A DNA stretch of 64,000 nt from Desulfurococcus mucosus DSM 2162 (GTDB taxonomy: Archaea > Thermoproteota > Thermoprotei_A > Sulfolobales > Desulfurococcaceae). The notes below the pieces were generated by a model. The model did no database searches and was not told the DNA's origin. It worked only from the letters and a program-made list of their open reading frames with translations. The position numbers were made by a program, and so were the translations under genes. The stretch is from contig NC_014961.1 of NCBI RefSeq assembly GCF_000186365.1, positions 744,001 to 808,000 on the forward strand. Reading direction: 5' to 3'. Shown here one piece after another: positions 1 through 64,000 of this stretch (position 1 is its first letter; the number at the start of each line of letters is the position of its first letter).

Positions 1-290
1 ATCTCCTCTGCAAGCACCATTGTGGCTGGTACACTATACGCCTTCACACTGTTGAAGACGAACCTACACTCGTCGACAGGGCTCTCATAGTGCCTCGGCA
101 CCACTGGCACTAGGATGTCAACGCCTTCAACCCTATCGTGGACTCTTATCCCGCCCTGCTGTAGCACTGTTTTAACGGTTTCTTCACGGCCGTAGTACAC
201 CGGTATCCCTGAGAACCCGGCTCTGTAGAGGAAGTACGCTATTGTTGCCCCAACGGCTCCGCCGCCAATAATGCATACATCGCTAGTCAT
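1..290 (-). CDS. panE: 2-dehydropantoate 2-reductase (ketopantoate reductase), N-terminal part, cut by the window edge
   Basis: Only the first 96 or so residues are in the window; the gene runs off the left edge. Translation from the ATG at 290 opens with a Rossmann dinucleotide-binding loop, IIGGGAVGATIAYFL, at residues 7-21, which is the typical start of the ApbA/PanE family that reduces ketopantoate to pantoate with NADPH for coenzyme A synthesis. The start overlaps the stop of the upstream ThiR-like gene by 4 bp (ATGA), so the two are probably co-transcribed. The catalytic lysine and the C-terminal helical domain lie outside the window, so family assignment rests on the nucleotide-binding part and general similarity; another small Rossmann oxidoreductase is the main alternative. 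Confidence 0.7.
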   Translation of the reverse strand, partial: MTSDVCIIGGGAVGATIAYFLYRAGFSGIPVYYGREETVKTVLQQGGIRVHDRVEGVDILVPVVPRHYESPVDECRFVFNSVKAYSVPATMVLAEE

Positions 291-1162
291 GGATTCCTCT
301 TCACCAGGCTCACGAGTATTCTCTCAAGCTCGTTGAAGTCTGTGGTGAAAATATAAACCACTGGCTCAAGACCCTTACCTCCGAGATCAGCTATGGCATC
401 CGGCTTCTCCCTCGCAGCCATCTCCACTCTCTTCCAGAAGCCCTCTACATCCTCGTGAGGACCGCTCACGGCGAGCTTGAGACCCAGATCCCTGAGCGCC
501 TCGACATAGACCTCCTCGTATCTCGTGTTGAACCCGACTCTTTTAGCCGGGTTAAGAGTTGACACCGTGAGGAGGAGCCTTGACAAATGCCTGCTCCCAC
601 CATACATGGGCTCCCCTGTGACAGCTACACCGTTAAGGGTACGGGTTATCCTCCCAGTTAACCCTATTATCTCGTACACTGATGCAGGCGGCCTAGGTGC
701 GTAGACTAGGTTTGAGCCCACCTCAGGTATAACCCTGTGGAGCCCTTCTATGGACGTGATCCTGAGCAACGCAACCCTATAGTACTCTACATCGGGGTCT
801 ACTGGCAGCCCCTCTGAGCACGATGTAAATATCTCCTTATACTTCGAGCAAACCGCTTTAAGCGCCAGGGTGTTAACCACTTGGTAGCTGGCTAGCTCAA
901 ACCTGTCACGCGGAGCCCTGAATGCGAGGCTACACAGTATCTCCACATAGTACTCAACCACCTCTCTCTCAAGGCCTACCTCATGGAGCTGGCGTAGATA
1001 CTCCTCCATAGGTTTCTTCAACAGCTTGTTTACCATGGGCTGTGATACATGTAGCAGGGAGGAGATCCTGTGCTGGCTGAGCCCCTGCCTGCTCAGCCTA
1101 TGTGCAAGCACGCCTCTAAGCGAAACCAGTATTTTCTCACATATGGCGTCATGAATTATCAT
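287..1162 (-). CDS. thiR: ThiR-like transcriptional regulator: HTH domain plus ThiN-type sensor domain
   Basis: 291 aa. Residues about 18-50 form a helix-turn-helix (LSQHRISSLLHVSQPMVNKL). From about residue 150 the protein looks like the ThiN thiamine-phosphate synthase domain (YAPRPPASVYEIIGLTGRI, later KRVGFNTRYEE and DAIADLGGKG). In archaea this HTH-ThiN arrangement, without the ThiD kinase domain, is the thiamine-responsive regulator ThiR, where the ThiN domain senses rather than makes thiamine phosphate. The gene overlaps the preceding hypothetical gene by 14 bp and the following ketopantoate reductase by 4 bp. Its targets (thiamine biosynthesis or transport genes) are not in this window. 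The family call is good; regulator rather than enzyme is an inference from the domain order. Confidence 0.75.
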   Translation of the reverse strand: MIIHDAICEKILVSLRGVLAHRLSRQGLSQHRISSLLHVSQPMVNKLLKKPMEEYLRQLHEVGLEREVVEYYVEILCSLAFRAPRDRFELASYQVVNTLALKAVCSKYKEIFTSCSEGLPVDPDVEYYRVALLRITSIEGLHRVIPEVGSNLVYAPRPPASVYEIIGLTGRITRTLNGVAVTGEPMYGGSRHLSRLLLTVSTLNPAKRVGFNTRYEEVYVEALRDLGLKLAVSGPHEDVEGFWKRVEMAAREKPDAIADLGGKGLEPVVYIFTTDFNELERILVSLVKRNP

Positions 1163-1817
1163 TGCCCCACGGGACCCCTTCAGCCTGGAGAGACCTCAAG
1201 CTACTGGTAGATCCCTGGCGGCTTTTTTCTAGTTTTCTGGCAACCGCCTCTGCAAGCCCCAGTATCTCGTTGAGAACCCTGATCTCGTTTGAAAAAGCCT
1301 CCTCGTACCGCATCATCTCCTGGAGTATGCTTGTCACCTTCTCGAGCTCATTGAAGACGAGCCCGCGGAAAACCTCCTTGTCAACCTCGCTGAGCTTATC
1401 CTTAACTGCCAGCTTGTGCAAGGTGTTGAGCATCTTCAACGGCTCCATGCTCCTGTACTTTATGGCGAGGAGTTTAAGCCTTGGATCCTCCTCTCCCCTG
1501 GAGCCAGTGTAGGCCTCTATGGCGTCTCTCACAGAGTCTATGTCTCTGAACCTCCACCAGGTCTGGTTCTTTGAGGTATAGGATTTCTCTATTATCCCGT
1601 AGTTCTTCTCCATGACCTTCAGTAGGTTAACCGGGTTGTATGTTACCCCGGCCTCGTAGAGTTTGAAGACTATGTGCTTGTAGCTGAAGTCGCCGAGCCT
1701 GTGGTCTATGTTTGGGTCCCTGGCAATATTGTAGGCGATCCTTAAAACGACTAATGCTTTCTCACCGTATCTTGAAAGGAAGTCCTCTATGGCTGTCCTC
1801 GCGTCGCCGGGAAACAA
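1149..1817 (-). CDS. Conserved hypothetical protein, all-helical, first gene of the thiR-panE operon
   Basis: 222 aa, no family recognised. The protein is rich in charged helices, has no signal peptide or membrane segment, and residues 40-110 (KHIVFKLYEAGVTYNPVNL through WWRFRDIDSVRDAIEAY) could be a winged-helix DNA-binding unit followed by a helical tail. The start is TTG at 1817, preceded by GGTG and, about 40 bp upstream on the minus strand, a TATA-like box (positions 1853-1863). The end overlaps the ThiR-like gene by 14 bp, so it is probably the promoter-proximal gene of a three-gene unit. Its role is unknown. Confidence 0.65.
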   Translation of the reverse strand: MFPGDARTAIEDFLSRYGEKALVVLRIAYNIARDPNIDHRLGDFSYKHIVFKLYEAGVTYNPVNLLKVMEKNYGIIEKSYTSKNQTWWRFRDIDSVRDAIEAYTGSRGEEDPRLKLLAIKYRSMEPLKMLNTLHKLAVKDKLSEVDKEVFRGLVFNELEKVTSILQEMMRYEEAFSNEIRVLNEILGLAEAVARKLEKSRQGSTSSLRSLQAEGVPWGNDNS

Positions 1818-1899
1818 GCGTTAAACACCGTGGAGACATAATGTTCTCCCGGATTTAAAAACGTTTCAATACGTCTTCTATCACTCGAACGGTGGTTGA

Positions 1900-2628
1900 A
1901 TGAGTGCTGTCGAGGTAGTCGACGTCCACAAGGTCTATGATGATGAAACATATGCTGTTAGAGGCGTGAGCTTCACTGTGAGGCCTGGAGAGATATATGG
2001 GTTGATAGGGCCCAATGGCGCCGGTAAGACAACCCTCCTGAGGATCATAGCAGGGATAGTTAAGCCAACCCGTGGCACGGTCAAGGTCTACGGCCGCGAC
2101 CCTTATAGGGAGTTCGAGGAGACGAGGAGGCTAATAGGCTACCTGCCCGAGGAGGCCAACACGTATCAGAGGTTAACCGGCTTGGAACACCTGTTGTTCT
2201 ACGCTAGGCTCTACGGCGGGGACGTTGAGTCTATGGTTGAGTACGGTGCAAGGATAACGGGGCTAGGAGACAGATTACATGATGAGGCTGGAACCTACAG
2301 CCACGGGATGAAGCGGCGTCTCCTCCTAGGCGCTGTTTTAATGAGGAAGCCCATGCTAGCCATACTCGATGAGCCGACCAGCGGGCTCGATGTACATGCA
2401 AGCGTCAGCGTGAGGAGGACGATAAGGCAGTATGTTGCTGAGACAGGCTCCACTGTTATCCTTAGCAGTCACAACATGCTGGAAATAGAGTACCTATGCG
2501 ATAGAGTTGGATTGATATCCAAGGGGAGGATCGTGGCTGAGGGCGAGCCCAGGAGGCTTGTCGAGGAGTTCAATGCTTCAAACCTGGAGGAGGTCTTCAC
2601 CATGCTGGTCAGCGAGGATGAGGAGTGA
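1900..2628 (+). CDS. ABC transporter ATP-binding protein (ABC-2/NatA export type)
   Basis: 242 aa, the normal length for a single nucleotide-binding subunit. Walker A GPNGAGKTT (residues about 37-45), an ABC signature in the form YSHGMKRR, Walker B LAILDEPTSGLD and the H-loop SSHNM are all present. The ATG at 1900 follows GGTGG at a 5-nt spacing. It overlaps the permease gene by 4 bp, so the two form one transporter at the cytoplasmic membrane. Family members of this type export drugs, lipids, peptides or sodium; the sequence does not say which. Confidence 0.9.
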   Translation: MSAVEVVDVHKVYDDETYAVRGVSFTVRPGEIYGLIGPNGAGKTTLLRIIAGIVKPTRGTVKVYGRDPYREFEETRRLIGYLPEEANTYQRLTGLEHLLFYARLYGGDVESMVEYGARITGLGDRLHDEAGTYSHGMKRRLLLGAVLMRKPMLAILDEPTSGLDVHASVSVRRTIRQYVAETGSTVILSSHNMLEIEYLCDRVGLISKGRIVAEGEPRRLVEEFNASNLEEVFTMLVSEDEE

Positions 2629-3899
2629 TGCGTGGAACCAGTAGGATCAGGGTTCTCCTGTGGAAGGAGGCATTGGAGATCTCAAGGGATAGGAAAGCAT
2701 TGATAACGACTATTCTTCTACCATTGATTGCGATGCCCGCGATCGGGTTGCTCACAGTGTTCCTCATGGTGCAGCAACCAGTGAACATAGCCGTAGTTGA
2801 TGAAGACGCGTCAACCCATGTGTCTCCAGTATTTAACATAACTGTTTCCTCCAGGGATCTAGCAGCAGGCATAAGGGAGCACTTATCTAGATCCGGCTTC
2901 AACGTCTATATGTATGGTGATAAATGGACCGCGTTATCTAACTCGAGTATAGACCTAGTCGTGGTCATACCGAGGGGCTTCGCCGAGAACGCCTCGAGCA
3001 TTGACAGGGTTGCCTCAGTAGATATTATCAGGAGGGCGAATGTTCAAGCCGCTCAGCAAGCCGAGGGCACTGTGAGGGGGTTCATCGACTACTATTCCGC
3101 ACAGCTCTCTGGAAGGAAACTGGAAGCGCTTGCAAAACTAGCCAGCGTAGGCCCGGTTGACGTGAATGCCCTCAGGAACCCCATCGTGGTTGGCAGCGTG
3201 GTGCTTGTATCCCCCTCAGGTGCAGAGGTTGGAGCTGAGGAAGCCTTGAAGAGCCTTGTAGCCCGCTTACTTGTACTCAGCTTCTCCTTCGTCGTAACCC
3301 CGGCTGCCTCATACGTCATCGACGGGGTGATAGGGGAGAGGGAGAGGAAAACCATGGAGATGTTGTTGACGAGCCCGGCCTCGGTCTCAGAGGTGTTCCT
3401 CTCGAAGCTTGTAGCGGCATCCATGCTCGGAGTGCTTGCATCACTAGCGGATCTAGGTGGGATACTAGCCTACGTTACCCTCATCATAATGGCTTTCGGC
3501 GGCGGTATACTTGTAGTAATGGATCCAGTACTCGTATGCATACATGTGGTGACAGCGTTCCTGACGATACTTGTAACAGTCTCCATAGCTACACCCTTCA
3601 TAGCGAGGAGCAGCGGCTTAAGGAGCGCTAGCAATGTGGCTGGAATAGTGTCATCCATAGGGCTCGTATTCTTCATAATCGGGTGGATGATCGACTTCCC
3701 GAAGCTTCCCCCGAGCATCATGTACCCCTTAATGCTCGTACCGTACACGCATAGCATCCTAGCAATACAGGGATACGTGTACGGCGAGCTGGCTGTCGTC
3801 GCTAGGAGTCTCATAGTGCTTCCAGCGGTCTCCCTTGTTTCAATGATTATTGCAATACGGTTCATAGATAAGGAAAAGCTACTACTAGCACGGGATTGA
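2625..3899 (+). CDS. ABC-2 type permease (NatB-like)
   Basis: 424 aa membrane partner of the ATPase just upstream (4-bp overlap). One transmembrane helix near residues 25-48 is followed by an extracytoplasmic domain to about residue 210, then five or six C-terminal transmembrane helices. The conserved cytosolic stretch VIGERERKTMEMLLTSP before the second helix is typical of ABC-2 permeases of the NatB/YhaP type. The substrate cannot be read from the sequence. The gene ends 48 bp before a new promoter and regulator, so the operon has two genes. Confidence 0.85.
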   Translation: MMRGTSRIRVLLWKEALEISRDRKALITTILLPLIAMPAIGLLTVFLMVQQPVNIAVVDEDASTHVSPVFNITVSSRDLAAGIREHLSRSGFNVYMYGDKWTALSNSSIDLVVVIPRGFAENASSIDRVASVDIIRRANVQAAQQAEGTVRGFIDYYSAQLSGRKLEALAKLASVGPVDVNALRNPIVVGSVVLVSPSGAEVGAEEALKSLVARLLVLSFSFVVTPAASYVIDGVIGERERKTMEMLLTSPASVSEVFLSKLVAASMLGVLASLADLGGILAYVTLIIMAFGGGILVVMDPVLVCIHVVTAFLTILVTVSIATPFIARSSGLRSASNVAGIVSSIGLVFFIIGWMIDFPKLPPSIMYPLMLVPYTHSILAIQGYVYGELAVVARSLIVLPAVSLVSMIIAIRFIDKEKLLLARD

Positions 3900-3902
3900 T
3901 AC

Positions 3903-3914
3903 AAGTTTATATAT
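3903..3914 (+). promoter_or_regulatory. TATA-box promoter of the glycogen cluster regulator
   Basis: AAGTTTATATATG sits about 35-40 bp before the ATG at 3948. It is the only clear promoter ahead of the run of genes from 3948 to 12811, whose internal gaps are at most 12 bp, so it probably drives the whole unit. Confidence 0.55.
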
Positions 3915-3947
3915 GTCGGTCAAAATAATTACTTCCAGGCGAAATAT

Positions 3948-4439
3948 ATGACTACAAGCCTAAAGCTACTCAGCCTCATGGACGAAAACGGGGTGGCAAT
4001 TGATAAACTCTCCTCCGAGACCGGTTTATCTACACGCACCGTCAAGAGGTATCTCAGAGAGCTCGAGGAAAAAGGGCTTGTGGAGCAACGGGGCGAGCTC
4101 TACGCGCTTACAGCGGCAGGTTTAAAACTAAAGAAGTCTCTCCAAGCACTCAGGGCGAGGCGTGAAGCCCCACCCTACATTGTAACCGATCCATCGAGCG
4201 GTGCACAGATACCTTTAAGCTTCAGGAACTATAAGCAACTCCTAGCGATAATCGATGCGGGGCTTGCCGATAAATCGGTTCTCGAGGAACACATGAGGAA
4301 ATACCTGGCAACATGGGTAAAGGACTCCCTCGGTGATGAATACCTGGCATACCTCCTCGAAACCGGCGCCATCAAGAACCTGGATGATTTGAAAAACTAC
4401 CTCGAGACAATACTTAAAGCCCTAGGGGACCAAGCGTAA
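3948..4439 (+). CDS. Winged-helix transcriptional regulator at the head of the glycogen/starch operon
   Basis: 163 aa. Residues 1-65 are a winged helix-turn-helix (NGVAIDKLSSETGLSTRTVK for the helices, then RELEEKGLVEQRGELYALT for recognition helix end and wing). The remaining 100 residues form a helical domain of unknown role, possibly dimerisation or ligand sensing; no sugar-binding domain is recognisable. It lies 7 bp before the maltokinase-like gene and shares its promoter, so it is a candidate regulator of the glycogen genes and of itself, by position only. Confidence 0.7.
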   Translation: MTTSLKLLSLMDENGVAIDKLSSETGLSTRTVKRYLRELEEKGLVEQRGELYALTAAGLKLKKSLQALRARREAPPYIVTDPSSGAQIPLSFRNYKQLLAIIDAGLADKSVLEEHMRKYLATWVKDSLGDEYLAYLLETGAIKNLDDLKNYLETILKALGDQA

Positions 4440-4446
4440 AGCGTGC

Positions 4447-5880
4447 GTGGAAATGGAAAGAATAATAGGGTATCTCGAGGAAAACTACCTGCCACAGGCC
4501 AGATGGTGGCCGTGGAAAGGCACTAAGAGAAGCCTAGAGCTTCTGGGGCATAGTGGAGACGGGGAAATAACCATACTGCTTTTCAGGTCGAACAACCTGG
4601 TATTCCACCTCCCATTAGCCAGGGTAACGGAGGTACCGGCAAACCTTAAGACAAGGGGCTTCTGCATCGGCAACGAATGCTATGTTGAAGCCGAGTACCT
4701 CCCAAAGTACATTGAATCACTGAGTAAGATCGAGGGAATCACTGTAGAGTACCTGCAGGAAACCAGTGAGTTGACCGAGGTACTCCACGCTGAGCCGCTT
4801 ACATTGGAGTCGACTAACACTGTCGCACTCTACGAGACGAAGAGCGGGAGCCGCCTGGTCTTGAAGAGCTATAGGTTGATACCCATGGTGAACATGGAGG
4901 CCTTAATGTTGCGAAGACTAGCCGAGGAGAAATATAGGCATATACCCGAGATCCTGGCATTCATAAGGTACAGGGACACCGTTACAGGCGTGGTCTCCAG
5001 GTTCGTCAGGGGAGTTGGCGACGGCGGCTACCCCTTCTACAAGTCCCTCTTAAAGAGCCTTAGCGGGGAGGGTAGCTGTTTAAGGATCGGATTAGCATCG
5101 AAACTCGGCATCATTATTTCAGGCCTACACAGGGCTCTCAACAGTGAGAGAGGAGACTTCTTCGGAGCGGAACCCATATCGGATGGCGACGTGGAGAAAT
5201 GGAGAGCCCGGCTTGAGAGAATGTACTCTTCGAGCCTCAAGAGGCTTGACGAGCTGGTAAGCAGCGAGAGGGATAACGTGGGCAATGAGGCAGCGTATTG
5301 GCGAGACATGCTTGAGAAGACACGGGGGATAGTTGAAGACGCAGCCAGCATGCTGGATGAGTATGTGGGACTAATGAAGGCTAGAACCCATCAAGATCTC
5401 CACCTGGCGCAAATGATATATGTGGAGAGCCCGGCAGAGGACTTCATAATAACGGACTTCGAGGGAGAACCCGGGAGAAGCATTGATGAAAGGCTCTGGA
5501 AGGAGCCGCCTATAAGGGACCTGGCCTCTATGATAAGGAGCTTCCACTATCTCTCCCATGCAGCAATAATGAGCCGTGCGGGGAGGTCTCAAGGCGAGGT
5601 GTCCAAGGTTATGATCAGCAACGATCCCTCCGCTGCCTGGAGGCTTACCCATGTTAAAGCAATGGTTTACTCCTATCTAATGGATGTGGATCCCCGTCTA
5701 CTTGGGGTGGAGAGGAATACCCTTCTAACTGGTTTCCGAAGACTTCTTTACCCATGGATAGTTGAGAGAGCTATCTATGAGACGTATTATGAGTCTCTTT
5801 ATAGGCCTAGCTGGGTCTCAATACCTATAGCAGGCCTCTTCGAGGCCTACCGTGTCTACAGGGGTGGTGGAGCCCTTTGA
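4447..5880 (+). CDS. mak: Maltokinase-like sugar kinase
   Basis: 477 aa, near the usual maltokinase length. The N-terminus has the cap-domain motif of maltokinases (LPQARWWPWKGT, residues about 15-26). The kinase core shows HQDLHLAQM (about 313-321, catalytic Asp) and DFEGEPGRSIDERLWKEPPI (about 338-357), matching the HGDLHLGQ and DFEGEP motifs of the family, which phosphorylates maltose to maltose 1-phosphate with ATP. In bacteria the product feeds GlgE, and the kinase is often fused to trehalose synthase; neither partner is here. Start is GTG 4447 or ATG 4453. It overlaps the following GH57 gene by 4 bp. The kinase family is well supported; the exact sugar substrate is inferred. Confidence 0.75.
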   Translation: MEMERIIGYLEENYLPQARWWPWKGTKRSLELLGHSGDGEITILLFRSNNLVFHLPLARVTEVPANLKTRGFCIGNECYVEAEYLPKYIESLSKIEGITVEYLQETSELTEVLHAEPLTLESTNTVALYETKSGSRLVLKSYRLIPMVNMEALMLRRLAEEKYRHIPEILAFIRYRDTVTGVVSRFVRGVGDGGYPFYKSLLKSLSGEGSCLRIGLASKLGIIISGLHRALNSERGDFFGAEPISDGDVEKWRARLERMYSSSLKRLDELVSSERDNVGNEAAYWRDMLEKTRGIVEDAASMLDEYVGLMKARTHQDLHLAQMIYVESPAEDFIITDFEGEPGRSIDERLWKEPPIRDLASMIRSFHYLSHAAIMSRAGRSQGEVSKVMISNDPSAAWRLTHVKAMVYSYLMDVDPRLLGVERNTLLTGFRRLLYPWIVERAIYETYYESLYRPSWVSIPIAGLFEAYRVYRGGGAL

Positions 5881-7421
5881 CCGATGTAGTTTTAATGTTT
5901 GAGGTGCACCAGCCCTACAGGCTGAGGAGAGATATTCACTACAGGCTACTGGAAAAGGCCTTAGCCGGTAGAGTTGAGCCAGGGGACGTGGAGGAGGCGT
6001 TGTTTGACAACGAGTTGAACCGGCTGGTTGTCGAGAGAGCGTCGGAGAGATGCTACATTCCTGCCACCCGTATAATACTTGAGAATGTGAAACGGTATGC
6101 CGGGGGTTCCAGGGGATTCAAGGCTAGTTTCAGTGTGAGCGGCGTGTTCCTGGAGCAGGCGCAACGCTGGAAACCCGAGGTCGTCGATCTCTTCAGAGAG
6201 CTGGCGGGCACTGGAATGATCGAATTCGTGGAGCAAACGTATTATCATAGCATGGCTGCGTTCCTACCGTACTTCGGGTTCGACGAGCTACGTGAACAGG
6301 TGGTTGAACACAGGAAGCTCGTTGAAGAACTCATAGGTTATAGGCCCACCTCGATCGAGAACACGGAGTTCACGTATAGTAACGATGTCGCCTGCTTCTT
6401 TGACTCAATGGGCTACAGGGTTGTGTTGACAGAGGGCGTTGAAAGAGTGCTTGGCTGGAGGAGCCCTAACTATGTTTACAAGGCTTATGGATGTGATATA
6501 CGGGTCTTAACGAGGAACTACAGGTTAAGCGATGACATAGGCTTCAGGTTCAGTGATAAGACATGGGATCAATACCCGTTGACAGCAGACAAGTATGCAT
6601 CATGGATTGCCTCAACCCCCGGAGACCTGATATTTATCGCCGTGGACTACGAGACATTCGGCGAACACCACTGGCCTGAGTCAGGTATACACGAGTTCCT
6701 TAAGTGGATGCCGGGCGAGGTCTTGAAGTACGGCCACCTCAACTTCTCAACGCCGAGCGAGGTAGTGGAGAGACACCCTGTTAGAGATGTGCTGGATGTA
6801 CCTTCATGGTCCCCTATAAGCTGGGCCGATGAGAGAGACTTGAGTGCATGGTTGGGCAACGAGATGCAGCGCGAAGCCTTCAATGCTCTCGCATCCATCA
6901 GGCCGTTTATAAAGGCTGTTGATAAGCCCTGGCTAACTAGACTATGGAAGCTTCTCACCATAAGCGACCACCTGTACTATATGGCAACGAAGTTCGGTTC
7001 CATAGGAGAGGTTCACTCGTATTTCTCCCCCTATAAAAACGCTAGCATAGCGCATGGATTATTCATGGAGGCTCTTGGCGCAGTAGCCGAAATGGTTAGA
7101 CGCGAGGTTGAAGCAGATAGAAGAAGCACCCTGAGAAAGCTGATTCTACCCGAGGCAAAGGCATTCCGGTTCACGATGCCGAACGGTGAGTACACGGGCT
7201 TAAGTGCTCACTCACTAGTCGAGTTCACAGAGCTATTGGAGAAAGCACCCCCGGAGTCCCTTCTCTACCATTTGAACAGGGGCGATATAAGCGCATGGTT
7301 GCGAGGAGTACTGGGGCTCGAGGACGTTGCCCGCGAGATCGATGAGCTGAGGAAGACGCCCATGGCTTATAGCGAAGTAGTCGCCGCCCTCAGGAGGGTG
7401 CTTAAAGGGCTCGTCGAGTAG
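5877..7421 (+). CDS. GH57 alpha-amylase (MJ1611 type)
   Basis: 514 aa. GH57 motif 1 is EVHQP at residues 9-13; the nucleophile region is SIENTEFTYSND near residue 160; the acid/base region is FIAVDYETFGEHH near 255. The layout follows the archaeal alpha-amylases of the Methanocaldococcus MJ1611 group rather than the glucanotransferases. There is no signal peptide, so it acts in the cytoplasm on glycogen or malto-oligosaccharides. The TTG start overlaps the kinase stop by 4 bp, and the stop is directly followed by the next gene. It is one of three GH57 genes in this operon. Confidence 0.85.
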   Translation: MTDVVLMFEVHQPYRLRRDIHYRLLEKALAGRVEPGDVEEALFDNELNRLVVERASERCYIPATRIILENVKRYAGGSRGFKASFSVSGVFLEQAQRWKPEVVDLFRELAGTGMIEFVEQTYYHSMAAFLPYFGFDELREQVVEHRKLVEELIGYRPTSIENTEFTYSNDVACFFDSMGYRVVLTEGVERVLGWRSPNYVYKAYGCDIRVLTRNYRLSDDIGFRFSDKTWDQYPLTADKYASWIASTPGDLIFIAVDYETFGEHHWPESGIHEFLKWMPGEVLKYGHLNFSTPSEVVERHPVRDVLDVPSWSPISWADERDLSAWLGNEMQREAFNALASIRPFIKAVDKPWLTRLWKLLTISDHLYYMATKFGSIGEVHSYFSPYKNASIAHGLFMEALGAVAEMVRREVEADRRSTLRKLILPEAKAFRFTMPNGEYTGLSAHSLVEFTELLEKAPPESLLYHLNRGDISAWLRGVLGLEDVAREIDELRKTPMAYSEVVAALRRVLKGLVE

Positions 7422-7430
7422 GTGGTTGAA

Positions 7431-9362
7431 GTGCCCAGGGTTAACTTTATATTCGCACTCCACTTCCATCAACCCCTCGGTCAGCTGAAAGGCGTCAACG
7501 AGAAAATATTCGTAAACAGCTATAGACTCCTCTTAGACGTGTTCAAATCATTCGCTGACTTAAAGTTCACCGTGCATGTGAGCGGACCCCTACTATTATA
7601 CCTAGCTAAGAATCACCCGGAGTGGCTTGAGGAATTATTCAAGCTAGGCGACCTCGGCGTACTCGAATTCATGGCTGGAAGCCTCGGAGAAGCCATACTA
7701 CCCATAATACCCAGGGAGGATAGGGAGGCACAGATACGCGAATACATAGCACTCTTCGAAAGACTCTCAGGCTTCAAGCCAAAGGGGCTCTGGCTACCTG
7801 AAAGAGTATGGGAACCTGGCTTACCAGAGGTGCTGGGGAAGCTGGGTGTAGAATACGTCTTCATAGATGACTCAACACTAACCAAGACCGGGCACCCGCA
7901 GGACCTCGCTTACTATGCATGGAACACCGAGGACAGCGGGCAACTAGTGAGAGTATTCTTCATTGACGCTGGAATAAGGTATATACTACCATGGGAGCCA
8001 CCTGAAAGAGTACTAGAGTATCTTGTAAGCAAGGGGAGGGAAGGCGATCAAGCAAGGCTAGTGCTATGGGGCAGTGACGCCGAGAAGTTCGGTGAATGGA
8101 TGGATCCAGAGCGAAGCAGGAGCTGGCTGTATTCATTCCTAGAGTTAATGAGGAGGAGCAGGGATAGGGTTTCAATGACGCATCCAAGCGAGTACCTGAT
8201 GGAGCACGGGGTTAGAGGATTACTCTACTTCGACACAGGAAGCTACGATAAAATGCTTGAGTGGAGCCGCGGCTTCTTTAGGAACTTCCTCGTAAAGTAC
8301 AGGGAGAGTAATAATATGCATAAGAAGATGCTGTGGGTGAGAAGAAAACTCGGCTCCCTGGACAGTGTGCCCGAGGAGGTTAGGACCGGGTATCTTCTAT
8401 CGCAATGTAATGACGCATACTGGCATGGATTATTCGGAGGCATATATCTAGCACACTTGAGGCAGGCCATATACGAGGAACTAATCAGGACTGAGGCATG
8501 GGCGGAGAGGGAGACCGGGTATTTCAGGGACACTGGTGTAAGGGTGGGCATGGTGGACTTCGACTACGATGGCGAACCCGAGGTACTTGTAGAGACACCT
8601 AGCCAGAACCTTTACGTGAAGCCTGATGACGGGGGAACACTCTTCGAATACGACGTCAAGTCCAGGGGCCTCGAGCACAATCTCCAGGACACCATGAGCA
8701 GGTATGGCGAGCCCTACATTAATAAACCAGGCTTCCACCCTGATTGGTATAGGAGGGTTAGTTGGAGAATCCACTTGTGGAGCGATGACACCGGTCTCTA
8801 CGACTGGATCAACAATACGCCTTTCAAGGACATGAGTGATCTAGCTTTAAAGAAACACCATGTAGCCGTGGGAGAAGGCAACGAGATCACTCTGAGGGCT
8901 CTGGGCGGGTTCTATCAGTATGGTAGCACACCGGTAACAGTAATGGTTGAGAAAAAGATAAATCTAACCGATAAAGGGCATGCCGTAACTTATAGGATCA
9001 GGAACATGGGTGACAAGACGTTCTCAACAAGACTGGGCATAGAGTACCATGTAGCGTGGAAAATAGACAGGGAAAACGATGAAAAACCCTACTATGTTGT
9101 AGAAGGTGTTAGCAGGGATGTATCGGAATCAGGCGTCTTCCACACTGAGAGGATCACTGTGGGCTCAGCTGGCTACCCCAGCATAGTGCTCGAGGCCAGC
9201 AAACCCCATGAAGCGTGGATCGCGCAACTCGCCTCACTCTCGAGAACCGAAAAAGGCTTCAAGGAAATGCCACAGGGACTCGGCGTAATGTTCACAAGGC
9301 AACTAGTATTGAAGCCAGGCGAGGAATACGAGGCATCTGTGTCATGGATGCTTAAAGCCTAA
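7431..9362 (+). CDS. GH57 4-alpha-glucanotransferase / alpha-amylase
   Basis: About 643 aa, close to the 659-aa Thermococcus litoralis 4-alpha-glucanotransferase. Motif 1 FALHFHQPLG lies at residues 8-17; LWLPERVWEPG places the nucleophile Glu near residue 123 and WGSDAEKFGEW the acid/base Asp near 215, agreeing with Glu123 and Asp214 of that enzyme. The C-terminal half is the beta-sandwich domain of this group. GTG 7431 is chosen because AGGTGG ends 5 nt before it; an in-frame GTG at 7422, right after the previous stop, lacks such a site. The enzyme would shuffle maltodextrin chains in the cytoplasm, linking amylase and glycogen synthase in the same operon. Confidence 0.87.
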   Translation: MPRVNFIFALHFHQPLGQLKGVNEKIFVNSYRLLLDVFKSFADLKFTVHVSGPLLLYLAKNHPEWLEELFKLGDLGVLEFMAGSLGEAILPIIPREDREAQIREYIALFERLSGFKPKGLWLPERVWEPGLPEVLGKLGVEYVFIDDSTLTKTGHPQDLAYYAWNTEDSGQLVRVFFIDAGIRYILPWEPPERVLEYLVSKGREGDQARLVLWGSDAEKFGEWMDPERSRSWLYSFLELMRRSRDRVSMTHPSEYLMEHGVRGLLYFDTGSYDKMLEWSRGFFRNFLVKYRESNNMHKKMLWVRRKLGSLDSVPEEVRTGYLLSQCNDAYWHGLFGGIYLAHLRQAIYEELIRTEAWAERETGYFRDTGVRVGMVDFDYDGEPEVLVETPSQNLYVKPDDGGTLFEYDVKSRGLEHNLQDTMSRYGEPYINKPGFHPDWYRRVSWRIHLWSDDTGLYDWINNTPFKDMSDLALKKHHVAVGEGNEITLRALGGFYQYGSTPVTVMVEKKINLTDKGHAVTYRIRNMGDKTFSTRLGIEYHVAWKIDRENDEKPYYVVEGVSRDVSESGVFHTERITVGSAGYPSIVLEASKPHEAWIAQLASLSRTEKGFKEMPQGLGVMFTRQLVLKPGEEYEASVSWMLKA

Positions 9363-9374
9363 TGGTGTAGCGGC

Positions 9375-10925
9375 TTGAAAACCTGGATGCTTACATTTGA
9401 ATCCATATACACCAGGAAGGTCGGCGGTTTAGCGGAGGTGCCTCCGAGACTCGCCGAGGCAATGAAGTCTATGGGCGAGGACGTGGAGATATATACACCG
9501 AGCCATGGATTCAAGAAGGAGAACACTACCGGTAAGGAGGTCTTCAAAACCTGGATCAATGGTTCAGAATACTCTATATGGGAGTACAATGCACCCGTGA
9601 AACACTACATAGTCTCAGGCGGAGTACTCGAGGAACCCATTGTATACTCCAGGAATCTACTGTTCAAAAGCCTCGTCTTCGCAAGGATTGTCAGGGAGTA
9701 CTTCAACCACGTCGCCGGGAGGGGAGAGACACCCGATATAGTCCACGGCCATGACTGGCATAGTTATCCAGCCCTCCTCGCAGTGAACGCCGAGTCCACT
9801 CGGATGGGAATACCTGTTGGCATAGTCTACCAGATACACCTGCTCTCGCGTACACTCATAGATCTCGAGGCCCTCGCAAAAGGTATTGGTGTAAGCGGAG
9901 ACGATTATTTACGTGGAGGACTAGGCGTTAAACCATTGAAGGAGTACTATGAGCGCTCCGGTGGCTGGGTCGAGCGCTTAGCCGCACTTACTAGCGATAA
10001 GGTTTTAACTGTGAGCAAGGGATACACCCGTGACGTTGTAAGAATAGTGGGGCTCGACAACGCTACTAAAGTAGACTACGTTTTCAATGCCACCACGTGG
10101 ACGTGGGACGACGTGGTAAAGGTTGTCTCTAAAATAGCTGGAGGGAGAGACCTGTTCTCCCATGGAACCCGAAAACTAGTCAGGGGGAAACTGCTTAGGG
10201 ACACATGGAGACTCATAGAGGTTGAAAACCCCGATCCCCATATGAATGACGTTATCAGGGGGTTCCTGGAGAAGTATGATGTATCAGTCAACGAGCCGTT
10301 CAAGCAGGATGGACCACTGATATTGCTGACCGGTAGATCCACCAAGCAGAAAGGCATAGACATACTGCTCAAATCCATGGATAAGCTTGTCTCAGAGATA
10401 CCGCGTGCCAGAGTCGTGCTTGCAGTAATCCCGGTGAGCGGCACCGAGGAGCTCCTAAGAGAGATCATAGAATACGTTGCCCTTTTCCCAGACAACCTAA
10501 GGGTTTTACCAGGGTACGTTGACTACGAGCACTACTTGACACTATACTACTCAGCATCCGTGTTCCTCGCCCCAAGCAGGTACGAGCCGTTTGGACTAGT
10601 GGTGCTAGAGGCTATGGCCTCCGGGACCCCTGTGGTTGCATCGAACACAGGTGGGTTCAGGGATCTAATCCTCGACGTGAGAAGGTATGGATTAAACGGG
10701 ACAGGCATGCTCTTCACCCCTCTCGACAGGGAGGGGATGATTGAAGCATTAACGTTAATGCTTGATATAGTTGAGAACGAGGACGAATCCTCTGCTAGGC
10801 TGAGAAGGAGGTGTGTTGAGTACTCTAGTAGCTTCACCTGGAGCAATTCAGCTGCCCGCCTGCTCGGGATATACAATGCTCTCCTCAAGCCGCGTGGATC
10901 GCGGGATGAGAACCCGGGTGGCTGA
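9375..10925 (+). CDS. glgA: Glycogen synthase, GT5 type
   Basis: 516 aa. The N-terminal sugar-nucleotide motif is TRKVGGLAEVPPRLAEAM (the K-x-G-G-L loop, residues about 12-29); VHGHDWHSYPALL follows in the first Rossmann domain. The second domain has GRSTKQKGIDILLKS and EPFGLVVLEAMASGTPVVAS, the donor-binding E-x7-E region. It extends alpha-1,4-glucan from ADP- or UDP-glucose. The TTG start at 9375 follows GGTG and lies 12 bp after the glucanotransferase. It is the only obvious polymer-building enzyme of the operon; no ADP-glucose pyrophosphorylase gene is in the window. Confidence 0.9.
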   Translation: MKTWMLTFESIYTRKVGGLAEVPPRLAEAMKSMGEDVEIYTPSHGFKKENTTGKEVFKTWINGSEYSIWEYNAPVKHYIVSGGVLEEPIVYSRNLLFKSLVFARIVREYFNHVAGRGETPDIVHGHDWHSYPALLAVNAESTRMGIPVGIVYQIHLLSRTLIDLEALAKGIGVSGDDYLRGGLGVKPLKEYYERSGGWVERLAALTSDKVLTVSKGYTRDVVRIVGLDNATKVDYVFNATTWTWDDVVKVVSKIAGGRDLFSHGTRKLVRGKLLRDTWRLIEVENPDPHMNDVIRGFLEKYDVSVNEPFKQDGPLILLTGRSTKQKGIDILLKSMDKLVSEIPRARVVLAVIPVSGTEELLREIIEYVALFPDNLRVLPGYVDYEHYLTLYYSASVFLAPSRYEPFGLVVLEAMASGTPVVASNTGGFRDLILDVRRYGLNGTGMLFTPLDREGMIEALTLMLDIVENEDESSARLRRRCVEYSSSFTWSNSAARLLGIYNALLKPRGSRDENPGG

Positions 10926-10936
10926 GGCGACTTAGA

Positions 10937-12811
10937 ATGTCCCTTGTGCCTTCAAAGAGATACCAGAACATGGAGCTTTACGCTATCTTCAACAAACCTG
11001 TCCTCATGCCTGGAGAGGAGGCGAAGATACATCTACTTGCCTCAGGCGAGAAGGGCAAGGTCATACATGTCTCGGTCTTCGATGACGAGAAAACCATATA
11101 TGAAGGCGACTTAACCATAGGGGAAACTCCTATAGTTGGTGTCATACCCTACGAGGCCCCTGGAAAACCCGGGTTCTACAGTGTCCGTGTAAAGACAGGG
11201 GACGTCTTGCTCGATGAAGTATCCTTCATAGTTCATGCACGCGGACAACGCAGGCCAAGGGGGCTTGCACTAGTGTGGCATCATCACCAAGCACCCAATT
11301 ACCTGCCAGATGGCTCAATACATGGCCCGTGGGCATTCATCTATGTATACGGAAACTCACTTAGGCCCTATGGTAATGCACCCTACAGTTACCATGCTGC
11401 AATGCTTGAAAAACACCGTGATTACCATGCGACATATAATCTAAGCCCAAGCCTGATCAAGCAATGGCATACAGCGGTAAAGCAGGGAGTAGTATTCAAG
11501 ACTGGTGAACAGTTGACCCCCGGCGATGAGAGAGCAAGGATCATAGAGGACACGGTTGCAAAGTATGTAAGGGCTTATGAACGAGGCCAGATAGATGTAT
11601 TGACAAGCATCTACGCCCACACCATAGGTGGCTTCCTCATAGATGTACTAGGGATGGAAGACGTGATCCGCGACGAAGTGAGATACGGTATATCCATTAC
11701 AAAAGAGGTTCTCGGCGTCACACCACTTGGGGCATGGACCCCTGAGATGGCTTTCTCCATGAAGCTTATAGACATATACTATGATAACGGGATAGAGTAC
11801 ACGGTGCTCGATGACAAATGCCACTTCGAGGGAGCTGAGGGAGAGAAAACAAGCAGCTATGAACCATACATCGCCTTAAACAAGGAGAGCGGGAAACACA
11901 TAGTCGTATACTTCAGAAACCACGAGTTGAGCGATGTATTAAGCTTTAAAAACAACTTCACCAGCGAGGTACACGCGTTGAGAAACGCCTACGAGATGAG
12001 CCTAACCATAGCCAAGAGGATCTTGGAGTCATCTGGAAGAATACTCACGCTTGCCCTCGATGGAGAAAACTGGATGGTCTTCTCGGGTAATCCACCGCTT
12101 ACAGCCTTCTACCTGGATAAACTACTATTATTCCTCGAGTCCCTCAGCGACGCCGGCTTCCTTAGGTTGATGAGTCTGAGAGAAGTGTACAGCGAACTCC
12201 CAGCTACACGTATCCTGACCAAGATACCCACTAATACATGGCTCTGCACGTTTAAAAAGTGGAGGGGGGAGAAAGAGGGGCATGAAGAATATTGGCTTAA
12301 AGCCGTTGACACATACAGGAGGATTAAAACCTACGAGTACATGGTGGGGGGAAGAGACCCCTACAGTGAGAAAGCCAGATGGGCACTGTGGCACGCACTC
12401 GACAGCGATTACTGGTGGGCTGAATTCTGGTCACCGAAGATAATAGATGTATGGTTGAATGAGTCCCTGAGGTGTATTGATGAAAGACTCCGAGAAATCA
12501 GGGTAAAGGACGTCAAGATCCCTGAGCGCGTTATCTCAGGAGTCACTACAACCATAGTGGTCGACATAGTTAACGGGCTAGACACTCCTGTAAAAGTAAG
12601 AATCAAGGCTTCATGCCCCAGCAACGGGTGCAGTAGTGAGAAGGAAGTAGGGATCCCCGGTAGGACAACTGTGAACATACCACTTGAGATAGTGGTAAGG
12701 GACTCCGGCTTAATACCGGTTTCAGTAGCCGTTGAGGCCGAGTCGTATGTTCTCTCAAGCATTGTGAAGGAGGTTAAAGCCTACCCACTGATACCGGCTA
12801 ACCCTGTTTAA
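10937..12811 (+). CDS. GH57 glycoside hydrolase with N-terminal beta-sandwich domain
   Basis: 624 aa. Residues 10-105 look like an immunoglobulin-like beta domain (PVLMPGEEAKIHLLA, PGKPGFYSVRVKTG). The GH57 barrel begins at LALVWHHHQAPNYL (about 111-124). TPEMAFSMKLID near residue 267 holds the presumed nucleophile Glu, and LALDGENWMVF near 372 the acid/base Asp. Residues about 515-620 form another beta domain. No signal peptide is visible. It is the last gene of the glycogen operon, 11 bp after glgA. Whether it is an amylase, pullulanase-like or a branching activity cannot be settled from motifs alone. Confidence 0.82.
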   Translation: MSLVPSKRYQNMELYAIFNKPVLMPGEEAKIHLLASGEKGKVIHVSVFDDEKTIYEGDLTIGETPIVGVIPYEAPGKPGFYSVRVKTGDVLLDEVSFIVHARGQRRPRGLALVWHHHQAPNYLPDGSIHGPWAFIYVYGNSLRPYGNAPYSYHAAMLEKHRDYHATYNLSPSLIKQWHTAVKQGVVFKTGEQLTPGDERARIIEDTVAKYVRAYERGQIDVLTSIYAHTIGGFLIDVLGMEDVIRDEVRYGISITKEVLGVTPLGAWTPEMAFSMKLIDIYYDNGIEYTVLDDKCHFEGAEGEKTSSYEPYIALNKESGKHIVVYFRNHELSDVLSFKNNFTSEVHALRNAYEMSLTIAKRILESSGRILTLALDGENWMVFSGNPPLTAFYLDKLLLFLESLSDAGFLRLMSLREVYSELPATRILTKIPTNTWLCTFKKWRGEKEGHEEYWLKAVDTYRRIKTYEYMVGGRDPYSEKARWALWHALDSDYWWAEFWSPKIIDVWLNESLRCIDERLREIRVKDVKIPERVISGVTTTIVVDIVNGLDTPVKVRIKASCPSNGCSSEKEVGIPGRTTVNIPLEIVVRDSGLIPVSVAVEAESYVLSSIVKEVKAYPLIPANPV

Positions 12812-12908
12812 CCCTGGGAAGCAAACTATAAGGTTTCAACACATGATTTAAATACCGTGGAATCCATGATCCACTTGTGGCCAGCGTGTTTTTAATGTAT
12901 CCGGATGG

Positions 12909-13847
12909 GTGAGGTATTTGCCAAAGAAGAGGGCTGTTGTCACACACTGGGATCTCGATGGTTTAGCCTCTAATGTGCTGATCTCACGGTATATCAACCC
13001 AGGTAAGCAGGTGCTTTCATCCGTTACATCTACATTCAAGTATTTGAAAAACGTTTACGAGGAAGGATACGACGAGATATGGGTGGCCGACCTCAATCCT
13101 CAGCCCGGTGAGCTGAGGAACTATGAGGAATTGTTTAAGGCTATGCATGCCAGAGGCTGCCTGGTTAGATGGCTGGATCACCATCTTTGGCCTGTTGAAG
13201 TAGAGGAGGCATTCTCGAAGTTTAGAGACATTGTCTCCTACATGAATGACCCGTCCACAGTGGCAGCAGACCTAGTGGCAAACTATCTTGGCGTAGTCAG
13301 AGACAGGTACACTAATATGCTAATCGACCTCGCATTCGACGATGACTGGTTCCAAGGAAGGTATGAGCTCACAACTGTATACAGGCGTGTCCTACGCTTC
13401 TATAAGTGGGATATACGGTACAGGGCATTAGAGTCGTTGATGAAGGGAGACGTGGCCCCCCAGTGGTTGCTTGAGCTCTACAGGCTTGAAGTCAAGAATG
13501 TATATGAAAACCTGATCCGTGAAGCCATTGCTAGAGCCGAACTCGTTGAGAGAAGAGGAGTAAAGATACTGGTTTTCCAGGATGTTGACCCCAGGGTTCA
13601 CCCAGGGGAATTGATACATGTAGCCGAGAAAAACGGTATTTTCTCCCATGTCTACATCGTCAGGTATCCAAGAGGATTAAGCCTGCGCAGCGAGTACATT
13701 GATGTATCAAAGTTGGCGTTAAAGTACGGCGGAGGAGGCCACAGGAGGATAGCTGGAATACCTGGAAAGATAAACCTCGAAACACTACTCGGCGAAATAG
13801 TGAAGAGTGTTGAAGAATCCAGGATTCGAAGCCACTATATTACATGA
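12909..13847 (+). CDS. DHH/DHHA1 family phosphoesterase
   Basis: 312 aa. Motif I THWDLDGLASN (metal-binding Asp pair), motif II VADLNP, the DHH motif WLDHHLW near residue 95, and the C-terminal DHHA1 signature KYGGGGHRRIAG near 275-286 are all present. This single-domain set resembles archaeal NrnA/RecJ-like enzymes that cleave short RNA or DNA, or cyclic dinucleotides. Start is GTG 12909. The gene stands alone, converging within 2 bp of the thioredoxin gene on the other strand. Confidence 0.85.
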   Translation: MRYLPKKRAVVTHWDLDGLASNVLISRYINPGKQVLSSVTSTFKYLKNVYEEGYDEIWVADLNPQPGELRNYEELFKAMHARGCLVRWLDHHLWPVEVEEAFSKFRDIVSYMNDPSTVAADLVANYLGVVRDRYTNMLIDLAFDDDWFQGRYELTTVYRRVLRFYKWDIRYRALESLMKGDVAPQWLLELYRLEVKNVYENLIREAIARAELVERRGVKILVFQDVDPRVHPGELIHVAEKNGIFSHVYIVRYPRGLSLRSEYIDVSKLALKYGGGGHRRIAGIPGKINLETLLGEIVKSVEESRIRSHYIT

Positions 13848-13848
13848 G

Positions 13849-14388
13849 TCAACCAGATAGGAGCATGCTCCAGAAGCCTTGATCCAGGGCTTCCCCTACC
13901 ACTATAGCCTTCAGCTCTCCCCCTGAGCCAAGGACAAGCATATGGGGTACGCCGCCAGCATAGTTGAAGGGTATCCCCTTCGATACTTCGAGATTAACCA
14001 CCTTACTGAAGACGGAGCCTGCATCTTGATCTACATCCACCCAAAGGTACAATACCTTACCGGGCATTGTTGCATTAAAAAACTCCGACTGCCTGTGGCA
14101 GTGGGGGCATGTAGTTGAACCGAAGAATATGATTCTGATCGAATCGTTGAGGGGTGTTTTCAACGATATCTCGCTGTAAATACTTCTCCATTCGTCCCCG
14201 GTGAAGCTAACTCCAGCCACACGCTCAGTGCTCAAATAGAAAGGCGTGCCGCCACTACCGGTTGGCTGATGCCACATCAACAACATTACTGCTATTATGA
14301 TGATGAATGCCACTATAGGTACTAGCAGTATCAACGACCCACGCCCACTATTCCTCCCCTTGCTCCGAGGCATGTTCAGACCCCGCAT
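13849..14388 (-). CDS. Membrane-anchored thioredoxin-fold protein with CPHC active site
   Basis: 179 aa. A basic N-terminus is followed by one transmembrane helix (residues about 19-41), so the rest faces outside. The redox site is TTCPHCHRQSEF near residue 93 and the cis-proline region is GGVPHMLVLG near 147, as in DsbA/thioredoxin-fold proteins. Upstream on the same strand lies a CcdA-type membrane protein, the usual electron supplier. A TATA box on the minus strand (14451-14459, CTTATAAAA) gives it its own promoter. ATG 14388 or ATG 14373 may be the start. It likely makes, reduces or isomerises disulfides in exported proteins. Confidence 0.8.
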   Translation of the reverse strand: MRGLNMPRSKGRNSGRGSLILLVPIVAFIIIIAVMLLMWHQPTGSGGTPFYLSTERVAGVSFTGDEWRSIYSEISLKTPLNDSIRIIFFGSTTCPHCHRQSEFFNATMPGKVLYLWVDVDQDAGSVFSKVVNLEVSKGIPFNYAGGVPHMLVLGSGGELKAIVVGEALDQGFWSMLLSG

Positions 14389-14450
14389 CCAATGCGTCTC
14401 GCACAGGCTCCATAGTCTCGATAGCTCTGCTACTATATGGCGGAAAGATT

Positions 14451-14459
14451 TTATAAGCC
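14451..14459 (-). promoter_or_regulatory. TATA box of the membrane thioredoxin gene
   Basis: On the minus strand CTTATAAAA lies about 65-80 bp before the candidate ATGs, leaving a leader of some 35-50 nt. It sits between the CcdA-like gene and the thioredoxin gene. Confidence 0.45.
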
Positions 14460-14494
14460 TGAAGACAGGGCCTCTATGAAAAACCCTGGAGGTT

Positions 14495-15181
14495 TCAGTG
14501 ATATTGGTAGTAGATGTATGTAGCTACAAGTATAGCCGTGAGGCCCCCGAGAACTCTTATAATCCCCTGATGCCTTGCAAGCCTCTCAATGATCCGTGTT
14601 CTAGCCATGCCTACGAATACCAGCGTTAGAAGCACTAGTGGCGAAACAAATAGTGCCACATAGAGCAATGTGTAGGGAATCCACAGCCATAAGGGGGCTC
14701 CACTCATTAAAACATTGTACACTATGTACATTCCAGCACTACAGGGCAGTAGGGTAAAAGATGCTATGAACCCTGTTACAGCCACATATACTGCTCCTCC
14801 AGCTTCAGCAAGCCTCCTTAGACCCAGCCTGTTCGTCAAGCCGCACTCAACCATGTCATCCCTGCAAACCGTGCCTGACCCATCGCTCCGCCTTCTTAAA
14901 CTGACCAGTCCATAAGCTACCATTAAGACCCCGTAGATCAGCATTATGATGGATAAGTGGACGGGGGTAAACGGGAGGGTCCTCAACACCCCTCTAAGGA
15001 GGAAGCCGAAAACCCAGTACCCAGTGAAAACCGATGATATGAAGACCAATGCTACTTCAGTAATTTTCCTTAAGCCCCCCATGGAGTACGATGCAAGGAT
15101 GCCGGCGTATAATATGAAGAAGCATGGATCCACCGAGTCCATTAAGGCCATTGAGACTACCATTAAGACCAGTGAATCCAA
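14495..15181 (-). CDS. ccdA: CcdA/DsbD-family thiol transporter
   Basis: 228 aa with six predicted transmembrane helices. The two conserved redox cysteines are in DSVDPCFFILYAG (about residue 19) and LLPCSAGMYIVYNV (about 142), at equivalent places in the two three-helix halves, as in CcdA. Such proteins pass electrons from cytoplasmic thioredoxin to thiol proteins outside. It directly precedes the membrane thioredoxin gene on the same strand (106-bp gap), its likely partner. The TTG start at 15181 is supported by a GGGGGGTAAGGG ribosome site; an internal ATG at 15163 is possible. Confidence 0.8.
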   Translation of the reverse strand: MDSLVLMVVSMALMDSVDPCFFILYAGILASYSMGGLRKITEVALVFISSVFTGYWVFGFLLRGVLRTLPFTPVHLSIIMLIYGVLMVAYGLVSLRRRSDGSGTVCRDDMVECGLTNRLGLRRLAEAGGAVYVAVTGFIASFTLLPCSAGMYIVYNVLMSGAPLWLWIPYTLLYVALFVSPLVLLTLVFVGMARTRIIERLARHQGIIRVLGGLTAILVATYIYYQYH

Positions 15182-15297
15182 CCCTTACCCCCCGTGGTCT
15201 AAGATTATTCGATGAAACACCGAAACCATGTTCCAAGAGACCACTATCCCTGGGACCCCTAATTAAGGTTCCAGGAGAAGCCAGCCATCTTGACTCC

Positions 15298-15596
15298 GTT
15301 TACCATGAAAGAAAGCCTCGCCTTTCAGGGCGGGGATGCTGAGTTTAAATGTGTTGTAGCCGTTGTAATAGAGGTGGGGGTTTCCTCTATGGGCGGTGAG
15401 GGTTTCCTAACCCTGTGCGCTGTCTTCAGGGTTAGCCCCGAGCCCGTGGAGGCACCACGACCCCTAGCCCAGATGGGGGATCTCCGACTGCCCCGACTGC
15501 CCCGCAGATGACAGATGTAAACCCGAACAGATGCGGGGAACCCGTGACCCGCCCTAAGGGGAACCCTCGCCCCTTTAGGGCGGGGAGGAGGTCAGA
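15298..15596 (+). mobile_element. Element A: protein-less IS200/IS605-like element, most complete copy
   Basis: This lies in a 670-bp gene-free stretch (15182-15852). The left module holds hairpin CCTCGCC/GGCGGGG (15316-15335) followed by GTTTAAAT. The right module (about 15504-15596) reads GATGTAAACCCGAACAGATG then CGGGGAACC, and ends with hairpin CCTCGCCCC/GGGCGGGG plus GGAGG. Both modules recur elsewhere in the window (19.3, 38.2, 51.7, 55.1 kb). Such paired terminal hairpins, the right one after a conserved stretch, resemble ends of IS200/IS605-type tnpB elements. No tnpA or tnpB frame survives. The rest of this gene-free stretch (15597-15852) shows nothing I recognise. Confidence 0.6.
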
Positions 15597-15852
15597 CCCG
15601 GATATTCATCGTGTTTATTGTACGCGGGGCTTTCACCCGGCCTAGGGTTCACGAGCAACTGCTCTAGGGTCGCAGGTGGCTGATGAGCCCAGCGATGTAG
15701 AGAAGTATCCATCACCATGCAGCACATGTGTTTCAAGCATTGAATGAAGGGATTCTAGTTGTCTAAAAAAGCTGGCTTCCCACTGTTCTAGGGCGTGCGG
15801 TTTTCAAGTATGAGGCATTGGATGGCGTGCTCATAAGACTAGTGGATAAGAG

Positions 15853-17007
15853 CTATCTGGGAGCAGTGGCATCCATGGTCAATGTGTCGAGGAAGCGGAG
15901 CCTCTTAGGTGTTGGTGGATGCGTTGAGAAGAATTCCTGCACGCTGTTCACCTCCCTCCGCTTAAGCTCCTCTATCACCTCATCTATGTCTACCCTCTCC
16001 CATGCGATCCTTGGAGGCGTCTTGTAGTGGTAGAAGGGGCTTGCAACGGTCTCTGTGAACGCATATATGAAGAGGGTTTTCAGTTTACTGGCTGACACTG
16101 CTTCCCTGGCATAGCTGCTCCCCTCATAGTATAAGTGTAGCTTGGCTAGTGCACGCTGCATGTTTAGCGGTGACGAGGCGCGGGCACCGCTTGTATCGGC
16201 ATAGTATTCTCTGAGCCTGCTGAAGGCTAACACCAGTACTTGGACAATGAAGCTTAGCGCGACAGCTGCTATGCCCGCAATAACCAGTATGAAGCCTCCT
16301 GAAGCATTATCCCTCCTACGTGATGTGAGCCTTGAAACGCTTGAGGACACTAGTCCAGCTCTTATCAGGAAGACACCTAGGTAATATATGATGCTCGGCA
16401 GGATCCCCATGAATAGCATTATCGTGTTGTCCCTATGGATGTGATGTCCTAGCTCATGTCCGATCACAGCCTTCAACTCCTCCTCGCTGAGCATCCCCGC
16501 GAGCTCCCTCGATACTGCGATGTACCTTCCGGATAAGATGTTACCATACGCGAAAGCATTCGGCGGCGAGTTAACCAGCATTGCCTTAGGAGGCCTGTTC
16601 ACACCGAGTTTTGCAGCAACCTCATTCACGATTCTCTGGAGGTCCTCACTGTGTTTAGCACCATAGAAGAGGTTTATCATGAAAGGCGAGATCAGATACG
16701 TGAACAAGTTGGCTAAGAGCACGAAGACCGCTATCGCAGCCACGAAGTCCAGTGTGAGTGCTGCACCAAAGTAGCTGGTTAACAAGTATGCAACGAGGCA
16801 TATTCCAGCGATACTTGAGGCAGCAGCGAGGAGTCCCACTATTATCATCGAGGATTTAAGCGCGAACCTATTGGAGAAGCCCCTAGCCACCCTGGGGGCT
16901 ATCAGGGCTGCCATACTCATCATTACCACGAAGCCGACGGCGTATGCTAACATGAGCGCGATCATTGTGAATGGATCATAGAGCCACAGCACCTTAACCA
17001 CCCTCAC
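15853..17007 (-). CDS. htpX: HtpX-like M48 zinc metalloprotease, membrane-bound
   Basis: 384 aa. Two N-terminal transmembrane pairs (residues about 14-36 and 48-108) precede a cytoplasmic protease domain with the zinc motif HELGHH (about residue 184), preceded by KAVIGHELGHHIHRDN. Further membrane segments lie near 200-220 and 235-258, and a downstream Glu zinc ligand candidate sits in RLREYYAD. HtpX degrades damaged membrane proteins during envelope stress. The GTG start at 17007 is 25-30 bp from a TATA box and lies beside a perfect 14-bp palindrome (17015-17028), suggesting tight control. It is followed upstream by a secreted Lon-like protease on the same strand. Confidence 0.87.
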   Translation of the reverse strand: MRVVKVLWLYDPFTMIALMLAYAVGFVVMMSMAALIAPRVARGFSNRFALKSSMIIVGLLAAASSIAGICLVAYLLTSYFGAALTLDFVAAIAVFVLLANLFTYLISPFMINLFYGAKHSEDLQRIVNEVAAKLGVNRPPKAMLVNSPPNAFAYGNILSGRYIAVSRELAGMLSEEELKAVIGHELGHHIHRDNTIMLFMGILPSIIYYLGVFLIRAGLVSSSVSRLTSRRRDNASGGFILVIAGIAAVALSFIVQVLVLAFSRLREYYADTSGARASSPLNMQRALAKLHLYYEGSSYAREAVSASKLKTLFIYAFTETVASPFYHYKTPPRIAWERVDIDEVIEELKRREVNSVQEFFSTHPPTPKRLRFLDTLTMDATAPR

Positions 17008-17014
17008 AGATGAC

Positions 17015-17028
17015 TCATTACGTAATGA
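17015..17028. promoter_or_regulatory. Perfect 14-bp palindrome between TATA box and start of htpX: putative operator
   Basis: TCATTACGTAATGA is perfectly self-complementary. It lies between the minus-strand TATA box CTTATAAG (17031-17038) and the GTG start at 17007, where a bound repressor would block transcription initiation. No regulator gene is adjacent. Confidence 0.55.
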
Positions 17029-17030
17029 TG

Positions 17031-17038
17031 CTTATAAG
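17031..17038 (-). promoter_or_regulatory. TATA box of htpX
   Basis: CTTATAAG centred about 27 bp upstream of the GTG start at 17007, which predicts a leaderless or nearly leaderless transcript. Confidence 0.6.
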
Positions 17039-17101
17039 CGTGGTTGCCCATGCCCATAATCCTAGTTCCGGGCGTGGACTCCCCTCAGCCACTTCACGTG
17101 G

Positions 17102-17118
17102 CCCGGTGGTTCACCGGG
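17102..17118. other. Short perfect hairpin in the htpX / Lon-like gap
   Basis: CCCGGTG-GTT-CACCGGG forms a 7-bp stem with a 3-nt loop, 70 bp upstream of the htpX TATA box and downstream of the Lon-like gene. It could end the upstream transcript or be a processing site; no T-tract follows it on the minus strand. Confidence 0.3.
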
Positions 17119-17230
17119 GCTACATCGACAGGCACCACTAGGCATACTTTACGAGAGGCCAACACGCTCCCCCGTCCCTGATAGCAACCCACCGTTATCG
17201 AAGCAGGAGAAACCCCGGTGTTTCCAGCAG

Positions 17231-19198
17231 CTAAACCGGTTTAAAACCTTTATCCAAAAACAGTCCACCAGCTGCGTCTCCACGAGGACCGGGAGTCCTG
17301 AGTATCCTTAGAGCCAGCACTATTGAAACGATAGCAAGCATGGCTCCAACTATAGCCAGGTATTTCACGAGCATTGTATTCGCCGACCCGCTGGATCCAC
17401 TGGTGTTATTAGTGCTTCCACCACCCCACTCCATGGAGGGCGTTGAGACGCTTACCTCCTGGGGAGGTGTAGTGAGCACACTAATGTTACCGGCTGAAAG
17501 CGCGAGCCTTACCACCATGCACATTGAGATTCCCATTGAGAATGCCTCCACGGCTGAAGAGTAGTCGCCGATGCCCATGGCCTCTAAGCCATACTCTCTG
17601 AAGAATCCTATCGTTGAGTACCTGTCGACACCATGGCAGAGATTTACCGATATGCTTGACTGAACACTTGCCACGGACTCCAGGCTGTTTTGCTCGAATG
17701 CCTGGTGGAGGGCGTAGAGTGACTCCCCAATAGAGTACACGGTGAACCCTAGCATGGTAAGGTTGTCGCTTGCAACCTGGGAATTTAGGAGGGTATAGTA
17801 GTCGGAGGCATCGTTTAAAGCCTGCGTGTTTCCGCCTACCTCGTTAATGAGTGCACTCACATACGAGTATACGGTGGATGAAAGCGCATAGAGGCTTCTA
17901 GTATTCATTGAAACCCGAGTCAGCGTTGCCGATTCATTGACGCTGATTGAAGACATGTTAAGGAATGCCTCAGCCTGCCTCGCATAGGAGAGAGTGTGAG
18001 CCAGGTACATTAGTTTCTCAGAGTCTGAGCTAGATGAAAGCGCATTAGCATAGTAGTAGCCGGCTCTGTAGTATATGGCCCTAGCTAGGGAGAGCCAGAG
18101 CACTGAATCCAATCCCCTGAACACTCCTACTTTGCCAAACTCCTCGCCAACCCTGAGAAGCGTTAAATTAACTGTGTTCACAACCATGTCAACACTGAGC
18201 TTGTTGGAGAGTACGTCGGCTAGGAGTCCATAATACATGGCACCACTGTAGAGGTCGAGTCCCTTCATGAAGACGTAGGCTGGACGCGTATCCTTGGCAG
18301 AGTAGAGGGTTGAGAGAGTCGTGTTCAAGCTGCTGAGTGCTGTGAGCAAGGAGCCCTTGTAGAAGGGGTTTCTAACGTCTTCAGCCTTAGAAAACGCGTC
18401 GCTTATCAATGTAGTCAGCTCGCCCAGAAGGCTGTCAACGACTCCACTAGGCACATTGTATTGGAGTTGAGCATATGTGGATCCCGAGATGTTGACCCCG
18501 GTGAAATATGTGAAAGCATCGAAGACCGACTTTACCTCTATGACGGATACATTAATGCTCCTACCGTATTCAACGAGATCTATGCTCTTGTAAACCACTC
18601 TTCTCACAACACCCCATGGGAGACGCGTCTCCTGGATAACAGGGTACTGGTATTGGCGCTGACCGAAAGGTATGAGAAACATCTTAAAGCCGTTGGAAGC
18701 CGCTGCATCAAGCTTCTCCTTCAACCCGCCCACGGGTCCTATCGTGCCGTCTGGGTTTATCATTCCAGTCATGGTTACCCATGGTTGAAGAGACCTATTA
18801 GTCAACAATGAGAGAAACCCTATGGTCATGAGCCCTCCGGAACTAGGGCCCCCTATTATCGGCGTACTTGACTCTGTAACAACATAGTAATCAAACTCGT
18901 CGAATGGAACCCCGGCGATAAGTGATGCAACATAGGCTGCTATTCTAGCTGCTCCCTGGGTATCGAGCTCGGTGTAGGGTAGAGCTGAGAAGAACACCCG
19001 GCCGTTACCGGGATACGCCACTATCAGAGTCGTCTTGGATAACACGCCCTGACCACTACCAGACACGGCTGGTGCATAGACATCGATGGACTTCACGTAA
19101 CTGTAGCCAAGCAGCCTGGACTCCCCTACTGCCATGGGTGTACAAAGGAACAGTGTGACGAGCACGAGTACAGGGATCACCACGGTGCGCCAGGGCAT
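17231..19198 (-). CDS. Secreted, membrane-tethered Lon-like (S16) serine protease
   Basis: About 655 aa. A signal peptide (residues 1-25, VVIPVLVLVTLFLCTPMAVG) leads to a Lon proteolytic domain without any ATPase domain: GGPSSGGLM near residue 119 holds the catalytic Ser and GPVGGLKEKLDAAASNG near 158 the catalytic Lys. Residues 240-590 are a long helical region, then a Ser/Gly/Asn-rich linker and one C-terminal transmembrane helix (LAIVGAMLAIVSIVLALRIL). This is the extracellular ATP-independent Lon-like type of archaea. ATG 19198 is chosen because GGGTGA precedes it at 5 nt; GTG 19207 is possible. It sits next to HtpX, forming an envelope proteolysis pair. Confidence 0.82.
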   Translation of the reverse strand: MPWRTVVIPVLVLVTLFLCTPMAVGESRLLGYSYVKSIDVYAPAVSGSGQGVLSKTTLIVAYPGNGRVFFSALPYTELDTQGAARIAAYVASLIAGVPFDEFDYYVVTESSTPIIGGPSSGGLMTIGFLSLLTNRSLQPWVTMTGMINPDGTIGPVGGLKEKLDAAASNGFKMFLIPFGQRQYQYPVIQETRLPWGVVRRVVYKSIDLVEYGRSINVSVIEVKSVFDAFTYFTGVNISGSTYAQLQYNVPSGVVDSLLGELTTLISDAFSKAEDVRNPFYKGSLLTALSSLNTTLSTLYSAKDTRPAYVFMKGLDLYSGAMYYGLLADVLSNKLSVDMVVNTVNLTLLRVGEEFGKVGVFRGLDSVLWLSLARAIYYRAGYYYANALSSSSDSEKLMYLAHTLSYARQAEAFLNMSSISVNESATLTRVSMNTRSLYALSSTVYSYVSALINEVGGNTQALNDASDYYTLLNSQVASDNLTMLGFTVYSIGESLYALHQAFEQNSLESVASVQSSISVNLCHGVDRYSTIGFFREYGLEAMGIGDYSSAVEAFSMGISMCMVVRLALSAGNISVLTTPPQEVSVSTPSMEWGGGSTNNTSGSSGSANTMLVKYLAIVGAMLAIVSIVLALRILRTPGPRGDAAGGLFLDKGFKPV

Positions 19199-19262
19199 CA
19201 GGGTCACCCATCATATCCGAGACAGGCTTGGAGTCGGTATTAATGCTTTCGCAGATTACAAC

Positions 19263-19440
19263 TGGAAGCCTCGTCTTTCAAGGCGGGTGATGAGGAGTTT
19301 AAATGTAGTGCGGGTGTTAAGTACTGTCCTCCTCCCCGCCCTGAAAGGCGAGGCTTTCTTTCACGGTAAACCCGGGGAGATGCGGGGAACCAGTGAACCC
19401 CAAAAGGAAACCCTCACCCTTCAGGATGAGGAGGTTGGCG
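19263..19440 (+). mobile_element. Element B: rearranged IS200/IS605-like element
   Basis: A left-type module (19264-19310, with CCTCGTCTTTCAAGGCGGG and GTTTAAAT) is followed by an inverted left module (19334-19371) that matches element A positions 15298-15335 at 37 of 38 bases on the opposite strand. The inverted copy runs directly into a right module: GTAAACCCGGGGAGATGCGG then GGAACCAGTGAACCCC, ending with hairpin CCTCACCCTTCAGGATGAGG plus AGG. This looks like two left ends joined head to head on one right end. The 365-bp gap 19208-19572 otherwise holds only the C/D box sRNA. Confidence 0.55.
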
Positions 19441-19483
19441 GATTAAGCCTTCATGGATGATTCATCTGGTAGGCAGCATGAAG

Positions 19484-19492
19484 CTATTTAAC
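19484..19492 (+). promoter_or_regulatory. TATA-like box of the C/D box sRNA
   Basis: CTATTTAAC lies about 27 bp before the predicted 5' end of the sRNA near 19513, the expected archaeal spacing. Confidence 0.45.
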
Positions 19493-19512
19493 ATTGGTTG
19501 TCCATTGGTATC

Positions 19513-19570
19513 CGTGGTGATGATGCCGACATAGCCTGATGACGTGATGATGGGTCGATTGACTGATTAA
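19513..19570 (+). ncRNA. C/D box sRNA (2'-O-methylation guide)
   Basis: All four boxes are perfect and canonically spaced: C box GTGATGA 19517-19523, 12-nt guide TGCCGACATAGC, D' box CTGA 19536-19539, 4-nt spacer, C' box GTGATGA 19544-19550, 12-nt guide TGGGTCGATTGA, D box CTGA 19563-19566. Archaeal C/D sRNAs assemble with L7Ae, Nop5 and fibrillarin and methylate the target base paired with the fifth guide base upstream of D or D'. Predicted targets are GCTATGTCGGCA and TCAATCGACCCA. The transcript would end 2-3 nt short of the convergent phosphoesterase stop codon. Confidence 0.85.
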
Positions 19571-19572
19571 TC

Positions 19573-20475
19573 CTACTCGAAGGAGCATAGTATGTGAGCG
19601 GTTTCAATATCCCTGAACTCCACCACGGCTACCTCTACATTATCTTCAACGTACCTGTCTATATCCAGGAGCTCTGTGGCCGATGTGGAGTCCATGAGTC
19701 GCGAGGTAGCTTGATCCACGGATCCCAGGTTCACCCATGTAATCAACCCTGTTTTCTCGAGCAGAGTGTGCTTCCTCACTATCGGTGAAAGATAGTCATC
19801 CCTGTTCAAGGAGACATTTATGCCTGGATGATACGGGCCTGTCGCAGGCATGACGACTAAGAGCCCCCCTGTCTCTAAGGGTATCTTCATAAACACGGGG
19901 AACCTGTAAGAGCCGAGGCATTTAAGACTTGGGTGTTCATGACCTATAACCACGATGTCCCTGCCGGCTACATCCACGTCTTCATGCCCGTGAACTATCA
20001 GTATCCTTCGGGAGTCAGCGGTGACTTCAATCGAGTTCACGAGTTCAACGTTCAGCCTTCTCAAAACCGGTTTCAGGTAGTTGTCATGATTGCCCCTTAC
20101 CACCTCGACCTCACGAATACCTTTCTCCCTGAGCCAGGTGACGAATTCCACTACTTCGTCCCTCTCCTGCCTGAGCAGCCTGTCAAACGCGTGCTTCAGG
20201 TCACCGTTTACTACAACCCTATCTATGTCGAGCACGCTACTGGCTTTGACAAGGTACTCTATGGCTCGCCTCAACTGGATCCTCGGCAGGAATACGCCGG
20301 CGTAGCTGCTGCTTCCTCTAAGACTATAGGTCAGGCCCCTTGAAGCAGCTTCCTCGAATCCCAAGTGTAGATCCGCCATTACAAGCATCTTGTGCTGTGG
20401 AATGTAGAGGAAGGGGGTTCCAGCAACAACATATAAGCCTGTATCAACCCCCTTCACCAGCGGCCTCAGCACCAT
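19573..20475 (-). CDS. Calcineurin-like metallophosphoesterase
   Basis: 300 aa. The five metal motifs of the superfamily are seen in order: MADLHLGFEE (near residue 34), VVNGDLKHAFD (near 89), EVVRGNHDNYL (near 119), IVHGHED (near 156) and VIGHEHPSL (near 171). It is of the archaeal SbcD/Icc-like cytosolic type and could be a phosphodiesterase or nuclease; the substrate is not known. The gene stands alone between a C/D sRNA and tRNA-Lys. No signal peptide is seen. Confidence 0.85.
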   Translation of the reverse strand: MVLRPLVKGVDTGLYVVAGTPFLYIPQHKMLVMADLHLGFEEAASRGLTYSLRGSSSYAGVFLPRIQLRRAIEYLVKASSVLDIDRVVVNGDLKHAFDRLLRQERDEVVEFVTWLREKGIREVEVVRGNHDNYLKPVLRRLNVELVNSIEVTADSRRILIVHGHEDVDVAGRDIVVIGHEHPSLKCLGSYRFPVFMKIPLETGGLLVVMPATGPYHPGINVSLNRDDYLSPIVRKHTLLEKTGLITWVNLGSVDQATSRLMDSTSATELLDIDRYVEDNVEVAVVEFRDIETAHILCSFE

Positions 20476-20525
20476 GACCCGTGATACCTCTTCAAAGCAT
20501 CCCTGGGGATTAAGGAATAGTGAAG

Positions 20526-20599
20526 CGGGCCCGCCGGGATTTGAACCCGGGACCTACGGGTTAAGAGCCCGCCGCTCCACCAGGCTGAGCTACGGGCCC
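20526..20599 (-). tRNA. tRNA-Lys (anticodon CTT)
   Basis: The 74-nt sequence folds as a complete cloverleaf: acceptor stem GGGCCCG/CGGGCCC, D arm GCTC...GAGC, anticodon stem GCGGG/CCCGT with loop CTCTTAA, and T arm CCGGG-TTCAAAT-CCCGG. The loop gives anticodon CTT, reading the lysine codon AAG; the discriminator is G. There is no intron and CCA is not encoded. A TATA-like box ATATTTAAAA lies about 33-42 bp upstream. Confidence 0.95.
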
Positions 20600-20631
20600 A
20601 CGCCTATTCAATAACCATAAGCAAGCGTGGT

Positions 20632-20642
20632 TTTTAAATATT
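20632..20642 (-). promoter_or_regulatory. TATA box of tRNA-Lys
   Basis: Minus-strand ATATTTAAAAA, some 33-43 bp before the tRNA 5' end at 20599, so a short 5' leader would need RNase P processing. Confidence 0.5.
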
Positions 20643-20749
20643 TCACGGCTTACTCGACGCAGCCAGCAATCTGGAGGCAGTGATAGGGTCACGCCATCCC
20701 TGTTTAAATAGTGGAAGCCAGGATAGTTGGTTCAGGGGAAGGTTTAACC

Positions 20750-21385
20750 TTGTCTACCAACCAGAGGAAAACCCGCTCCAGGAAGCTCACCGAGTTCATG
20801 GCACCGAAGAGCAGGGCAAGCGAGGAGCCAAGGGAACCTCAACCCCAGCCCAAGGAGAGCGGGCAGCAAGAGCGCCAGGAAACCGGTATCGATGAAATCA
20901 AAGAGATTATCTTAAGGAAGACGAGGGCTGCTCAGAAGAGCAGTAGGGATGCAGTGAACAGGGAAACTGTTGAAACACCTGTACAGGATAATGTGAACGG
21001 GAAGATCATGAGCACAATAGAGGCCATAGCTGCATCCAGCCATGTGAGAATCGTTGAGTGCGATCAGCAGGGGGTGTGCAACGATGGCAGGAGAATTGGG
21101 GAAGTATTCACAGATGAATACGGGCTTAAACGTCAACGAGGCTTCATCAACACGACCCGGCTACCAATATTTCTCGACTTCATTGTAGAGGAGGCTGAGG
21201 CAAACCCGGTGTTGAAGAAGGCCTACGTTGTTAGAACCGCTAGGGGCTCGCTTGCACTGGTTCCAGACGACTTCATATGTGAGCTTAACTCCCGATACGG
21301 AATAATTGTTTCATCCATGGATAAATGCGTCAACTACCGGAGTAACCCGTGGAGAGAGAGGAATAGGGCCCCGAGGAAAAAATAG
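20750..21385 (+). CDS. Hypothetical protein with basic, low-complexity N-terminal half
   Basis: About 211 aa, no family recognised. Residues 1-90 are rich in R, K, E, Q and P and look disordered. Residues 95-200 look folded (SHVRIVECDQQGVCNDGRRI, FLDFIVEEAEANPVLKKAYV, DDFICELNSRYGIIVSS). A TATA box TTTAAATA (20703-20710) touches an in-frame GTG at 20711, so that GTG cannot be the start; TTG 20750, 7 nt after GGGGAAGG, fits. The basic tail may bind nucleic acid. It converges with a small gene on the other strand. Confidence 0.6.
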   Translation: MSTNQRKTRSRKLTEFMAPKSRASEEPREPQPQPKESGQQERQETGIDEIKEIILRKTRAAQKSSRDAVNRETVETPVQDNVNGKIMSTIEAIAASSHVRIVECDQQGVCNDGRRIGEVFTDEYGLKRQRGFINTTRLPIFLDFIVEEAEANPVLKKAYVVRTARGSLALVPDDFICELNSRYGIIVSSMDKCVNYRSNPWRERNRAPRKK

Positions 21386-21400
21386 TATTGCGGTTTAATC

Positions 21401-21763
21401 TTAGGCTGCAGGCCTGTAAAGGGCCTCCTTCACATCGATATCCATTAACCTCGGCGTCCTCTTGCGGCGTCTACGCTTCACGCCCGTTGGCTCCCACTTC
21501 ATGTCAGGTGTTCCAAGGCTTCCATCAGGGAACTCTATTATCTTCTTCAACGCTAGTAGGTGATTCACTGCTCTCCGAACCCTGTCCTCGCCGGCTATCC
21601 CGCTGAACTCCCTCACCAGTTCCTGGAAGAACACTGGCCTACCCTTGTTCCGTATTGCATCGTACACGGCGTCGGGGAGTTCGAAGTCCCTTGGAGCTAT
21701 CTCGATCAATATATCGGTATCCTCATACACTACTTTACTCTTCCGAACCATACTCTTCACCAT
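21401..21763 (-). CDS. Small conserved protein, probable winged-helix type
   Basis: About 120 aa. The C-terminal half has the pattern of a winged helix (FFQELVREFSGIAGEDRVRR, then AVNHLLALKKIIEFPDGSLG) and ends in a basic patch, GVKRRRRKRTPR. The start ATG at 21763 is chosen over an upstream in-frame codon at 21832 because a TATA box (21786-21796, GTTTATATATT on the minus strand) lies only 25-30 bp before it, giving a leaderless mRNA; the longer reading would run through the promoter. Function unknown; a small DNA-binding protein is plausible. Confidence 0.65.
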   Translation of the reverse strand: MVKSMVRKSKVVYEDTDILIEIAPRDFELPDAVYDAIRNKGRPVFFQELVREFSGIAGEDRVRRAVNHLLALKKIIEFPDGSLGTPDMKWEPTGVKRRRRKRTPRLMDIDVKEALYRPAA

Positions 21764-21785
21764 TTTAATTCTATGTGGGATAGCA

Positions 21786-21796
21786 ATATATAAACT
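21786..21796 (-). promoter_or_regulatory. TATA box deciding the start of the small winged-helix gene
   Basis: GTTTATATATT on the minus strand, 23-33 bp before ATG 21763. It excludes the longer upstream start at 21832. Confidence 0.6.
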
Positions 21797-21931
21797 TTTT
21801 TCAGTATTCAATCCCACTAAGACAGGCTTCAAGGGAGCTAGGGCTCAGGGAACACCCATACAGAAACCTATGGTACCCATGCGTGTCGACATGGTGCATC
21901 AGGCGTCACGGGATAGTTCATAGTATATATA

Positions 21932-21942
21932 TCCATACATAC
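21932..21942 (+). promoter_or_regulatory. TATA box of the iorAB operon
   Basis: AGTATATATAT lies about 27-36 bp before the ATG at 21968; the tandem CCATACATA motif between them (21942-21959) may be part of the control region. Confidence 0.5.
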
Positions 21943-21967
21943 CATACATAGAGAACGGTGTAAGGTC

Positions 21968-23881
21968 ATGAACCCTCTGCTCGCTGGAAGAGGCGAGAAG
22001 GTACTGCTCATGGGGAACGAGGCTATAGCAAGAGCCTCCCTGGAGGCAGGGATATGCGTCGCCACCGCGTACCCTGGTACTCCTTCAACAGAGATAATTG
22101 AGGCCCTGAGTGAGGTTGCAGGCGAGTGCGGGATATATGTCGAGTGGAGTATTAATGAGAAGGTAGCCTTTGAAACAGCATATGGAGCCGCGATAACCGG
22201 TGTGAGAAGCCTTACCGCGATGAAACATGTCGGCGTAAACGTCGCCTCAGACATATTGATGAGCAGTGCTTACTCTGGGGTGAAAGCCGGCTTCGTAGTG
22301 GTCTCAGCCGACGATCCAGGTGCACACAGTAGCCAGAATGAGCAGGACAACAGGTGGTACGGGATGCTTGCACACATACCGGTGGTCGAACCCAGTAGTG
22401 CAAGGGACGCTTACTATCTAACCAAAGAGGCGTTCGAGCTAAGCACGAGGTACGAGCACCCGGTTATCCTTAGAACCACTACAAGAGTCAGCCACACGAG
22501 GCAGCCAGTGGAATTAAACGGAGACATACTGCGGGAAAAGAAGTGTACAGGAGTATTCGACAAGGATCTAGATAGATGGGTGCTTGTTCCAGCCAATGCG
22601 AGGAAGCTGAAGACACGTGTGGTAGGGATCTGGGAAGCCGTGATGAATAACGAGGGGAGGGAGCCGTTCATACGTGTAATTAACCCGGGCATGAAGCGTG
22701 TTGTCGTTGCAAGCGGCATAAGCTATACGCATGCAGAGGAAGCACTCAGGCTTCTCGACTCGTTGAACAATGTGACACTTGTCAAAGTATCGCTCCCGGT
22801 TCCACTGCCACCCAAGCCGATCTCAAGCGTGCTGAAAGACGCTGAGGAAGCACTCGTCGTCGAGGAACTAGACCCCGTAGTGGAAATGCAGGTGAAGAAC
22901 ATTGTGGCTGATGAAGGCCTAGATGTAAGGGTCCACGGCAGGAACCTTGTGCCAGGGAACGGTGAGCTCTCAGTGGACAGGGTTCTCACACCCATAGCAA
23001 AGTTCCTTGGGAAGGATACTGCGACCCCATGGCGGGGAGTAGGGGAAGTCTCGCTTAACCCCCCTATACCTCCACGACCCCCTGTTCTCTGCGCAGGTTG
23101 CCCGCATAGAAGCACCTATTACATTGTTAAAGTAGCCCTCAACAAGGCTGGTGTGAGAGATGCCGTGTTCACAGGCGACATCGGATGCTACACGCTGGGG
23201 TATCAGAAGCCCTTCGAAACCCAGATGACATGCTTCGAGATGGGCGGCAGCCTGGGCATCGCTCATGGATTTGGAAAAGTGTTGCGTCAAACCGTGATAG
23301 CCGTGATAGGTGATTCCACATTCTTCCACGCAGGCATCCCCCCGGCGATAAACATAGTTTACAATAACTCAAGGGTTATCCCGCTAGTGCTCGATAACTC
23401 GACAACAGCGATGACGGGTCATCAACCACACCCCGGCACTGGTGTAACTGCAATGGGTCTAGAGACCAGGAGAATTCTCCCAGAGGATATACTGAGGGAA
23501 GCAGGCTTCAAGACCGTGGTTATCAATCCGTTGAGAGTCAAGGAGTCGATAGACCTTCTTACCCAGGCGTTAAAGGACTACTTGAAGGGTGAGAGGATAG
23601 CTATAGTCTCCAGGATGAGGTGCGCCCTGGAAGTACTGCGGGATGCCAGGAGGAGAAGAGTCGTGCTCCCCGTGTACACGGTTATTGAGGACAAGTGTAC
23701 AGGGTGCAATGCGTGCATCAACCTGACGGCATGCCCAGCCATAGTTATACCCACTGGATCCAGGAAGCCTGTCATACTGGAAGAGCTGTGCGCCGGGTGC
23801 GGTCTCTGTGCATCAATATGTCCATTCAAAGCCATATCGGTGAAGAACCAGCCGAGCACCGAATGGGAGAAGCTGTGGTGA
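21968..23881 (+). CDS. iorA: Indolepyruvate:ferredoxin oxidoreductase, alpha subunit
   Basis: 637 aa, the usual length. The N-terminal pyruvate-oxidoreductase domain has ATAYPGTPSTEI (about residues 37-48) and the thiamine-diphosphate domain has GDIGCYTLGY and VIGDSTFFHAG (about 395-460). The C-terminus carries two ferredoxin-type clusters: CTGCNACINLTACP and CAGCGLCASICPFKA. The enzyme oxidises aryl pyruvates made by transamination of aromatic amino acids to aryl-acetyl-CoA, reducing ferredoxin. The gene is followed 5 bp later by iorB. It links amino-acid fermentation to the ferredoxin-driven membrane complexes elsewhere in the window. Confidence 0.94.
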   Translation: MNPLLAGRGEKVLLMGNEAIARASLEAGICVATAYPGTPSTEIIEALSEVAGECGIYVEWSINEKVAFETAYGAAITGVRSLTAMKHVGVNVASDILMSSAYSGVKAGFVVVSADDPGAHSSQNEQDNRWYGMLAHIPVVEPSSARDAYYLTKEAFELSTRYEHPVILRTTTRVSHTRQPVELNGDILREKKCTGVFDKDLDRWVLVPANARKLKTRVVGIWEAVMNNEGREPFIRVINPGMKRVVVASGISYTHAEEALRLLDSLNNVTLVKVSLPVPLPPKPISSVLKDAEEALVVEELDPVVEMQVKNIVADEGLDVRVHGRNLVPGNGELSVDRVLTPIAKFLGKDTATPWRGVGEVSLNPPIPPRPPVLCAGCPHRSTYYIVKVALNKAGVRDAVFTGDIGCYTLGYQKPFETQMTCFEMGGSLGIAHGFGKVLRQTVIAVIGDSTFFHAGIPPAINIVYNNSRVIPLVLDNSTTAMTGHQPHPGTGVTAMGLETRRILPEDILREAGFKTVVINPLRVKESIDLLTQALKDYLKGERIAIVSRMRCALEVLRDARRRRVVLPVYTVIEDKCTGCNACINLTACPAIVIPTGSRKPVILEELCAGCGLCASICPFKAISVKNQPSTEWEKLW

Positions 23882-23886
23882 CACCT

Positions 23887-24486
23887 ATGAAGACCCGTTT
23901 CAACCTAGTGTTAATTGGTGTTGGCGGCCAAGGTATAATAACGCTGGGAAGGCTCATCGGCCTCGGGTGCATGCATAGAGGCGTTGATGTAAGTGTCGCA
24001 GAGGTACATGGAATGAGCCAGAGAGGGGGAAGCGTAGTGGTGCATGTAAGGATAGGTGAGGGCGAAAGCCCCATAATACCTGTGGCCGGGGCTCACAGTA
24101 TTATAGCGATGGAGATGCTTGAGAGCGTGAGAAGCCTAGTGTACGCCAACAATGATACCACACTAGTGATCAACGACTTCCTGTGGCCTCCACCACTCTC
24201 AAAGTACCCGTCACGGGAGGCCATACTTACCGCTATATCTGGGAAAGGCTTAAGGCACTACGTGTATGATGCTAACAAGGCAAGCATGGAAGTAACCGGG
24301 TCACCGATCTCATCGAATGTCGCACTACTAGGGTTCACGCTAGCCGTAGATAAAGAACTCTCTAAATACATAAGTCTAGAGGATGTAGAGTGGGCTATTG
24401 GCAGAGCCTTCAGGGGAGCAGTGGCAGAGATCAATAAAAGGCTCCTCAGGAAATCATATGAGGATGGGTTGAAGAATGCAACATGA
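23887..24486 (+). CDS. iorB: Indolepyruvate:ferredoxin oxidoreductase, beta subunit
   Basis: 199 aa, the expected size for the gamma-type partner domain of 2-oxoacid oxidoreductases. It starts FNLVLIGVGGQGIITLGRLI (residues 5-24) and has AEVHGMSQRGGSVVVHVRIG (about 40-59), both hallmarks of IorB. ATG 23887 follows the iorA stop by 5 bp; in-frame GTG codons at 23875 and 23878 overlap iorA and are alternatives. The subunit completes the alpha-beta enzyme in the cytoplasm. Confidence 0.93.
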   Translation: MKTRFNLVLIGVGGQGIITLGRLIGLGCMHRGVDVSVAEVHGMSQRGGSVVVHVRIGEGESPIIPVAGAHSIIAMEMLESVRSLVYANNDTTLVINDFLWPPPLSKYPSREAILTAISGKGLRHYVYDANKASMEVTGSPISSNVALLGFTLAVDKELSKYISLEDVEWAIGRAFRGAVAEINKRLLRKSYEDGLKNAT

Positions 24487-24673
24487 CAGCCTCCTCGGGC
24501 TACTTGAGGAAGCGATAGACCTCATCGATAAACTAGAGAAAACAGTCTACGCCCTAGAGCCAGGGAGCCAGGTAACCCCTGGAACAGTGTATCAGTTATA
24601 CAGTAATCTAGTGTTGTTAAGGGAGAAGATAGTGGAGGCCAGGCTGAAGGCCTCATCCTGTGTAGAAGAATAG
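24476..24673 (+). CDS. Small helical protein at the end of the ior operon
   Basis: 65 aa, overlapping the end of iorB by 11 bp and starting at ATG 24476. The sequence is two amphipathic helices (LLGLLEEAIDLIDKLEKTVY and VYQLYSNLVLLREKIVEARL) joined by a Pro-Gly turn, ending Cys-Val-Glu-Glu. No family recognised. The overlap and good coding pattern argue it is real; it may bind or stabilise the oxidoreductase, by position only. Confidence 0.55.
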   Translation: MQHDSLLGLLEEAIDLIDKLEKTVYALEPGSQVTPGTVYQLYSNLVLLREKIVEARLKASSCVEE

Positions 24674-24698
24674 TTTTCACGGTATAAGGCCTCCCATG

Positions 24699-25163
24699 TC
24701 AATAACCATATGTTACAGAGCCCAAATACTCCACTTCAACCATGTAAGAATGCGGATCCATGAACAATATGTGGGATGCACTCACCTTCCTGACACCGCT
24801 CATGGCTGAGGAAACCCATTCATGGGTTCTGAGCTCGTTCACCATGACTCTACGGGTGTAGGCCTTCCGAGCTTTAAGGTAGCCAACTATTACCGGGTGC
24901 CTGCCACCAATTAGGATTGCTGTTCCACAGTACATGTTGTTAATCACTATGGGACCCCCACTACTTGCGACCACGCATGTGTCCCCTGCAAGCAACCACA
25001 CTTTTCCCCTACCATGTAGCAAGAGATTCTCCCCGGTAGCAAGCCTCACCGAGAACCAACCGCTCACCAAAATGTTCTCAGCATGTACCACCTGCTCCCG
25101 TACCACTCCGACTAGCACTTTCTCCCCATGAATGCCCCCACCGTCCTCAGGCATGCTTCGCAT
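24699..25163 (-). CDS. Hypothetical beta-rich protein
   Basis: 154 aa, unrecognised. The sequence alternates short hydrophobic strands and turns (ENLLLHGRGKVWLLAGDTCV, SGGPIVINNMYCGTAILIGG), suggesting an all-beta fold such as a beta-helix or jelly roll; no signal peptide or membrane helix. Starts are ATG 25163 or ATG 25154. It converges on the ior operon. The 211-bp gap to the next gene shows nothing I recognise. Confidence 0.5.
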   Translation of the reverse strand: MRSMPEDGGGIHGEKVLVGVVREQVVHAENILVSGWFSVRLATGENLLLHGRGKVWLLAGDTCVVASSGGPIVINNMYCGTAILIGGRHPVIVGYLKARKAYTRRVMVNELRTHEWVSSAMSGVRKVSASHILFMDPHSYMVEVEYLGSVTYGY

Positions 25164-25374
25164 TTACCTGTACACCATGCTGGATAATTAATTGATGAAG
25201 GCCGTGAATAAAGGTTAAACCGGGTCAGCCCCAGGCTTAGGCTCTATGAATCTGACCTAGAAGAACCCGGGCACATATAGCCTGCTCCGACAGTTAAAGG
25301 GGAAGCAAGCATAGTCCTCATAGGACAGGAGGCTGGTCAACTATAGGGTTAAGTATTCAACACGGAGTATCTAG

Positions 25375-26370
25375 ATGCAGGGTGGAGGCGGATTAGAACC
25401 CAGGGGGCTGATCCCAGTGGAGGTCATCGGTCTGGATGAAGGCATAGTGGAGAGGGTTGCGAGAACGCTGAGAAACAATCCGGAGAGGATTAGCACTATC
25501 GACCTCTGCGATACAAGGTTCTACCCCTCATGCAGCGAGGATGTAGAGAGCGTCGCAAGATACTTTATTGTAATGGTAGCCATGGATCACAGGTTGAGTA
25601 GGCCTGGCAAGCCCTATGAGGCCGAGCTGGAGGACGGCGTTTACCGTGGCGCAGAATTACTATATAGGCTTGGAATGAGAAAATACATGGAGGATCCAGG
25701 GTTCTTCAACCCAGAGCACCTGGCCAGTATAAGAGTAGATGAGGTTGAGGCATGGCTTAGCGTTGGCAACGCTAAGCCACCGGACATCGAGGTGAGAACC
25801 CTCCTCCTGAGGGACATGGGGTTAAAAATCACCAGGTTATTCAACGGCAATGTCAAGGATATTATCGAGGCTTCCGGTGGAAGACTCTATGGCTCACTAG
25901 GGGATCCAGGGCTCATCGACCTACTAAGGGTCTTCAGAGCCTTCGAAGACCCGGTTGAGAAGAAGCCTCTTCTCCTGGCAAAGTTCCTCTCTAGGAGGGG
26001 TGTTATAACTCTCCGCGAGAAGCTGGGGATCCCTGTGGACAACCACCTCTCCAGGATAGCGTACAGGCTGGGAATAGTAATGGTGTCAGGGAGCCTGTGG
26101 GCTAAAATAAGGGGACATGTAGAGGTAACACGCAGCGAGGATACCCTGCTTAGATTGATCGTTAGGAGAGGATACGAGGCTGTCGCAGATAAGGCTGGTC
26201 TGGATCCAGGCGTGGTTGACGATTACTTCTGGCTCATGGGCAGGAATACATGCCTAAGAGAAGGAGAACCCAGGTGCGACAAGTGCCTGTTCAAGGGTTT
26301 CTGCAAGGCCAGAAGGAACAGTAGCTTTATGGTTCCCGAGCATCATTACTATGATACATGGTACTACTAG
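25375..26370 (+). CDS. Iron-sulfur protein of uncertain family with glycosylase-like features
   Basis: 331 aa. The C-terminus has four cysteines spaced C-x7-C-x2-C-x5-C (CLREGEPRCDKC then LFKGFC, about residues 292-309), close to the Fe-S loop of endonuclease III (C-x6-C-x2-C-x5-C). The middle (PVDNHLSRIAYRLGIVMV near 222-239) resembles the helical core of HhH-type N-glycosylases and of queuosine-salvage glycosylases. No clear catalytic Lys/Asp pair can be pointed to. It may act on DNA or a modified nucleoside, by resemblance only. The next gene starts 4 bp later and is likely co-transcribed. Confidence 0.6.
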   Translation: MQGGGGLEPRGLIPVEVIGLDEGIVERVARTLRNNPERISTIDLCDTRFYPSCSEDVESVARYFIVMVAMDHRLSRPGKPYEAELEDGVYRGAELLYRLGMRKYMEDPGFFNPEHLASIRVDEVEAWLSVGNAKPPDIEVRTLLLRDMGLKITRLFNGNVKDIIEASGGRLYGSLGDPGLIDLLRVFRAFEDPVEKKPLLLAKFLSRRGVITLREKLGIPVDNHLSRIAYRLGIVMVSGSLWAKIRGHVEVTRSEDTLLRLIVRRGYEAVADKAGLDPGVVDDYFWLMGRNTCLREGEPRCDKCLFKGFCKARRNSSFMVPEHHYYDTWYY

Positions 26371-26373
26371 CAC

Positions 26374-26742
26374 ATGGTGAATTGCTTGGCGGATGCACCC
26401 GGGAGAGTAGAGGAGTTAATGAGGCTTGACAAGCTTAGCAGGCTAGTGGTGAGCTACTTTCTGAAGCATATAAGTGTGGGTGAGATAGTAGCTGTAATGG
26501 ATCTACGTGAAGAGGTGAGAAGGAGAGTTAGAGAAGGAGAGAAGGATCTAGTCCAAGAGAATGAGAGTGTTTTCATAGAGAGGGAGGTGATGCGGGTACT
26601 CATGGAGCTCGTTAGAAAAGGGGTTCTCTACTATAGGAATGGTGTGTACAGTTTATCCCCCTGGCTCATTGAACTAGTGAAGAAGAGGTTTGGGGGATTA
26701 AACCCGGGGGTTCCCAAGCCATTAGAGAAGCTTGTTGAGTAG
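26374..26742 (+). CDS. Hypothetical winged-helix-like protein
   Basis: 122 aa, directly after the Fe-S protein gene (3-bp gap). Helices in residues 15-85 and the run VLMELVRKGVLYYRNGVYSL at the end of the domain resemble a winged helix with its wing. No family recognised. Co-transcription with the Fe-S protein suggests shared function. It converges on a methyltransferase gene 12 bp away. Confidence 0.55.
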   Translation: MVNCLADAPGRVEELMRLDKLSRLVVSYFLKHISVGEIVAVMDLREEVRRRVREGEKDLVQENESVFIEREVMRVLMELVRKGVLYYRNGVYSLSPWLIELVKKRFGGLNPGVPKPLEKLVE

Positions 26743-26754
26743 GCTGCGAAGGCT

Positions 26755-27621
26755 TTACTGCTTCTTCACGCAGACGAATCCCTGTGCATCCGGGTCGTAG
26801 AAGATGTTTTCGAAGCCAGCTCTAGACAGCCTGTTCCTTATCCCCTTAAGTATATCCGGTGCTCCATGGCGCCTTGGCTCACCCGTGTAATGGAAGAGCA
26901 CTCCACCGGGTTGTAGAACCCTGTAGAGCTCAATGTAAAAGTCAAGGCTGTAAAGTTCACCGGTACTTCTAGTGAACCTGGGAGGATCATGTATTATCCT
27001 CCCAAAGGACTCTGAGGGAAGCGTTGAAACGCCTTCCACGACATCCCTTATCTCAATCCTGATTCTCCCGCTACTTAGACTCCTGCTCCACGGGTTCCTC
27101 TCAGCTATCCACACCACATTCTCATCTACTTCAAAAGTATGCACGAAGCCGGCATCTTTCTCCAGGGAGGCTATGGCCGTGTAGCCTAAGCCCATGCATG
27201 TGTCTAGGACGCTCATACCTCTCCTCACTTTAGCAGCGCGAACCTTAACTAATGCATCGTGCCACGGATCGGTTCCCTGTATTCTATGCATGTGGATTCC
27301 GTTTATTTCAAGCGTGGGAGCCGTGTTCTCCCCGGTTGCCTTCAACTTGTAGAAGCCTTTCTCGGAATGCAGTAGAACCTCGTATATCCTCCCGGACTTC
27401 TCGAGAAGCACTATTCTATCCGGCTCGCTTGGCTCGAGGTCTCCTATACTGGCTTCCAGCTCTCCTATAGTGATCCTGTTGTTCTCCACGCAGACCCTTG
27501 TCCTCGACAAGCCTATGTCAAGTGTAATGTCGACGCAGCCCTGTTGCCTCCTTAATTCTTCCACCGTGAAATATGTGAACCAGTATCCTTCAACAGGCTT
27601 GAAGCGGTTGGCGGCATCCAT
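26755..27621 (-). CDS. SAM-dependent methyltransferase (archaeal COG2521 type)
   Basis: 288 aa. The Rossmann methyltransferase motif I is VLDTCMGLGYTAIASLE (about residues 138-154); motif II acidic residue lies in HTFEVDENVVWIAERNP; motif IV is RIIHDPPRFT, a DPPR variant of the D/N-PP-Y/F motif used by enzymes that methylate nucleic-acid amines. A substrate-recognition region fills the first 120 residues. The target is unknown; RNA or DNA bases are likely from the motif. Stand-alone gene 6 bp downstream of the metal regulator gene and probably the tail of that operon. Confidence 0.75.
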   Translation of the reverse strand: MDAANRFKPVEGYWFTYFTVEELRRQQGCVDITLDIGLSRTRVCVENNRITIGELEASIGDLEPSEPDRIVLLEKSGRIYEVLLHSEKGFYKLKATGENTAPTLEINGIHMHRIQGTDPWHDALVKVRAAKVRRGMSVLDTCMGLGYTAIASLEKDAGFVHTFEVDENVVWIAERNPWSRSLSSGRIRIEIRDVVEGVSTLPSESFGRIIHDPPRFTRSTGELYSLDFYIELYRVLQPGGVLFHYTGEPRRHGAPDILKGIRNRLSRAGFENIFYDPDAQGFVCVKKQ

Positions 27622-27626
27622 GTATC

Positions 27627-28028
27627 CTACCCTTCACCCTGGCTGTATGATGTGTCGAGTGGCATGTATCTCTGGACGGAGGCGTGTGACGAGATACGTG
27701 TCCTCAACTCGTTTATCAGTCTCGAGGATCCCTCGACCACGAGGACCATGATGAAGCCGTCGCGCACCTTGTATAAACTATAGGCTGAAACCACATCAGT
27801 ATACTTGGAGAAGAGGTTTGGCGGCGGGGAAGCACTCGTGTAGGCCACTATCACACCTCTACATTCATGCTCTTTTTCCCCGTGGAGGTTTTCATGTATG
27901 TACTCGTTCAACGCATTGGAGACTATGGTGGATCTATCGCAGTGCAACAGCTCTGCGAGGTTATCGAGTCTCTCAGCTATGTTTGACGGTATACTTATAC
28001 CGAATCTCCTCTTTACATGCCTACTCAT
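27627..28028 (-). CDS. Ribbon-helix-helix (CopG/NikR-type) metal-responsive regulator
   Basis: About 133 aa. Residues 5-45 are a ribbon-helix-helix (RRFGISIPSNIAERLDNLAE then HCDRSTIVSNALNEYI), and the rest resembles the NikR ACT-like sensor domain, but the His/Cys nickel ligands of NikR are not evident. ATG 28028 is the start; it overlaps the permease gene by 8 bp, placing the regulator in the transporter operon. The paired palindromes at 29907-29961 between this operon and the ATPase gene are its likely binding sites, an inference from position and symmetry. Confidence 0.75.
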   Translation of the reverse strand: MSRHVKRRFGISIPSNIAERLDNLAELLHCDRSTIVSNALNEYIHENLHGEKEHECRGVIVAYTSASPPPNLFSKYTDVVSAYSLYKVRDGFIMVLVVEGSSRLINELRTRISSHASVQRYMPLDTSYSQGEG

Positions 28029-28902
28029 GGCGACCCTGCCTCCTAATGAACACTGTGTAAAGGAAGAGGAGTACAAGGATTAAGCCGCTTGCGCCGACGG
28101 GACTCAACCCTTGTTCTATTGCCACGAGGTATCCCAGTGCGGAGGATGCTGTTGATACTAGTAGCGTTGAAAACAAGTGCTCTCTGCTGTTGCCGGAGAT
28201 TCTTGCCCCTATTAGAGGCGGCAGGAGGATCATGACGTGCTCCATTATGTATCCGCTGACCCTTAGCAACCCTATTGTTGCGAGACCTATCGCTGTGAAC
28301 GATGCAAAGTCGTAAAGCCAGACCCTTAACCCGGCGATCTTGGCTGACACAGGGTCGATGCTTATGAAGACTGTTTCCTCGTAGATTAGAAGTACTAGGG
28401 CTAAGACGATGAATGATATTGTCGATGCCGCAATCATGTCGTTCACAGTCATGAGAACAGGGTCCCCGAGCATTATGCTTGACAAGCTGTAGCGTGCTGG
28501 GAAAGCTGTTAACACATAGTATGCTGCAATAACGCCTGCTGATGAAGTAAACGAGACCATGAAGGAGGATACTTTGTTGGGGTCCAGTCCCCTGTAGATG
28601 AAGTAGCCTGCTATGTAGACCAGTGCCAGTCCTATGGGTATAGCTGAGTAATAGATACTCGTGTTGAATAGTGATGCCAGCAGGTAACCCAATGTAACGG
28701 CCAGGAAGCTGCCATGGGTGGAGCCGGCTACAAGGAATTCTAGCCCCCTGTAATATGTTAGTAGTCCAACGGAGCTTAACGCCAGCCCGGTGAGCCAGTA
28801 TACCAGTGTTTTCTCAACCCCTACTGTTCGGGAAGCCTCTGCAAGCAACAGGGAGAAAAACAGTGAAACAAGTGCCAGCAATACAACTCTTCCGCCACTC
28901 AT
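28021..28902 (-). CDS. Metal ABC transporter permease (ABC-3 family, ZnuB/MntB type)
   Basis: 293 aa with eight or so predicted transmembrane helices. The conserved glycine/proline-rich membrane pattern of ABC-3 permeases is visible (LSSVGLLTYYRGLEFLVAG near the N-terminus, HVMILLPPLIGARISGNSRE near 220). It imports a divalent metal with the solute-binding protein encoded just upstream (4-bp overlap) and the ATPase encoded divergently at 29967. Confidence 0.85.
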   Translation of the reverse strand: MSGGRVVLLALVSLFFSLLLAEASRTVGVEKTLVYWLTGLALSSVGLLTYYRGLEFLVAGSTHGSFLAVTLGYLLASLFNTSIYYSAIPIGLALVYIAGYFIYRGLDPNKVSSFMVSFTSSAGVIAAYYVLTAFPARYSLSSIMLGDPVLMTVNDMIAASTISFIVLALVLLIYEETVFISIDPVSAKIAGLRVWLYDFASFTAIGLATIGLLRVSGYIMEHVMILLPPLIGARISGNSREHLFSTLLVSTASSALGYLVAIEQGLSPVGASGLILVLLFLYTVFIRRQGRHE

Positions 28903-29900
28903 TTAAGCAGCCACCTTGATGCAATTAGACCGGCTATGAAGCCTACAATAATGTAGACTACTATCATGAGGTACTCTGAAAGCCCGCTTTGAGCCGGGGA
29001 TGCCCCGGTAACCCCTGCATTATTGATGCTTACATTGCCAAGCACTGAAACCACGTATCCTAGTTTCCCAGGTATGGAGCCTTCAGCCATGGGTGACGGG
29101 ATCCCGACTGCTACCACCCCGTATCGTCTCGACAATTCTACCAGGGTATTGCTCTCGCTTGAAACAGGAGGCGACGTGTAGAATACGATTGGTATGGTTC
29201 CATTCCTCAGCAATCCCTCTACTGTACTCAGATCCAGGGGGCTAGGCTGGACATCGTGTTCAGGTATAAGCGACTTCACCACTTTGAATCCCATCCACTC
29301 GACGGCGTACTGTAACACCGGTGTGTCTACCACCGTGGGCACCCCCATGTATCTCCCATGGCTTTTCGAAATCAAGCGTGCGAGAGAAGCTATCACATCC
29401 ATGGCCTTCGCCCTATAGCAGTCTGCCTTAGAGGGGTTTAGAGCCACTAATGTAGACGTAAGGTTTTCAACGAATAGAAGATAGTTCAAGGGGTCATATA
29501 TCGGCATGTGCAGGTTTTCCTGCCCCGTAGACGGGTTGATGGCTATCCGGAGCCCGGGGATCTCCAATATATTGATCAGGGTGGCGTTCAACCCGCCCTG
29601 CATTACGAGCTCACTTATCTGCATCTCCACGCCGGTATGGCCGGTTGAAACTATCAATGTGGCCTTCCTTAATTTATCGTAATCACTGGTCGACAACTGG
29701 TATTCATGGGGGTCGACGCCAGGGGGAACTAAATAGTCGACACTATCGTTATCGCATAGAAGGGACTTCACATCGTTAACCATGCTTGGAAACACTGTGA
29801 TGACGCGTATCCCGCCTTCTGCAACAGCGGTCTGCGCAGGCAGTATGCTAATCAATACCAGCAGAACTATGGTGACATGAGGGAGTGAGCGTGCAATCAT
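28899..29900 (-). CDS. Metal ABC transporter solute-binding protein (cluster A-I), membrane-anchored
   Basis: 333 aa. A signal peptide (about residues 1-27), a ZnuA-type first ligand motif PPGVDPHEYQLSTSDYDKL (near 60), and STGHTGVEMQIS (near 87) are visible; the usual His-x2-Phe-x-Tyr third ligand site is DTPVLQYAVEWMGF instead. There is no His-rich loop. A C-terminal transmembrane helix (LMIVVYIIVGFIAGLIASRW) tethers it outside the cell. ATG 29900 lies about 25 bp from a TATA box, so the mRNA is nearly leaderless. The metal could be zinc, manganese, nickel or another ion. Confidence 0.82.
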   Translation of the reverse strand: MIARSLPHVTIVLLVLISILPAQTAVAEGGIRVITVFPSMVNDVKSLLCDNDSVDYLVPPGVDPHEYQLSTSDYDKLRKATLIVSTGHTGVEMQISELVMQGGLNATLINILEIPGLRIAINPSTGQENLHMPIYDPLNYLLFVENLTSTLVALNPSKADCYRAKAMDVIASLARLISKSHGRYMGVPTVVDTPVLQYAVEWMGFKVVKSLIPEHDVQPSPLDLSTVEGLLRNGTIPIVFYTSPPVSSESNTLVELSRRYGVVAVGIPSPMAEGSIPGKLGYVVSVLGNVSINNAGVTGASPAQSGLSEYLMIVVYIIVGFIAGLIASRWLLK

Positions 29901-29906
29901 CTATGT

Positions 29907-29921
29907 CACCCTTGTGCACAA
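29907..29921. promoter_or_regulatory. Operator copy 1 of the divergent metal transporter promoter
   Basis: CACCCTTGTGCACAA, containing the perfect palindrome TTGTGCACAA (29912-29921). It lies between the minus-strand TATA box (29922-29930) and the start of the solute-binding protein gene at 29900. It is the exact reverse complement of copy 2. Confidence 0.75.
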
Positions 29922-29930
29922 ATTTATTAG
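29922..29930 (-). promoter_or_regulatory. TATA box of the binding protein-permease-regulator operon
   Basis: CTAATAAAT on the minus strand, 22-30 bp before ATG 29900, directly beside operator copy 1. Confidence 0.55.
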
Positions 29931-29934
29931 GGAC

Positions 29935-29943
29935 CTTATAAAT
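29935..29943 (+). promoter_or_regulatory. TATA box of the metal transporter ATPase gene
   Basis: CTTATAAAT, about 25-32 bp before ATG 29967 and directly before operator copy 2. It sets the start at 29967 rather than an in-frame GTG at 29949, which falls inside the operator. Confidence 0.65.
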
Positions 29944-29946
29944 GCT

Positions 29947-29961
29947 TTGTGCACAAGGGTG
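29947..29961. promoter_or_regulatory. Operator copy 2 of the divergent metal transporter promoter
   Basis: TTGTGCACAAGGGTG, the exact reverse complement of copy 1 (29907-29921), 25 bp away. It covers the expected transcription start of the ATPase gene, just 6 nt before its ATG. Confidence 0.75.
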
Positions 29962-29966
29962 CAGCC

Positions 29967-30731
29967 ATGCTGATAGAACTAGTGAATGTAACCGTTGGAC
30001 GCGGTGGTACAGTGGTATTGAGAGATGTAAACTCCATTATTAAGGGGCCTGGACTAGTACAGGTGATAGGGCCGAATGGTGCAGGTAAGACAACGCTTTT
30101 CCTCACGATTCTAGGTGTGATACGGCCTGTTAGAGGAGTCGTTAGAGTGAACGGTGTCGAGGTGAATGGCGACCCTGGGAAACTGGGGGAGATGGTGTCC
30201 TATGTGCCGCAGAGATTCTATATGCCTCGAGATGCCCCTTTATCCCTCTGGGAGTTCGTTGAAATGTATGCTAAGACATATAGTAGGAGAGGCGGGGCCC
30301 GTGGATCCCTAGACTATGTGAGGAGCAAAGTATCCTCGGCCCTGGAAACCGTGAGGCTACCTAGGGAGGTTTGGCAGAGAAGGGTTAGTGAGCTGAGCGG
30401 GGGGCAACTCCAGAGGGCTTTAATCGCCAGGGCTCTCTCAGTGGATGCGGAGATACTCCTGATGGATGAACCCCTCTCCAACATAGATCCTGAAGGAAGA
30501 GGCATTCTGGCTGACATAATAGGTGAGCTCTCAAGGGAGAAACTCCTACTTGTATCGAGCCACGACCCCATGCTTCTCCTACCCTACACAAGCAAGATAC
30601 TGTTACTCGGGTATGGAGAGTATAGGTATGGTGATCCAGACGAGATACTCACACGGGAAGCCCTCGTGAAGATATATAAGGGGTGTGCCATAATACTCAG
30701 CGACCACGCACACATAGCTGATTGGCACTGA
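29967..30731 (+). CDS. Metal ABC transporter ATP-binding protein
   Basis: About 254 aa. Walker A GPNGAGKTT (near residue 35), signature LSGGQLQRALIARAL (near 145), Walker B EILLMDEPLSNID and H-loop SSHDP are present. It is the ATPase of the metal importer whose permease and binding protein are encoded on the opposite strand; the divergent arrangement is bridged by a shared operator. ATG 29967 is preferred by TATA spacing. The last 10 bp overlap a TTG that could start the next gene. Confidence 0.87.
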   Translation: MLIELVNVTVGRGGTVVLRDVNSIIKGPGLVQVIGPNGAGKTTLFLTILGVIRPVRGVVRVNGVEVNGDPGKLGEMVSYVPQRFYMPRDAPLSLWEFVEMYAKTYSRRGGARGSLDYVRSKVSSALETVRLPREVWQRRVSELSGGQLQRALIARALSVDAEILLMDEPLSNIDPEGRGILADIIGELSREKLLLVSSHDPMLLLPYTSKILLLGYGEYRYGDPDEILTREALVKIYKGCAIILSDHAHIADWH

Positions 30732-30754
30732 AACGGTGCATTATAACCTTGAGA

Positions 30755-31588
30755 ATGCTTGAAGGCGAGTTATGGGAGTACATGGGTAAAGTATACATTG
30801 TGAAGGGGTTTCAGCACCCCGAGGATATGCTGATAGCTTACCCGAGGTACAGCCTCTACACGGCTGAAAAAATACAGGGATGGCTCCAGGGAAGCGGGCT
30901 CAACACCGTTTATTGGGAGTGTATTAAATCGAAGGTGCCGGTCATACCCCTATCGGGAAGCACGTGTTTCCAGCAGAGGACGAGCCTCCGCGTCCAGCTA
31001 ATCCCGGTGCTTCTCCGTGACGTGCTGGGTTTGGATGAGGGAGACATCTACGTCTCCGGCTCCTCCAGAGTGCTCGCTGAGCACGGTGATGTTGACGTTG
31101 TAGTGTATGGTGCAGGAGAGGACTTGGTTCACGACCTAGAGAACCTGGTGGGAAGAGGCGTGTTTAAGCGTGTTAATGAATGGGTGCTTGTAAGGGAGTA
31201 TCTTGAGAAGCATAGTGGCAGGATGAGCCTGGCAGACTACCTATGGTTCAAGAGGGACACTGTACTCCACTTGGATGTAATGGGATACCATGTAAATCTC
31301 AGGCCAGTTGTATACACTAAGGGAGTACAGGGATGCATTGACCCCGTTCACCGGGTGAGCAAGTATACTGGAAGGCTACGTGTCATTGAACAAGTTTCAA
31401 GCCGTTTGATACCCTCGAGGTATATAGCCGTGCTTGAGGGAGGTGAAGAGGTTGTTCTTGAATCCATGAGGGAAGTCTACTCCGAGCTCGCCCTAGGCAA
31501 TTACATTGTGATCGAGGGTAGGATTGAGGAGAGACGTGGTGGCTTATACCTGGTTCCTGATCACGGAGTTTTAAAGCCTACTCTGTAG
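30755..31588 (+). CDS. Predicted nucleotidyltransferase (COG2413-like)
   Basis: About 277 aa. The N-terminal stretch LWEYMGKVYIVKGFQHPEDM then LIAYPRYSL resembles the opening of the archaeal COG2413 family, and YVSGSSRVLAEHGDVDVVVY (about residues 106-125) is a nucleotidyltransferase GS...DxD site. The C-terminus (KYTGRLRVIEQVSSRLIPSR and following) may form a small beta domain. ATG 30755 is chosen because the family-like part begins there; a TTG at 30722 overlapping the ATPase gene is possible. The likely product transfers a nucleotide to an unknown acceptor. It is co-transcribed with the metal ATPase. Confidence 0.65.
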   Translation: MLEGELWEYMGKVYIVKGFQHPEDMLIAYPRYSLYTAEKIQGWLQGSGLNTVYWECIKSKVPVIPLSGSTCFQQRTSLRVQLIPVLLRDVLGLDEGDIYVSGSSRVLAEHGDVDVVVYGAGEDLVHDLENLVGRGVFKRVNEWVLVREYLEKHSGRMSLADYLWFKRDTVLHLDVMGYHVNLRPVVYTKGVQGCIDPVHRVSKYTGRLRVIEQVSSRLIPSRYIAVLEGGEEVVLESMREVYSELALGNYIVIEGRIEERRGGLYLVPDHGVLKPTL

Positions 31589-31666
31589 ACTCCTCAATCA
31601 TCATGGATTTAAAGGAGGAGAGATAGAAGAAAAATATTCGTGTCAACTCTTCCATAAAATACTGGG

Positions 31667-34069
31667 CTACCTCAATAATCCATGTCTCTTTATAATGCCG
31701 TATACGTAGTCAGGCGTCAACGGTATCCTGGCAACTTCCCTGGCTGCCTCCTTGCTTCTCAACGCGTGCGCAACTGCATTGGCTATGCTTGGAGCTATAC
31801 CCACGATCGATGGTTCTCCAAGTCCCTTTGCACCGAATGGTGCCCTAATGTAGCCTGCTTCAACGAAGTCTACAATTATCCTTTCGGGAATATCCATGCC
31901 GGTAGGTATGTGGTATGTTGATAGATTAGTGTTATAGACATGCCCATCGGGACTGTGATATGTGTCCTCCATTAATGCATAACCCATTCCCTGCAGGTAT
32001 CCTCCCACGCCGTGGTGTTCCGCGCCAGTTCTATTGATTACTCTTCCAATATCGTAGACTGTTACTGCTTCCTTGACTCTGACGACACCTGTCTCCATGT
32101 CAACTTCAACGTCGCTCACTATGGCTCCATAGGTGTAGGTGAAGTATGGTTGTCCTGTACCGGTTTCCTCATGCCACTCGGCTGGAGGCGCCCTATAGTA
32201 GCCGAACTCCTGTAGTGGAACACCCTTCCAGAATGCCTGCTCAACAAGCTCCTTCCAGGTTATATGGTGACCTGGGTCGTCTCTACAATATACTTTCGGA
32301 GCATCTATTACAACATCCTCGGGGCTCTTGCATCCAAGCATTGAAGATGCAAGCTCGTTGAGCCTTCTCCTCAGCTTGTAGGCTGCGACTAGTGTTGCGT
32401 TTCCACCCATGGCAGTGCTTCTCGATGCAACCGTGGGACCCGAGTCAGGTGTGGACGCTGTATCGGGGAGCTCCACCTTGAAGTAGTTTGGCGGCACACC
32501 CAGTATCTCGGCAGCTATGTTCACTAATCCCTGGATGGATCCCTGCCCCATGTCTGTCAGCCCTGTCCTGAACAATATACTTCCATCCCTCTGGATTATG
32601 ATCGTTGCCGATGAGTAGTCCGCTCCCTCCGCTCCAATACTGTTACCGTGGTAGAATACCGCTATACCTATTCCACGCCTCATGCTGCCACTTATCTGCG
32701 AGTACAGCTTCCTCTTCTCGTGCCACTTGCTCAGCTCCACGGCCCTCTCTATTGCCTCAACCAGTCCAACGCCGTGATCCAATAGTTGCCCATGGACTGT
32801 TCTATCCCCGGGTCTCAGGGCGTTCCTGAGCCTTATCTCCACTGGGTCTATTCCAAGCTCCTCTGCCAGTATGTCCATCTGCCTCTCTACAGCGAAGGTG
32901 ACCTGCGGGTTTCCGAAGCCCCTGAACGCTCCAGCCGGTACCCTGTTAGTGTAGACGACCGCTAGGTCGACTTTCGCATTATACACCTTGTAGGGGCCTG
33001 TGCTGTGGACTATAGCCCTCCATCCCACGAAGGGCCCCAGGCTGGCGTACGCACCGGTGTCAAGCACTATCTCTGCTTCAACACCTAGTAATGTCCCGTC
33101 TCTCTTGGCTGCGTGCCTATACCTGGCTATCATGGGATGCCTCTTCGTGTGACCTATTATTGACTCCTCCCTTGTATGCAACACTACCGCCGGTCTCTTG
33201 GTATACATGGCTGCCAGCGCCGCCTTAGCGGCGATCTCGTTTCCAACATCCTCTGCACCGCCGAAGCCTCCTCCGAGTGCCGGGGCTATGACTCTCACCA
33301 TGTTGAATGGGAGTCCCAGGACGTTGGAGACAGCCCGTCTTGTGTCGAAGGGACACTGTGTCTTAGCATATATTGTGACTCCTCCATCCGGCTCAGGTAT
33401 GGCGATGGCTGCCTCGGGCTCTAGGTATGCGTGCTCCTGCATAGGAGTTCTGTATTCGTTCTCCACTATTACACTGGCATTTCTGAATGCTTCATCAATG
33501 TTTCCAACCCTGATCTTGTATCTCGATAAGATGTCGCTTCCGCGTTCATCATGTATCAGGGTATGTGGCTTCTCCCTCAGCCCGTTCCATTCAACTATCT
33601 TCAATGGGTCTATGAATACTTCTAGTGGCTCGTAGTCAACGTGCACTCTTTCCCCAGCGTCCCTGGCGTTTTCAAGGCTTTCAGCCACTACTAGTGCAAC
33701 TGTATCACCTATGTACCTTACTTTCCTATCTGCTATAAGAGGTTGGTCGGGTAGTACGTAGCCGACGTCATTTATACCGGGTATGTCCCTAGATGTAATC
33801 ACCCTTACAACGCCTGGGTATCTAGCTGCCTCCGAGACATCGATGCTCTTGATCCATGCATGGGCGTACCTTGACCTCACGCTGTACACGAATACAGGGT
33901 TCTTGAGGAGCCTTATGAAGTCGGCTGTGTATATCGGCTTACCCGTTAACTTACTTATGGCGTCCCATCTCACTACATGCTTGCCAACATACTTGAACTC
34001 CTTCGTCGGCTTCTCCTTGGTTTCATTGAATACTTTTTCAACTATCTCAACATACTCAGGCTTACTCAT
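31667..34069 (-). CDS. Molybdenum hydroxylase (xanthine dehydrogenase/aldehyde oxidoreductase family), large subunit
   Basis: 800 aa, the normal length. The molybdopterin-binding domains show ALGGGFGGAEDVGNEIAAKA (near residue 265), the active-site loop PAGAFRGFGNPQ (near 378, unlike the AYRCSFR loop of CO dehydrogenase), TDMGQGSIQGL and the C-terminal GAKGLGEPSIVG, whose Glu is the catalytic base of the family. It hydroxylates an aldehyde, purine or aromatic substrate using water, passing electrons to the 2Fe-2S and FAD subunits encoded just upstream in the order medium-small-large. Substrate not determinable. Confidence 0.88.
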   Translation of the reverse strand: MSKPEYVEIVEKVFNETKEKPTKEFKYVGKHVVRWDAISKLTGKPIYTADFIRLLKNPVFVYSVRSRYAHAWIKSIDVSEAARYPGVVRVITSRDIPGINDVGYVLPDQPLIADRKVRYIGDTVALVVAESLENARDAGERVHVDYEPLEVFIDPLKIVEWNGLREKPHTLIHDERGSDILSRYKIRVGNIDEAFRNASVIVENEYRTPMQEHAYLEPEAAIAIPEPDGGVTIYAKTQCPFDTRRAVSNVLGLPFNMVRVIAPALGGGFGGAEDVGNEIAAKAALAAMYTKRPAVVLHTREESIIGHTKRHPMIARYRHAAKRDGTLLGVEAEIVLDTGAYASLGPFVGWRAIVHSTGPYKVYNAKVDLAVVYTNRVPAGAFRGFGNPQVTFAVERQMDILAEELGIDPVEIRLRNALRPGDRTVHGQLLDHGVGLVEAIERAVELSKWHEKRKLYSQISGSMRRGIGIAVFYHGNSIGAEGADYSSATIIIQRDGSILFRTGLTDMGQGSIQGLVNIAAEILGVPPNYFKVELPDTASTPDSGPTVASRSTAMGGNATLVAAYKLRRRLNELASSMLGCKSPEDVVIDAPKVYCRDDPGHHITWKELVEQAFWKGVPLQEFGYYRAPPAEWHEETGTGQPYFTYTYGAIVSDVEVDMETGVVRVKEAVTVYDIGRVINRTGAEHHGVGGYLQGMGYALMEDTYHSPDGHVYNTNLSTYHIPTGMDIPERIIVDFVEAGYIRAPFGAKGLGEPSIVGIAPSIANAVAHALRSKEAAREVARIPLTPDYVYGIIKRHGLLR

Positions 34070-34079
34070 ACTCCCACCC

Positions 34080-34616
34080 CTAGGACACCACCTTCATATG
34101 ATACTTCTCCCTCACCTGCTTCTCATCGAAGTAGACTTTCCCTTCACTAATGTACTTCGCGGCAAGCTTTGCGGCAGCAAAGTAGTAGTGGTAGCTTCCA
34201 CATCTGCAGAGAGTGCTGCTCAACCACTCTTTCACCTCTTCGAAGCTTGGGTTGGGATTATGATCCAGTAACGCCTTGGTCATCATCATGAAGCCCGGTG
34301 TACAGAACCCGCATTGCACGCCCCTGGTCTCAATGAATGCCACCTGGATGGCGTGTAGTTTCCCTTCAGGCGCTAAGCCCTCAAGGGTTGTTACCTTGGC
34401 TCCGTCCAGCGTCGACGTCAATGTTAGGCATGAATGCCTCGGCAAGCCGTTCACCAACACTATACATGTACCGCATTCTCCTCTTCCACATCCTTCCTTG
34501 ACGCTGGTTAGTCCAAGCCTGTACCTCAGTGTGTCTATGAGTCTCTCATGTGGCGGCACCTCTAAGATGTGTTCAACACCGTTTACCTCGAGCTTCACCT
34601 TAACGGTTCTCGTCAA
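34080..34616 (-). CDS. Molybdenum hydroxylase small subunit, two [2Fe-2S] clusters
   Basis: 178 aa, typical length. The plant-ferredoxin-type cluster site is GCGRGECGTCIVLVNG (residues about 42-57) with a further Cys near 66, and the second cluster site is GVQCGFCTPGFMM (about 98) and TLCRCGSYHY (about 134; the family usually has CRCTGY). It wires the molybdenum centre to FAD. It is 10 bp before the large subunit gene and 1 bp after the medium subunit gene. Confidence 0.9.
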   Translation of the reverse strand: MTRTVKVKLEVNGVEHILEVPPHERLIDTLRYRLGLTSVKEGCGRGECGTCIVLVNGLPRHSCLTLTSTLDGAKVTTLEGLAPEGKLHAIQVAFIETRGVQCGFCTPGFMMMTKALLDHNPNPSFEEVKEWLSSTLCRCGSYHYYFAAAKLAAKYISEGKVYFDEKQVREKYHMKVVS

Positions 34617-34617
34617 C

Positions 34618-35525
34618 CTATATCACCCCACTCGAGATACGTTTCTCCGCCAGGAGGAGGCCCCTCCTAAGGGAGGTTTTCGACATGTCGAGCCTATACT
34701 CATCGCTTGTCCACCAGTCACTGATCCTCTTCATTTCTCTCTCTAGGCATGACTCGGCTTCCCTGAGAACGCTCTCACTCAATGTTTTACCGATTACACA
34801 CTCCTCCGTCATCCTCGCTCTGCCAGGTATCCTGCGCTCCTTCACCATGTCGAACGCTATTCTCACGTCTTTCACGCGTTCTCCCTCCTTGGTGAGGTAG
34901 AATGCTCCCGTGACGATGCCAGCTATTATCAACTCCCTCCTGTCGAACTTTATGAAGGCACTGCTCGTGCCACTAGGGGGCTCCCTGAAGGATATCTCGG
35001 TAATGAGCTCATTGGGTTTGATAATTGTAGTCCTCTTATCGACCAGGAACTCCTCGAGGCTTACCTCCCTTACACCGCTGGCGCTTTCAAGCCTTAGTCT
35101 TGCATCGTAGACCAGTAGTAGTGTTATGTAGTCGCTGTATTGCGTTGCCGAGGCTATGTTACCGCCTATGGTTGCATTAAACCTTATCGCCATTGTACCG
35201 AACTTCTTGAAGACATCGGTGAAGCCAGCGTACCTGATGTCTCGGTGGAGCGTGCTCCGGCTTATCTCCCACAGTGTTGTCAAGGCTCCGATCCTCACTA
35301 CTCCGTTCTCGATCTTCACATAGGAGAGATCCTTTTTCAACGGGGAGAGGTCTACCAGGAACCGTGGCACCGGTATCCTTCTATCCCTTATCAATACTAG
35401 TAGTTCTGTGCCTCCAGCAAGCGGCTTTGCCTCCGGCGAATACTTGTCGAGGAACTGTAGTGCGTCATGGATGTCTCTGGGGCGGTAGACGTCGAAGATA
35501 CCGCAACACCCCCCTTGTTCACCAT
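34618..35525 (-). CDS. Molybdenum hydroxylase FAD-binding medium subunit, apparent +1 frame break near the 5' end
   Basis: The C-terminal 258 residues (from TTG 35394) contain ATIGGNIASATQYSDYITLL and the CO-dehydrogenase-flavoprotein C-terminal domain. In the same frame upstream, 35395 to about 35508 encodes a normal N-terminus: GIFDVYRPRDIHDALQFLDK, then PLAGGTELLVLIRDR, the FAD-binding start. No start codon lies in that frame. The plausible start, ATG 35525 or GTG 35522, reads MVNKGG and then leaves frame at a run of six G (35509-35514); one extra G would join them into a full 300-residue protein. A TATA-like AT-rich box at about 35549-35561 fits ATG 35525. Either a sequence error, a real mutation or frameshifting. 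Confidence 0.75.
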
Positions 35526-35548
35526 TTAGTAAAGCACACCCGTGGGTA

Positions 35549-35561
35549 ATAAATATTTACG
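35549..35561 (-). promoter_or_regulatory. TATA-like box of the molybdenum hydroxylase operon
   Basis: On the minus strand TAAATATTTATTA lies 24-36 bp before ATG 35525, the leaderless distance, supporting that start rather than the internal TTG at 35394. Confidence 0.5.
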
Positions 35562-35578
35562 AGTTCTACTGATTGATA

Positions 35579-35594
35579 CCAATTTAAATATTGG
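35579..35594. promoter_or_regulatory. Inverted repeat around the TATA box of the cysteine synthase-type gene
   Basis: CCAAT-TTAAAT-ATTGG: 5-bp arms enclose the TATA element (TTTAAATA, 35583-35590) about 38 bp before the TTG start, a possible operator overlapping the promoter. Confidence 0.4.
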
Positions 35595-35628
35595 CTCCCA
35601 CTTAGAAGAAGATTGAGGTGTGAGAGCC

Positions 35629-36636
35629 TTGAAGGTATGTAGAGATGTAACAGAATGTATTGGCGGCACCCCGATAGTGAGACTGTCAAGAATACTACCT
35701 GAAGGATTCACGGCCGAGATATGGGGTAAGATGGAGTTCACTAATCCAACGGGAAGCGTGAAGGACAGAATGGCCCTCTACATGATAAAGAGAGCCGTTG
35801 AGAAAGGCGAGTTGAAGCCGGGCATGACCATAGTGGTGCCGACGACCGGGAACACGGGGATAGCGTTCTCAGCGCTTGCAAGCGTCCTAGGCTTCAAGGT
35901 GTTGATAGTGATACCTGAAGAGATGAGTGCTGAGCGCTTCATGCTGATGAGGCTCTTTGGTGCAGAGTTCTACTTCACACCGGGCGGTGAAGCCGACGCC
36001 GGTACAGCTCTTGAAACAGCTAGGAGACTTGTCGCCGAGAACCCTGATAAATACTACCTCTTCGACCAGTGGGGTGACGAAGCCAATATACAGGCACACT
36101 ATGAGACAACCGGTAGAGAGATAATAGAGCAGGTCGGATGTCCTAAGGCGTTCGTAGCAGAGGTTGGAACAGGCGGCACCCTGATAGGTATAGCTAGGAG
36201 GCTAAAGGAGGAGTGCAAGGATGTTATAGTAGCCGGTGCTGAGCCGGCTGAGTGCCCTGTCGCAGCCGAATGGTTCAAGACCGGGAAACCAGGACCATGG
36301 GGTAGGCATGAGATCGAGGGAGTGGGGGACGGCTTCATACCCGACATAATTGCTAGAAACAAGCACCTCCTAGACGACTTCGTAACCGTGAGCAGTGAGG
36401 AAGCAATACAGATGGCTAGGAAAATTGCGAGACTAGAAGGGCTCCCAGTCGGTATAAGTAGCGGGGCAAACGTAGTAGCCGCGATAAAGCTTGCCAGAAC
36501 CCGTAAATTAGAGAGCGGCGACAAGGTTGTAACCATACTCCCAGACTACGCTGCCAGATACTTCAGCACAAGGCTATTCAAGAAGAAAAGGGAAGTAGTG
36601 AATAGGAAGCAATTACTGGAGGAACTCGACATTTAG
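35629..36636 (+). CDS. PLP-dependent cysteine synthase / cystathionine beta-synthase family enzyme
   Basis: 335 aa. The PLP lysine motif is NPTGSVKDRMALYM (near residue 42), the substrate loop TTGNTGIAFSALAS (near 70), the phosphate loop EVGTGGTLIGIARR (near 180) and the C-terminal GISSGANVVAA. These define the fold-type II family containing O-acetyl/phosphoserine sulfhydrylase. TTG 35629 is chosen because GAGGTG precedes it by 8 nt, while GTG 35620 lies 1 nt after GAGG. Sulfide incorporation into cysteine is most likely, but the serine-donor specificity is not clear. A 237-bp gap to the MFS gene follows. Confidence 0.85.
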   Translation: MKVCRDVTECIGGTPIVRLSRILPEGFTAEIWGKMEFTNPTGSVKDRMALYMIKRAVEKGELKPGMTIVVPTTGNTGIAFSALASVLGFKVLIVIPEEMSAERFMLMRLFGAEFYFTPGGEADAGTALETARRLVAENPDKYYLFDQWGDEANIQAHYETTGREIIEQVGCPKAFVAEVGTGGTLIGIARRLKEECKDVIVAGAEPAECPVAAEWFKTGKPGPWGRHEIEGVGDGFIPDIIARNKHLLDDFVTVSSEEAIQMARKIARLEGLPVGISSGANVVAAIKLARTRKLESGDKVVTILPDYAARYFSTRLFKKKREVVNRKQLLEELDI

Positions 36637-36764
36637 TTTTCGGGAAGCATTGAAAACCTGTTTTTAACCCTCTATTCTCCTCTCATCTACACATCCTTTA
36701 AGCCACAGGTAGACGATGGCGCTGTGACACCAGCCTGCATGGGTGAACCGAACAATCTCTCCAT

Positions 36765-36787
36765 ATATAGACCTAAATATAGATCTA
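36765..36787. repeat. Tandem 11-bp direct repeat upstream of the MFS transporter gene
   Basis: ATATAGACCTA (36765-36775) and ATATAGATCTA (36777-36787), one mismatch, start points 12 bp apart. They lie 45 bp upstream of the TATA box ATTTATAAG (36833-36841), a position where an activator or upstream TATA/BRE could act. Confidence 0.35.
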
Positions 36788-36832
36788 GGCGAGGAAACAT
36801 ATTTAAAGGCATCTATATATACATGGCCGAGG

Positions 36833-36841
36833 ATTTATAAG
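36833..36841 (+). promoter_or_regulatory. TATA box of the MFS transporter gene
   Basis: ATTTATAAG, about 35-40 bp before GTG 36874. Confidence 0.55.
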
Positions 36842-36873
36842 TAAAACTAAATCCGATTGAAATCCAGAGGCCG

Positions 36874-38154
36874 GTGGTGAATGCTATCATGGTTTCCGGC
36901 GACAGGTTTACGAGGAGTGTTAAGATATGGTTTGCAGAGTCTGCAACCTATAACTTCACAGTGAACATTTCGATGGGTTTAGTATACGCTCTGCTGATAA
37001 AGATGTACTCCTATGGGATACATGAGCTGGGCGTGCTCACCATTGCAAGACTCCTCGCATACGCCTCAAGCCAGTTACCAGCTGCATGGCTTGTAGAGGA
37101 ACATAGACACTTAAGGAAGAAGATCTGGCTTTACATGGGTATAGTGAACAGGGTTGGATGGGCACTAGTTATCCTCGCATTGTTTATGCCACGTGAATAT
37201 GTGCTACCATATGTAGCAGTGCTGAGCTTCATAGCCCAGTTCGCTGGTGGAGTAGCGGGTGTGGCAGCCATGGATGTGCTAGGTGACCTGGTGCCCTTCA
37301 AGGAATCCACGACAGTGTTCTCAAGGGCTAATCAGCTGGCATACTCCTCTATATTGGTGGCTCATGGATTAAGCATTGTATTGTTCGCTCTACCCATTGA
37401 GATTGCGTTAAAGTACACCACGGCTTACCTTATTGCACTAGTAGTGGCGATAGCCTCCTCCATACTACTATACTTCATACCGGACCCTGGGAGAAGCCTG
37501 CAATCGATAAACACTACTTCGCCCTCAGGCATGAGTGAAATCGATAAAGCATTGAAAAACATAATCCATGACCAAGGACTTAGAGGCTACCTATTCCTAA
37601 TCACATTCTTCAATTTCGCAGTGAATATTCCAGCACCGTTCTGGGACTACATAGTGATGAATACGACTGGAGGAAACGAACTCTTCGTTGTACTGAAGAA
37701 TTTCGCGGGCTTGTCCTCGAAGATTTTCGGCACAAGAATGTGGAGTACACTGATGAGGAGGAGGGGTGTTAGGAGAGCCATGATCGCTGGAATCGCGTCC
37801 TCCTCACTTATACCAGTGGCATACTCGTACATAGCGATGCCGTTTGAAATAATAGGTGTCGAGGCCTACAGCGGCTTCGTATGGGCGTCAATAGATATAT
37901 CATCCAACATCTATAACATCTACCTCTCCCCAAGCACTCTACGCCCACTCTACCTCTCCATGCTTGGCTTTACAACGAACACTGTGGCGGGACTAGCCTC
38001 AACACTTGGATCCATTATAGCTGTCTCAACGGGCAACATTACACCCGTGCTAATACTCTCCGGCACTATGAGGGGGCTCTCCGCACTACTAGCCTACAAG
38101 GTCTTGCCAGAGCCCGGTGAAACCCCTGTTAAAGCCGCCTCGATCACTAAGTAG
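36874..38154 (+). CDS. Major facilitator superfamily transporter
   Basis: 426 aa, about 12 predicted transmembrane helices in two halves joined by a loop near residue 205-230 (DPGRSLQSINTTSPSGMSEI). The first half contains short polar loops such as EEHRHLRKKIW after helix 2, in the position of the MFS loop motif. Substrate unknown. GTG 36874, 36877 and ATG 36889 are possible starts; GGTGGTGA 8 nt before the ATG makes it a strong alternative. The gene is monocistronic with its own promoter. Confidence 0.7.
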   Translation: MVNAIMVSGDRFTRSVKIWFAESATYNFTVNISMGLVYALLIKMYSYGIHELGVLTIARLLAYASSQLPAAWLVEEHRHLRKKIWLYMGIVNRVGWALVILALFMPREYVLPYVAVLSFIAQFAGGVAGVAAMDVLGDLVPFKESTTVFSRANQLAYSSILVAHGLSIVLFALPIEIALKYTTAYLIALVVAIASSILLYFIPDPGRSLQSINTTSPSGMSEIDKALKNIIHDQGLRGYLFLITFFNFAVNIPAPFWDYIVMNTTGGNELFVVLKNFAGLSSKIFGTRMWSTLMRRRGVRRAMIAGIASSSLIPVAYSYIAMPFEIIGVEAYSGFVWASIDISSNIYNIYLSPSTLRPLYLSMLGFTTNTVAGLASTLGSIIAVSTGNITPVLILSGTMRGLSALLAYKVLPEPGETPVKAASITK

Positions 38155-38168
38155 CGAGTGATGAACCC

Positions 38169-38268
38169 AGCCAACCTCCTCCGCTCTAAAAGGCGATGAT
38201 TCCCCGTTCAGGGGGTTCACTGGTCCCCGCATCTCCTCGGGTTTACATCCTTCATCTGCTGGGCAGTC
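38169..38268 (-). mobile_element. Element E: right module of an IS200/IS605-like element, inverted
   Basis: On the minus strand: GACTGCCCAGCAGATGAAGG, then ATGTAAACCCGAGGAGATG, CGGGGACCAGTGAACCCC, and a degenerate terminal hairpin before GGAGGAGGTTGGC. It aligns with element A from 15496 on, including the GACTGCCC lead-in, so the conserved unit of the right module is about 60 nt plus the hairpin. No left module is seen on this copy. It lies in the gap between the MFS and nre genes. Confidence 0.55.
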
Positions 38269-38359
38269 GGTGTGGTAACCGTGTAGTTGAAGAGAATTCA
38301 AGTGTTTTAAGCGGTTGCTATGGATCAATAATTTGATAGAGGTAAGGCGAAGCACTGCT

Positions 38360-39604
38360 ATGAGAAGTATTGACCCAAAGCTGTGCTCCATCTGCCGTGG
38401 TAGAGGGCTGTGCGGGCTTTCATACTGTCCAATCATTGCTAGAGCCATGGCCTCCCTTAAACTAGGCATGGTTTCAGGTTCACGTGTAATAGAGGGCTCA
38501 TCGCCTCCCTCCGTGTTCATCGGTAGGTATGGCTACCCATATGTGAGGGCTGGACCCGGAGTTCCACCTCTGAGTGGTGATACATTAGTATACGATCACC
38601 CTGAGTCATGGATAGGGAGGCGAATAGAGGAGATACTTGACTACAGGTGGAGCCTTGTCACAGGATACACTAGTGTCGATGTTAGGAGGCCTTTCAACAG
38701 GATAATAGAGGAGACGAGGCTCGTAGTCCTCAGCAGCAAGCCGGTGGATGTAAGGGTTGAGCTCTCGAAACCTCCCCGCCCCATGTTATCCTTCAGCGAG
38801 GAGGAACCCCCACAGGGTCCGCGTTCCCCCATGGAGAGGATGCAGGTCCTCGGGAATCCCTCTATCCCTAGGCCCGTTGAGAAAGCCTTTAATGATACTG
38901 ATCTACCAGCCGGCAGGGCAGTCGTATACCTCTATGAGTCCGGTATACCTGTATCGCATATCCAGAAGATCTTTAGCGTGGGTGCGCTGGGAGTAAAGGA
39001 GCAGAGGAGGCTGGTACCAACTAGGTGGAGTATAACGGCTGTCGACAGCATATTGTCCAGGGAACTACTCAAGGATGTGAAGAGTTATGAGTCTCTCAAC
39101 GAGATAGAGGTATACGTCCTCCGCCACTACGACAACTTGTTCGTGTCAATACTCTATCCAGCCAAGTGGAGCTTCGAGTGGATGGAGGCATGGTGGCCTG
39201 GATCCACGTGGAATCCTGGGATCAGCAACGTGATCGTGGAGGGAGACTACGAGGACTACCATGGTAGGACAACCTATCCAAGCATAGGCGGGTGCTATTA
39301 CGCCAGTATGCTTGCAACACTAGAGCATCTCTCAAGAGTGAGGAGGCAGGCTACAGCTGTTTTACTCAGAGAGATATATCCAGGCTTCAACCTGCCGATA
39401 GGTGTCTGGTTCGTCAGGGAGTCCATCAGGGAGATGTATAGGCGTGGACCCGTCCTGAAGACGAGTAATCTTGGGGAAGTCGCCATGCTCCTCGACAAGG
39501 TGACCAGGCTTGGAGCAGGCAAGTGGTTTGACTCCTCGAGGCTCCTCAAACGGATCTCCAGGTCGAAAAGCATTAGAGACTTCATGAGAGGTAGTCAGGC
39601 TTGA
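38360..39604 (+). CDS. nre: Archaeal DNA repair protein of the Nre family
   Basis: 414 aa. The N-terminus has a four-cysteine zinc-binding motif, CSICRGRGLCGLSYC (residues about 9-23). The conserved core of the archaeal Nre family follows (VFIGRYGYPYVRAGP, LVYDHPESWIGR, PVEKAFNDTDLPAG, ATAVLLREIYPGFNLPIGVW). Nre proteins protect archaea against DNA damage and some bind PCNA by a C-terminal PIP box; no convincing PIP box is seen at the end here (DFMRGSQA). ATG 38360 follows GAGGTAAGG. The end overlaps a radical SAM gene by 4 bp, a probable partner. Confidence 0.85.
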   Translation: MRSIDPKLCSICRGRGLCGLSYCPIIARAMASLKLGMVSGSRVIEGSSPPSVFIGRYGYPYVRAGPGVPPLSGDTLVYDHPESWIGRRIEEILDYRWSLVTGYTSVDVRRPFNRIIEETRLVVLSSKPVDVRVELSKPPRPMLSFSEEEPPQGPRSPMERMQVLGNPSIPRPVEKAFNDTDLPAGRAVVYLYESGIPVSHIQKIFSVGALGVKEQRRLVPTRWSITAVDSILSRELLKDVKSYESLNEIEVYVLRHYDNLFVSILYPAKWSFEWMEAWWPGSTWNPGISNVIVEGDYEDYHGRTTYPSIGGCYYASMLATLEHLSRVRRQATAVLLREIYPGFNLPIGVWFVRESIREMYRRGPVLKTSNLGEVAMLLDKVTRLGAGKWFDSSRLLKRISRSKSIRDFMRGSQA

Positions 39605-40398
39605 ACTGGGCGTTTAAAGTGATCAGAGTGAGATGCGAGACAGCCTTATCTAGGAGCGGACTACCCGGGTTAGACTACGCTTTGAACCCGTATACTGGCT
39701 GCGCCCATGCATGCATCTACTGCTATGCAAGGATGTACACTAGGAACAGGGAAGTAAGCGAGAACTGGGGGAGCATAGTACTTGTGAAGGAAAACATAGT
39801 GGACGTCCTCAAAAGAGAGGTTTCAACCCACCCTAGAGGAACAGTGGGGGTTGGCACAGTAACCGATGCTTACCAACCCGTTGAAGCAGTCTACAGGTTG
39901 ACGCGTCGCTCACTAGAGTTACTGTTGAAGCATGGTTTCCATGCAAGCATTCAGACCAAGAACCCATTGATCCTAAGGGATATAGATATCCTGACCAGGT
40001 ATCGAGGCCTCGTCGACGTAGGCTTCACGGTGACAACGCTTGACAGCGAGGTCTCTAGGTTTATAGAGCCGCGTGCACCACCTCCTGGCGCACGCGTCAG
40101 AGCCCTTGAAAAACTCTCAGAGGAGGGTATACCGGTGTGGGTTTTCTACGGGCCAATAATACCTGGCTTAAACAGCGATGAAGCAACCATAGAGGGTATT
40201 ATAGAGCTGTCGAGAAGACTCAATGCAACACTATATTACGATCCCTTACACGTGAAAAAATTCATGGAGACACCGGGCCACGCTCTTTACACTTACGCTG
40301 GGAGGATCCGGGAGGAGTGGAGGAGTGTTGAGAGGAAGATAAGAGAGGAGTGCAGGAAGCTGGGCGTGGTCTGTAAACCCGGGTTCGCTAACGGTTAG
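39601..40398 (+). CDS. Radical SAM protein, SPL/photolyase-like (COG1533 type)
   Basis: 265 aa. The radical SAM cysteines are in GCAHACIYCYARM (residues about 32-44, C-x3-C-x2-C). The preceding LPGLDYALNPYTGC and later YYDPLHVKKF are typical of the COG1533 group named for spore photoproduct lyase, of which this is a shorter archaeal relative. TTG start overlaps nre by 4 bp, and the pair suggests a repair function. The substrate is unknown; a DNA lesion is an inference from the neighbour. Confidence 0.78.
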   Translation: MNWAFKVIRVRCETALSRSGLPGLDYALNPYTGCAHACIYCYARMYTRNREVSENWGSIVLVKENIVDVLKREVSTHPRGTVGVGTVTDAYQPVEAVYRLTRRSLELLLKHGFHASIQTKNPLILRDIDILTRYRGLVDVGFTVTTLDSEVSRFIEPRAPPPGARVRALEKLSEEGIPVWVFYGPIIPGLNSDEATIEGIIELSRRLNATLYYDPLHVKKFMETPGHALYTYAGRIREEWRSVERKIREECRKLGVVCKPGFANG

Positions 40399-40434
40399 AA
40401 TGATACCGTATCTGGTGAATCCAGGGTAGGGGAA

Positions 40435-41208
40435 CTAGTCAGGGGCTATGTCCTCCCCTGGCTCCTGTTCTCCTACCCCTCCGGGGCCCTCCTGCTTCGC
40501 TGGAATCCTCAGCACCTTGCTGAGTTCCTCCTCAGGTATATTGAAGACTGCTTCAGCTATTGCCTTCACATAGTCGTCGCCCGGAGTGGTCTTGGGGAAG
40601 CCAACCCTTATTGCAAGTGCTCTTTTAAGGGCCTCCTTGTACTCACGGGACCGTATCTCGCCCCTGTATATGGCTTCAGCCAGCTTGAAGCCTATGAAGA
40701 ATCTGACATAGCTTCTCACAGTCTTCTCTTCCTCAGGGAAAGCCTTGAACACTACATGTAGAATCCTGGTGAAGTCGTCTTCGCTCATAAAGCCAAGTAC
40801 CAGCTTGGTTAAAGGTATCCTCAGTAATCTAGCGATCATGTTGCCATCTATGACGCCGGATGGAGACACGGATTTTATCCTCTCCCTTGCCTCGTCAACC
40901 TTGCCCTGCAGCAATAAGTTGAGGGCTTCCTCGAGCCTCTCTTCGATGTAGAAGATTTTTGAGAACATCGCAGGATAGTCGTCGAGAAGGCCGAGCCCAT
41001 ATTTGCCTATCACGTATAGTGTGGTTAGCTCCTTATCATATATATCCGGTGGCAATGCCTTACCACGTATAGGGCTTAATCCAGTTTTCTCATATGTGCG
41101 CCTCAGGTAGTCCACTAGTTTACTCCTGTCGAGTTCATCCAGTTTCTTTGTTGCCTCACTCAGTATTGAGACGGCTACCTGTATCCTCTTCTTGTGGGGC
41201 TGCTTCAT
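40435..41208 (-). CDS. Conserved crenarchaeal hypothetical protein (possibly DUF2192)
   Basis: 257 aa, helical and soluble, with an acidic tail (GGVGEQEPGEDIAPD). The run of helices (LTTLYVIGKYGLGLLDDYPA, AMFSKIFYIEERLEEALNLL) resembles crenarchaeal proteins I associate with DUF2192, but this is from memory of the family pattern. It is the last of four genes in a 1.8-kb operon, overlapping the preceding one by 4 bp. Function unknown. Confidence 0.6.
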   Translation of the reverse strand: MKQPHKKRIQVAVSILSEATKKLDELDRSKLVDYLRRTYEKTGLSPIRGKALPPDIYDKELTTLYVIGKYGLGLLDDYPAMFSKIFYIEERLEEALNLLLQGKVDEARERIKSVSPSGVIDGNMIARLLRIPLTKLVLGFMSEDDFTRILHVVFKAFPEEEKTVRSYVRFFIGFKLAEAIYRGEIRSREYKEALKRALAIRVGFPKTTPGDDYVKAIAEAVFNIPEEELSKVLRIPAKQEGPGGVGEQEPGEDIAPD

Positions 41209-41489
41209 CTACCTCTCCCACCATTCAAACATGCTAGCTCCCTGAGCAGAAACCGTTTAACCTTCAGGTCCAGGCTTACTCTACCGGTGTACACCCATAT
41301 CTTACTACAATCCTTCTTAATTAAAATCTTTACAGTTGAAACCCCTGATGGATTACTGGCTAGCTCAATGTACACCTGGAATTCTCCTTTACCTTCCCTT
41401 ACCTCCCTGATACCGGCTTCCCCTGCATACAGCCTAAGCATCTTCACCAGCCTGTCTAGGACAATCATCAAGTCGTCAACGGATAGCAA
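41205..41489 (-). CDS. Small hypothetical protein, operon of unknown function
   Basis: 94 aa; one alpha-beta unit (LDRLVKMLRLYAGEAGIREV, then GEFQVYIELASNPSGVSTVK and ILIKKDCSKIWVYTGRVSLD). It overlaps the following gene by 4 bp and lies 6 bp after the preceding one. No family recognised. Confidence 0.6.
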   Translation of the reverse strand: MLSVDDLMIVLDRLVKMLRLYAGEAGIREVREGKGEFQVYIELASNPSGVSTVKILIKKDCSKIWVYTGRVSLDLKVKRFLLRELACLNGGRGR

Positions 41490-41495
41490 AACACA

Positions 41496-41882
41496 CTACC
41501 CCGGCTTCCAGGATTCCTTGAGCCTTACAAGGCCGAGCGCCTCTGCCATCTCCAGGTACCAGGCCACTAGTTCCTGTAGCAGCATGTTTTTAGCCTCCTC
41601 GCAGTCAACGTTGATGCCGTGTACCGCCCTGTATGCTTCAACAGCGATATTGCAAATTATCCTGCCCGAGAGCCTCTCGCCAAGGACGTTGAGGATTTCC
41701 GTGAAAGAGTACCCTCTATTCTTGACCAATGAGCTAATGGTCTCCAAGATCTCGCTTGAGGGAAGGAGATCCATGCATACATTACTACTTGCACTACATA
41801 TCTCAAAGTATTTGACTAGCAGGGAATAGTTTTCAATGATCTTACCGCTTGCAAGAAAAGGCTTCCTACACAACCCGATCAT
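41496..41882 (-). CDS. Hypothetical helical protein, operon of unknown function
   Basis: 128 aa, predicted all-helical, with five cysteines (residues 5, 29, 36, 77 and 94) but no regular metal-site spacing. It overlaps the upstream HTH gene by 4 bp. No family recognised; co-transcription with the HTH protein suggests a shared process. Confidence 0.6.
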   Translation of the reverse strand: MIGLCRKPFLASGKIIENYSLLVKYFEICSASSNVCMDLLPSSEILETISSLVKNRGYSFTEILNVLGERLSGRIICNIAVEAYRAVHGINVDCEEAKNMLLQELVAWYLEMAEALGLVRLKESWKPG

Positions 41883-42238
41883 CCTTGCGAAATAATGCTT
41901 CTAAGGGTCTCCCTTAAGAATTCCCTATGTTTCTCATCCAGGGAACCGTAGAGCGCTCTAAGAGACTCTACTAGGTCTAGTATTATCATCCTCATTGCCT
42001 CATCAACCTCGTAGGGGGCGAGCTTCTCTAGAGCTCTCTGGAGAACCTCATCGCTTGGATAGGCCTCCTTCTTAACATACTTCCTTATAGCCGTTGGCGA
42101 TATACCGAGATCCCTTGAAAGCTCTATGATGCTTCTAGTCGAGAGCATTAGCTCTATTAGTTTCGCACGAGTCTCCTTGCTAACCCAGTGCAAGTTCATT
42201 GAGACCTCTCTGCCAGCCTCGGATGCATCCATGTACAT
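41879..42238 (-). CDS. HTH DNA-binding protein heading a four-gene unknown operon
   Basis: About 119 aa. Residues 25-60 form a helix-turn-helix (SIIELSRDLGISPTAIRKYV), preceded by ETRAKLIELML and followed by a helical tail rich in charged residues. A TATA-like element on the minus strand (AGCTTAAAAGAG, 42249-42260) lies about 12-25 bp from ATG 42238 or 42232. The protein is likely the regulator or DNA-binding component of the unit 42238-40435. Confidence 0.65.
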   Translation of the reverse strand: MYMDASEAGREVSMNLHWVSKETRAKLIELMLSTRSIIELSRDLGISPTAIRKYVKKEAYPSDEVLQRALEKLAPYEVDEAMRMIILDLVESLRALYGSLDEKHREFLRETLRSIISQG

Positions 42239-42302
42239 GAGGCTCACGCTCTTTTAAGCTGTGGGAAAGCATTGCTCGAAGCTCTCATATATATGTCCCG
42301 GG

Positions 42303-42311
42303 CTTATAATA
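42303..42311 (+). promoter_or_regulatory. TATA box of the MDR-like gene
   Basis: CTTATAATA, about 24-32 bp before ATG 42335, so a leaderless transcript is expected. Confidence 0.55.
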
Positions 42312-42334
42312 AAGCTTGCAGGTGACTCAATCAG

Positions 42335-43213
42335 ATGAGGCAGCGTAGCGTAGTCTTCGATGGCGGTGTAAGAGTTGCCGACCTACCGTTTGTGAAGGTT
42401 GAACAGGGCGAGGTACTTGCGAAGACCATCTACGTCTACGTGGGTCAGCTGGAGAGAAGCATTATAAACCATGCCGCCATCCCGCCCAGAAGAGTAATCC
42501 TAGGCTCCTCAGGCGTCGTCAAGGCAATAGAGACCACGAGCAATGATACGAGTACCGTGGGAAAATACCTTGTCGTATCACCGTTGAGCCGATACGGTGT
42601 GTTAGCCTACAACATCGATGGGCTGCTGGCCAACTACAGTGCTGTGAAACCCGAACACGTGCTCGAGGAATTAGTGGAGGCCGACCCGCATATTGCTCTC
42701 AAGCCTCTAGTAGCCCACGGCGTGGAGCTAGGGTTGGAATCCGAGGGGACAGCCTTGATTGCCGGATGCAACCTCGTCGCCCTTTCAGCAGCTTTAACCC
42801 TGAGGGAGAGTTCAACTGAGCCTGTCATGTACTGTGAGAGCTCTCCTCGTCCAGTCGCACAGCTGGGACTCAGCATCGCTAGACACATGGGTAACTTGCC
42901 CAGCAGGGTTGACAGCGTGATCCTAACCGAGCCCGGTGTCAGCATCCATTACAAGCTGCTGAAACACGTCGATCCAAGGAAAGTGATCGTTTCACCTTTC
43001 TCGCTCTCGACATGGATACCTGTGAATCCAAGAGTGGGAAAAACCGTCATCGTGTACTTGGACTCTGTGAGGAATAGTGAGCCCAGGCTCACCGATAGAA
43101 TACTACGTGAGCTCTCCGGGTTCGTGAAGAGGATTGAGATAGATGATGTGGAAAAAGCTGTGGGACTGCTACCGCCTCAGGGGCTTGGATTCATCTTGGT
43201 ATTGAGGCATTGA
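42335..43213 (+). CDS. Alcohol dehydrogenase-like (MDR) protein without catalytic zinc ligands
   Basis: 292 aa, shorter than the usual 340-360. The pattern GVVKAIETTSNDTSTVGKYL then GVLAYNIDGLLANYSAVKPE recalls the GroES-like domain of zinc-dependent medium-chain dehydrogenases, and LIAGCNLVALSAALTLRESS recalls the start of the nucleotide-binding fold, but the Gly-rich loop is weak and the catalytic Cys/His/Glu zinc ligands are absent. It may be a non-catalytic or differently used member. Assignment is tentative. Confidence 0.5.
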   Translation: MRQRSVVFDGGVRVADLPFVKVEQGEVLAKTIYVYVGQLERSIINHAAIPPRRVILGSSGVVKAIETTSNDTSTVGKYLVVSPLSRYGVLAYNIDGLLANYSAVKPEHVLEELVEADPHIALKPLVAHGVELGLESEGTALIAGCNLVALSAALTLRESSTEPVMYCESSPRPVAQLGLSIARHMGNLPSRVDSVILTEPGVSIHYKLLKHVDPRKVIVSPFSLSTWIPVNPRVGKTVIVYLDSVRNSEPRLTDRILRELSGFVKRIEIDDVEKAVGLLPPQGLGFILVLRH

Positions 43214-43235
43214 AAAACAAGCCTAGGATGCTGGG

Positions 43236-44450
43236 TTAGGCCTCACGGATCATCCTGCCTAATCTAGCAATACCCTCTCTTATCTGCTCATGGCTTGGAT
43301 AGCTGAAGTTTATCCTCATACTGTTAACTCCGTCTCCCTCGGGATGGAAGCTCCCGCCAGGGACATATGCAACCTTATACTGCTTCACAGCCTTCTCCAA
43401 GAGGGCTCCAGCATCGAACCCCGGCTTGTGTACGTATGCGAACACGAAGAGTCCGCCTATAGGCTTCGTGTACCATACGTATTCCGGGAAGTTCTCCTGT
43501 ATGGCTTTAAGCATGGTGTCCCTCTTAGCCTTGTAGTAGGGCACTGCCCTGGATACGACATCATCTATCACTCCCGTTTTAATGGCCTCTGCAACTATGA
43601 ACTGGTTCAAAGTGGGTGAATGTAAATCCACGTACTGCTTGACTATTTCAAACCTCCTTATCAATTCCTTCTCCGCTGCTATCCACCCGATCCTCAGGCC
43701 TGGTGCAAGTATCTTGCTAACGGTGCTCATGTAGATCACCCTGCCCTCCTTATCCATGCTCTTCAATGACGCTACTTCAGCGCCCTCCTCGTATATTATG
43801 TAGCTGTAAGGGTCGTCCTCTACCACGAGGAGATCGTAGCGTGACGCTATTTCCAACAAGTGCTTCTTTCTATCCTTATCCATTGTTGTCCCAGCCGGGT
43901 TTTGACCAACCGGTATTACATAGATGAATTTAACCCTTCTGACATCATCGCCTAGCTGCTTGAGCCTGTCCTCGAGGAGATCCGTTCTCATCCCGTGCTC
44001 ATCTACTTTGACCCCGATAAGCCTTGCCCCATTCATCTTGAAGGCTCCAAGCGCCGCGAGGTATGAAGGACTCTCGGTCACCACTATGTCCCCTGGGTCT
44101 ATGAGCGTCCTTGAAACAATGTCAAGCCCTGACTGGCTCCCGCTGGTCACGATTATGTCCTCGGCGTCAACATGTATCTCTCTCTTCCTAGCTAGGAAAT
44201 CGCTTAGTGTCTCCCTAACCTCTATTATGCCCTTGGTTTCACTATACTGTAATGCATTGTCACCATACTTCTCTATTACAACCCCGGCGATTTTTGCGAG
44301 CTCCTTACGGGGGAAGAGGACTGGGTCGGGTATGCCGCCTGCAAAGCTTATTATGTCCTTCCTCCCTCTTATCAATGCTAGGAGCTCACGTATCTCGGAT
44401 GCCTTAATGCTTTTAGCCACATGGCTGATGAATCTCGAGTAATCAATCAC
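43236..44450 (-). CDS. PLP-dependent aminotransferase (class I, aminoadipate/aromatic type)
   Basis: 404 aa. The PLP lysine is in MSTVSKILAPGLRIGWIAA (near residue 245), with ISFAGGIPDPVLFP near the N-terminus, VTSGSQSGLDIV (near 108), the aspartate in VVEDDPYSYI and the C-terminal arginine region MRINFSYPS. This subgroup includes LysN-type 2-aminoadipate and multi-substrate aromatic aminotransferases of thermophilic archaea. It could supply aryl pyruvates to IorAB encoded at 22 kb. A divergent promoter lies between it and the radical SAM gene. Confidence 0.88.
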   Translation of the reverse strand: MIDYSRFISHVAKSIKASEIRELLALIRGRKDIISFAGGIPDPVLFPRKELAKIAGVVIEKYGDNALQYSETKGIIEVRETLSDFLARKREIHVDAEDIIVTSGSQSGLDIVSRTLIDPGDIVVTESPSYLAALGAFKMNGARLIGVKVDEHGMRTDLLEDRLKQLGDDVRRVKFIYVIPVGQNPAGTTMDKDRKKHLLEIASRYDLLVVEDDPYSYIIYEEGAEVASLKSMDKEGRVIYMSTVSKILAPGLRIGWIAAEKELIRRFEIVKQYVDLHSPTLNQFIVAEAIKTGVIDDVVSRAVPYYKAKRDTMLKAIQENFPEYVWYTKPIGGLFVFAYVHKPGFDAGALLEKAVKQYKVAYVPGGSFHPEGDGVNSMRINFSYPSHEQIREGIARLGRMIREA

Positions 44451-44482
44451 CCTGACCCCCGTAGATATGGATGAATATATAC

Positions 44483-44492
44483 GGTATATAAA
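44483..44492 (+). promoter_or_regulatory. TATA box between the aminotransferase and radical SAM genes
   Basis: GTATATAAAG lies about 31-40 bp before GTG 44523; the AT-rich stretch ATGAATATATAC (44470-44481) can serve the opposite strand. Confidence 0.5.
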
Positions 44493-44522
44493 GCTTATTA
44501 CTACTGGAACGGGGATAGCCTG

Positions 44523-46100
44523 GTGGAGTTGAACACCATATATAAGAATCCGCTGAGGGTTAAAGCAAGGGTTGCATATATCTACCCGAGCACGTATAGA
44601 GTCATGCTTTCAAGTCTGGCTCCAGACATTATCTATACTATCTCCAACAGTATTGAGGAAGTCTACGCTGAACGCTTCACGAATAAAAGGCTACAAGGTG
44701 AGGAGCCTCCGCCGAGAAGTCTTGAAACCAATACCCCTCTGAAGGACTTCGGTCTCCTTGTGACAACGCTTCACTACGAGCCCGACATAGTTAACCTTAT
44801 CAGGCTGCTGAATTCCGGTGGCATCCCGGTTAAACGGGAACAGCGTGCAACACCTATTGTCGCTGGGGGACCAGTGGTAATGGAGAACCCTATCCCCTTC
44901 AGCGGGATAATAGATGTCTTCGTTATCGGGGAGGCGGAGGCAACCCTTGAAGGAATACTGGTCAAATGGCTTGAAACCATGGAGAAGAAGCGTTTCCTAG
45001 AAGAGGTGGCTGACCTACCATATGTGTACGTACCGGGGTTCAACGATGGTGTTAAAGTGGTGAAGGAGTATGTCAGAAGCCTTGACAACGCCACTTACCC
45101 TGTAAACCAAGTGGAGAACACAGAGGTTGAACCAGTCTACGGGGGAGGATTCAAGCTTGAAGTTAGTAGGGGTTGCAGATTCTGGTGTAGCTTCTGCATT
45201 GAATCAAGGGTTTTCCAGCCTTACAGGGAGCGTAGCCTGCCGCTACTCAAGAGGCTTGTTGAAGACGGAGTTTCAGCAAGCATATGGGGGAGGCGGGTGG
45301 TTCTCTACAGCCTCTCATTCCCCGTGACTTCAACCCACTTGAAGCTACTCGAGTACCTTGGCAGCGAGAACATAAGGGCGTCCCTGCCCTCCATAAGGCT
45401 CTCAGCTTTAAGCAGTGAAGTGCTGGAGCTAGTCAAGAGTGTGGGTCAAAGGACGTTGACGTTGGCGCCGGAAACCTTTACACCAGTGCTTCAAAGAGTA
45501 TTCTTCAAATATGTTGACATTGTCGATGAAATGATTGAATCGGTGAAGCATGCTCTGGAAGAGGGGTTCAATGTCAAGCTTTACATGATATATGGTGTGA
45601 AAGGGGAAGGAGTAGATGACGTGAAAGCCAACCTAGAGGCCCTGAAGCAGCTTGCCAGCTTGGCGAGAAAGCTTGGCAGAGGCTTCTCAGTGTCCCTGAA
45701 TCCTTTGATACCTAAACCCCACACGATGTTCCAGTGGATAGGTATGGAGAACCCTGTGAAGCTCAGGGAGATACTGGGCTTGTACAAGAGGGGTTTGAAG
45801 GGGCTTGTTGATGCAAGACCATACGACATCGAGTGGGGCTTCATACAAGCGTACATAGCCTTGTCGGGTAGAGCGCTCGACGATGTCTTCACCAAGGTAG
45901 CTATGCGTGGAGGCGGTCTCGCAGCCTGGAGGAAGAGCCTAGGAGAGGAGTACATGGGTGCCGGGCATGTGTTCAATGGATATGGTTTCGGGGATGAACT
46001 ACCATGGGGATTCATAATCTTAGACAATGTGTCACGGAGGGTTGCAGAAAGCCAGTATGAAGTATTCCTAAGGCTCACCGGCTCTAAGAAGGCTACCTAG
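44523..46100 (+). CDS. Radical SAM protein with N-terminal cobalamin-binding-like domain
   Basis: 525 aa. The N-terminal 170 residues (VAYIYPSTYRVMLSSLAPDI, PIVAGGPVVMENPIPFSGII, DVFVIGEAEATL) resemble the B12-binding-type domain of COG1031/COG1032 proteins. The radical SAM site is EVSRGCRFWCSFCIES (near residue 214, C-x3-C-x2-C), followed by LTLAPETFTP and KLYMIYGVKGE of the barrel. It probably modifies RNA, a protein or a lipid by methylation or methylthiolation; the substrate is unknown. Its last 33 bp overlap the convergent HMGR-like gene. Confidence 0.78.
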   Translation: MELNTIYKNPLRVKARVAYIYPSTYRVMLSSLAPDIIYTISNSIEEVYAERFTNKRLQGEEPPPRSLETNTPLKDFGLLVTTLHYEPDIVNLIRLLNSGGIPVKREQRATPIVAGGPVVMENPIPFSGIIDVFVIGEAEATLEGILVKWLETMEKKRFLEEVADLPYVYVPGFNDGVKVVKEYVRSLDNATYPVNQVENTEVEPVYGGGFKLEVSRGCRFWCSFCIESRVFQPYRERSLPLLKRLVEDGVSASIWGRRVVLYSLSFPVTSTHLKLLEYLGSENIRASLPSIRLSALSSEVLELVKSVGQRTLTLAPETFTPVLQRVFFKYVDIVDEMIESVKHALEEGFNVKLYMIYGVKGEGVDDVKANLEALKQLASLARKLGRGFSVSLNPLIPKPHTMFQWIGMENPVKLREILGLYKRGLKGLVDARPYDIEWGFIQAYIALSGRALDDVFTKVAMRGGGLAAWRKSLGEEYMGAGHVFNGYGFGDELPWGFIILDNVSRRVAESQYEVFLRLTGSKKAT

Positions 46101-46832
46101 GTCGGGGAGAAACGAGTATATCAATGGAATAGCACACTCGGATACGTCGTCAACCATTCCTACAAGCCCTTTAACCTCCGAGACGACTATGTTTGCTAAG
46201 AGCTGACGTGGCGCTGTGAACAATGAACCATACTCTATTCTTGCATCTTTCACACTGTGTTCCACTGGTGCCAAGGGTATGCTTGAGAGATCAGGGTTCA
46301 AGCCCAACATGTAGTAGATTAGAACCATGTAAGATGTCTTTGAAGCCAGGAACAATGTATTCCTGTAGAGGCTGTGGAAGCCCCCGGTTAGCTTGGAGGC
46401 AACATGTGATTTAAATGTTGCATGTATCGTTGCCTTGCAGAGTCCGCCTCTTCTGTCAACGCTCACGCTGATGGCTGATTCACTCAGAGTGCTCGCTGCA
46501 TCCATAACCATGTTAAACCATTCCCTCCCGGTTAAGGGCGCCAGGAGATATGACTCCCTACTCTTGTTGTTTATCGACAACTGTATAACCCCAACTATTC
46601 CTAGTGGTACTTGTAGGGCTCCAACCACATTGTAACCTCTATAGTGGTCTCCTTCAGTGAAGTCGAGTATCGTCGAGCCTATGGCGGACAAGCTGAGACC
46701 TGTCTTCTCCTGTATGTAGAGACGTCTGATAAGTGCTTTAACATTCTCATTATACTCTAGCTCGTCTAGGCGTTTAAACGGGTTGCCCGACCTCCTTACT
46801 TCTTCAAGTAAAAAGCCTATATTGTGGGTCAA
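46068..46832 (-). CDS. Degenerate, truncated HMG-CoA reductase-like protein
   Basis: 254 aa, against about 400 for a true class I enzyme. Residues 37-82 follow the HMG-CoA reductase N-terminus closely: RRLYIQEKTGLSLSAIG aligns with the EKKTG-LENI region, and NVVGALQVPLGIVGVI with the N-V-I-G-x-x-Q-I-P-x-G-V-A-G-P motif. The catalytic TTEG is replaced by PLTGREWF (residues 99-106), and the DAMGMNM catalytic motif and the late His motif are not found. The gene starts at TTG 46832, 1 bp after the OB-fold gene stop, as third gene of the HMG-CoA synthase operon. A regulatory or structural paralog is possible. Confidence 0.6.
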   Translation of the reverse strand: MTHNIGFLLEEVRRSGNPFKRLDELEYNENVKALIRRLYIQEKTGLSLSAIGSTILDFTEGDHYRGYNVVGALQVPLGIVGVIQLSINNKSRESYLLAPLTGREWFNMVMDAASTLSESAISVSVDRRGGLCKATIHATFKSHVASKLTGGFHSLYRNTLFLASKTSYMVLIYYMLGLNPDLSSIPLAPVEHSVKDARIEYGSLFTAPRQLLANIVVSEVKGLVGMVDDVSECAIPLIYSFLPDLGSLLRAGEP

Positions 46833-46833
46833 T

Positions 46834-47250
46834 TCACTTTAACACCGGCCTGTAGGATATACCGTAGTGTATTAGCCCGGCTTCATTATCCTCCGATATT
46901 CTTCTTAACACTGGCTCCATCTCTATGCCTGGTTTAAGCTCCTCGGGGAGCACGTCTGTGAGAGGAGCTGTTATACGTGCCTTGCTCTCAACGGTTTCCA
47001 GCACACCTATTATTACTGGTCTCTTCTCCTCGAACCCTTCCATCGCACTATATATTACGGTCCACGTTAGCAGCCTGGCCTTCTCGTTCACCAGCTCCAC
47101 GTACTCAATGTTCCTGGAGCCGCAGAACCTGCATATGCTTGAGGCGGGATACCCGGTTCTCCCACAGTCCTTGCATCTACTGGCCTTCAACCTGTACCTG
47201 TCAATCCTTGTCCTCCAGGACGGGGGGATCGCGATCTTCATCTCCATCAC
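46834..47250 (-). CDS. OB-fold/zinc-ribbon protein (DUF35) of the HMG-CoA synthase complex
   Basis: 138 aa. A rubredoxin-like zinc ribbon with Cys pairs in CKDCGRTGYPASSICRFCG (near residues 27-45) precedes an OB-fold (LLTWTVIYSAMEGFEEKRPV and following). In archaea such proteins scaffold acetoacetyl-CoA thiolase with HMG-CoA synthase, so acetoacetyl-CoA is channelled. It overlaps the HMG-CoA synthase gene by 4 bp. The thiolase gene normally between them is not here. Confidence 0.87.
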   Translation of the reverse strand: MMEMKIAIPPSWRTRIDRYRLKASRCKDCGRTGYPASSICRFCGSRNIEYVELVNEKARLLTWTVIYSAMEGFEEKRPVIIGVLETVESKARITAPLTDVLPEELKPGIEMEPVLRRISEDNEAGLIHYGISYRPVLK

Positions 47251-48305
47251 CTTATCCTGTGGATGAGCCTCCTGTATCTTGCGTAGAGTGAGTAGTCAAT
47301 TAATGTTTTCCTAGAGATGTAGTCGTCCACCGTGGGTGCGAGCCCCTGCTTCTCGACAATCCTATCTGTTACAATAATGCTGTAGGCGTCGCTGCCAGCG
47401 CCGCTACCGAAGGGTGCCAGCAAGATTCTTTCACCGGGCTTCGCCTTATCAAGTATGCGTGAAAGCCCTATTAGAGCCGAAGAATTATAGCTGTTGCCGA
47501 TGTATGGTGTTACAAGGCCCGGTAGAACCTTCTCCTTGGGTATCCCTAGCATTCTCGCAACCCTGAGGGGAAATGTACCGTTGGGCTGGTGGAACACGGC
47601 GTAATTGAAATCCTCGGGTTTAAGACCTGTTTTCTCAAGAAGCATTTTTACAGCTCCCACTATGTGCCTGAAGTAGGCTGGCTCCCCTGTGAAGGCTTCA
47701 CCGTGAAGCGGGAAACGTGAGTGATCCCTACGCCAGAAATCAGGTGTATCAGTCACGAAGGTTGCACTCGCCTCAAAGAACGCTACTGCCTCCTCCCTGG
47801 GACCCGTGATAAGTGCGGTTGCAGCTGAGGATGCAGTGAACTCTAAGACGTCGCCTGGATTGGCTTGAGCCGTGTCGCTCCCTATTATGAGTGCATAGTT
47901 TATAAGGCCGGATGCTATGGCACCGATACTTATCCTTAACGCCTCGCTTGCCGCCCTGCATGCGAACTCTAGGTCTGTTGCCATGGTGTCAGGGGTTATC
48001 CCAAGTGCCTCGGCTATTATTGTTGCCGAAGGCTTCACAGCGTATGGTTTACTCTCCGTTCCAAACCAGACCGCCCCTATCTTCTTCGGGTCTATACCGG
48101 CCCGTCTCAGAGCATTCCTAGCTGCCTCCCAGCCCATGGTCACGGCATCCTCGTCTGCTCCGGCAACGCTTTTCTCGGTGACACTCAGCTCTTCAGGCTC
48201 CTTCGGGTTGAAGCCCCATACACGAACTATCTCGCTTAGAGGCATCCTCCATCTGGGTATGTAGGAGCCCCACCCTATTATTCCAACCTTCTCCTCTGGA
48301 TTCAT
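47247..48305 (-). CDS. Hydroxymethylglutaryl-CoA synthase (archaeal type)
   Basis: 352 aa, the standard archaeal length. The catalytic cysteine is in TDLEFACRAASEALR (near residue 110), the His in YAVFHQPNGTFP (near 235), and the proton-transfer Glu in MGWEAARNAL (near 82), all expected for HMG-CoA synthase, the step from acetoacetyl-CoA to HMG-CoA in the mevalonate pathway for isoprenoid ether lipids. It begins MNPEEKVGIIGWGSYIPRWR, typical of the family, and is the first gene of the cluster. Confidence 0.92.
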   Translation of the reverse strand: MNPEEKVGIIGWGSYIPRWRMPLSEIVRVWGFNPKEPEELSVTEKSVAGADEDAVTMGWEAARNALRRAGIDPKKIGAVWFGTESKPYAVKPSATIIAEALGITPDTMATDLEFACRAASEALRISIGAIASGLINYALIIGSDTAQANPGDVLEFTASSAATALITGPREEAVAFFEASATFVTDTPDFWRRDHSRFPLHGEAFTGEPAYFRHIVGAVKMLLEKTGLKPEDFNYAVFHQPNGTFPLRVARMLGIPKEKVLPGLVTPYIGNSYNSSALIGLSRILDKAKPGERILLAPFGSGAGSDAYSIIVTDRIVEKQGLAPTVDDYISRKTLIDYSLYARYRRLIHRIR

Positions 48306-48350
48306 CGAGGCATCCCCTGCTACTATTCAATACGTGTGCGTGGGAAAAAT

Positions 48351-49469
48351 CTACCTCTTAGCGTAGAGCCAGCATTTAACGAAGTGACCTGGCTCAACCT
48401 CAACCATGGGCGGCTCCTTCCTCATGCAGTACTCCTTGAGCTCGGGCTTTTCATCGAGTGCTACGCATCTTGGGTGGAACCTGCAACCTGATGGTACATT
48501 GATGGGTGAGGGAACTTCACCCTTGATGGGCACCTCTCTGATGGTTAGCCTTCTGGATGGTTCAGGCTCCGGTATTGCTTCGACGAGCGCCCTGGTGTAT
48601 GGGTGCAGAGGGTTCTCTATCACTCTCCTTGCGTCACCGAGCTCAACTATTTGGCCCAGGTACATTACTGCAAGCCTGTTTGAAATATACCTGGCTACGG
48701 CTAGGTCGTGTGTTATGAAGAGGTATGTTAACCCTAGCTTGTTCTTCAACTCCATCATCAACTGAAGTATCTCGGCTCTTATCGAGACATCTAGCATTGA
48801 AACCGGCTCATCGGCTACCACGAACTTCGGGTTGAGGATCAACGCCCTCGCTATCACTACGCGTTGCCTCTGACCGCCAGACAGCATGTGCGGATATCTA
48901 TCCATGTATTCATCGGGTGGAGTTAGCTTGACTGACTCCAGCGCCTTAGCCACTATGTCATATCTGTCTTCACGGCTGACTCCAACCCCATGTATTGCTA
49001 GAGGCTCCTCAAGGATCTCATATATTGTTCTACGTGGATTAAGGCTCCCGAAGGGATCCTGCCATATCATCTGGACGTCCTTCCTGAGCGGACGCAGGTG
49101 ACGCTCATCTATTGAGGTGACATTTATGTGCCCGTACTCACTGATCCTCTCAACATCGCCGAGCTCCTCAACTACCTCCTTAGACGGCAAATACCCTATC
49201 TGGCCCTCGGTCGGCTTGTTCAGTCTCAGAATGGTTTTACCCGTCGTGGTCTTACCGCATCCCGACTCTCCCGCTAATGCGAAGACCTCTCCTTTCATCA
49301 CGTCGAAGGATACACCGTCAACAGCCTTCACGTAGAGTTGCGGTTTTCCACGTAATGCATCTATGAGGCTTCTTCTCACGGGGAAGTATACCTTCAGGTT
49401 CTTAGCGAATAGTATTGTGTCACCAGATATCTTCGGTTCGTATATTCCTTCACCACTCACATCCATCAC
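48351..49469 (-). CDS. Oligopeptide/dipeptide ABC transporter ATP-binding protein (OppF/DppF type)
   Basis: 372 aa. Walker A LAGESGCGKTTTGKTIL (near residue 58), signature MLSGGQRQRVVIARAL (near 195), Walker B FVVADEPVSMLDVSIRAEI and the C-terminal cysteine-containing tail typical of the Opp group (SGCRFHPRCVALDEKPELKE). It overlaps OppD by 4 bp. The last 60 bp are nearly identical to the end of OppD. It serves the importer whose permeases and binding protein are at 51.9-58.4 kb. Confidence 0.9.
   Translation of the reverse strand: MMDVSGEGIYEPKISGDTILFAKNLKVYFPVRRSLIDALRGKPQLYVKAVDGVSFDVMKGEVFALAGESGCGKTTTGKTILRLNKPTEGQIGYLPSKEVVEELGDVERISEYGHINVTSIDERHLRPLRKDVQMIWQDPFGSLNPRRTIYEILEEPLAIHGVGVSREDRYDIVAKALESVKLTPPDEYMDRYPHMLSGGQRQRVVIARALILNPKFVVADEPVSMLDVSIRAEILQLMMELKNKLGLTYLFITHDLAVARYISNRLAVMYLGQIVELGDARRVIENPLHPYTRALVEAIPEPEPSRRLTIREVPIKGEVPSPINVPSGCRFHPRCVALDEKPELKEYCMRKEPPMVEVEPGHFVKCWLYAKR
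48353..48413. repeat. 61-bp duplicated 3' end of the two peptide-transporter ATPase genes, copy 1
   Basis: Matches 49468-49528 at 59 of 61 positions, both covering the final codons of the ATPase genes, so both proteins end in PPMVEVEPGHFVKCWLYAKR. Neighbouring codons differ freely, so the match is more than protein-level conservation. Confidence 0.75.
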
Positions 49470-50431
49470 CTCTTAGCATAGAGCCAGCATTTAACGAAGT
49501 GACCTGGCTCAACCTCAACCATGGGTGGTTTCTCATTGCACTTGTTGAACGCCCTAGGGCATCTAGGTGCGAATCTGCAGCCTGGTGGCGGGTTAGCTAG
49601 GTCAGGGGGGAAGCCGGGGATCCATGTGAGATCCCTTAGCTCACCATGCAACCTTGGTATGCTGCCGAGTAGACCCACCGTGTAGGGGTGCATCGGGTTA
49701 TTGTAGACGGCTTCACTTGGCCCATACTCTATTATCTCGCCGCCATACATTATAGCTATCTTATCCGCTATCTCAGCAATGAGGCTTAAGTCGTGTGAGA
49801 TCAATATTATTGATATGCCGAGCTCCTTCTTAAGCCTCTTCAACAAGTTCATTATCTGGGCCTGAACCACTACGTCGAGGGCCGTTGTCGGCTCATCGGC
49901 TATGACCACCGGGGGGTTCAGTGCCAAGGCCATTGCTATGACGACACGTTGCTTCATGCCGCCGCTGAGCTCGTGCGGGTAGCTCTTCAACCTTCTCACA
50001 TCTATGCCGACCATTTGCAGCATCTTGCCGGCTGTTTCAAGCGCCTCCTTCTTTGAGTAACCTTGATGAAGCATTAGAACCTCCGCTATTTGGTCGCCTA
50101 TCGTGTAGACAGGGTTAAGCGCATTCATTGCTCCCTGGAACACCATGGAGATACCCTTCCACCTAACCTCCCGTCTGAACTCCTCTTCACTCATCTCCAG
50201 GACATTCTTGCCCTTGAAAATTATCTGTCCCCCCGCTATCTTGCCTGGCGGAGGCACTAAGCGGATTAAAGAATACGCTAGAGTGCTCTTGCCGCATCCA
50301 GATTCGCCGGCTATGCCGAGGCTCTCCCCCTTGTTGAGGGTGAAGGAGACGCCGTCAACTGCTTTGACAACACCTTTCGCAGTGTAGAAGTAGGTCTTTA
50401 AATCCCTCACATCCAATATTGGCTCACTCAA
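49466..50431 (-). CDS. Oligopeptide/dipeptide ABC transporter ATP-binding protein (OppD/DppD type)
   Basis: 321 aa. Walker A IAGESGCGKSTLAYSLIRL (near residue 38), signature LSGGMKQRVVIAMAL (near 157), Walker B VVIADEPTTALDVVVQAQIM, H-loop ISHDLSLIAE, and the Opp-type C-terminal cysteine cluster NPPPGCRFAPRCPRAFNKC (near 275). It pairs with the DppF-type ATPase downstream. ATG/GTG start at 50431 is well placed after the divergent radical SAM promoter region. Confidence 0.9.
   Translation of the reverse strand: MSEPILDVRDLKTYFYTAKGVVKAVDGVSFTLNKGESLGIAGESGCGKSTLAYSLIRLVPPPGKIAGGQIIFKGKNVLEMSEEEFRREVRWKGISMVFQGAMNALNPVYTIGDQIAEVLMLHQGYSKKEALETAGKMLQMVGIDVRRLKSYPHELSGGMKQRVVIAMALALNPPVVIADEPTTALDVVVQAQIMNLLKRLKKELGISIILISHDLSLIAEIADKIAIMYGGEIIEYGPSEAVYNNPMHPYTVGLLGSIPRLHGELRDLTWIPGFPPDLANPPPGCRFAPRCPRAFNKCNEKPPMVEVEPGHFVKCWLYAKR
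49468..49528. repeat. 61-bp duplicated 3' end of the peptide-transporter ATPase genes, copy 2
   Basis: Partner of 48353-48413 with two mismatches; covers the last codons of the DppD-type gene. Confidence 0.75.
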
Positions 50432-50479
50432 TAATTAAACACCCGCCTCCATTAATCTAGGATAAGTGATGCATGGATT

Positions 50480-50494
50480 AGGTTTAAATATTTT
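50480..50494 (+). promoter_or_regulatory. TATA box of the stand-alone radical SAM gene
   Basis: AGGTTTAAATATTTT lies 25-39 bp before ATG 50519, supporting that start over the in-frame GTG at 50510. Confidence 0.55.
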
Positions 50495-50518
50495 AGAGCC
50501 CTGGCACAGGTGCCTGCA

Positions 50519-51571
50519 ATGCTAGAGCCCATTGGAAGCTACCCTGATGGAAGGGTGATATATAGGGTCCCAGAGAAACTACCTGCATTCGGATACATAG
50601 CGTTCGGCGTAATCGACAGGGGAACCAATGTCGTTCAAGCCAGGCCGACAACGCTTTGCCCCCAGAGATGCATCTTCTGCAGCGTTGACGCTGGGATAAG
50701 CTCCTCTAACAGGTGGGCCGAATACCTGGTGGAGCCCGGCCTCATTGTCAAAGGAGTTGAAGAAACGGTGAATGTGAAGAGCGGGGGAGTGGAGGTTCTA
50801 CTTGACTCCATGGGCGATGTCCTGACATACCCGTGGCTTGTTGAGCTAGTCAGGGAGCTGAAGTCTATTCCAGGGGTTTACAGCGTAGCCCTCGAAACAC
50901 ATGGATTACTCCTCTCCACCAACCTCATAGATAGGCTTAACGATGCCGGCCTCGACCGTGTGAATCTAAGCATAGATGTGACCAGCAATGAAAAAGCCTA
51001 TTACATCTATGGCACGAGATACTATGATGTTAGCCGAGTAATGAGGCTCGCTGAATACATTGTTAGGGAAACGGATATAGATTTACATGTCACACCCCTA
51101 TGGCTACCCGGGCTGAACGATGAAGACGTTGTAACCATAGTTGAATGGGCTATAAGGATAGGGGCTGGAAAACGGTGGCCACCAGTGACGGTTCAGAAAT
51201 ACATCAGACACAAGAGAGGGAGGAAGCCAGAGGGTCTCAGGGAGGTTTCATGGAGCGAGTTCTGGGAGTGGATTAGTAGAGTTGAAGAGCAAACAGGGCT
51301 GAGGCTCCACTGGACGATGGATGAGTGGGGAATGAAGTACACAAGGCGAGTTACACCACCAGTGAAGAAGGGTAGAAGAGTAGTTGCAGAGGTTTTGGGC
51401 AGGGGGCTGTTTAAAGGCGAGTATCTCGGCATGTTAAGGGATGAGAGAGGCTACCTTGTAACTCTACTACCCAGGGGGAGGAGGATTAAACCTGCTGAAA
51501 GAGTTATGGCAGAGATAATAAGCGATCAAGACGGATTACTCATAGGACGCGTCCTAGAGAACCTGGGCTAG
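50519..51571 (+). CDS. Radical SAM protein with C-terminal beta domain (COG2100-like)
   Basis: 350 aa. The radical SAM cysteines are in RPTTLCPQRCIFCSVDAGIS (near residue 47, C-x3-C-x2-C). Barrel segments follow (VEVLLDSMGDVLTYPWLVEL, RVNLSIDVTSNEKA). The last 80 residues (VVAEVLGRGLFKGEYLGMLR and LLIGRVLENLG) look like a TRAM or OB-type nucleic-acid-binding domain. ATG 50519 has a TATA box at leaderless distance. It lies on the opposite strand between the two halves of the peptide transporter locus, and its function is not known. Confidence 0.7.
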   Translation: MLEPIGSYPDGRVIYRVPEKLPAFGYIAFGVIDRGTNVVQARPTTLCPQRCIFCSVDAGISSSNRWAEYLVEPGLIVKGVEETVNVKSGGVEVLLDSMGDVLTYPWLVELVRELKSIPGVYSVALETHGLLLSTNLIDRLNDAGLDRVNLSIDVTSNEKAYYIYGTRYYDVSRVMRLAEYIVRETDIDLHVTPLWLPGLNDEDVVTIVEWAIRIGAGKRWPPVTVQKYIRHKRGRKPEGLREVSWSEFWEWISRVEEQTGLRLHWTMDEWGMKYTRRVTPPVKKGRRVVAEVLGRGLFKGEYLGMLRDERGYLVTLLPRGRRIKPAERVMAEIISDQDGLLIGRVLENLG

Positions 51572-51653
51572 ATTACTCCGCAGTATGCCGACATCATGGG
51601 ATTAGTGCTAACGCCCTGTAGGACACATGGCAAGAACCGCCATGTACCCGGGT

Positions 51654-51903
51654 CTACAGTTGAAAGCCTTGTCTTTCGGGGCGGGGTTGAAGGGTTTAAA
51701 TACTGTGGGGACGCGATACGAAGGGAAAGGAGGTTTCCGTGAACCGTGAGGTATCCCCAACCCCGAGCGTTGCCTCCAGGGCTAGCCCCTTGACCACCAC
51801 GACCGCCCCATAGATGACGGATGTAAACCCGAACAAATGCGGGGGACCAGTGAACGCCCCAAGCAGGGAACCTCCACCCTTCCATGGCGGAGAGGAGGGT
51901 CAG
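51654..51903 (+). mobile_element. Element C: IS200/IS605-like element, both modules present
   Basis: Left module: hairpin-forming CCTTGTCTTTCGGGGCGGGG (51667-51686) then GTTTAAAT. Right module: GATGTAAACCCGAACAAATG, then CGGGGGACCAGTGAACGCCC, and a weak terminal hairpin before GAGGAGGGTCAG. Positions 51654-51820 are identical to 55065-55231 (167 bp). It fills most of the 386-bp gap between the radical SAM and DppC genes; the last 50 bp of that gap show nothing more. Confidence 0.6.
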
Positions 51904-51957
51904 AATGGTGAATGAATGTCTTAGCCGTCGCGAAAAAGATTATGTGCACAGGGCGTG

Positions 51958-53901
51958 TTACAGTGTTCTCAGACGTGGCTCAACTATCTTCTCCACTGCC
52001 AATCCGAGTAGAACGAATGTCAACGATGTTATGGATAGCAGTATTCCAGGCGGTAGAATCCACCACCATGCCGCGTAGCCAGCTATCCCGGCGGCCCTGG
52101 CCTCCGATAGGACTGCGCCCCATGTTGGCCAACCATGCCTCAGACCTAGGACGCTTAACCCTGCCTCGGTTAGTATCGCGCTTGGGACATTGTACACCAG
52201 GGTTGCAACAGCATACATCATGACCTGTGGGAAGATATGGTAGAATATTATTCGCGAGTTTGAGGCGCCCATGGCCCTAGCTGCTTCAATGTAGGGTTCC
52301 TCCTTTATGCTGAGGGTCATTGAGCGCACCACTATGGCAAGGCCCGCCCAACTGAAGATTATTAGTATCGCCAGGTACAACAGTATTATGTAGAGGGATT
52401 TCTGTGAGCCCGGTGGAAGCGTTTTCTGGGCAGCGGTACCCACAATGATCATCAATGGGAGGAATGGAATGTTGTTCAATATGTCTATGACCCTCTGTAT
52501 CACCTCGTCTATCCATCCACCATAGTAGCCGCTCACTATACCAGCGATAACACCTATGAATGTCGACGATACCGACGCGATCAACCCTATCAGCAAAGCT
52601 ATCGGGAATCCATAGTAGAGTAGGATGGCTAGATCAGCCCCGTTGTTTATTGTTCCGAGAAGGCCCTTAGCCGTGCCCTTCACTGTGAACTTGACATATC
52701 CAACAAGCGATGCAGGGTTTGCTGGAGGCGTATTCACACCTGTGTATGTCACATTTACTTCAAACCTGTATACTCCAGTCATCACCTCGTACTGCGGGTT
52801 CACATTGATGAAGGAGGCTGTGACCCTGAGTGTATCCATGTACTTGTTCACGGTGCTCATTGCATCCTGTATGCCTGTGGAGACGGCTGAGGGATAGTTC
52901 TCCAGCATGGATAGCTTGTATGCCGTGCTAAGAGTTTTAGAAACCGCGTCAAGAGTGGAGTATAAGTCGCTGAAGGATATCTTATCGATGTTACTTATCG
53001 CATAGGTTATATTGGACTCGGCTTGACCGATGATGGCTCGCAGACCCGCTGGATCCTCAGTGATATAAGCACTGATATTCACCAGCTTGGAACGTATCTC
53101 CTCGAGCTTCGGCTTCTGCTCATCTCTCCGCACCTCTATCCAGTTCCCTATGTTAACCGGCCTCTGGAAGACCGATAACACGAGTGAGGGCTGCGATATC
53201 TTGTCTACTGCTCTGTTCAATAATAGTGAATTAGATATCGATATTATAAGCGGGTTGTCACCAACGATGTCGCGTGGCAGGGTTACATTGTATTTCTCAA
53301 GTATGGCTGTGACAAGACTGTTTATTGGTTGACCTGTTATCTTATTGGGGTCCGTCTTGTACACTATTGAGGTAGTGTTCTCACTGACGCTTGGATGCTC
53401 AGCCCACAAGGTCACCTTTATCCCATCCGGTCTCTCAACGCTTATCTCTATTGTTGGGGCACTGCCCCCGTACACCTTGGCGTCGCCCACCACTAGGTAG
53501 TAGTCCTGCGGGAATATTGGGTCGTCGAGCCTGTACTCGAAGCTATATGTCAGTGTCAGGGTTCCTTTAGCCGGGTCCCATTGTGGCGTTGCATCAGGCT
53601 TAGTCCTGGCATCGACTATGCTTGGAGCTATCTTCCCACCAAAGTATTTGACCCATTCTGGTGGAACAATTACAGGATTGTCCTCCCAGTATGTTGCGCT
53701 CTGCCACGATTCCAGGAAGCCCGGTGGCATCGTCAATGCCGCTGAGACAGACACCACCACTAAGAACAAGAGGAGTATCAGTGCTGCCTTACCTGTCGTC
53801 ATACCCCATATTTCCTTCAAAGTGCTCTTCAACGGGTTAACTACCTTGATGAAGAGCTTATCCTTAAATGTTAGCTCCCTCATGGCCACCATTAATCCCA
53901 C
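51958..53901 (-). CDS. Oligopeptide/dipeptide ABC transporter permease C with a large extracytoplasmic insertion
   Basis: 647 aa, twice the usual DppC length of about 300. A transmembrane helix near residues 38-58 (AALILLLFLVVVSVSAALTM) leads to an insertion of about 350 residues (near 60-415) rich in beta and helical segments, on the outer face. The permease core (about 425-640) has VSSTFIGVIAGIVSGYYGGW and the EAA-loop region EEPYIEAARAMGASNSRIIF. It is 3 bp from the DppB gene. The insertion may contact the binding protein or the cell wall. Confidence 0.85.
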   Translation of the reverse strand: MGLMVAMRELTFKDKLFIKVVNPLKSTLKEIWGMTTGKAALILLLFLVVVSVSAALTMPPGFLESWQSATYWEDNPVIVPPEWVKYFGGKIAPSIVDARTKPDATPQWDPAKGTLTLTYSFEYRLDDPIFPQDYYLVVGDAKVYGGSAPTIEISVERPDGIKVTLWAEHPSVSENTTSIVYKTDPNKITGQPINSLVTAILEKYNVTLPRDIVGDNPLIISISNSLLLNRAVDKISQPSLVLSVFQRPVNIGNWIEVRRDEQKPKLEEIRSKLVNISAYITEDPAGLRAIIGQAESNITYAISNIDKISFSDLYSTLDAVSKTLSTAYKLSMLENYPSAVSTGIQDAMSTVNKYMDTLRVTASFINVNPQYEVMTGVYRFEVNVTYTGVNTPPANPASLVGYVKFTVKGTAKGLLGTINNGADLAILLYYGFPIALLIGLIASVSSTFIGVIAGIVSGYYGGWIDEVIQRVIDILNNIPFLPLMIIVGTAAQKTLPPGSQKSLYIILLYLAILIIFSWAGLAIVVRSMTLSIKEEPYIEAARAMGASNSRIIFYHIFPQVMMYAVATLVYNVPSAILTEAGLSVLGLRHGWPTWGAVLSEARAAGIAGYAAWWWILPPGILLSITSLTFVLLGLAVEKIVEPRLRTL

Positions 53902-53904
53902 CCC

Positions 53905-55011
53905 CTATCTTGCCCTCACGCGGGGGTCTACTAGTACGTAGAGTATTTCAAGTATGAACCTAGCTATTAAGTACACGCCGACATACACCACGAATAATGC
54001 TACAATCGTCTCGGTGTCACCTGTCACGATTGCCGCGTAGTAAAGGGTTCCCATACCAGGCCAGTCGAATACTGACTCAGTGATTATCATACCGCCCAGC
54101 GTCCCAGCCAGTGCAAGTATAACGTTAGTCAATATGGGTGCAAGGGAAGGCCTCATAATGTACTTCCTAGTAATATCCTTTTCCGGTAGACCCTTCGCCT
54201 TCGCAACCATTACATAGTCTTCTCTGACTATCCTGAGGACCATTGCCCTTACACCGTATAACCAGCCTCCAAGCGCTATTATTGTGAACACCACGAGCGG
54301 CGGCGTGATATACCAGAGTATACTCACGAAGTTCTGCCCTGGGTTAGCCCAGAACTGGTTCAGCGGTGTTGTAACCCCCCTGAGGCTTGTTGGGAACCAT
54401 CCAAGCTGGTAGCCGAATACCCTTATGAATAGCATTGCAAGCCACCATAAGGGCACTGCACTGGTGACAGCTGCATAAGCCACTACAAGCCTGTCAACTA
54501 GTGTTCCATGCCTGTAGGCTATCCTTGGAGCTAGTGCAAGAGCTATGGCTATGACTATGAGCTCGCCTGTTGTAACAACTATTATTGTTCTCGGGAGAAC
54601 GGTTGCTATTATATATGTAATGCTCGCAGGCGGCATGGTTGGCACAACCATGGCAACCATGTCTTCCTTGGTTTTGCCAAAGTTCAATGTCAGCGCGTTG
54701 TAGACAAGCCGCCACATCCTTACATAGGGTGGTATGGGGTTACCGTTTTCATCTATCAGCCCGAACTGCTTCTTGTACTCTATGGTTCTGTTGAGCCTAT
54801 ACTCCTGTAGGTATGCTGGATCCACCTGGCCCTGATGAGACTTCATCAATGCATCTACATCCGCTCTCACGAGCTCGTTAACCATGGCCTCGTATATCTG
54901 GGACGCGTATCCTGAGAGCTCAAGGATCGCTGCTATTATAATTATTATTGCAACATATGAAACAAGCAAAATCACTCCGCGCCTAGCTATGTAGTAGCCG
55001 GCACCAGGCAT
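53905..55011 (-). CDS. Oligopeptide/dipeptide ABC transporter permease B
   Basis: 368 aa. The N-terminal helix (about residues 13-34) and five more C-terminal helices make a DppB-type permease with an extended outer loop. The EAA region is REDYVMVAKAKGLPEKDITR and the end of the protein has the family's IARFILEILYVLVDPRVRAR. The minus-strand element TTTATAAGC (55050-55058) may be its own promoter, since a repeat element lies between it and the solute-binding protein gene. Confidence 0.88.
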   Translation of the reverse strand: MPGAGYYIARRGVILLVSYVAIIIIIAAILELSGYASQIYEAMVNELVRADVDALMKSHQGQVDPAYLQEYRLNRTIEYKKQFGLIDENGNPIPPYVRMWRLVYNALTLNFGKTKEDMVAMVVPTMPPASITYIIATVLPRTIIVVTTGELIVIAIALALAPRIAYRHGTLVDRLVVAYAAVTSAVPLWWLAMLFIRVFGYQLGWFPTSLRGVTTPLNQFWANPGQNFVSILWYITPPLVVFTIIALGGWLYGVRAMVLRIVREDYVMVAKAKGLPEKDITRKYIMRPSLAPILTNVILALAGTLGGMIITESVFDWPGMGTLYYAAIVTGDTETIVALFVVYVGVYLIARFILEILYVLVDPRVRAR

Positions 55012-55064
55012 TCAACCACCCTAGCCGATATTCGTAATCAAGGGGTAAGCTTATAAATATACAG

Positions 55065-55231
55065 CTACAGTTGAAAGCCTTGTCTTTCGGGGCGGGGTTG
55101 AAGGGTTTAAATACTGTGGGGACGCGATACGAAGGGAAAGGAGGTTTCCGTGAACCGTGAGGTATCCCCAACCCCGAGCGTTGCCTCCAGGGCTAGCCCC
55201 TTGACCACCACGACCGCCCCATAGATGACGG
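55065..55231 (+). mobile_element. Element D: left part of an IS200/IS605-like element, 167-bp exact copy of element C
   Basis: Identical to 51654-51820 and ending at the point where element C continues into its right module; here the sequence changes to GTGCAAAGC. The right module and terminal hairpin are missing. It lies in the 395-bp gap between the peptide-binding protein and DppB genes; the rest of that gap holds the hairpin and T-tract listed separately. Confidence 0.65.
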
Positions 55232-55315
55232 GTGCAAAGCATACAAGGTATTGATTCAATGAGGGCTCTCGAAAGGATAGAGTCCTCCAGGGATGTGCAG
55301 GTATATCCTAGGTCT

Positions 55316-55337
55316 CCCCGTGTTTTCATGCACGGGG
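55316..55337. other. Hairpin downstream of the peptide-binding protein gene
   Basis: CCCCGTG, loop TTTTCATG, CACGGGG: a 7-bp perfect stem, about 70-90 bp after the stop codon of the binding protein gene in its direction of transcription. It may protect the 3' end of that mRNA. Confidence 0.45.
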
Positions 55338-55377
55338 GTGCCCGCTAGGACGGGTTGGGTCAGGTATAAGGGGGTTT

Positions 55378-55384
55378 AAAAAAA
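55378..55384 (-). terminator. T-tract terminator of the peptide-binding protein gene
   Basis: On the minus strand CTTTTTTTAAACCCCC starts about 22 bp after the stop at 55407; archaeal RNA polymerase terminates at such T runs. It would make the abundant binding protein a separate transcript from the permeases. Confidence 0.5.
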
Positions 55385-55406
55385 GTCGTGTCTCGTGGAT
55401 GGTTGT

Positions 55407-58373
55407 CTAAGCCTTAGGCTTCCTGAGTAATGCAACTATTGAGAGTATTATAGCGATTATTGTCAGCGCTATGTTCGCAAATATGTAGGTCTGCAGTGAG
55501 TTCAAGGTGTTCTGTGTAGCGTCGACTTTTTCACTCAGTGCAGCCATATCGGTTCTGATCTGCTGTATCTGGCTTGAAACCTGAGAGTTTATCGTGGACG
55601 CGGTTGTCTGCGAGAGCCTGTTCATGTTGTCCATGGCTGTGCCTATCAATGAGACGTACTGGTCAACGAGTACACCGGCTACTCCAGACAACGCTGAGGC
55701 AAGCTGGTCTCTCAGGGTGTCGAGGTCTACTGCCTTCTGCTCCTTCAGCTCCGACACAATGGTGTTTATCTGGGCTATGGCGGATGACCTCACGTTTGCC
55801 AGTACATCGCTCACATTCTGGATTGAGAGAGCCTCGGCGAGCGATGCTGTGTCAACTATCTGCTTGGAGATGCCGGGTATAGCCACCTCCTCAGATAACC
55901 CTATGAGTACTATAGTGTACTTGCTCCCGTATGCTAGGCCCTTAGTGAACTCTGGAGTTAACACTACCTTGAATGTGTCCTCACTTACCTTCTCGCCGGT
56001 TCCTGTAGCTATTATTATGCCCCGTGGATCCTTCACCATGTACTTCAATGAGAACGGTGGGATACCGGATAGCTTAACCGTGATATTGGCTGGCTGTCCA
56101 GGCAGTATCTTATTCGCTATTGGAGACTCTAGCGATACCGACAGGATTGATGTTGCAACCGGCTGCCCGAAGTACCAGTCACCCTTCTTGAATGGATATG
56201 TTGGATCCCTGAAGGCCTTCAGCTCCAACACCTGGTTCTGGGTGTCGAGCTTCGTCAGCATGAATGGACCATAGCTTATCCATGCAAGGTTATACGTGTT
56301 GATCCAGTTGATGTCAGCATCGATCCTGGCATTCCACTCATCCATCTTCAATAGGCCCATGGCGTACTTGTTGACCTTGGAGAGGACGTTATTGTTGTTC
56401 TTGTATGACTGCAGGGTCTCCTTGACCTTTGCAACATGGCTTGGCCATACGAGGCTGAACCATTCATAGCCCTTCTTCTGGTAGAGCACATACTTGGTTT
56501 CACTCCTCCTGTCGAGAGCCAGCTCAAATGTCGCTGCATGTATCTCAATCGGGTTGACGGGGCTGAATGACGCCCAGGATGCTATGTAGTTCTCGTCGAA
56601 GTGCCAGTAGTCGATGTACACTGTGACCTTCTTGTTGTTGAAGTCGAACTCGAAGCCTTTCACCGTGTCAGCCCAGGGCTTGCTTGAGGACGAGAGTCTT
56701 GGCTCTAGGCTACTGTAGTTGGGGTCGTATATCAGGTCAAATAGGTAAGCCAGGTAGCCGACGACATCAGCCCATGTTATAGTTATGCCGTTATGGAACT
56801 TCGCACCTACAATCTTGCTGAAGTCGAAGACAACCTTGCTTGTAGCCTGGGTACCGTTCGGTACAGGTACCCACTGCTTCTTGCTGACATCCCATATTAC
56901 CGCACTAGATGAGACATTGAGCTTCCCAGTGGGACCCGCTGTAACCACCACGTAGGGTGCTCTGAAAGCCATTGGTTCACCGTTGAATGGATGGTTCCAC
57001 ATTGATGGATCATAAGTGGCCCTCTGGAAGTCAACGCTATATACATCGCTGAAGCCTCCCCAAGTGTTCCATGCACTCGAGGACGTCCACACCCAGAGGT
57101 GGGCGAGCTTCAACTCGTTGCGGCCTTCCACATACATTTCACGCAGGTTCCATATGCCTCTCAAACCAGCACCGAGGTCTAGTGTGACGCCTTTCACCTC
57201 GCTTCTAACGGGCCATGTGTCCAGCCTTGTGACAACCCATATTCTGACAGCGTCCTTTATACAGAGCTCAGTCGCCCTCCTGTATAGCTCATCCCTCTCA
57301 GCCTTGCTTGCGTAGTTGCCCTGGTAGATCTTCTGTGTTAAGGTGTCGATCATGTCGTTCTTGTAGTTCCACCAGGTGGGTTCACCCCAACCAGGCATGT
57401 ACCCGTACCATGGGGCACAGAACTGTGCGATCGTGCCTGAGTCGTAACGGTCGATACCGCCCTTACCCCATCCCGCAGTGTAGATATGCCACTCGAAGGC
57501 AGCTGGATCTGTGCCGTATATTATGTTTATGGCCTGAGAGAACGTCATCTCCATCTCATTGACCTCGAAGCCAAGCTTCTTGAGCTCCGATGAGAACATA
57601 TAGCCTATGTCTCTTCTCTCATCTTCCTGCCTTATTATGAACTTCAGCGTTATGGGCTGACCCTCGTAAGTCCATTTACCACCGATCTTTACTGCCCCCA
57701 CCTTGGATAACACATCGGTGATCACTTGGTCAACGTATCCAGGGTTGTATGTAAACTCGTACTTCGCAATGATGTCTGCTATCACAGCGTAGTCAGGGTC
57801 ATACTGGCTTAGGAATGTGTACATTGGGACAGCGAAGCCCCTCATTATCGTGCTAGCGGCAGCCACTCTGTCTATTAGGTAGTTCAAGGCGAACCTTATC
57901 TCCCTGAATGCTAACGGGTTTACTCCTTTACCTGGGTAGGCTCCAAGCTCTACTACCGTCTTCCCCTCCGAAGTAGTGTATATGTTGGTTATGGCTACAG
58001 CGGGGACTCCGAGCTTGGATGCTGCCTCAGTTATTGAGACAGAGCCGTTGAGTACAGCTACATATACTGGGGCAGGGTTAAGGGTTAGCTCTATCAGGCC
58101 GGCCGGCGCCGAGTACAGGGTTATGCCCTGCTTACCCTGCAACTGTGCTGCCTGAGCAGGCTTCAAGCTGAACATGTATGCGTCTATGGCACCACTGGTT
58201 AACGCGTCTGGAACCTCCTCTATGGTTTTCCTGACAACTGTTATCTTGTCGACCGCTGGCCCAGGCTGGGTGGTTTGTGCCACTGTTGTCTGGATCGGTA
58301 CAACTAGTAGTGAGACTAATACTATGGTTAATACCAGTAAGGGGATATACCTATTCAATACCCTCACCCACAC
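55407..58373 (-). CDS. Oligopeptide/dipeptide ABC transporter solute-binding protein, large, with coiled-coil stalk
   Basis: 988 aa, long for the family-5 binding proteins. A signal peptide (PLLVLTIVLVSLLVVPIQTT) leads to a SBP_bac_5 fold split over the sequence (FREIRFALNYLIDRVAAAST, AKFHNGITITWADVVGYLAY). A beta domain (about 770-850) follows, then a region of heptad-like helices (STINSQVSSQIQQIRTDMAA, LSEKVDATQNTLNSLQTYIF) and a C-terminal transmembrane helix with a basic tail. The helices are probably a stalk holding the binding domain above the membrane. GTG 58373 is about 28 bp from a TATA box. Confidence 0.87.
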   Translation of the reverse strand: MWVRVLNRYIPLLVLTIVLVSLLVVPIQTTVAQTTQPGPAVDKITVVRKTIEEVPDALTSGAIDAYMFSLKPAQAAQLQGKQGITLYSAPAGLIELTLNPAPVYVAVLNGSVSITEAASKLGVPAVAITNIYTTSEGKTVVELGAYPGKGVNPLAFREIRFALNYLIDRVAAASTIMRGFAVPMYTFLSQYDPDYAVIADIIAKYEFTYNPGYVDQVITDVLSKVGAVKIGGKWTYEGQPITLKFIIRQEDERRDIGYMFSSELKKLGFEVNEMEMTFSQAINIIYGTDPAAFEWHIYTAGWGKGGIDRYDSGTIAQFCAPWYGYMPGWGEPTWWNYKNDMIDTLTQKIYQGNYASKAERDELYRRATELCIKDAVRIWVVTRLDTWPVRSEVKGVTLDLGAGLRGIWNLREMYVEGRNELKLAHLWVWTSSSAWNTWGGFSDVYSVDFQRATYDPSMWNHPFNGEPMAFRAPYVVVTAGPTGKLNVSSSAVIWDVSKKQWVPVPNGTQATSKVVFDFSKIVGAKFHNGITITWADVVGYLAYLFDLIYDPNYSSLEPRLSSSSKPWADTVKGFEFDFNNKKVTVYIDYWHFDENYIASWASFSPVNPIEIHAATFELALDRRSETKYVLYQKKGYEWFSLVWPSHVAKVKETLQSYKNNNNVLSKVNKYAMGLLKMDEWNARIDADINWINTYNLAWISYGPFMLTKLDTQNQVLELKAFRDPTYPFKKGDWYFGQPVATSILSVSLESPIANKILPGQPANITVKLSGIPPFSLKYMVKDPRGIIIATGTGEKVSEDTFKVVLTPEFTKGLAYGSKYTIVLIGLSEEVAIPGISKQIVDTASLAEALSIQNVSDVLANVRSSAIAQINTIVSELKEQKAVDLDTLRDQLASALSGVAGVLVDQYVSLIGTAMDNMNRLSQTTASTINSQVSSQIQQIRTDMAALSEKVDATQNTLNSLQTYIFANIALTIIAIILSIVALLRKPKA

Positions 58374-58400
58374 GATATATTAAGGATTACCCTGGTAGGT

Positions 58401-58409
58401 ATATAAATC
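58401..58409 (-). promoter_or_regulatory. TATA box of the peptide-binding protein gene
   Basis: GATTTATAT on the minus strand, 28-36 bp before GTG 58373. Confidence 0.6.
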
Positions 58410-58417
58410 TTAGCCCG

Positions 58418-58426
58418 CTATAAGTA
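58418..58426 (+). promoter_or_regulatory. TATA box of the membrane protein gene at 58452, inside an inverted repeat
   Basis: GCTATAAGT, about 26-34 bp before TTG 58452. It is framed by AGCCC (58412-58416) and GGGCT (58430-58434), 5-bp inverted arms that could be a regulatory site. Confidence 0.45.
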
Positions 58427-58451
58427 AGTGGGCTGGAGAGGGGTCGACTAG

Positions 58452-58940
58452 TTGTCGCCAAGGCTATTGATGATTCTTGGACTAGCCACACTGGTGGCAT
58501 CAATCCCGCTTTCCCTAGTGTCAATGACAACACACTACATCGAGTACTCGGCTGAACGCGTCTTCGATGTGCCTGCTGAACCAGTTGAGCTTACATCGAT
58601 CCTAGGGGTTACTGGAGCCGAGGATCTGGTGAATCTAACCCTCTCACTGAGGAACATGGATAACCATTCATCCACGCTCATGGTATTCGACAGGATCGTC
58701 GAGTACTCGGTGACAGTTAAGCCGGGCGAAGCCGTGAATCTCACGCTGAACCATCCCTTCTACAGCATAATGTCCATGGAGAATACGACACTTACATCTA
58801 TAACGCTCACAGGCCTCAGAGCGGTGAAACCCTTCATGGCGCTTTCAATACTATCCCTCGTAACATTCATAGTTGGCACAGTCCTCATGGCTACCTACAT
58901 ATACCTGAGGACACTGGAAAAAGTGACCTCCCCATCTTGA
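58452..58940 (+). CDS. Hypothetical membrane protein with extracellular beta domain
   Basis: 162 aa. N-terminal helix (MILGLATLVASIPLSLVSM, residues about 5-24), an exposed domain with Asn-x-Ser/Thr sites (LVNLTLSLRNMDNHSSTLMV), and a C-terminal helix (ALSILSLVTFIVGTVLMATY). No family recognised. TTG start 58452. It is divergent from the peptide-binding protein gene. Such small membrane-spanning proteins are common next to archaeal transporters, but no role can be assigned. Confidence 0.55.
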   Translation: MSPRLLMILGLATLVASIPLSLVSMTTHYIEYSAERVFDVPAEPVELTSILGVTGAEDLVNLTLSLRNMDNHSSTLMVFDRIVEYSVTVKPGEAVNLTLNHPFYSIMSMENTTLTSITLTGLRAVKPFMALSILSLVTFIVGTVLMATYIYLRTLEKVTSPS

Positions 58941-59075
58941 AGAACACGGTTCACGGATTCATGGTTAACAGCATTCATCTCCACCGCCTCACTCCAGTAC
59001 TTCGTAGGTAATAGTATTAGTCCACCACAAGCCTCATTGCATTACAGCCCCCTAGTCTTGGAAAACCATGTATTG

Positions 59076-59318
59076 CTACCCGGGTTCGCTCCTAAGGGCC
59101 CTCTCACCTGGGTGGCTTAGATCCTGGTACACTTTATACAGGAGTAAGGCTAAGACGCCGCCTTCCACTACGGCGAAAACTATGTTCCCCGATAGTAATG
59201 CGTAGATCAATAAAAGTGCTGTTCCAATTCCATTGAATACATGGAGCCAGAGCCAGTTACGCATTATGAATGATGCGAACACGAACACCATGCCCAGGTA
59301 TCCTAATACGTCGCTCAT
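59076..59318 (-). CDS. Small membrane protein of about 80 residues
   Basis: Three hydrophobic helices (VLGYLGMVFVFASFIMR, LHVFNGIGTALLLIYALL, IVFAVVEGGVLALLLYKVY) and a short charged tail. The pattern resembles small bacterial YgjV/CBU_0592-like membrane proteins, but I cannot assign it. ATG 59318 is preferred; an upstream start at 59330 is possible. The 135-bp gap before it toward the 58452 gene shows nothing recognisable. Confidence 0.55.
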   Translation of the reverse strand: MSDVLGYLGMVFVFASFIMRNWLWLHVFNGIGTALLLIYALLSGNIVFAVVEGGVLALLLYKVYQDLSHPGERALRSEPG

Positions 59319-59330
59319 TCTCCCACCCAT

Positions 59331-59883
59331 AGAGATATCGTTGAATTCATCCTGTGGCTTTTAAAAGCTTTCCATGGAATTGTGGGAAACATATTTATCA
59401 GACCATACGTTCCGCTGAGCCAACGCTATTAGGGATGCCTATCCCTACATCATGTGATACTATCCATACTACTATCATAAACTCCATATATCACCGTATG
59501 AAGAACCCTTAGAAAGTATTAACCATTGGTTTCTAACCGATAGTTCCATTACTTGTCCAAAATACAAACAAACCTATCCAAGGCGGAAACCCAACCAGGC
59601 TAAACAAGTGAACCCAATATATACCTGTATAATCTCCCCCACGCAGTGCTTGAAGCATACCGCCGAAGGCCTAGTCTTCAAGGCTACACCAACGATTCAT
59701 CAGCACTTTCAGCCCTGGATATGTATGCAGGAATCCCCCGACTGTCGCAAACACCTATGAAATAGCGTGACGAATCCGACCTCCTCTCCGTCCCGAGAAT
59801 GAGGCTTTCAAATGTAGAAACGAATGGATGTTGAGGAATAATCCTTTGAGGTAAGAACCAGGGGCATTCCCAGGGTGCTTGGA
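59331..59883. other. Gene-free AT-rich stretch of 553 bp
   Basis: No coding pattern with a good start, no tRNA and no complete C/D box sRNA. TTTTAAAAG (59358-59366) may be a promoter for the small membrane protein. Near 59665-59690 the sequence GGCCTAGTCTTCAAGGC weakly resembles the left hairpin of the IS200/IS605-like elements, and AGGCTTTCAAATGTAG at 59803 weakly resembles the GTTTAAATGTAG that follows it; this may be a decayed sixth copy. The stretch precedes the end of the membrane complex operon on the minus strand. Confidence 0.3.
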
Positions 59884-60888
59884 TTATGCAGGGGGAAGCA
59901 GTAGCCACGCCATTGCCAGTAGTGTTGCTGCTAGAGCTGGTGCTGCACCATACTTCAGCAGCTGGATTAATGCCTGCTCCAGCCGATACCTGCCAAAGAT
60001 GTTCTTGATCGCCACGGAGACAATTAGCAGGGCCACGTACTTGAATGCAACCATTACCACACCGCCCAGGGAGAAATGAGGGAATGGGGCTGGCCCCCCA
60101 AGGACTATATACACGACGGCTAGAAGAGACACCGTTAGATCCATATCGTGTAGCAATGATACAAGTGCAAGCAAGGGTCCAGAGAACTCGGTCTCAAAGC
60201 CAGCTATCAGTTCCTGCTCGGCCTCAGGGATATTGAAGGGTGGATACATGGCCTTAGACTGAAGCGCTACGATGAGTGCTAGCAGTGAAAGCAGCAGTAT
60301 CACGGCTGTCACCGGGTGGCTCCAGAGCTCCATGACCCTGGTTGAGGCACTACCTATGGATAGGAGCATCGGGGAGCCCGCTGTTGCAATGAAGCAGGGA
60401 ACAAATAGTCCCGTGAAGTACACTGGTTCACTAATAGTTAGGATGCTGAGCAACCTTGACACACCTAGACTAGTATACGGGCCGGGTGTGGAGAGCGATG
60501 CCAGGACAAGTGCTAGCACCGGCATTACGCTGGCCATGTAGAAGAAGACGAGATAGTCCAGTGGGCTCCGAACATTGAACAAGCCTATTGGCAACAGTAT
60601 AATCGCACCCGTGATGCATGCTATGCCTATTAGAAGCGATATCTCTGCAACCCTCTGCATACTATACTTGGATTTAACCAGCTCCTTAACCCTTAGAAGC
60701 TTCCAGAAATCCATGAACGGTTGCAGCACTCCATAGGGACCCACATAACTCGGCCCCATCCTCCTCTGGAACCTGGCACTTATCTTTCTAACCAGGTACT
60801 GTGTGAACAGTGAAAGAATCACTGTGAAGAGTAGCCCGGGAAACACGAGCACGGAGAACACGAATATGAGGAACATGTATGTATCCAT
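59884..60888 (-). CDS. NuoH/MbhM-type membrane subunit of a respiratory hydrogenase-like complex
   Basis: 334 aa, eight transmembrane helices. RRMGPSYVGPYGVLQPFMDF near residue 40 and the acidic loop IPEAEQELIAGFETEFSG near 219 are conserved in NuoH, EchB and MbhM, the subunit that links the peripheral arm to the membrane. It is last in the operon from the right edge. In Thermococcales MBH/MBX complexes the same subunit pairs with hydrogenase or sulfane reductase modules; those subunits are not in the window. Confidence 0.88.
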   Translation of the reverse strand: MDTYMFLIFVFSVLVFPGLLFTVILSLFTQYLVRKISARFQRRMGPSYVGPYGVLQPFMDFWKLLRVKELVKSKYSMQRVAEISLLIGIACITGAIILLPIGLFNVRSPLDYLVFFYMASVMPVLALVLASLSTPGPYTSLGVSRLLSILTISEPVYFTGLFVPCFIATAGSPMLLSIGSASTRVMELWSHPVTAVILLLSLLALIVALQSKAMYPPFNIPEAEQELIAGFETEFSGPLLALVSLLHDMDLTVSLLAVVYIVLGGPAPFPHFSLGGVVMVAFKYVALLIVSVAIKNIFGRYRLEQALIQLLKYGAAPALAATLLAMAWLLLPPA

Positions 60889-60889
60889 G

Positions 60890-61246
60890 CTACCACCCCA
60901 TGAGCATCAACACTAGGACAAGTATCGTGAGCAACACGAGGAAGCCTAGCCACGATGAAATAAACATGAACCACCCGTGAAGACTGCCTGTGTGAATCCT
61001 CTCGGTCAGCAACCTGTAGAGGCTTCTCGCAAACCTCCTCATGAACCCATAGTAGAGGCTGCCCACCCCAGGCGATATCTCGCCCACCACATCCTCACCC
61101 TCGCCTGAGAGATATGGCCCAGTCACCCTGATGGACTTCGACTTCAACAGGTAGTATAGTGCTGCCGACGCGAGCAATGAGAGTCCAGCACCAGCTAGAA
61201 CCATGGAGGCAGCGAGAGTTGGATCCACTACTGCATCCACCATCAT
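60890..61246 (-). CDS. Small two-helix subunit of the MBH-type complex (MbhI-like)
   Basis: 118 aa. Transmembrane helices lie at about residues 12-34 and 89-115; between them is an amphipathic segment (SPGVGSLYYGFMRRFARSLY then RLLTERIHTGSLHGWF) resembling the C-terminal lateral-helix region of large antiporter-like subunits such as NuoL. In the archaeal MBH a separate small subunit, MbhI, supplies this helix. It sits between the MnhD-like and NuoH-like genes, overlapping the former by 4 bp. The MbhI equivalence is my inference. Confidence 0.65.
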   Translation of the reverse strand: MMVDAVVDPTLAASMVLAGAGLSLLASAALYYLLKSKSIRVTGPYLSGEGEDVVGEISPGVGSLYYGFMRRFARSLYRLLTERIHTGSLHGWFMFISSWLGFLVLLTILVLVLMLMGW

Positions 61247-62841
61247 GGATATCCACCCCCGAGGATCCTTGCTATCTCCCGTGAAACAACCAAGTAGTAC
61301 CTGTTAACGCCGTCCACGGTGGTAATGGATGCCGAGGCGTTCATGAAGACCCCCTCGATCAACGGGAATAATGCTCCAAGAACGAGAAGCACCATGGCTA
61401 TGGTGAATAGCATCCATTCAACGCTTCTCGCATTCACCCTCCTATGTTCTCTTCCAACACTGAAGACCACTGAGTAAATAGCCTTGAAGTAGCCTGGCAG
61501 GGAGAGAGCTGATATCACTATTATCATTATGCCTCCAAGTATGAAGCCTGAGTACGCGTATCCATAGTATATGAGTAGCTTCGAGTAGAAGCCTAGGAAG
61601 GGTAGCAGACCCGCGAGACTTAGGAATCCTGCAACCCATGCAAAGCTAGCTAGGGGATACAGCCTCCCCACTCCTCTCATCTCATCCATGTCCCTGGAGC
61701 CAGCTGCATCTATGAAGACTCCGCTCGCCATGAAGAGCATTGACTTAGCTAAACCATGAGAGACTATGTGCGTAACTGCACCAGCCACAGCTATCTTCAC
61801 CGCCTCTCCCGTGCCCGTGAGGAAGCCGGCTGAGAGACCTATGTATATTATCCCGATATGGCTAATGGTGCTGTACGCCAGCAACCTCTTCACGTCTCTC
61901 TGACTCATCATCAATAATGCTCCTACTACCCCGCTAACGGAGCCCAGGATGAATAAAGCCACCAACACTGCCTCCCTGTAGCCGGCTAGGTAACTACTGG
62001 GGCCGAACAACGTGTACATGAACCTCATCACGGCGTAAACCCCTACGTTTACAACCATCCCAGAGAGGGCTGCGGAGACAGGGGTTGGGGCCTCTGGGTG
62101 TGCGTCGGGCAACCAGAAGTGGTTGGGGAATAGTGCTGACTTATATGTGAATACCCATAGCGAGAACGCCACCACTATTAAGCCAGCGTATTTCACACCC
62201 TCTCCTGCAAACCTGTAGTACTGCGAGATAGCTGAAAGCAGCCCCATGTTTAGTGAGCCATGTGTCACGTAGAGTATTACAAGGGCGCCGAAGTACATGT
62301 TCGTGGCGACCGCACCTATCAGAGCGTACTTGGCCGCTGCTTCAACGGCCTCCGCCCTCCCCTTGTGATACGACACCAACCCGTATGCGGAGATACTTAG
62401 AACCTCGAGCATGACGAAGAGGTTGAAAGCGTCGCCTGTGTAAAGGCATCCCAGCATTCCTATCTCAAGGCCGAGGAGGAGTACATAATACCATACTGGC
62501 TCATCCAAGTGGCGACCATACCATACAGAGTACAATGTAACAGCCAGCATAGTCAACGCTGTGTACGCCCCGATCAACGCGTTTAACCCGTCCACCTCGT
62601 ACACTATACCGTAATGGGGAGGCCAACCGCCAAAGGGGTAGAGGAGTGGTTCGCCCTCCCAATAGACAGCTATAAGTATTATCACCGATGAGAATGCGGC
62701 CAGCATGGATCCAGTTAAAGCCAGCAGGTAGGTGGCTCTCCTACTACCAGTGAGCTTCTCGATCAACGGTATCACGAATACTATGAGTGCTAACAGGGGT
62801 ATGGTTAAACCGGTCAGGTTGTAGGCAAGCTCATGTATCAT
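61243..62841 (-). CDS. Antiporter-like proton/ion channel subunit (MnhD/MbhH/NuoN type)
   Basis: 532 aa with about 14 transmembrane helices. The key features of the family are present: the conserved Glu in GLEIGMLGCLYTGDAFNLFV (near residue 130), KSALFPNHFWLPDAHPEAPT (near 235, pathway Lys and His), YSTISHIGIIYIGLSAGFLT (near 325) and VTHIVSHGLAKSMLFMASG (near 355). It moves protons or sodium across the membrane as part of the operon's complex. Confidence 0.9.
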   Translation of the reverse strand: MIHELAYNLTGLTIPLLALIVFVIPLIEKLTGSRRATYLLALTGSMLAAFSSVIILIAVYWEGEPLLYPFGGWPPHYGIVYEVDGLNALIGAYTALTMLAVTLYSVWYGRHLDEPVWYYVLLLGLEIGMLGCLYTGDAFNLFVMLEVLSISAYGLVSYHKGRAEAVEAAAKYALIGAVATNMYFGALVILYVTHGSLNMGLLSAISQYYRFAGEGVKYAGLIVVAFSLWVFTYKSALFPNHFWLPDAHPEAPTPVSAALSGMVVNVGVYAVMRFMYTLFGPSSYLAGYREAVLVALFILGSVSGVVGALLMMSQRDVKRLLAYSTISHIGIIYIGLSAGFLTGTGEAVKIAVAGAVTHIVSHGLAKSMLFMASGVFIDAAGSRDMDEMRGVGRLYPLASFAWVAGFLSLAGLLPFLGFYSKLLIYYGYAYSGFILGGIMIIVISALSLPGYFKAIYSVVFSVGREHRRVNARSVEWMLFTIAMVLLVLGALFPLIEGVFMNASASITTVDGVNRYYLVVSREIARILGGGYP

Positions 62842-62854
62842 CGACTACCACCTC

Positions 62855-63367
62855 TTACTCGAATATTTTACGAGAGTACTCCTCGAACACAAGGGATATC
62901 TCCTTCTTCGCCTCAGCGGGCTCAATGGTTTTAGCATCGATCCAGTGCACGTAGAAAGCCTTCTCATCCTCCCTGACTTCAACCACGACTGTACCCGGCG
63001 TGTTAGTTATGGAGTTAGCTATCGATGCCACTGTGTAGTCTGATACAGCCTCATACGGTACCTTGACTATCGCCGGGTTTACAGGGGTCTTCGGGTGCAG
63101 TATCCTCTTTATTACATCTATGTGAGCCTTCGTCTCATCAATGGTGAAATACCTTACAGCATACCTCAATAGCCAGAACCACCTAGCCGGGTTCAGGACC
63201 TTCCACGGCTCAGAGACCGTTATGTTGGCGAAGAGTACCCCGGTCACTAATGCCACCACTACACCTGTCACCAGGTCGTAGGGCTGTATGCTTCCCGAGA
63301 ACACTATGTATGTTATGAAAGACAGTGCCGAGACCACTGCTATTCTTGCAGCTTTCACGGGCGTCAC
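62855..63367 (-). CDS. MnhE/MrpE-type subunit
   Basis: 170 aa. Two or three N-terminal transmembrane helices (VVSALSFITYIVFSGSIQPY, LVTGVVVALVTGVLFANITV), then a soluble domain with PAIVKVPYEAVSDYTVASIA and NSITNTPGTVVVEV, the signature of MnhE/MrpE. It overlaps the MnhC-like gene by 4 bp. Its position between the C- and D-type genes, rather than after D, is unusual for an Mrp operon. Confidence 0.87.
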   Translation of the reverse strand: MTPVKAARIAVVSALSFITYIVFSGSIQPYDLVTGVVVALVTGVLFANITVSEPWKVLNPARWFWLLRYAVRYFTIDETKAHIDVIKRILHPKTPVNPAIVKVPYEAVSDYTVASIANSITNTPGTVVVEVREDEKAFYVHWIDAKTIEPAEAKKEISLVFEEYSRKIFE

Positions 63368-63777
63368 CCCCTGAGCCTCCTTATCTCCCTCATGTCGAGC
63401 GTATGGTAGTGCTTGTATAGCTGGTAGCCGAGGAAGACTAGGAAGAGTGTTACAGCCAACCCTATCACCACGGCTGTTAAGACGAGTGCTTGAGGCAATG
63501 GATCCACGGCTCTCGCCACGAACTCTTTCAACGCGCTTGGAGTAGGCTCTGTCACCAGTACTGGTGGACGAGGGTTTACTCCGTCAACCCATTTCCTGTA
63601 GCCGAGGTATATTGCGAAGGCGTTTATTGTGTCTGAGAAAATGGTTAACGCTATCACCTTCTTAATGTAGTGTGACTTGAAGAATAGCCCGTACAGGGAT
63701 ATCGCGAAGTTGAATATCAGGGAGAAAAGCGTGAGTGCGAACAAGTAGTTCACTATATACTCACTCACCTGAACCAC
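63364..63777 (-). CDS. MnhC/MbhG/NuoK-type subunit
   Basis: 137 aa. Three transmembrane helices (VNYLFALTLFSLIFNFAISL, IKKVIALTIFSDTINAFAIY, PQALVLTAVVIGLAVTLFLV) with the Gly-Leu-Tyr after the first helix and an insertion in the second loop, as in MnhC. Part of the ion-translocating module; overlaps its neighbours on both sides. Confidence 0.85.
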   Translation of the reverse strand: MVQVSEYIVNYLFALTLFSLIFNFAISLYGLFFKSHYIKKVIALTIFSDTINAFAIYLGYRKWVDGVNPRPPVLVTEPTPSALKEFVARAVDPLPQALVLTAVVIGLAVTLFLVFLGYQLYKHYHTLDMREIRRLRG

Positions 63778-64000
63778 CCTCCACAGAGTCCTCCGGCATG
63801 GCTAGAAGCATGAATGCTATTGTGAACCCAGCGGTTACAGCAATGAATTCGAAGAGGTTGAAGAACCATAGAGTGCCACTTATAAGTGCTCCATTAACCT
63901 CCCATGGGAAGCTCACGGGTGAAAACGGCTTAGCCATATTCTGGAAGACATACGCGTTAACGCCGTATAATAGCCCGACGAAGAAGAGGAGCACAGCTGT
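63761..64000 (-). CDS. MnhB/MbhF-type subunit, C-terminal part, cut by the window edge
   Basis: The frame is open to the right edge, and the gene likely starts beyond it. The visible 79 residues have two transmembrane segments (LLFFVGLLYGVNAYVFQNM and LFEFIAVTAGFTIAFMLLAM) and the G-x-L-W-F-F-N-L-F-E-F pattern near the C-terminus of MnhB. The stop overlaps the next gene by 17 bp. Confidence 0.7.
   Translation of the reverse strand, partial: TAVLLFFVGLLYGVNAYVFQNMAKPFSPVSFPWEVNGALISGTLWFFNLFEFIAVTAGFTIAFMLLAMPEDSVEGGSGE

Follow-up and report, generated by a model that had tools for sequence, protein, structure and literature searches.

The 55-bp element at 29907-29961 of the Desulfurococcus mucosus DSM 2162 DNA analysed here (a stretch of 64,000 nucleotides, called the window below) is probably the compound operator of a NikR-fold ribbon-helix-helix (RHH) protein encoded at 27627-28028. 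This protein would repress both promoters of a metal transporter in a metal-dependent manner. We put the probability of this reading at roughly 0.82. The pair of palindromes in the element is very probably the on/off switch of the regulator. Judged by sequence, the regulator and its operator form a unit that is found in more than 100 archaeal loci.

Inverted pair of palindromes and divergent transporter genes

Positions 29907-29921 read CACCCTTGTGCACAA; 25 bp further on, positions 29947-29961 hold its exact reverse complement. The positions, the reverse complementarity and the gap given in an earlier note on this DNA were all correct. The pair is located in a 66-bp intergenic region between the ATG of the binding-protein gene (29900, minus strand) and that of the ATPase gene (29967, plus strand). 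The exact inverted arms are 16 bp long (29907-29922 and 29946-29961), whereas the longest inverted arm among 300 shuffles of the 66-bp region was 9 bp. The 1,314,639-bp single-contig genome was searched for the 15-bp element, as the earlier note had proposed. TTGTGCACAA occurred twice, and both occurrences were in this intergenic region. The core TGTGCACA was present at six further genomic sites, each within or overlapping an open reading frame. A relaxed pattern for further operator pairs in this genome gave five matches. None had a good core and none was accepted; four of the five fell within open reading frames 100 or more codons long, and one (928899-928935) lay outside.

The conserved unit is the 8-bp palindrome TGTGCACA, present in two copies 31-35 bp apart from centre to centre. 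The earlier note had placed a 15-bp operator pair here; its location was right, and the palindromic core takes the place of the 15-mer as the conserved unit. The CACCC/GGGTG flank of the 15-mer is weakly conserved among relatives and may be a GGTG ribosome-binding-like element. The copy facing the binding-protein operon (29907-29921) has its core at 29913-29920, and the copy facing the ATPase gene (29947-29961) has its core at 29948-29955, so that the core centres in the window are 35 bp apart. Both copies were identified by sequence and by conservation at orthologous promoters. The TATA-like box TAATAAAT of the binding-protein operon is predicted at 29922-29929 (minus strand), with its centre about 10 bp upstream of the left palindrome centre. 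The box CTTATAAA of the ATPase gene is predicted at 29935-29942 (plus strand), with its centre 13 bp upstream of the right palindrome centre. Each 15-mer copy sits between a predicted TATA-like box and the start codon of one of the divergent transporter genes, in agreement with the earlier description. Both promoters would share GGGACC, located between the boxes, as a BRE-like stretch. In orthologues, the centre of the TATA-like box was most commonly 10-14 bp upstream of the operator centre.

The genes on both sides encode all the parts of a cluster A-I (TroA/ZnuA-type) ABC transporter, namely a PF01297 binding protein with conserved His ligands, an ABC-3 permease and an ATPase. The metal-binding protein (333 aa; 28899-29900, minus strand; Pfam ZnuA PF01297, E=1.3e-25) has invariant H65, H88 and H131. 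The start of the permease gene (293 aa; 28024-28902, minus strand; Pfam ABC-3 PF00950, E=3.5e-17) overlaps the end of the binding-protein gene. The start of the regulator gene (133 aa; 27627-28028, minus strand) in turn overlaps the permease gene, and the regulator is therefore probably co-transcribed with the permease and autoregulated. The ATPase (254 aa; 29967-30731, plus strand; Pfam ABC_tran, E=1.4e-22) is divergent. In five loci (L052, L053, L065, L069 and L187), the binding protein and permease appear as a single open reading frame of approximately 600 aa.

The best NCBIfam matches of the transporter were the zinc proteins AztA/AztC, below cutoff (ATPase against AztA-like, E=1.5e-36). 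By profile, the binding protein was nearest to the Fe/Mn structures YfeA, MntA and MntC, and Zn proteins were weaker. A zinc-only reading, suggested by the Pfam name ZnuA, was then dropped, and Zn, Fe and Mn are all candidates for the metal. Other cluster A-I transporters (ZnuABC, TroABCD, MntABC/YfeABCD and AztABC) have the same parts: PF01297, ABC-3 permease and ATPase. Their usual regulators are Zur, TroR/MntR and Fur, whereas gene linkage and motif co-occurrence here point to a NikR-fold protein and not to one of the Fur or DtxR family. The genes here are also split between two predicted divergent transcripts, one for the ATPase and one for binding protein, permease and regulator.

Five bp downstream of the regulator lies a methyltransferase-like gene (26755-27621, minus strand), named from the look of its sequence; it had no Pfam match. 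In 21 of the 21 loci that have this gene, it immediately follows the regulator, on the same strand. It is possibly a fourth gene of the operon and may be co-regulated by metal.

Fold and residues of the regulator

The Pfam matches of the regulator were marginal RHH matches only, and its family was placed by profile and fold. The AlphaFold2 model (pLDDT 87.9) had its best PDB matches to NikR, with a TM of 0.77 to 2bj3 (Foldseek E=3.7e-07), and the profile matched 2bj1 with E=5.8e-13. Model and profile both indicate an N-terminal RHH and a C-terminal ACT-like domain, a fold shared with NikR of E. coli, H. pylori and P. horikoshii (2bj1, 2bj3, 2hzv and 6mrj). The score against the NCBIfam NikR equivalog was 21.4 bits, below the cutoff of 105. 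The square-planar His3Cys nickel site of NikR (E. coli H76, H87, H89 and C95) is incomplete, with the equivalent of His76 replaced throughout the family. H54 and C56 are invariant in 101 of 101 family members and H49 is present in 95 of 101; together they form a His-X4-His-X-Cys motif at the linker that joins the DNA-binding domain to the ACT-like domain. Canonical NikRs are without this motif: in L215-L217, both His of the linker motif are absent and all four usual nickel ligands are present. The regulator is a NikR-fold protein, not a canonical NikR. The earlier note had described an RHH regulator in the operon. The RHH assignment was upheld, and fold, profile and residues replace a generic RHH protein with a NikR-fold protein that has an altered metal site.

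The NikR-like HxH..C motif was present in 89 of 101 members and missing in a single 12-member clade that includes the window (support 97). In this clade, His-X4-His-X-Cys is the only metal-ligand set remaining. Because the clade keeps the operator, HxH..C is not essential for the system, which makes the linker motif the better sensor candidate. We believe that H49/H54/C56 is most likely the metal-sensing site, a proposal based on residue conservation and gene company. In the ribbon, which is expected to contact DNA, the motif is R/K-F-G-x-S/A; its G is invariant and corresponds to an S in canonical NikRs (RFSxS in NikR and RFGxS here). This altered ribbon would fit an operator unlike that of NikR.

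The NikR operator is GTATGAT-N13/14-ATCATAC, an inverted repeat of about 27-28 bp in the form GTATGAT/GTGTTAC-N13/14-inverse (PMC545781). NikR resembles the regulator described here in its paired operator half-sites and in being encoded with or near metal uptake genes. Compared with the NikR operator, the TGTGCACA pair is longer by about one turn (31-35 bp) and its half-sites are themselves palindromic. Unlike NikR, the regulator here would have a TroA/ZnuA-type transporter as its target. MetJ and other RHH repressors place one RHH dimer on each short (8-bp) palindrome, with two sites per operator. The met boxes of MetJ are adjacent, whereas here three turns separate the sites, which surround the TATA region. 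Searches of open-access papers found no description of the operator or of the regulator subfamily; this absence is not proof of novelty.

Occurrence of the pair across archaeal loci

The four genes were compared by tblastn with 40 relatives, most of which show the ATPase gene divergent from the binding protein, permease and regulator genes. Two TGTGCACA-like palindromes were found in 35 of 35 intact intergenic regions. A weight matrix trained on these 35 loci was then run on held-out loci fetched afterwards. Among the held-out loci with binding protein and ATPase, 39 of 41 had a pair scoring above 14 between both genes; in 1000 shuffles, the 99th percentile was 8.8 and the maximum 15.2. In the other two (L178 and L181), inspection by eye showed a weaker GTGCAC pair with a spacing of 32 bp. 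The earlier note had made its reading depend on whether the palindromes are kept in relatives with the RHH gene, and they are kept in every first-round locus (35) and in every held-out locus (41, of which 39 by score and two by eye). In a separate genome collection, many genomes of which are shared with the earlier sets, the pair was present in 76 of 80 named loci. The four exceptions are two loci truncated upstream of the gene (L270 and L315), one with a weak pair (L318), and one with no pair although the regulator is present (L283), a case that counts against the proposed reading. Four of the 76 pair-bearing loci are labelled Archaeoglobaceae/Archaeoglobales. In MAGs with this label (L321, L327, L330 and L333), the pair occurs with a closely related transporter, and three also show the regulator, which suggests inter-phylum transfer or mis-binning.

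The pair follows the regulator. The degenerate pattern, scanned over 61 whole genomes, matched almost exclusively this transporter locus. In genomes without a regulator orthologue, the transporter loci had no pair (best score 8.9) and the binding protein was more distant. The regulator is unlinked in G110 (L190), and the transporter there retains the pair at 32 bp, which supports the proposed connection between pair and RHH regulator. In G053 (L254), about 75 kb separates the ATPase gene from the remaining genes and each part has its own pair, which supports control of both transporter halves, as the earlier note had held. The operon is reorganised in L209-L214, where ATPase, permease and regulator face the binding protein; these loci, too, have the pair, with a spacing of 32-34 bp. 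Some of these pairs do not enclose a TATA-like box; therefore, TATA occlusion cannot be the sole mode of action. In Pyrobaculum-like loci (f23, L200-L208), a regulator of the family with H54/C56 has no transporter adjacent, and the genomes with this orphan regulator had no operator pair of the exact pattern, which also counts against the proposed reading.

The spacing of the two palindromes is about three helical turns and is not free. Across 1.2 Mb of locus sequence, good sites formed 88 close pairs, of which 67 were spaced at 32-35 bp and none at 12-31 or 36-40 bp. The spacing differs between loci by as much as 4 bp (31-35 bp), which counts against a rigid bridge, since that would not tolerate such variation. 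Loss of HxH..C as the cause of longer spacing was considered and rejected: the Mann-Whitney p was 6.5e-8, yet the loss is a single event on the tree and counts as one observation.

In acidophiles, the pair was found at an unrelated gene. In G067-G069 and G074, the regulator is kept and the binding protein is not detectable. A pair (31-33 bp) is located at the promoter of a membrane-protein gene in G067, G068, G069, G074 and G075. The G069 pair was identified by eye, and in G075 the regulator is a partial match only. The membrane protein occurs in acidophilic Thermoproteota without the ABC system; beyond such genomes, it was found only in Sulfolobaceae and one other family of the class. The remaining 25 permease loci, in genomes without a regulator orthologue, had no pair. 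Most of them have a different palindrome, TTAGGGTNACCCTAA, at the promoter, which is near-invariant upstream of the permease gene in the Sulfolobaceae-type loci L344-L369. TTAGGGTNACCCTAA looks like the box of another metal regulator and resembles a DtxR-type box. Curated family searches assigned the acidophile permease to no curated family, and we regard it as a candidate replacement metal transporter. The protein (L340:580-1506, L338:582-1496 and homologues in L341-L370) has a conserved HGxTPDEHTWPITFSYA motif and a weak LysE-superfamily match. In the Acidilobus-like G067, a second pair (32 bp; L337, about 1501) lies near the start of an amino-acid-permease-like gene, which is possibly a further target of the regulator. 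In an Acidilobus-like genome (L161:5155-6001), a gene judged by eye to be DtxR-family-like overlaps at its end with the regulator gene, which suggests two metal regulators in one operon.

Proposed mechanism and alternative explanations

We infer binding, bridging, metal sensing, repression and autoregulation by the regulator as follows. One RHH dimer would bind each TGTGCACA palindrome. The pair of dimers would span the intervening 25 bp, in which the TATA/BRE regions of both promoters lie, and would probably do so joined in a NikR-like dimer of dimers. When metal is sufficient, sensed most likely at the linker site, the regulator would bind and block TBP, TFB or RNA polymerase at both promoters simultaneously. 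The binding protein, the permease, the regulator's own gene and the ATPase would be shut off together, and the repression would be self-limiting. When metal is short, the regulator would be released and the complete transporter made. Since the TATA-like box centre is most often 10-14 bp upstream of the operator centre, the regulator when bound would occupy about -20 to -10, where it could block assembly or polymerase loading. Both boxes and the BRE-like stretch are between the sites in the window, and one complex could therefore silence both promoters.

The bridging step has the strongest competitor. Two independent RHH dimers, or dimer pairs, might bind without bridging, and the spacing would then reflect back-to-back promoters. 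We consider this unlikely, at about one chance in four. The window spacing can be explained by two overlapping divergent promoters and the drift over 31-35 bp suits separate dimers; however, loci without two TATA boxes between the sites (L038-L040 and L209-L214) retain a spacing of 32-34 bp, and so do the lone ATPase gene (L254) and the unrelated permease. The NikR fold, moreover, is a dimer of RHH dimers. It is less probable still that the regulator is an activator, or that it controls the binding-protein operon only and the copy on the ATPase side just completes the site. The ATPase promoter of L038-L040 seems by eye to lie outside the pair, but the lone ATPase gene of G053 has a pair of its own, and the sites are downstream of TATA. 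Proteins bound downstream of TATA normally repress.

It appears very improbable that the palindromes are the binding sites of another transcription factor, for example of the DtxR family, with the RHH gene as a passenger in the operon. DtxR-family genes are common metal regulators, and the overlap with a DtxR-like gene in the Acidilobus-like genome would agree with such a role. On the other hand, presence or absence of the pair goes with that of the RHH orthologue, even at a non-homologous permease, where regulator-less genomes have TTAGGGTNACCCTAA instead, and 8-bp palindromes suit an RHH dimer. We give almost no credence to an RNA hairpin, a ribosome-binding feature or a recombination feature in place of an operator. 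GGGTG beside each start does resemble the GGTG ribosome-binding motif, but these G-rich flanks are the weakly conserved part; the conserved part is the palindromic core, which lies at the predicted promoter and precedes the points where the transcripts are predicted to start, and the pair also accompanies the regulator at unrelated genes.

Metal-dependent repression of both promoters by the NikR-fold protein is thus the reading that we prefer. A wider proposal is more tentative, and we hold it at slightly less than even odds: a widespread NikR-fold subfamily of hyperthermophilic archaea may sense a non-nickel metal through the hinge His-X4-His-X-Cys motif and bridge palindromes three turns apart across the core promoter, and with the loss of the ABC system the operator of this subfamily may have been transferred to an unrelated transporter. 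To our knowledge, little is known about the control of trace-metal uptake in hyperthermophilic archaea. The loci described here, more than 100 in number, provide an archaeal metal-uptake unit with a regulator, an operator, targets and candidate sensor residues. The clade of the window is a natural mutant that has lost the NikR-like ligands and kept the operator, and it points to a different sensing site. The unit would also offer a simple in vitro system in which an archaeal repressor shuts two overlapping promoters together.
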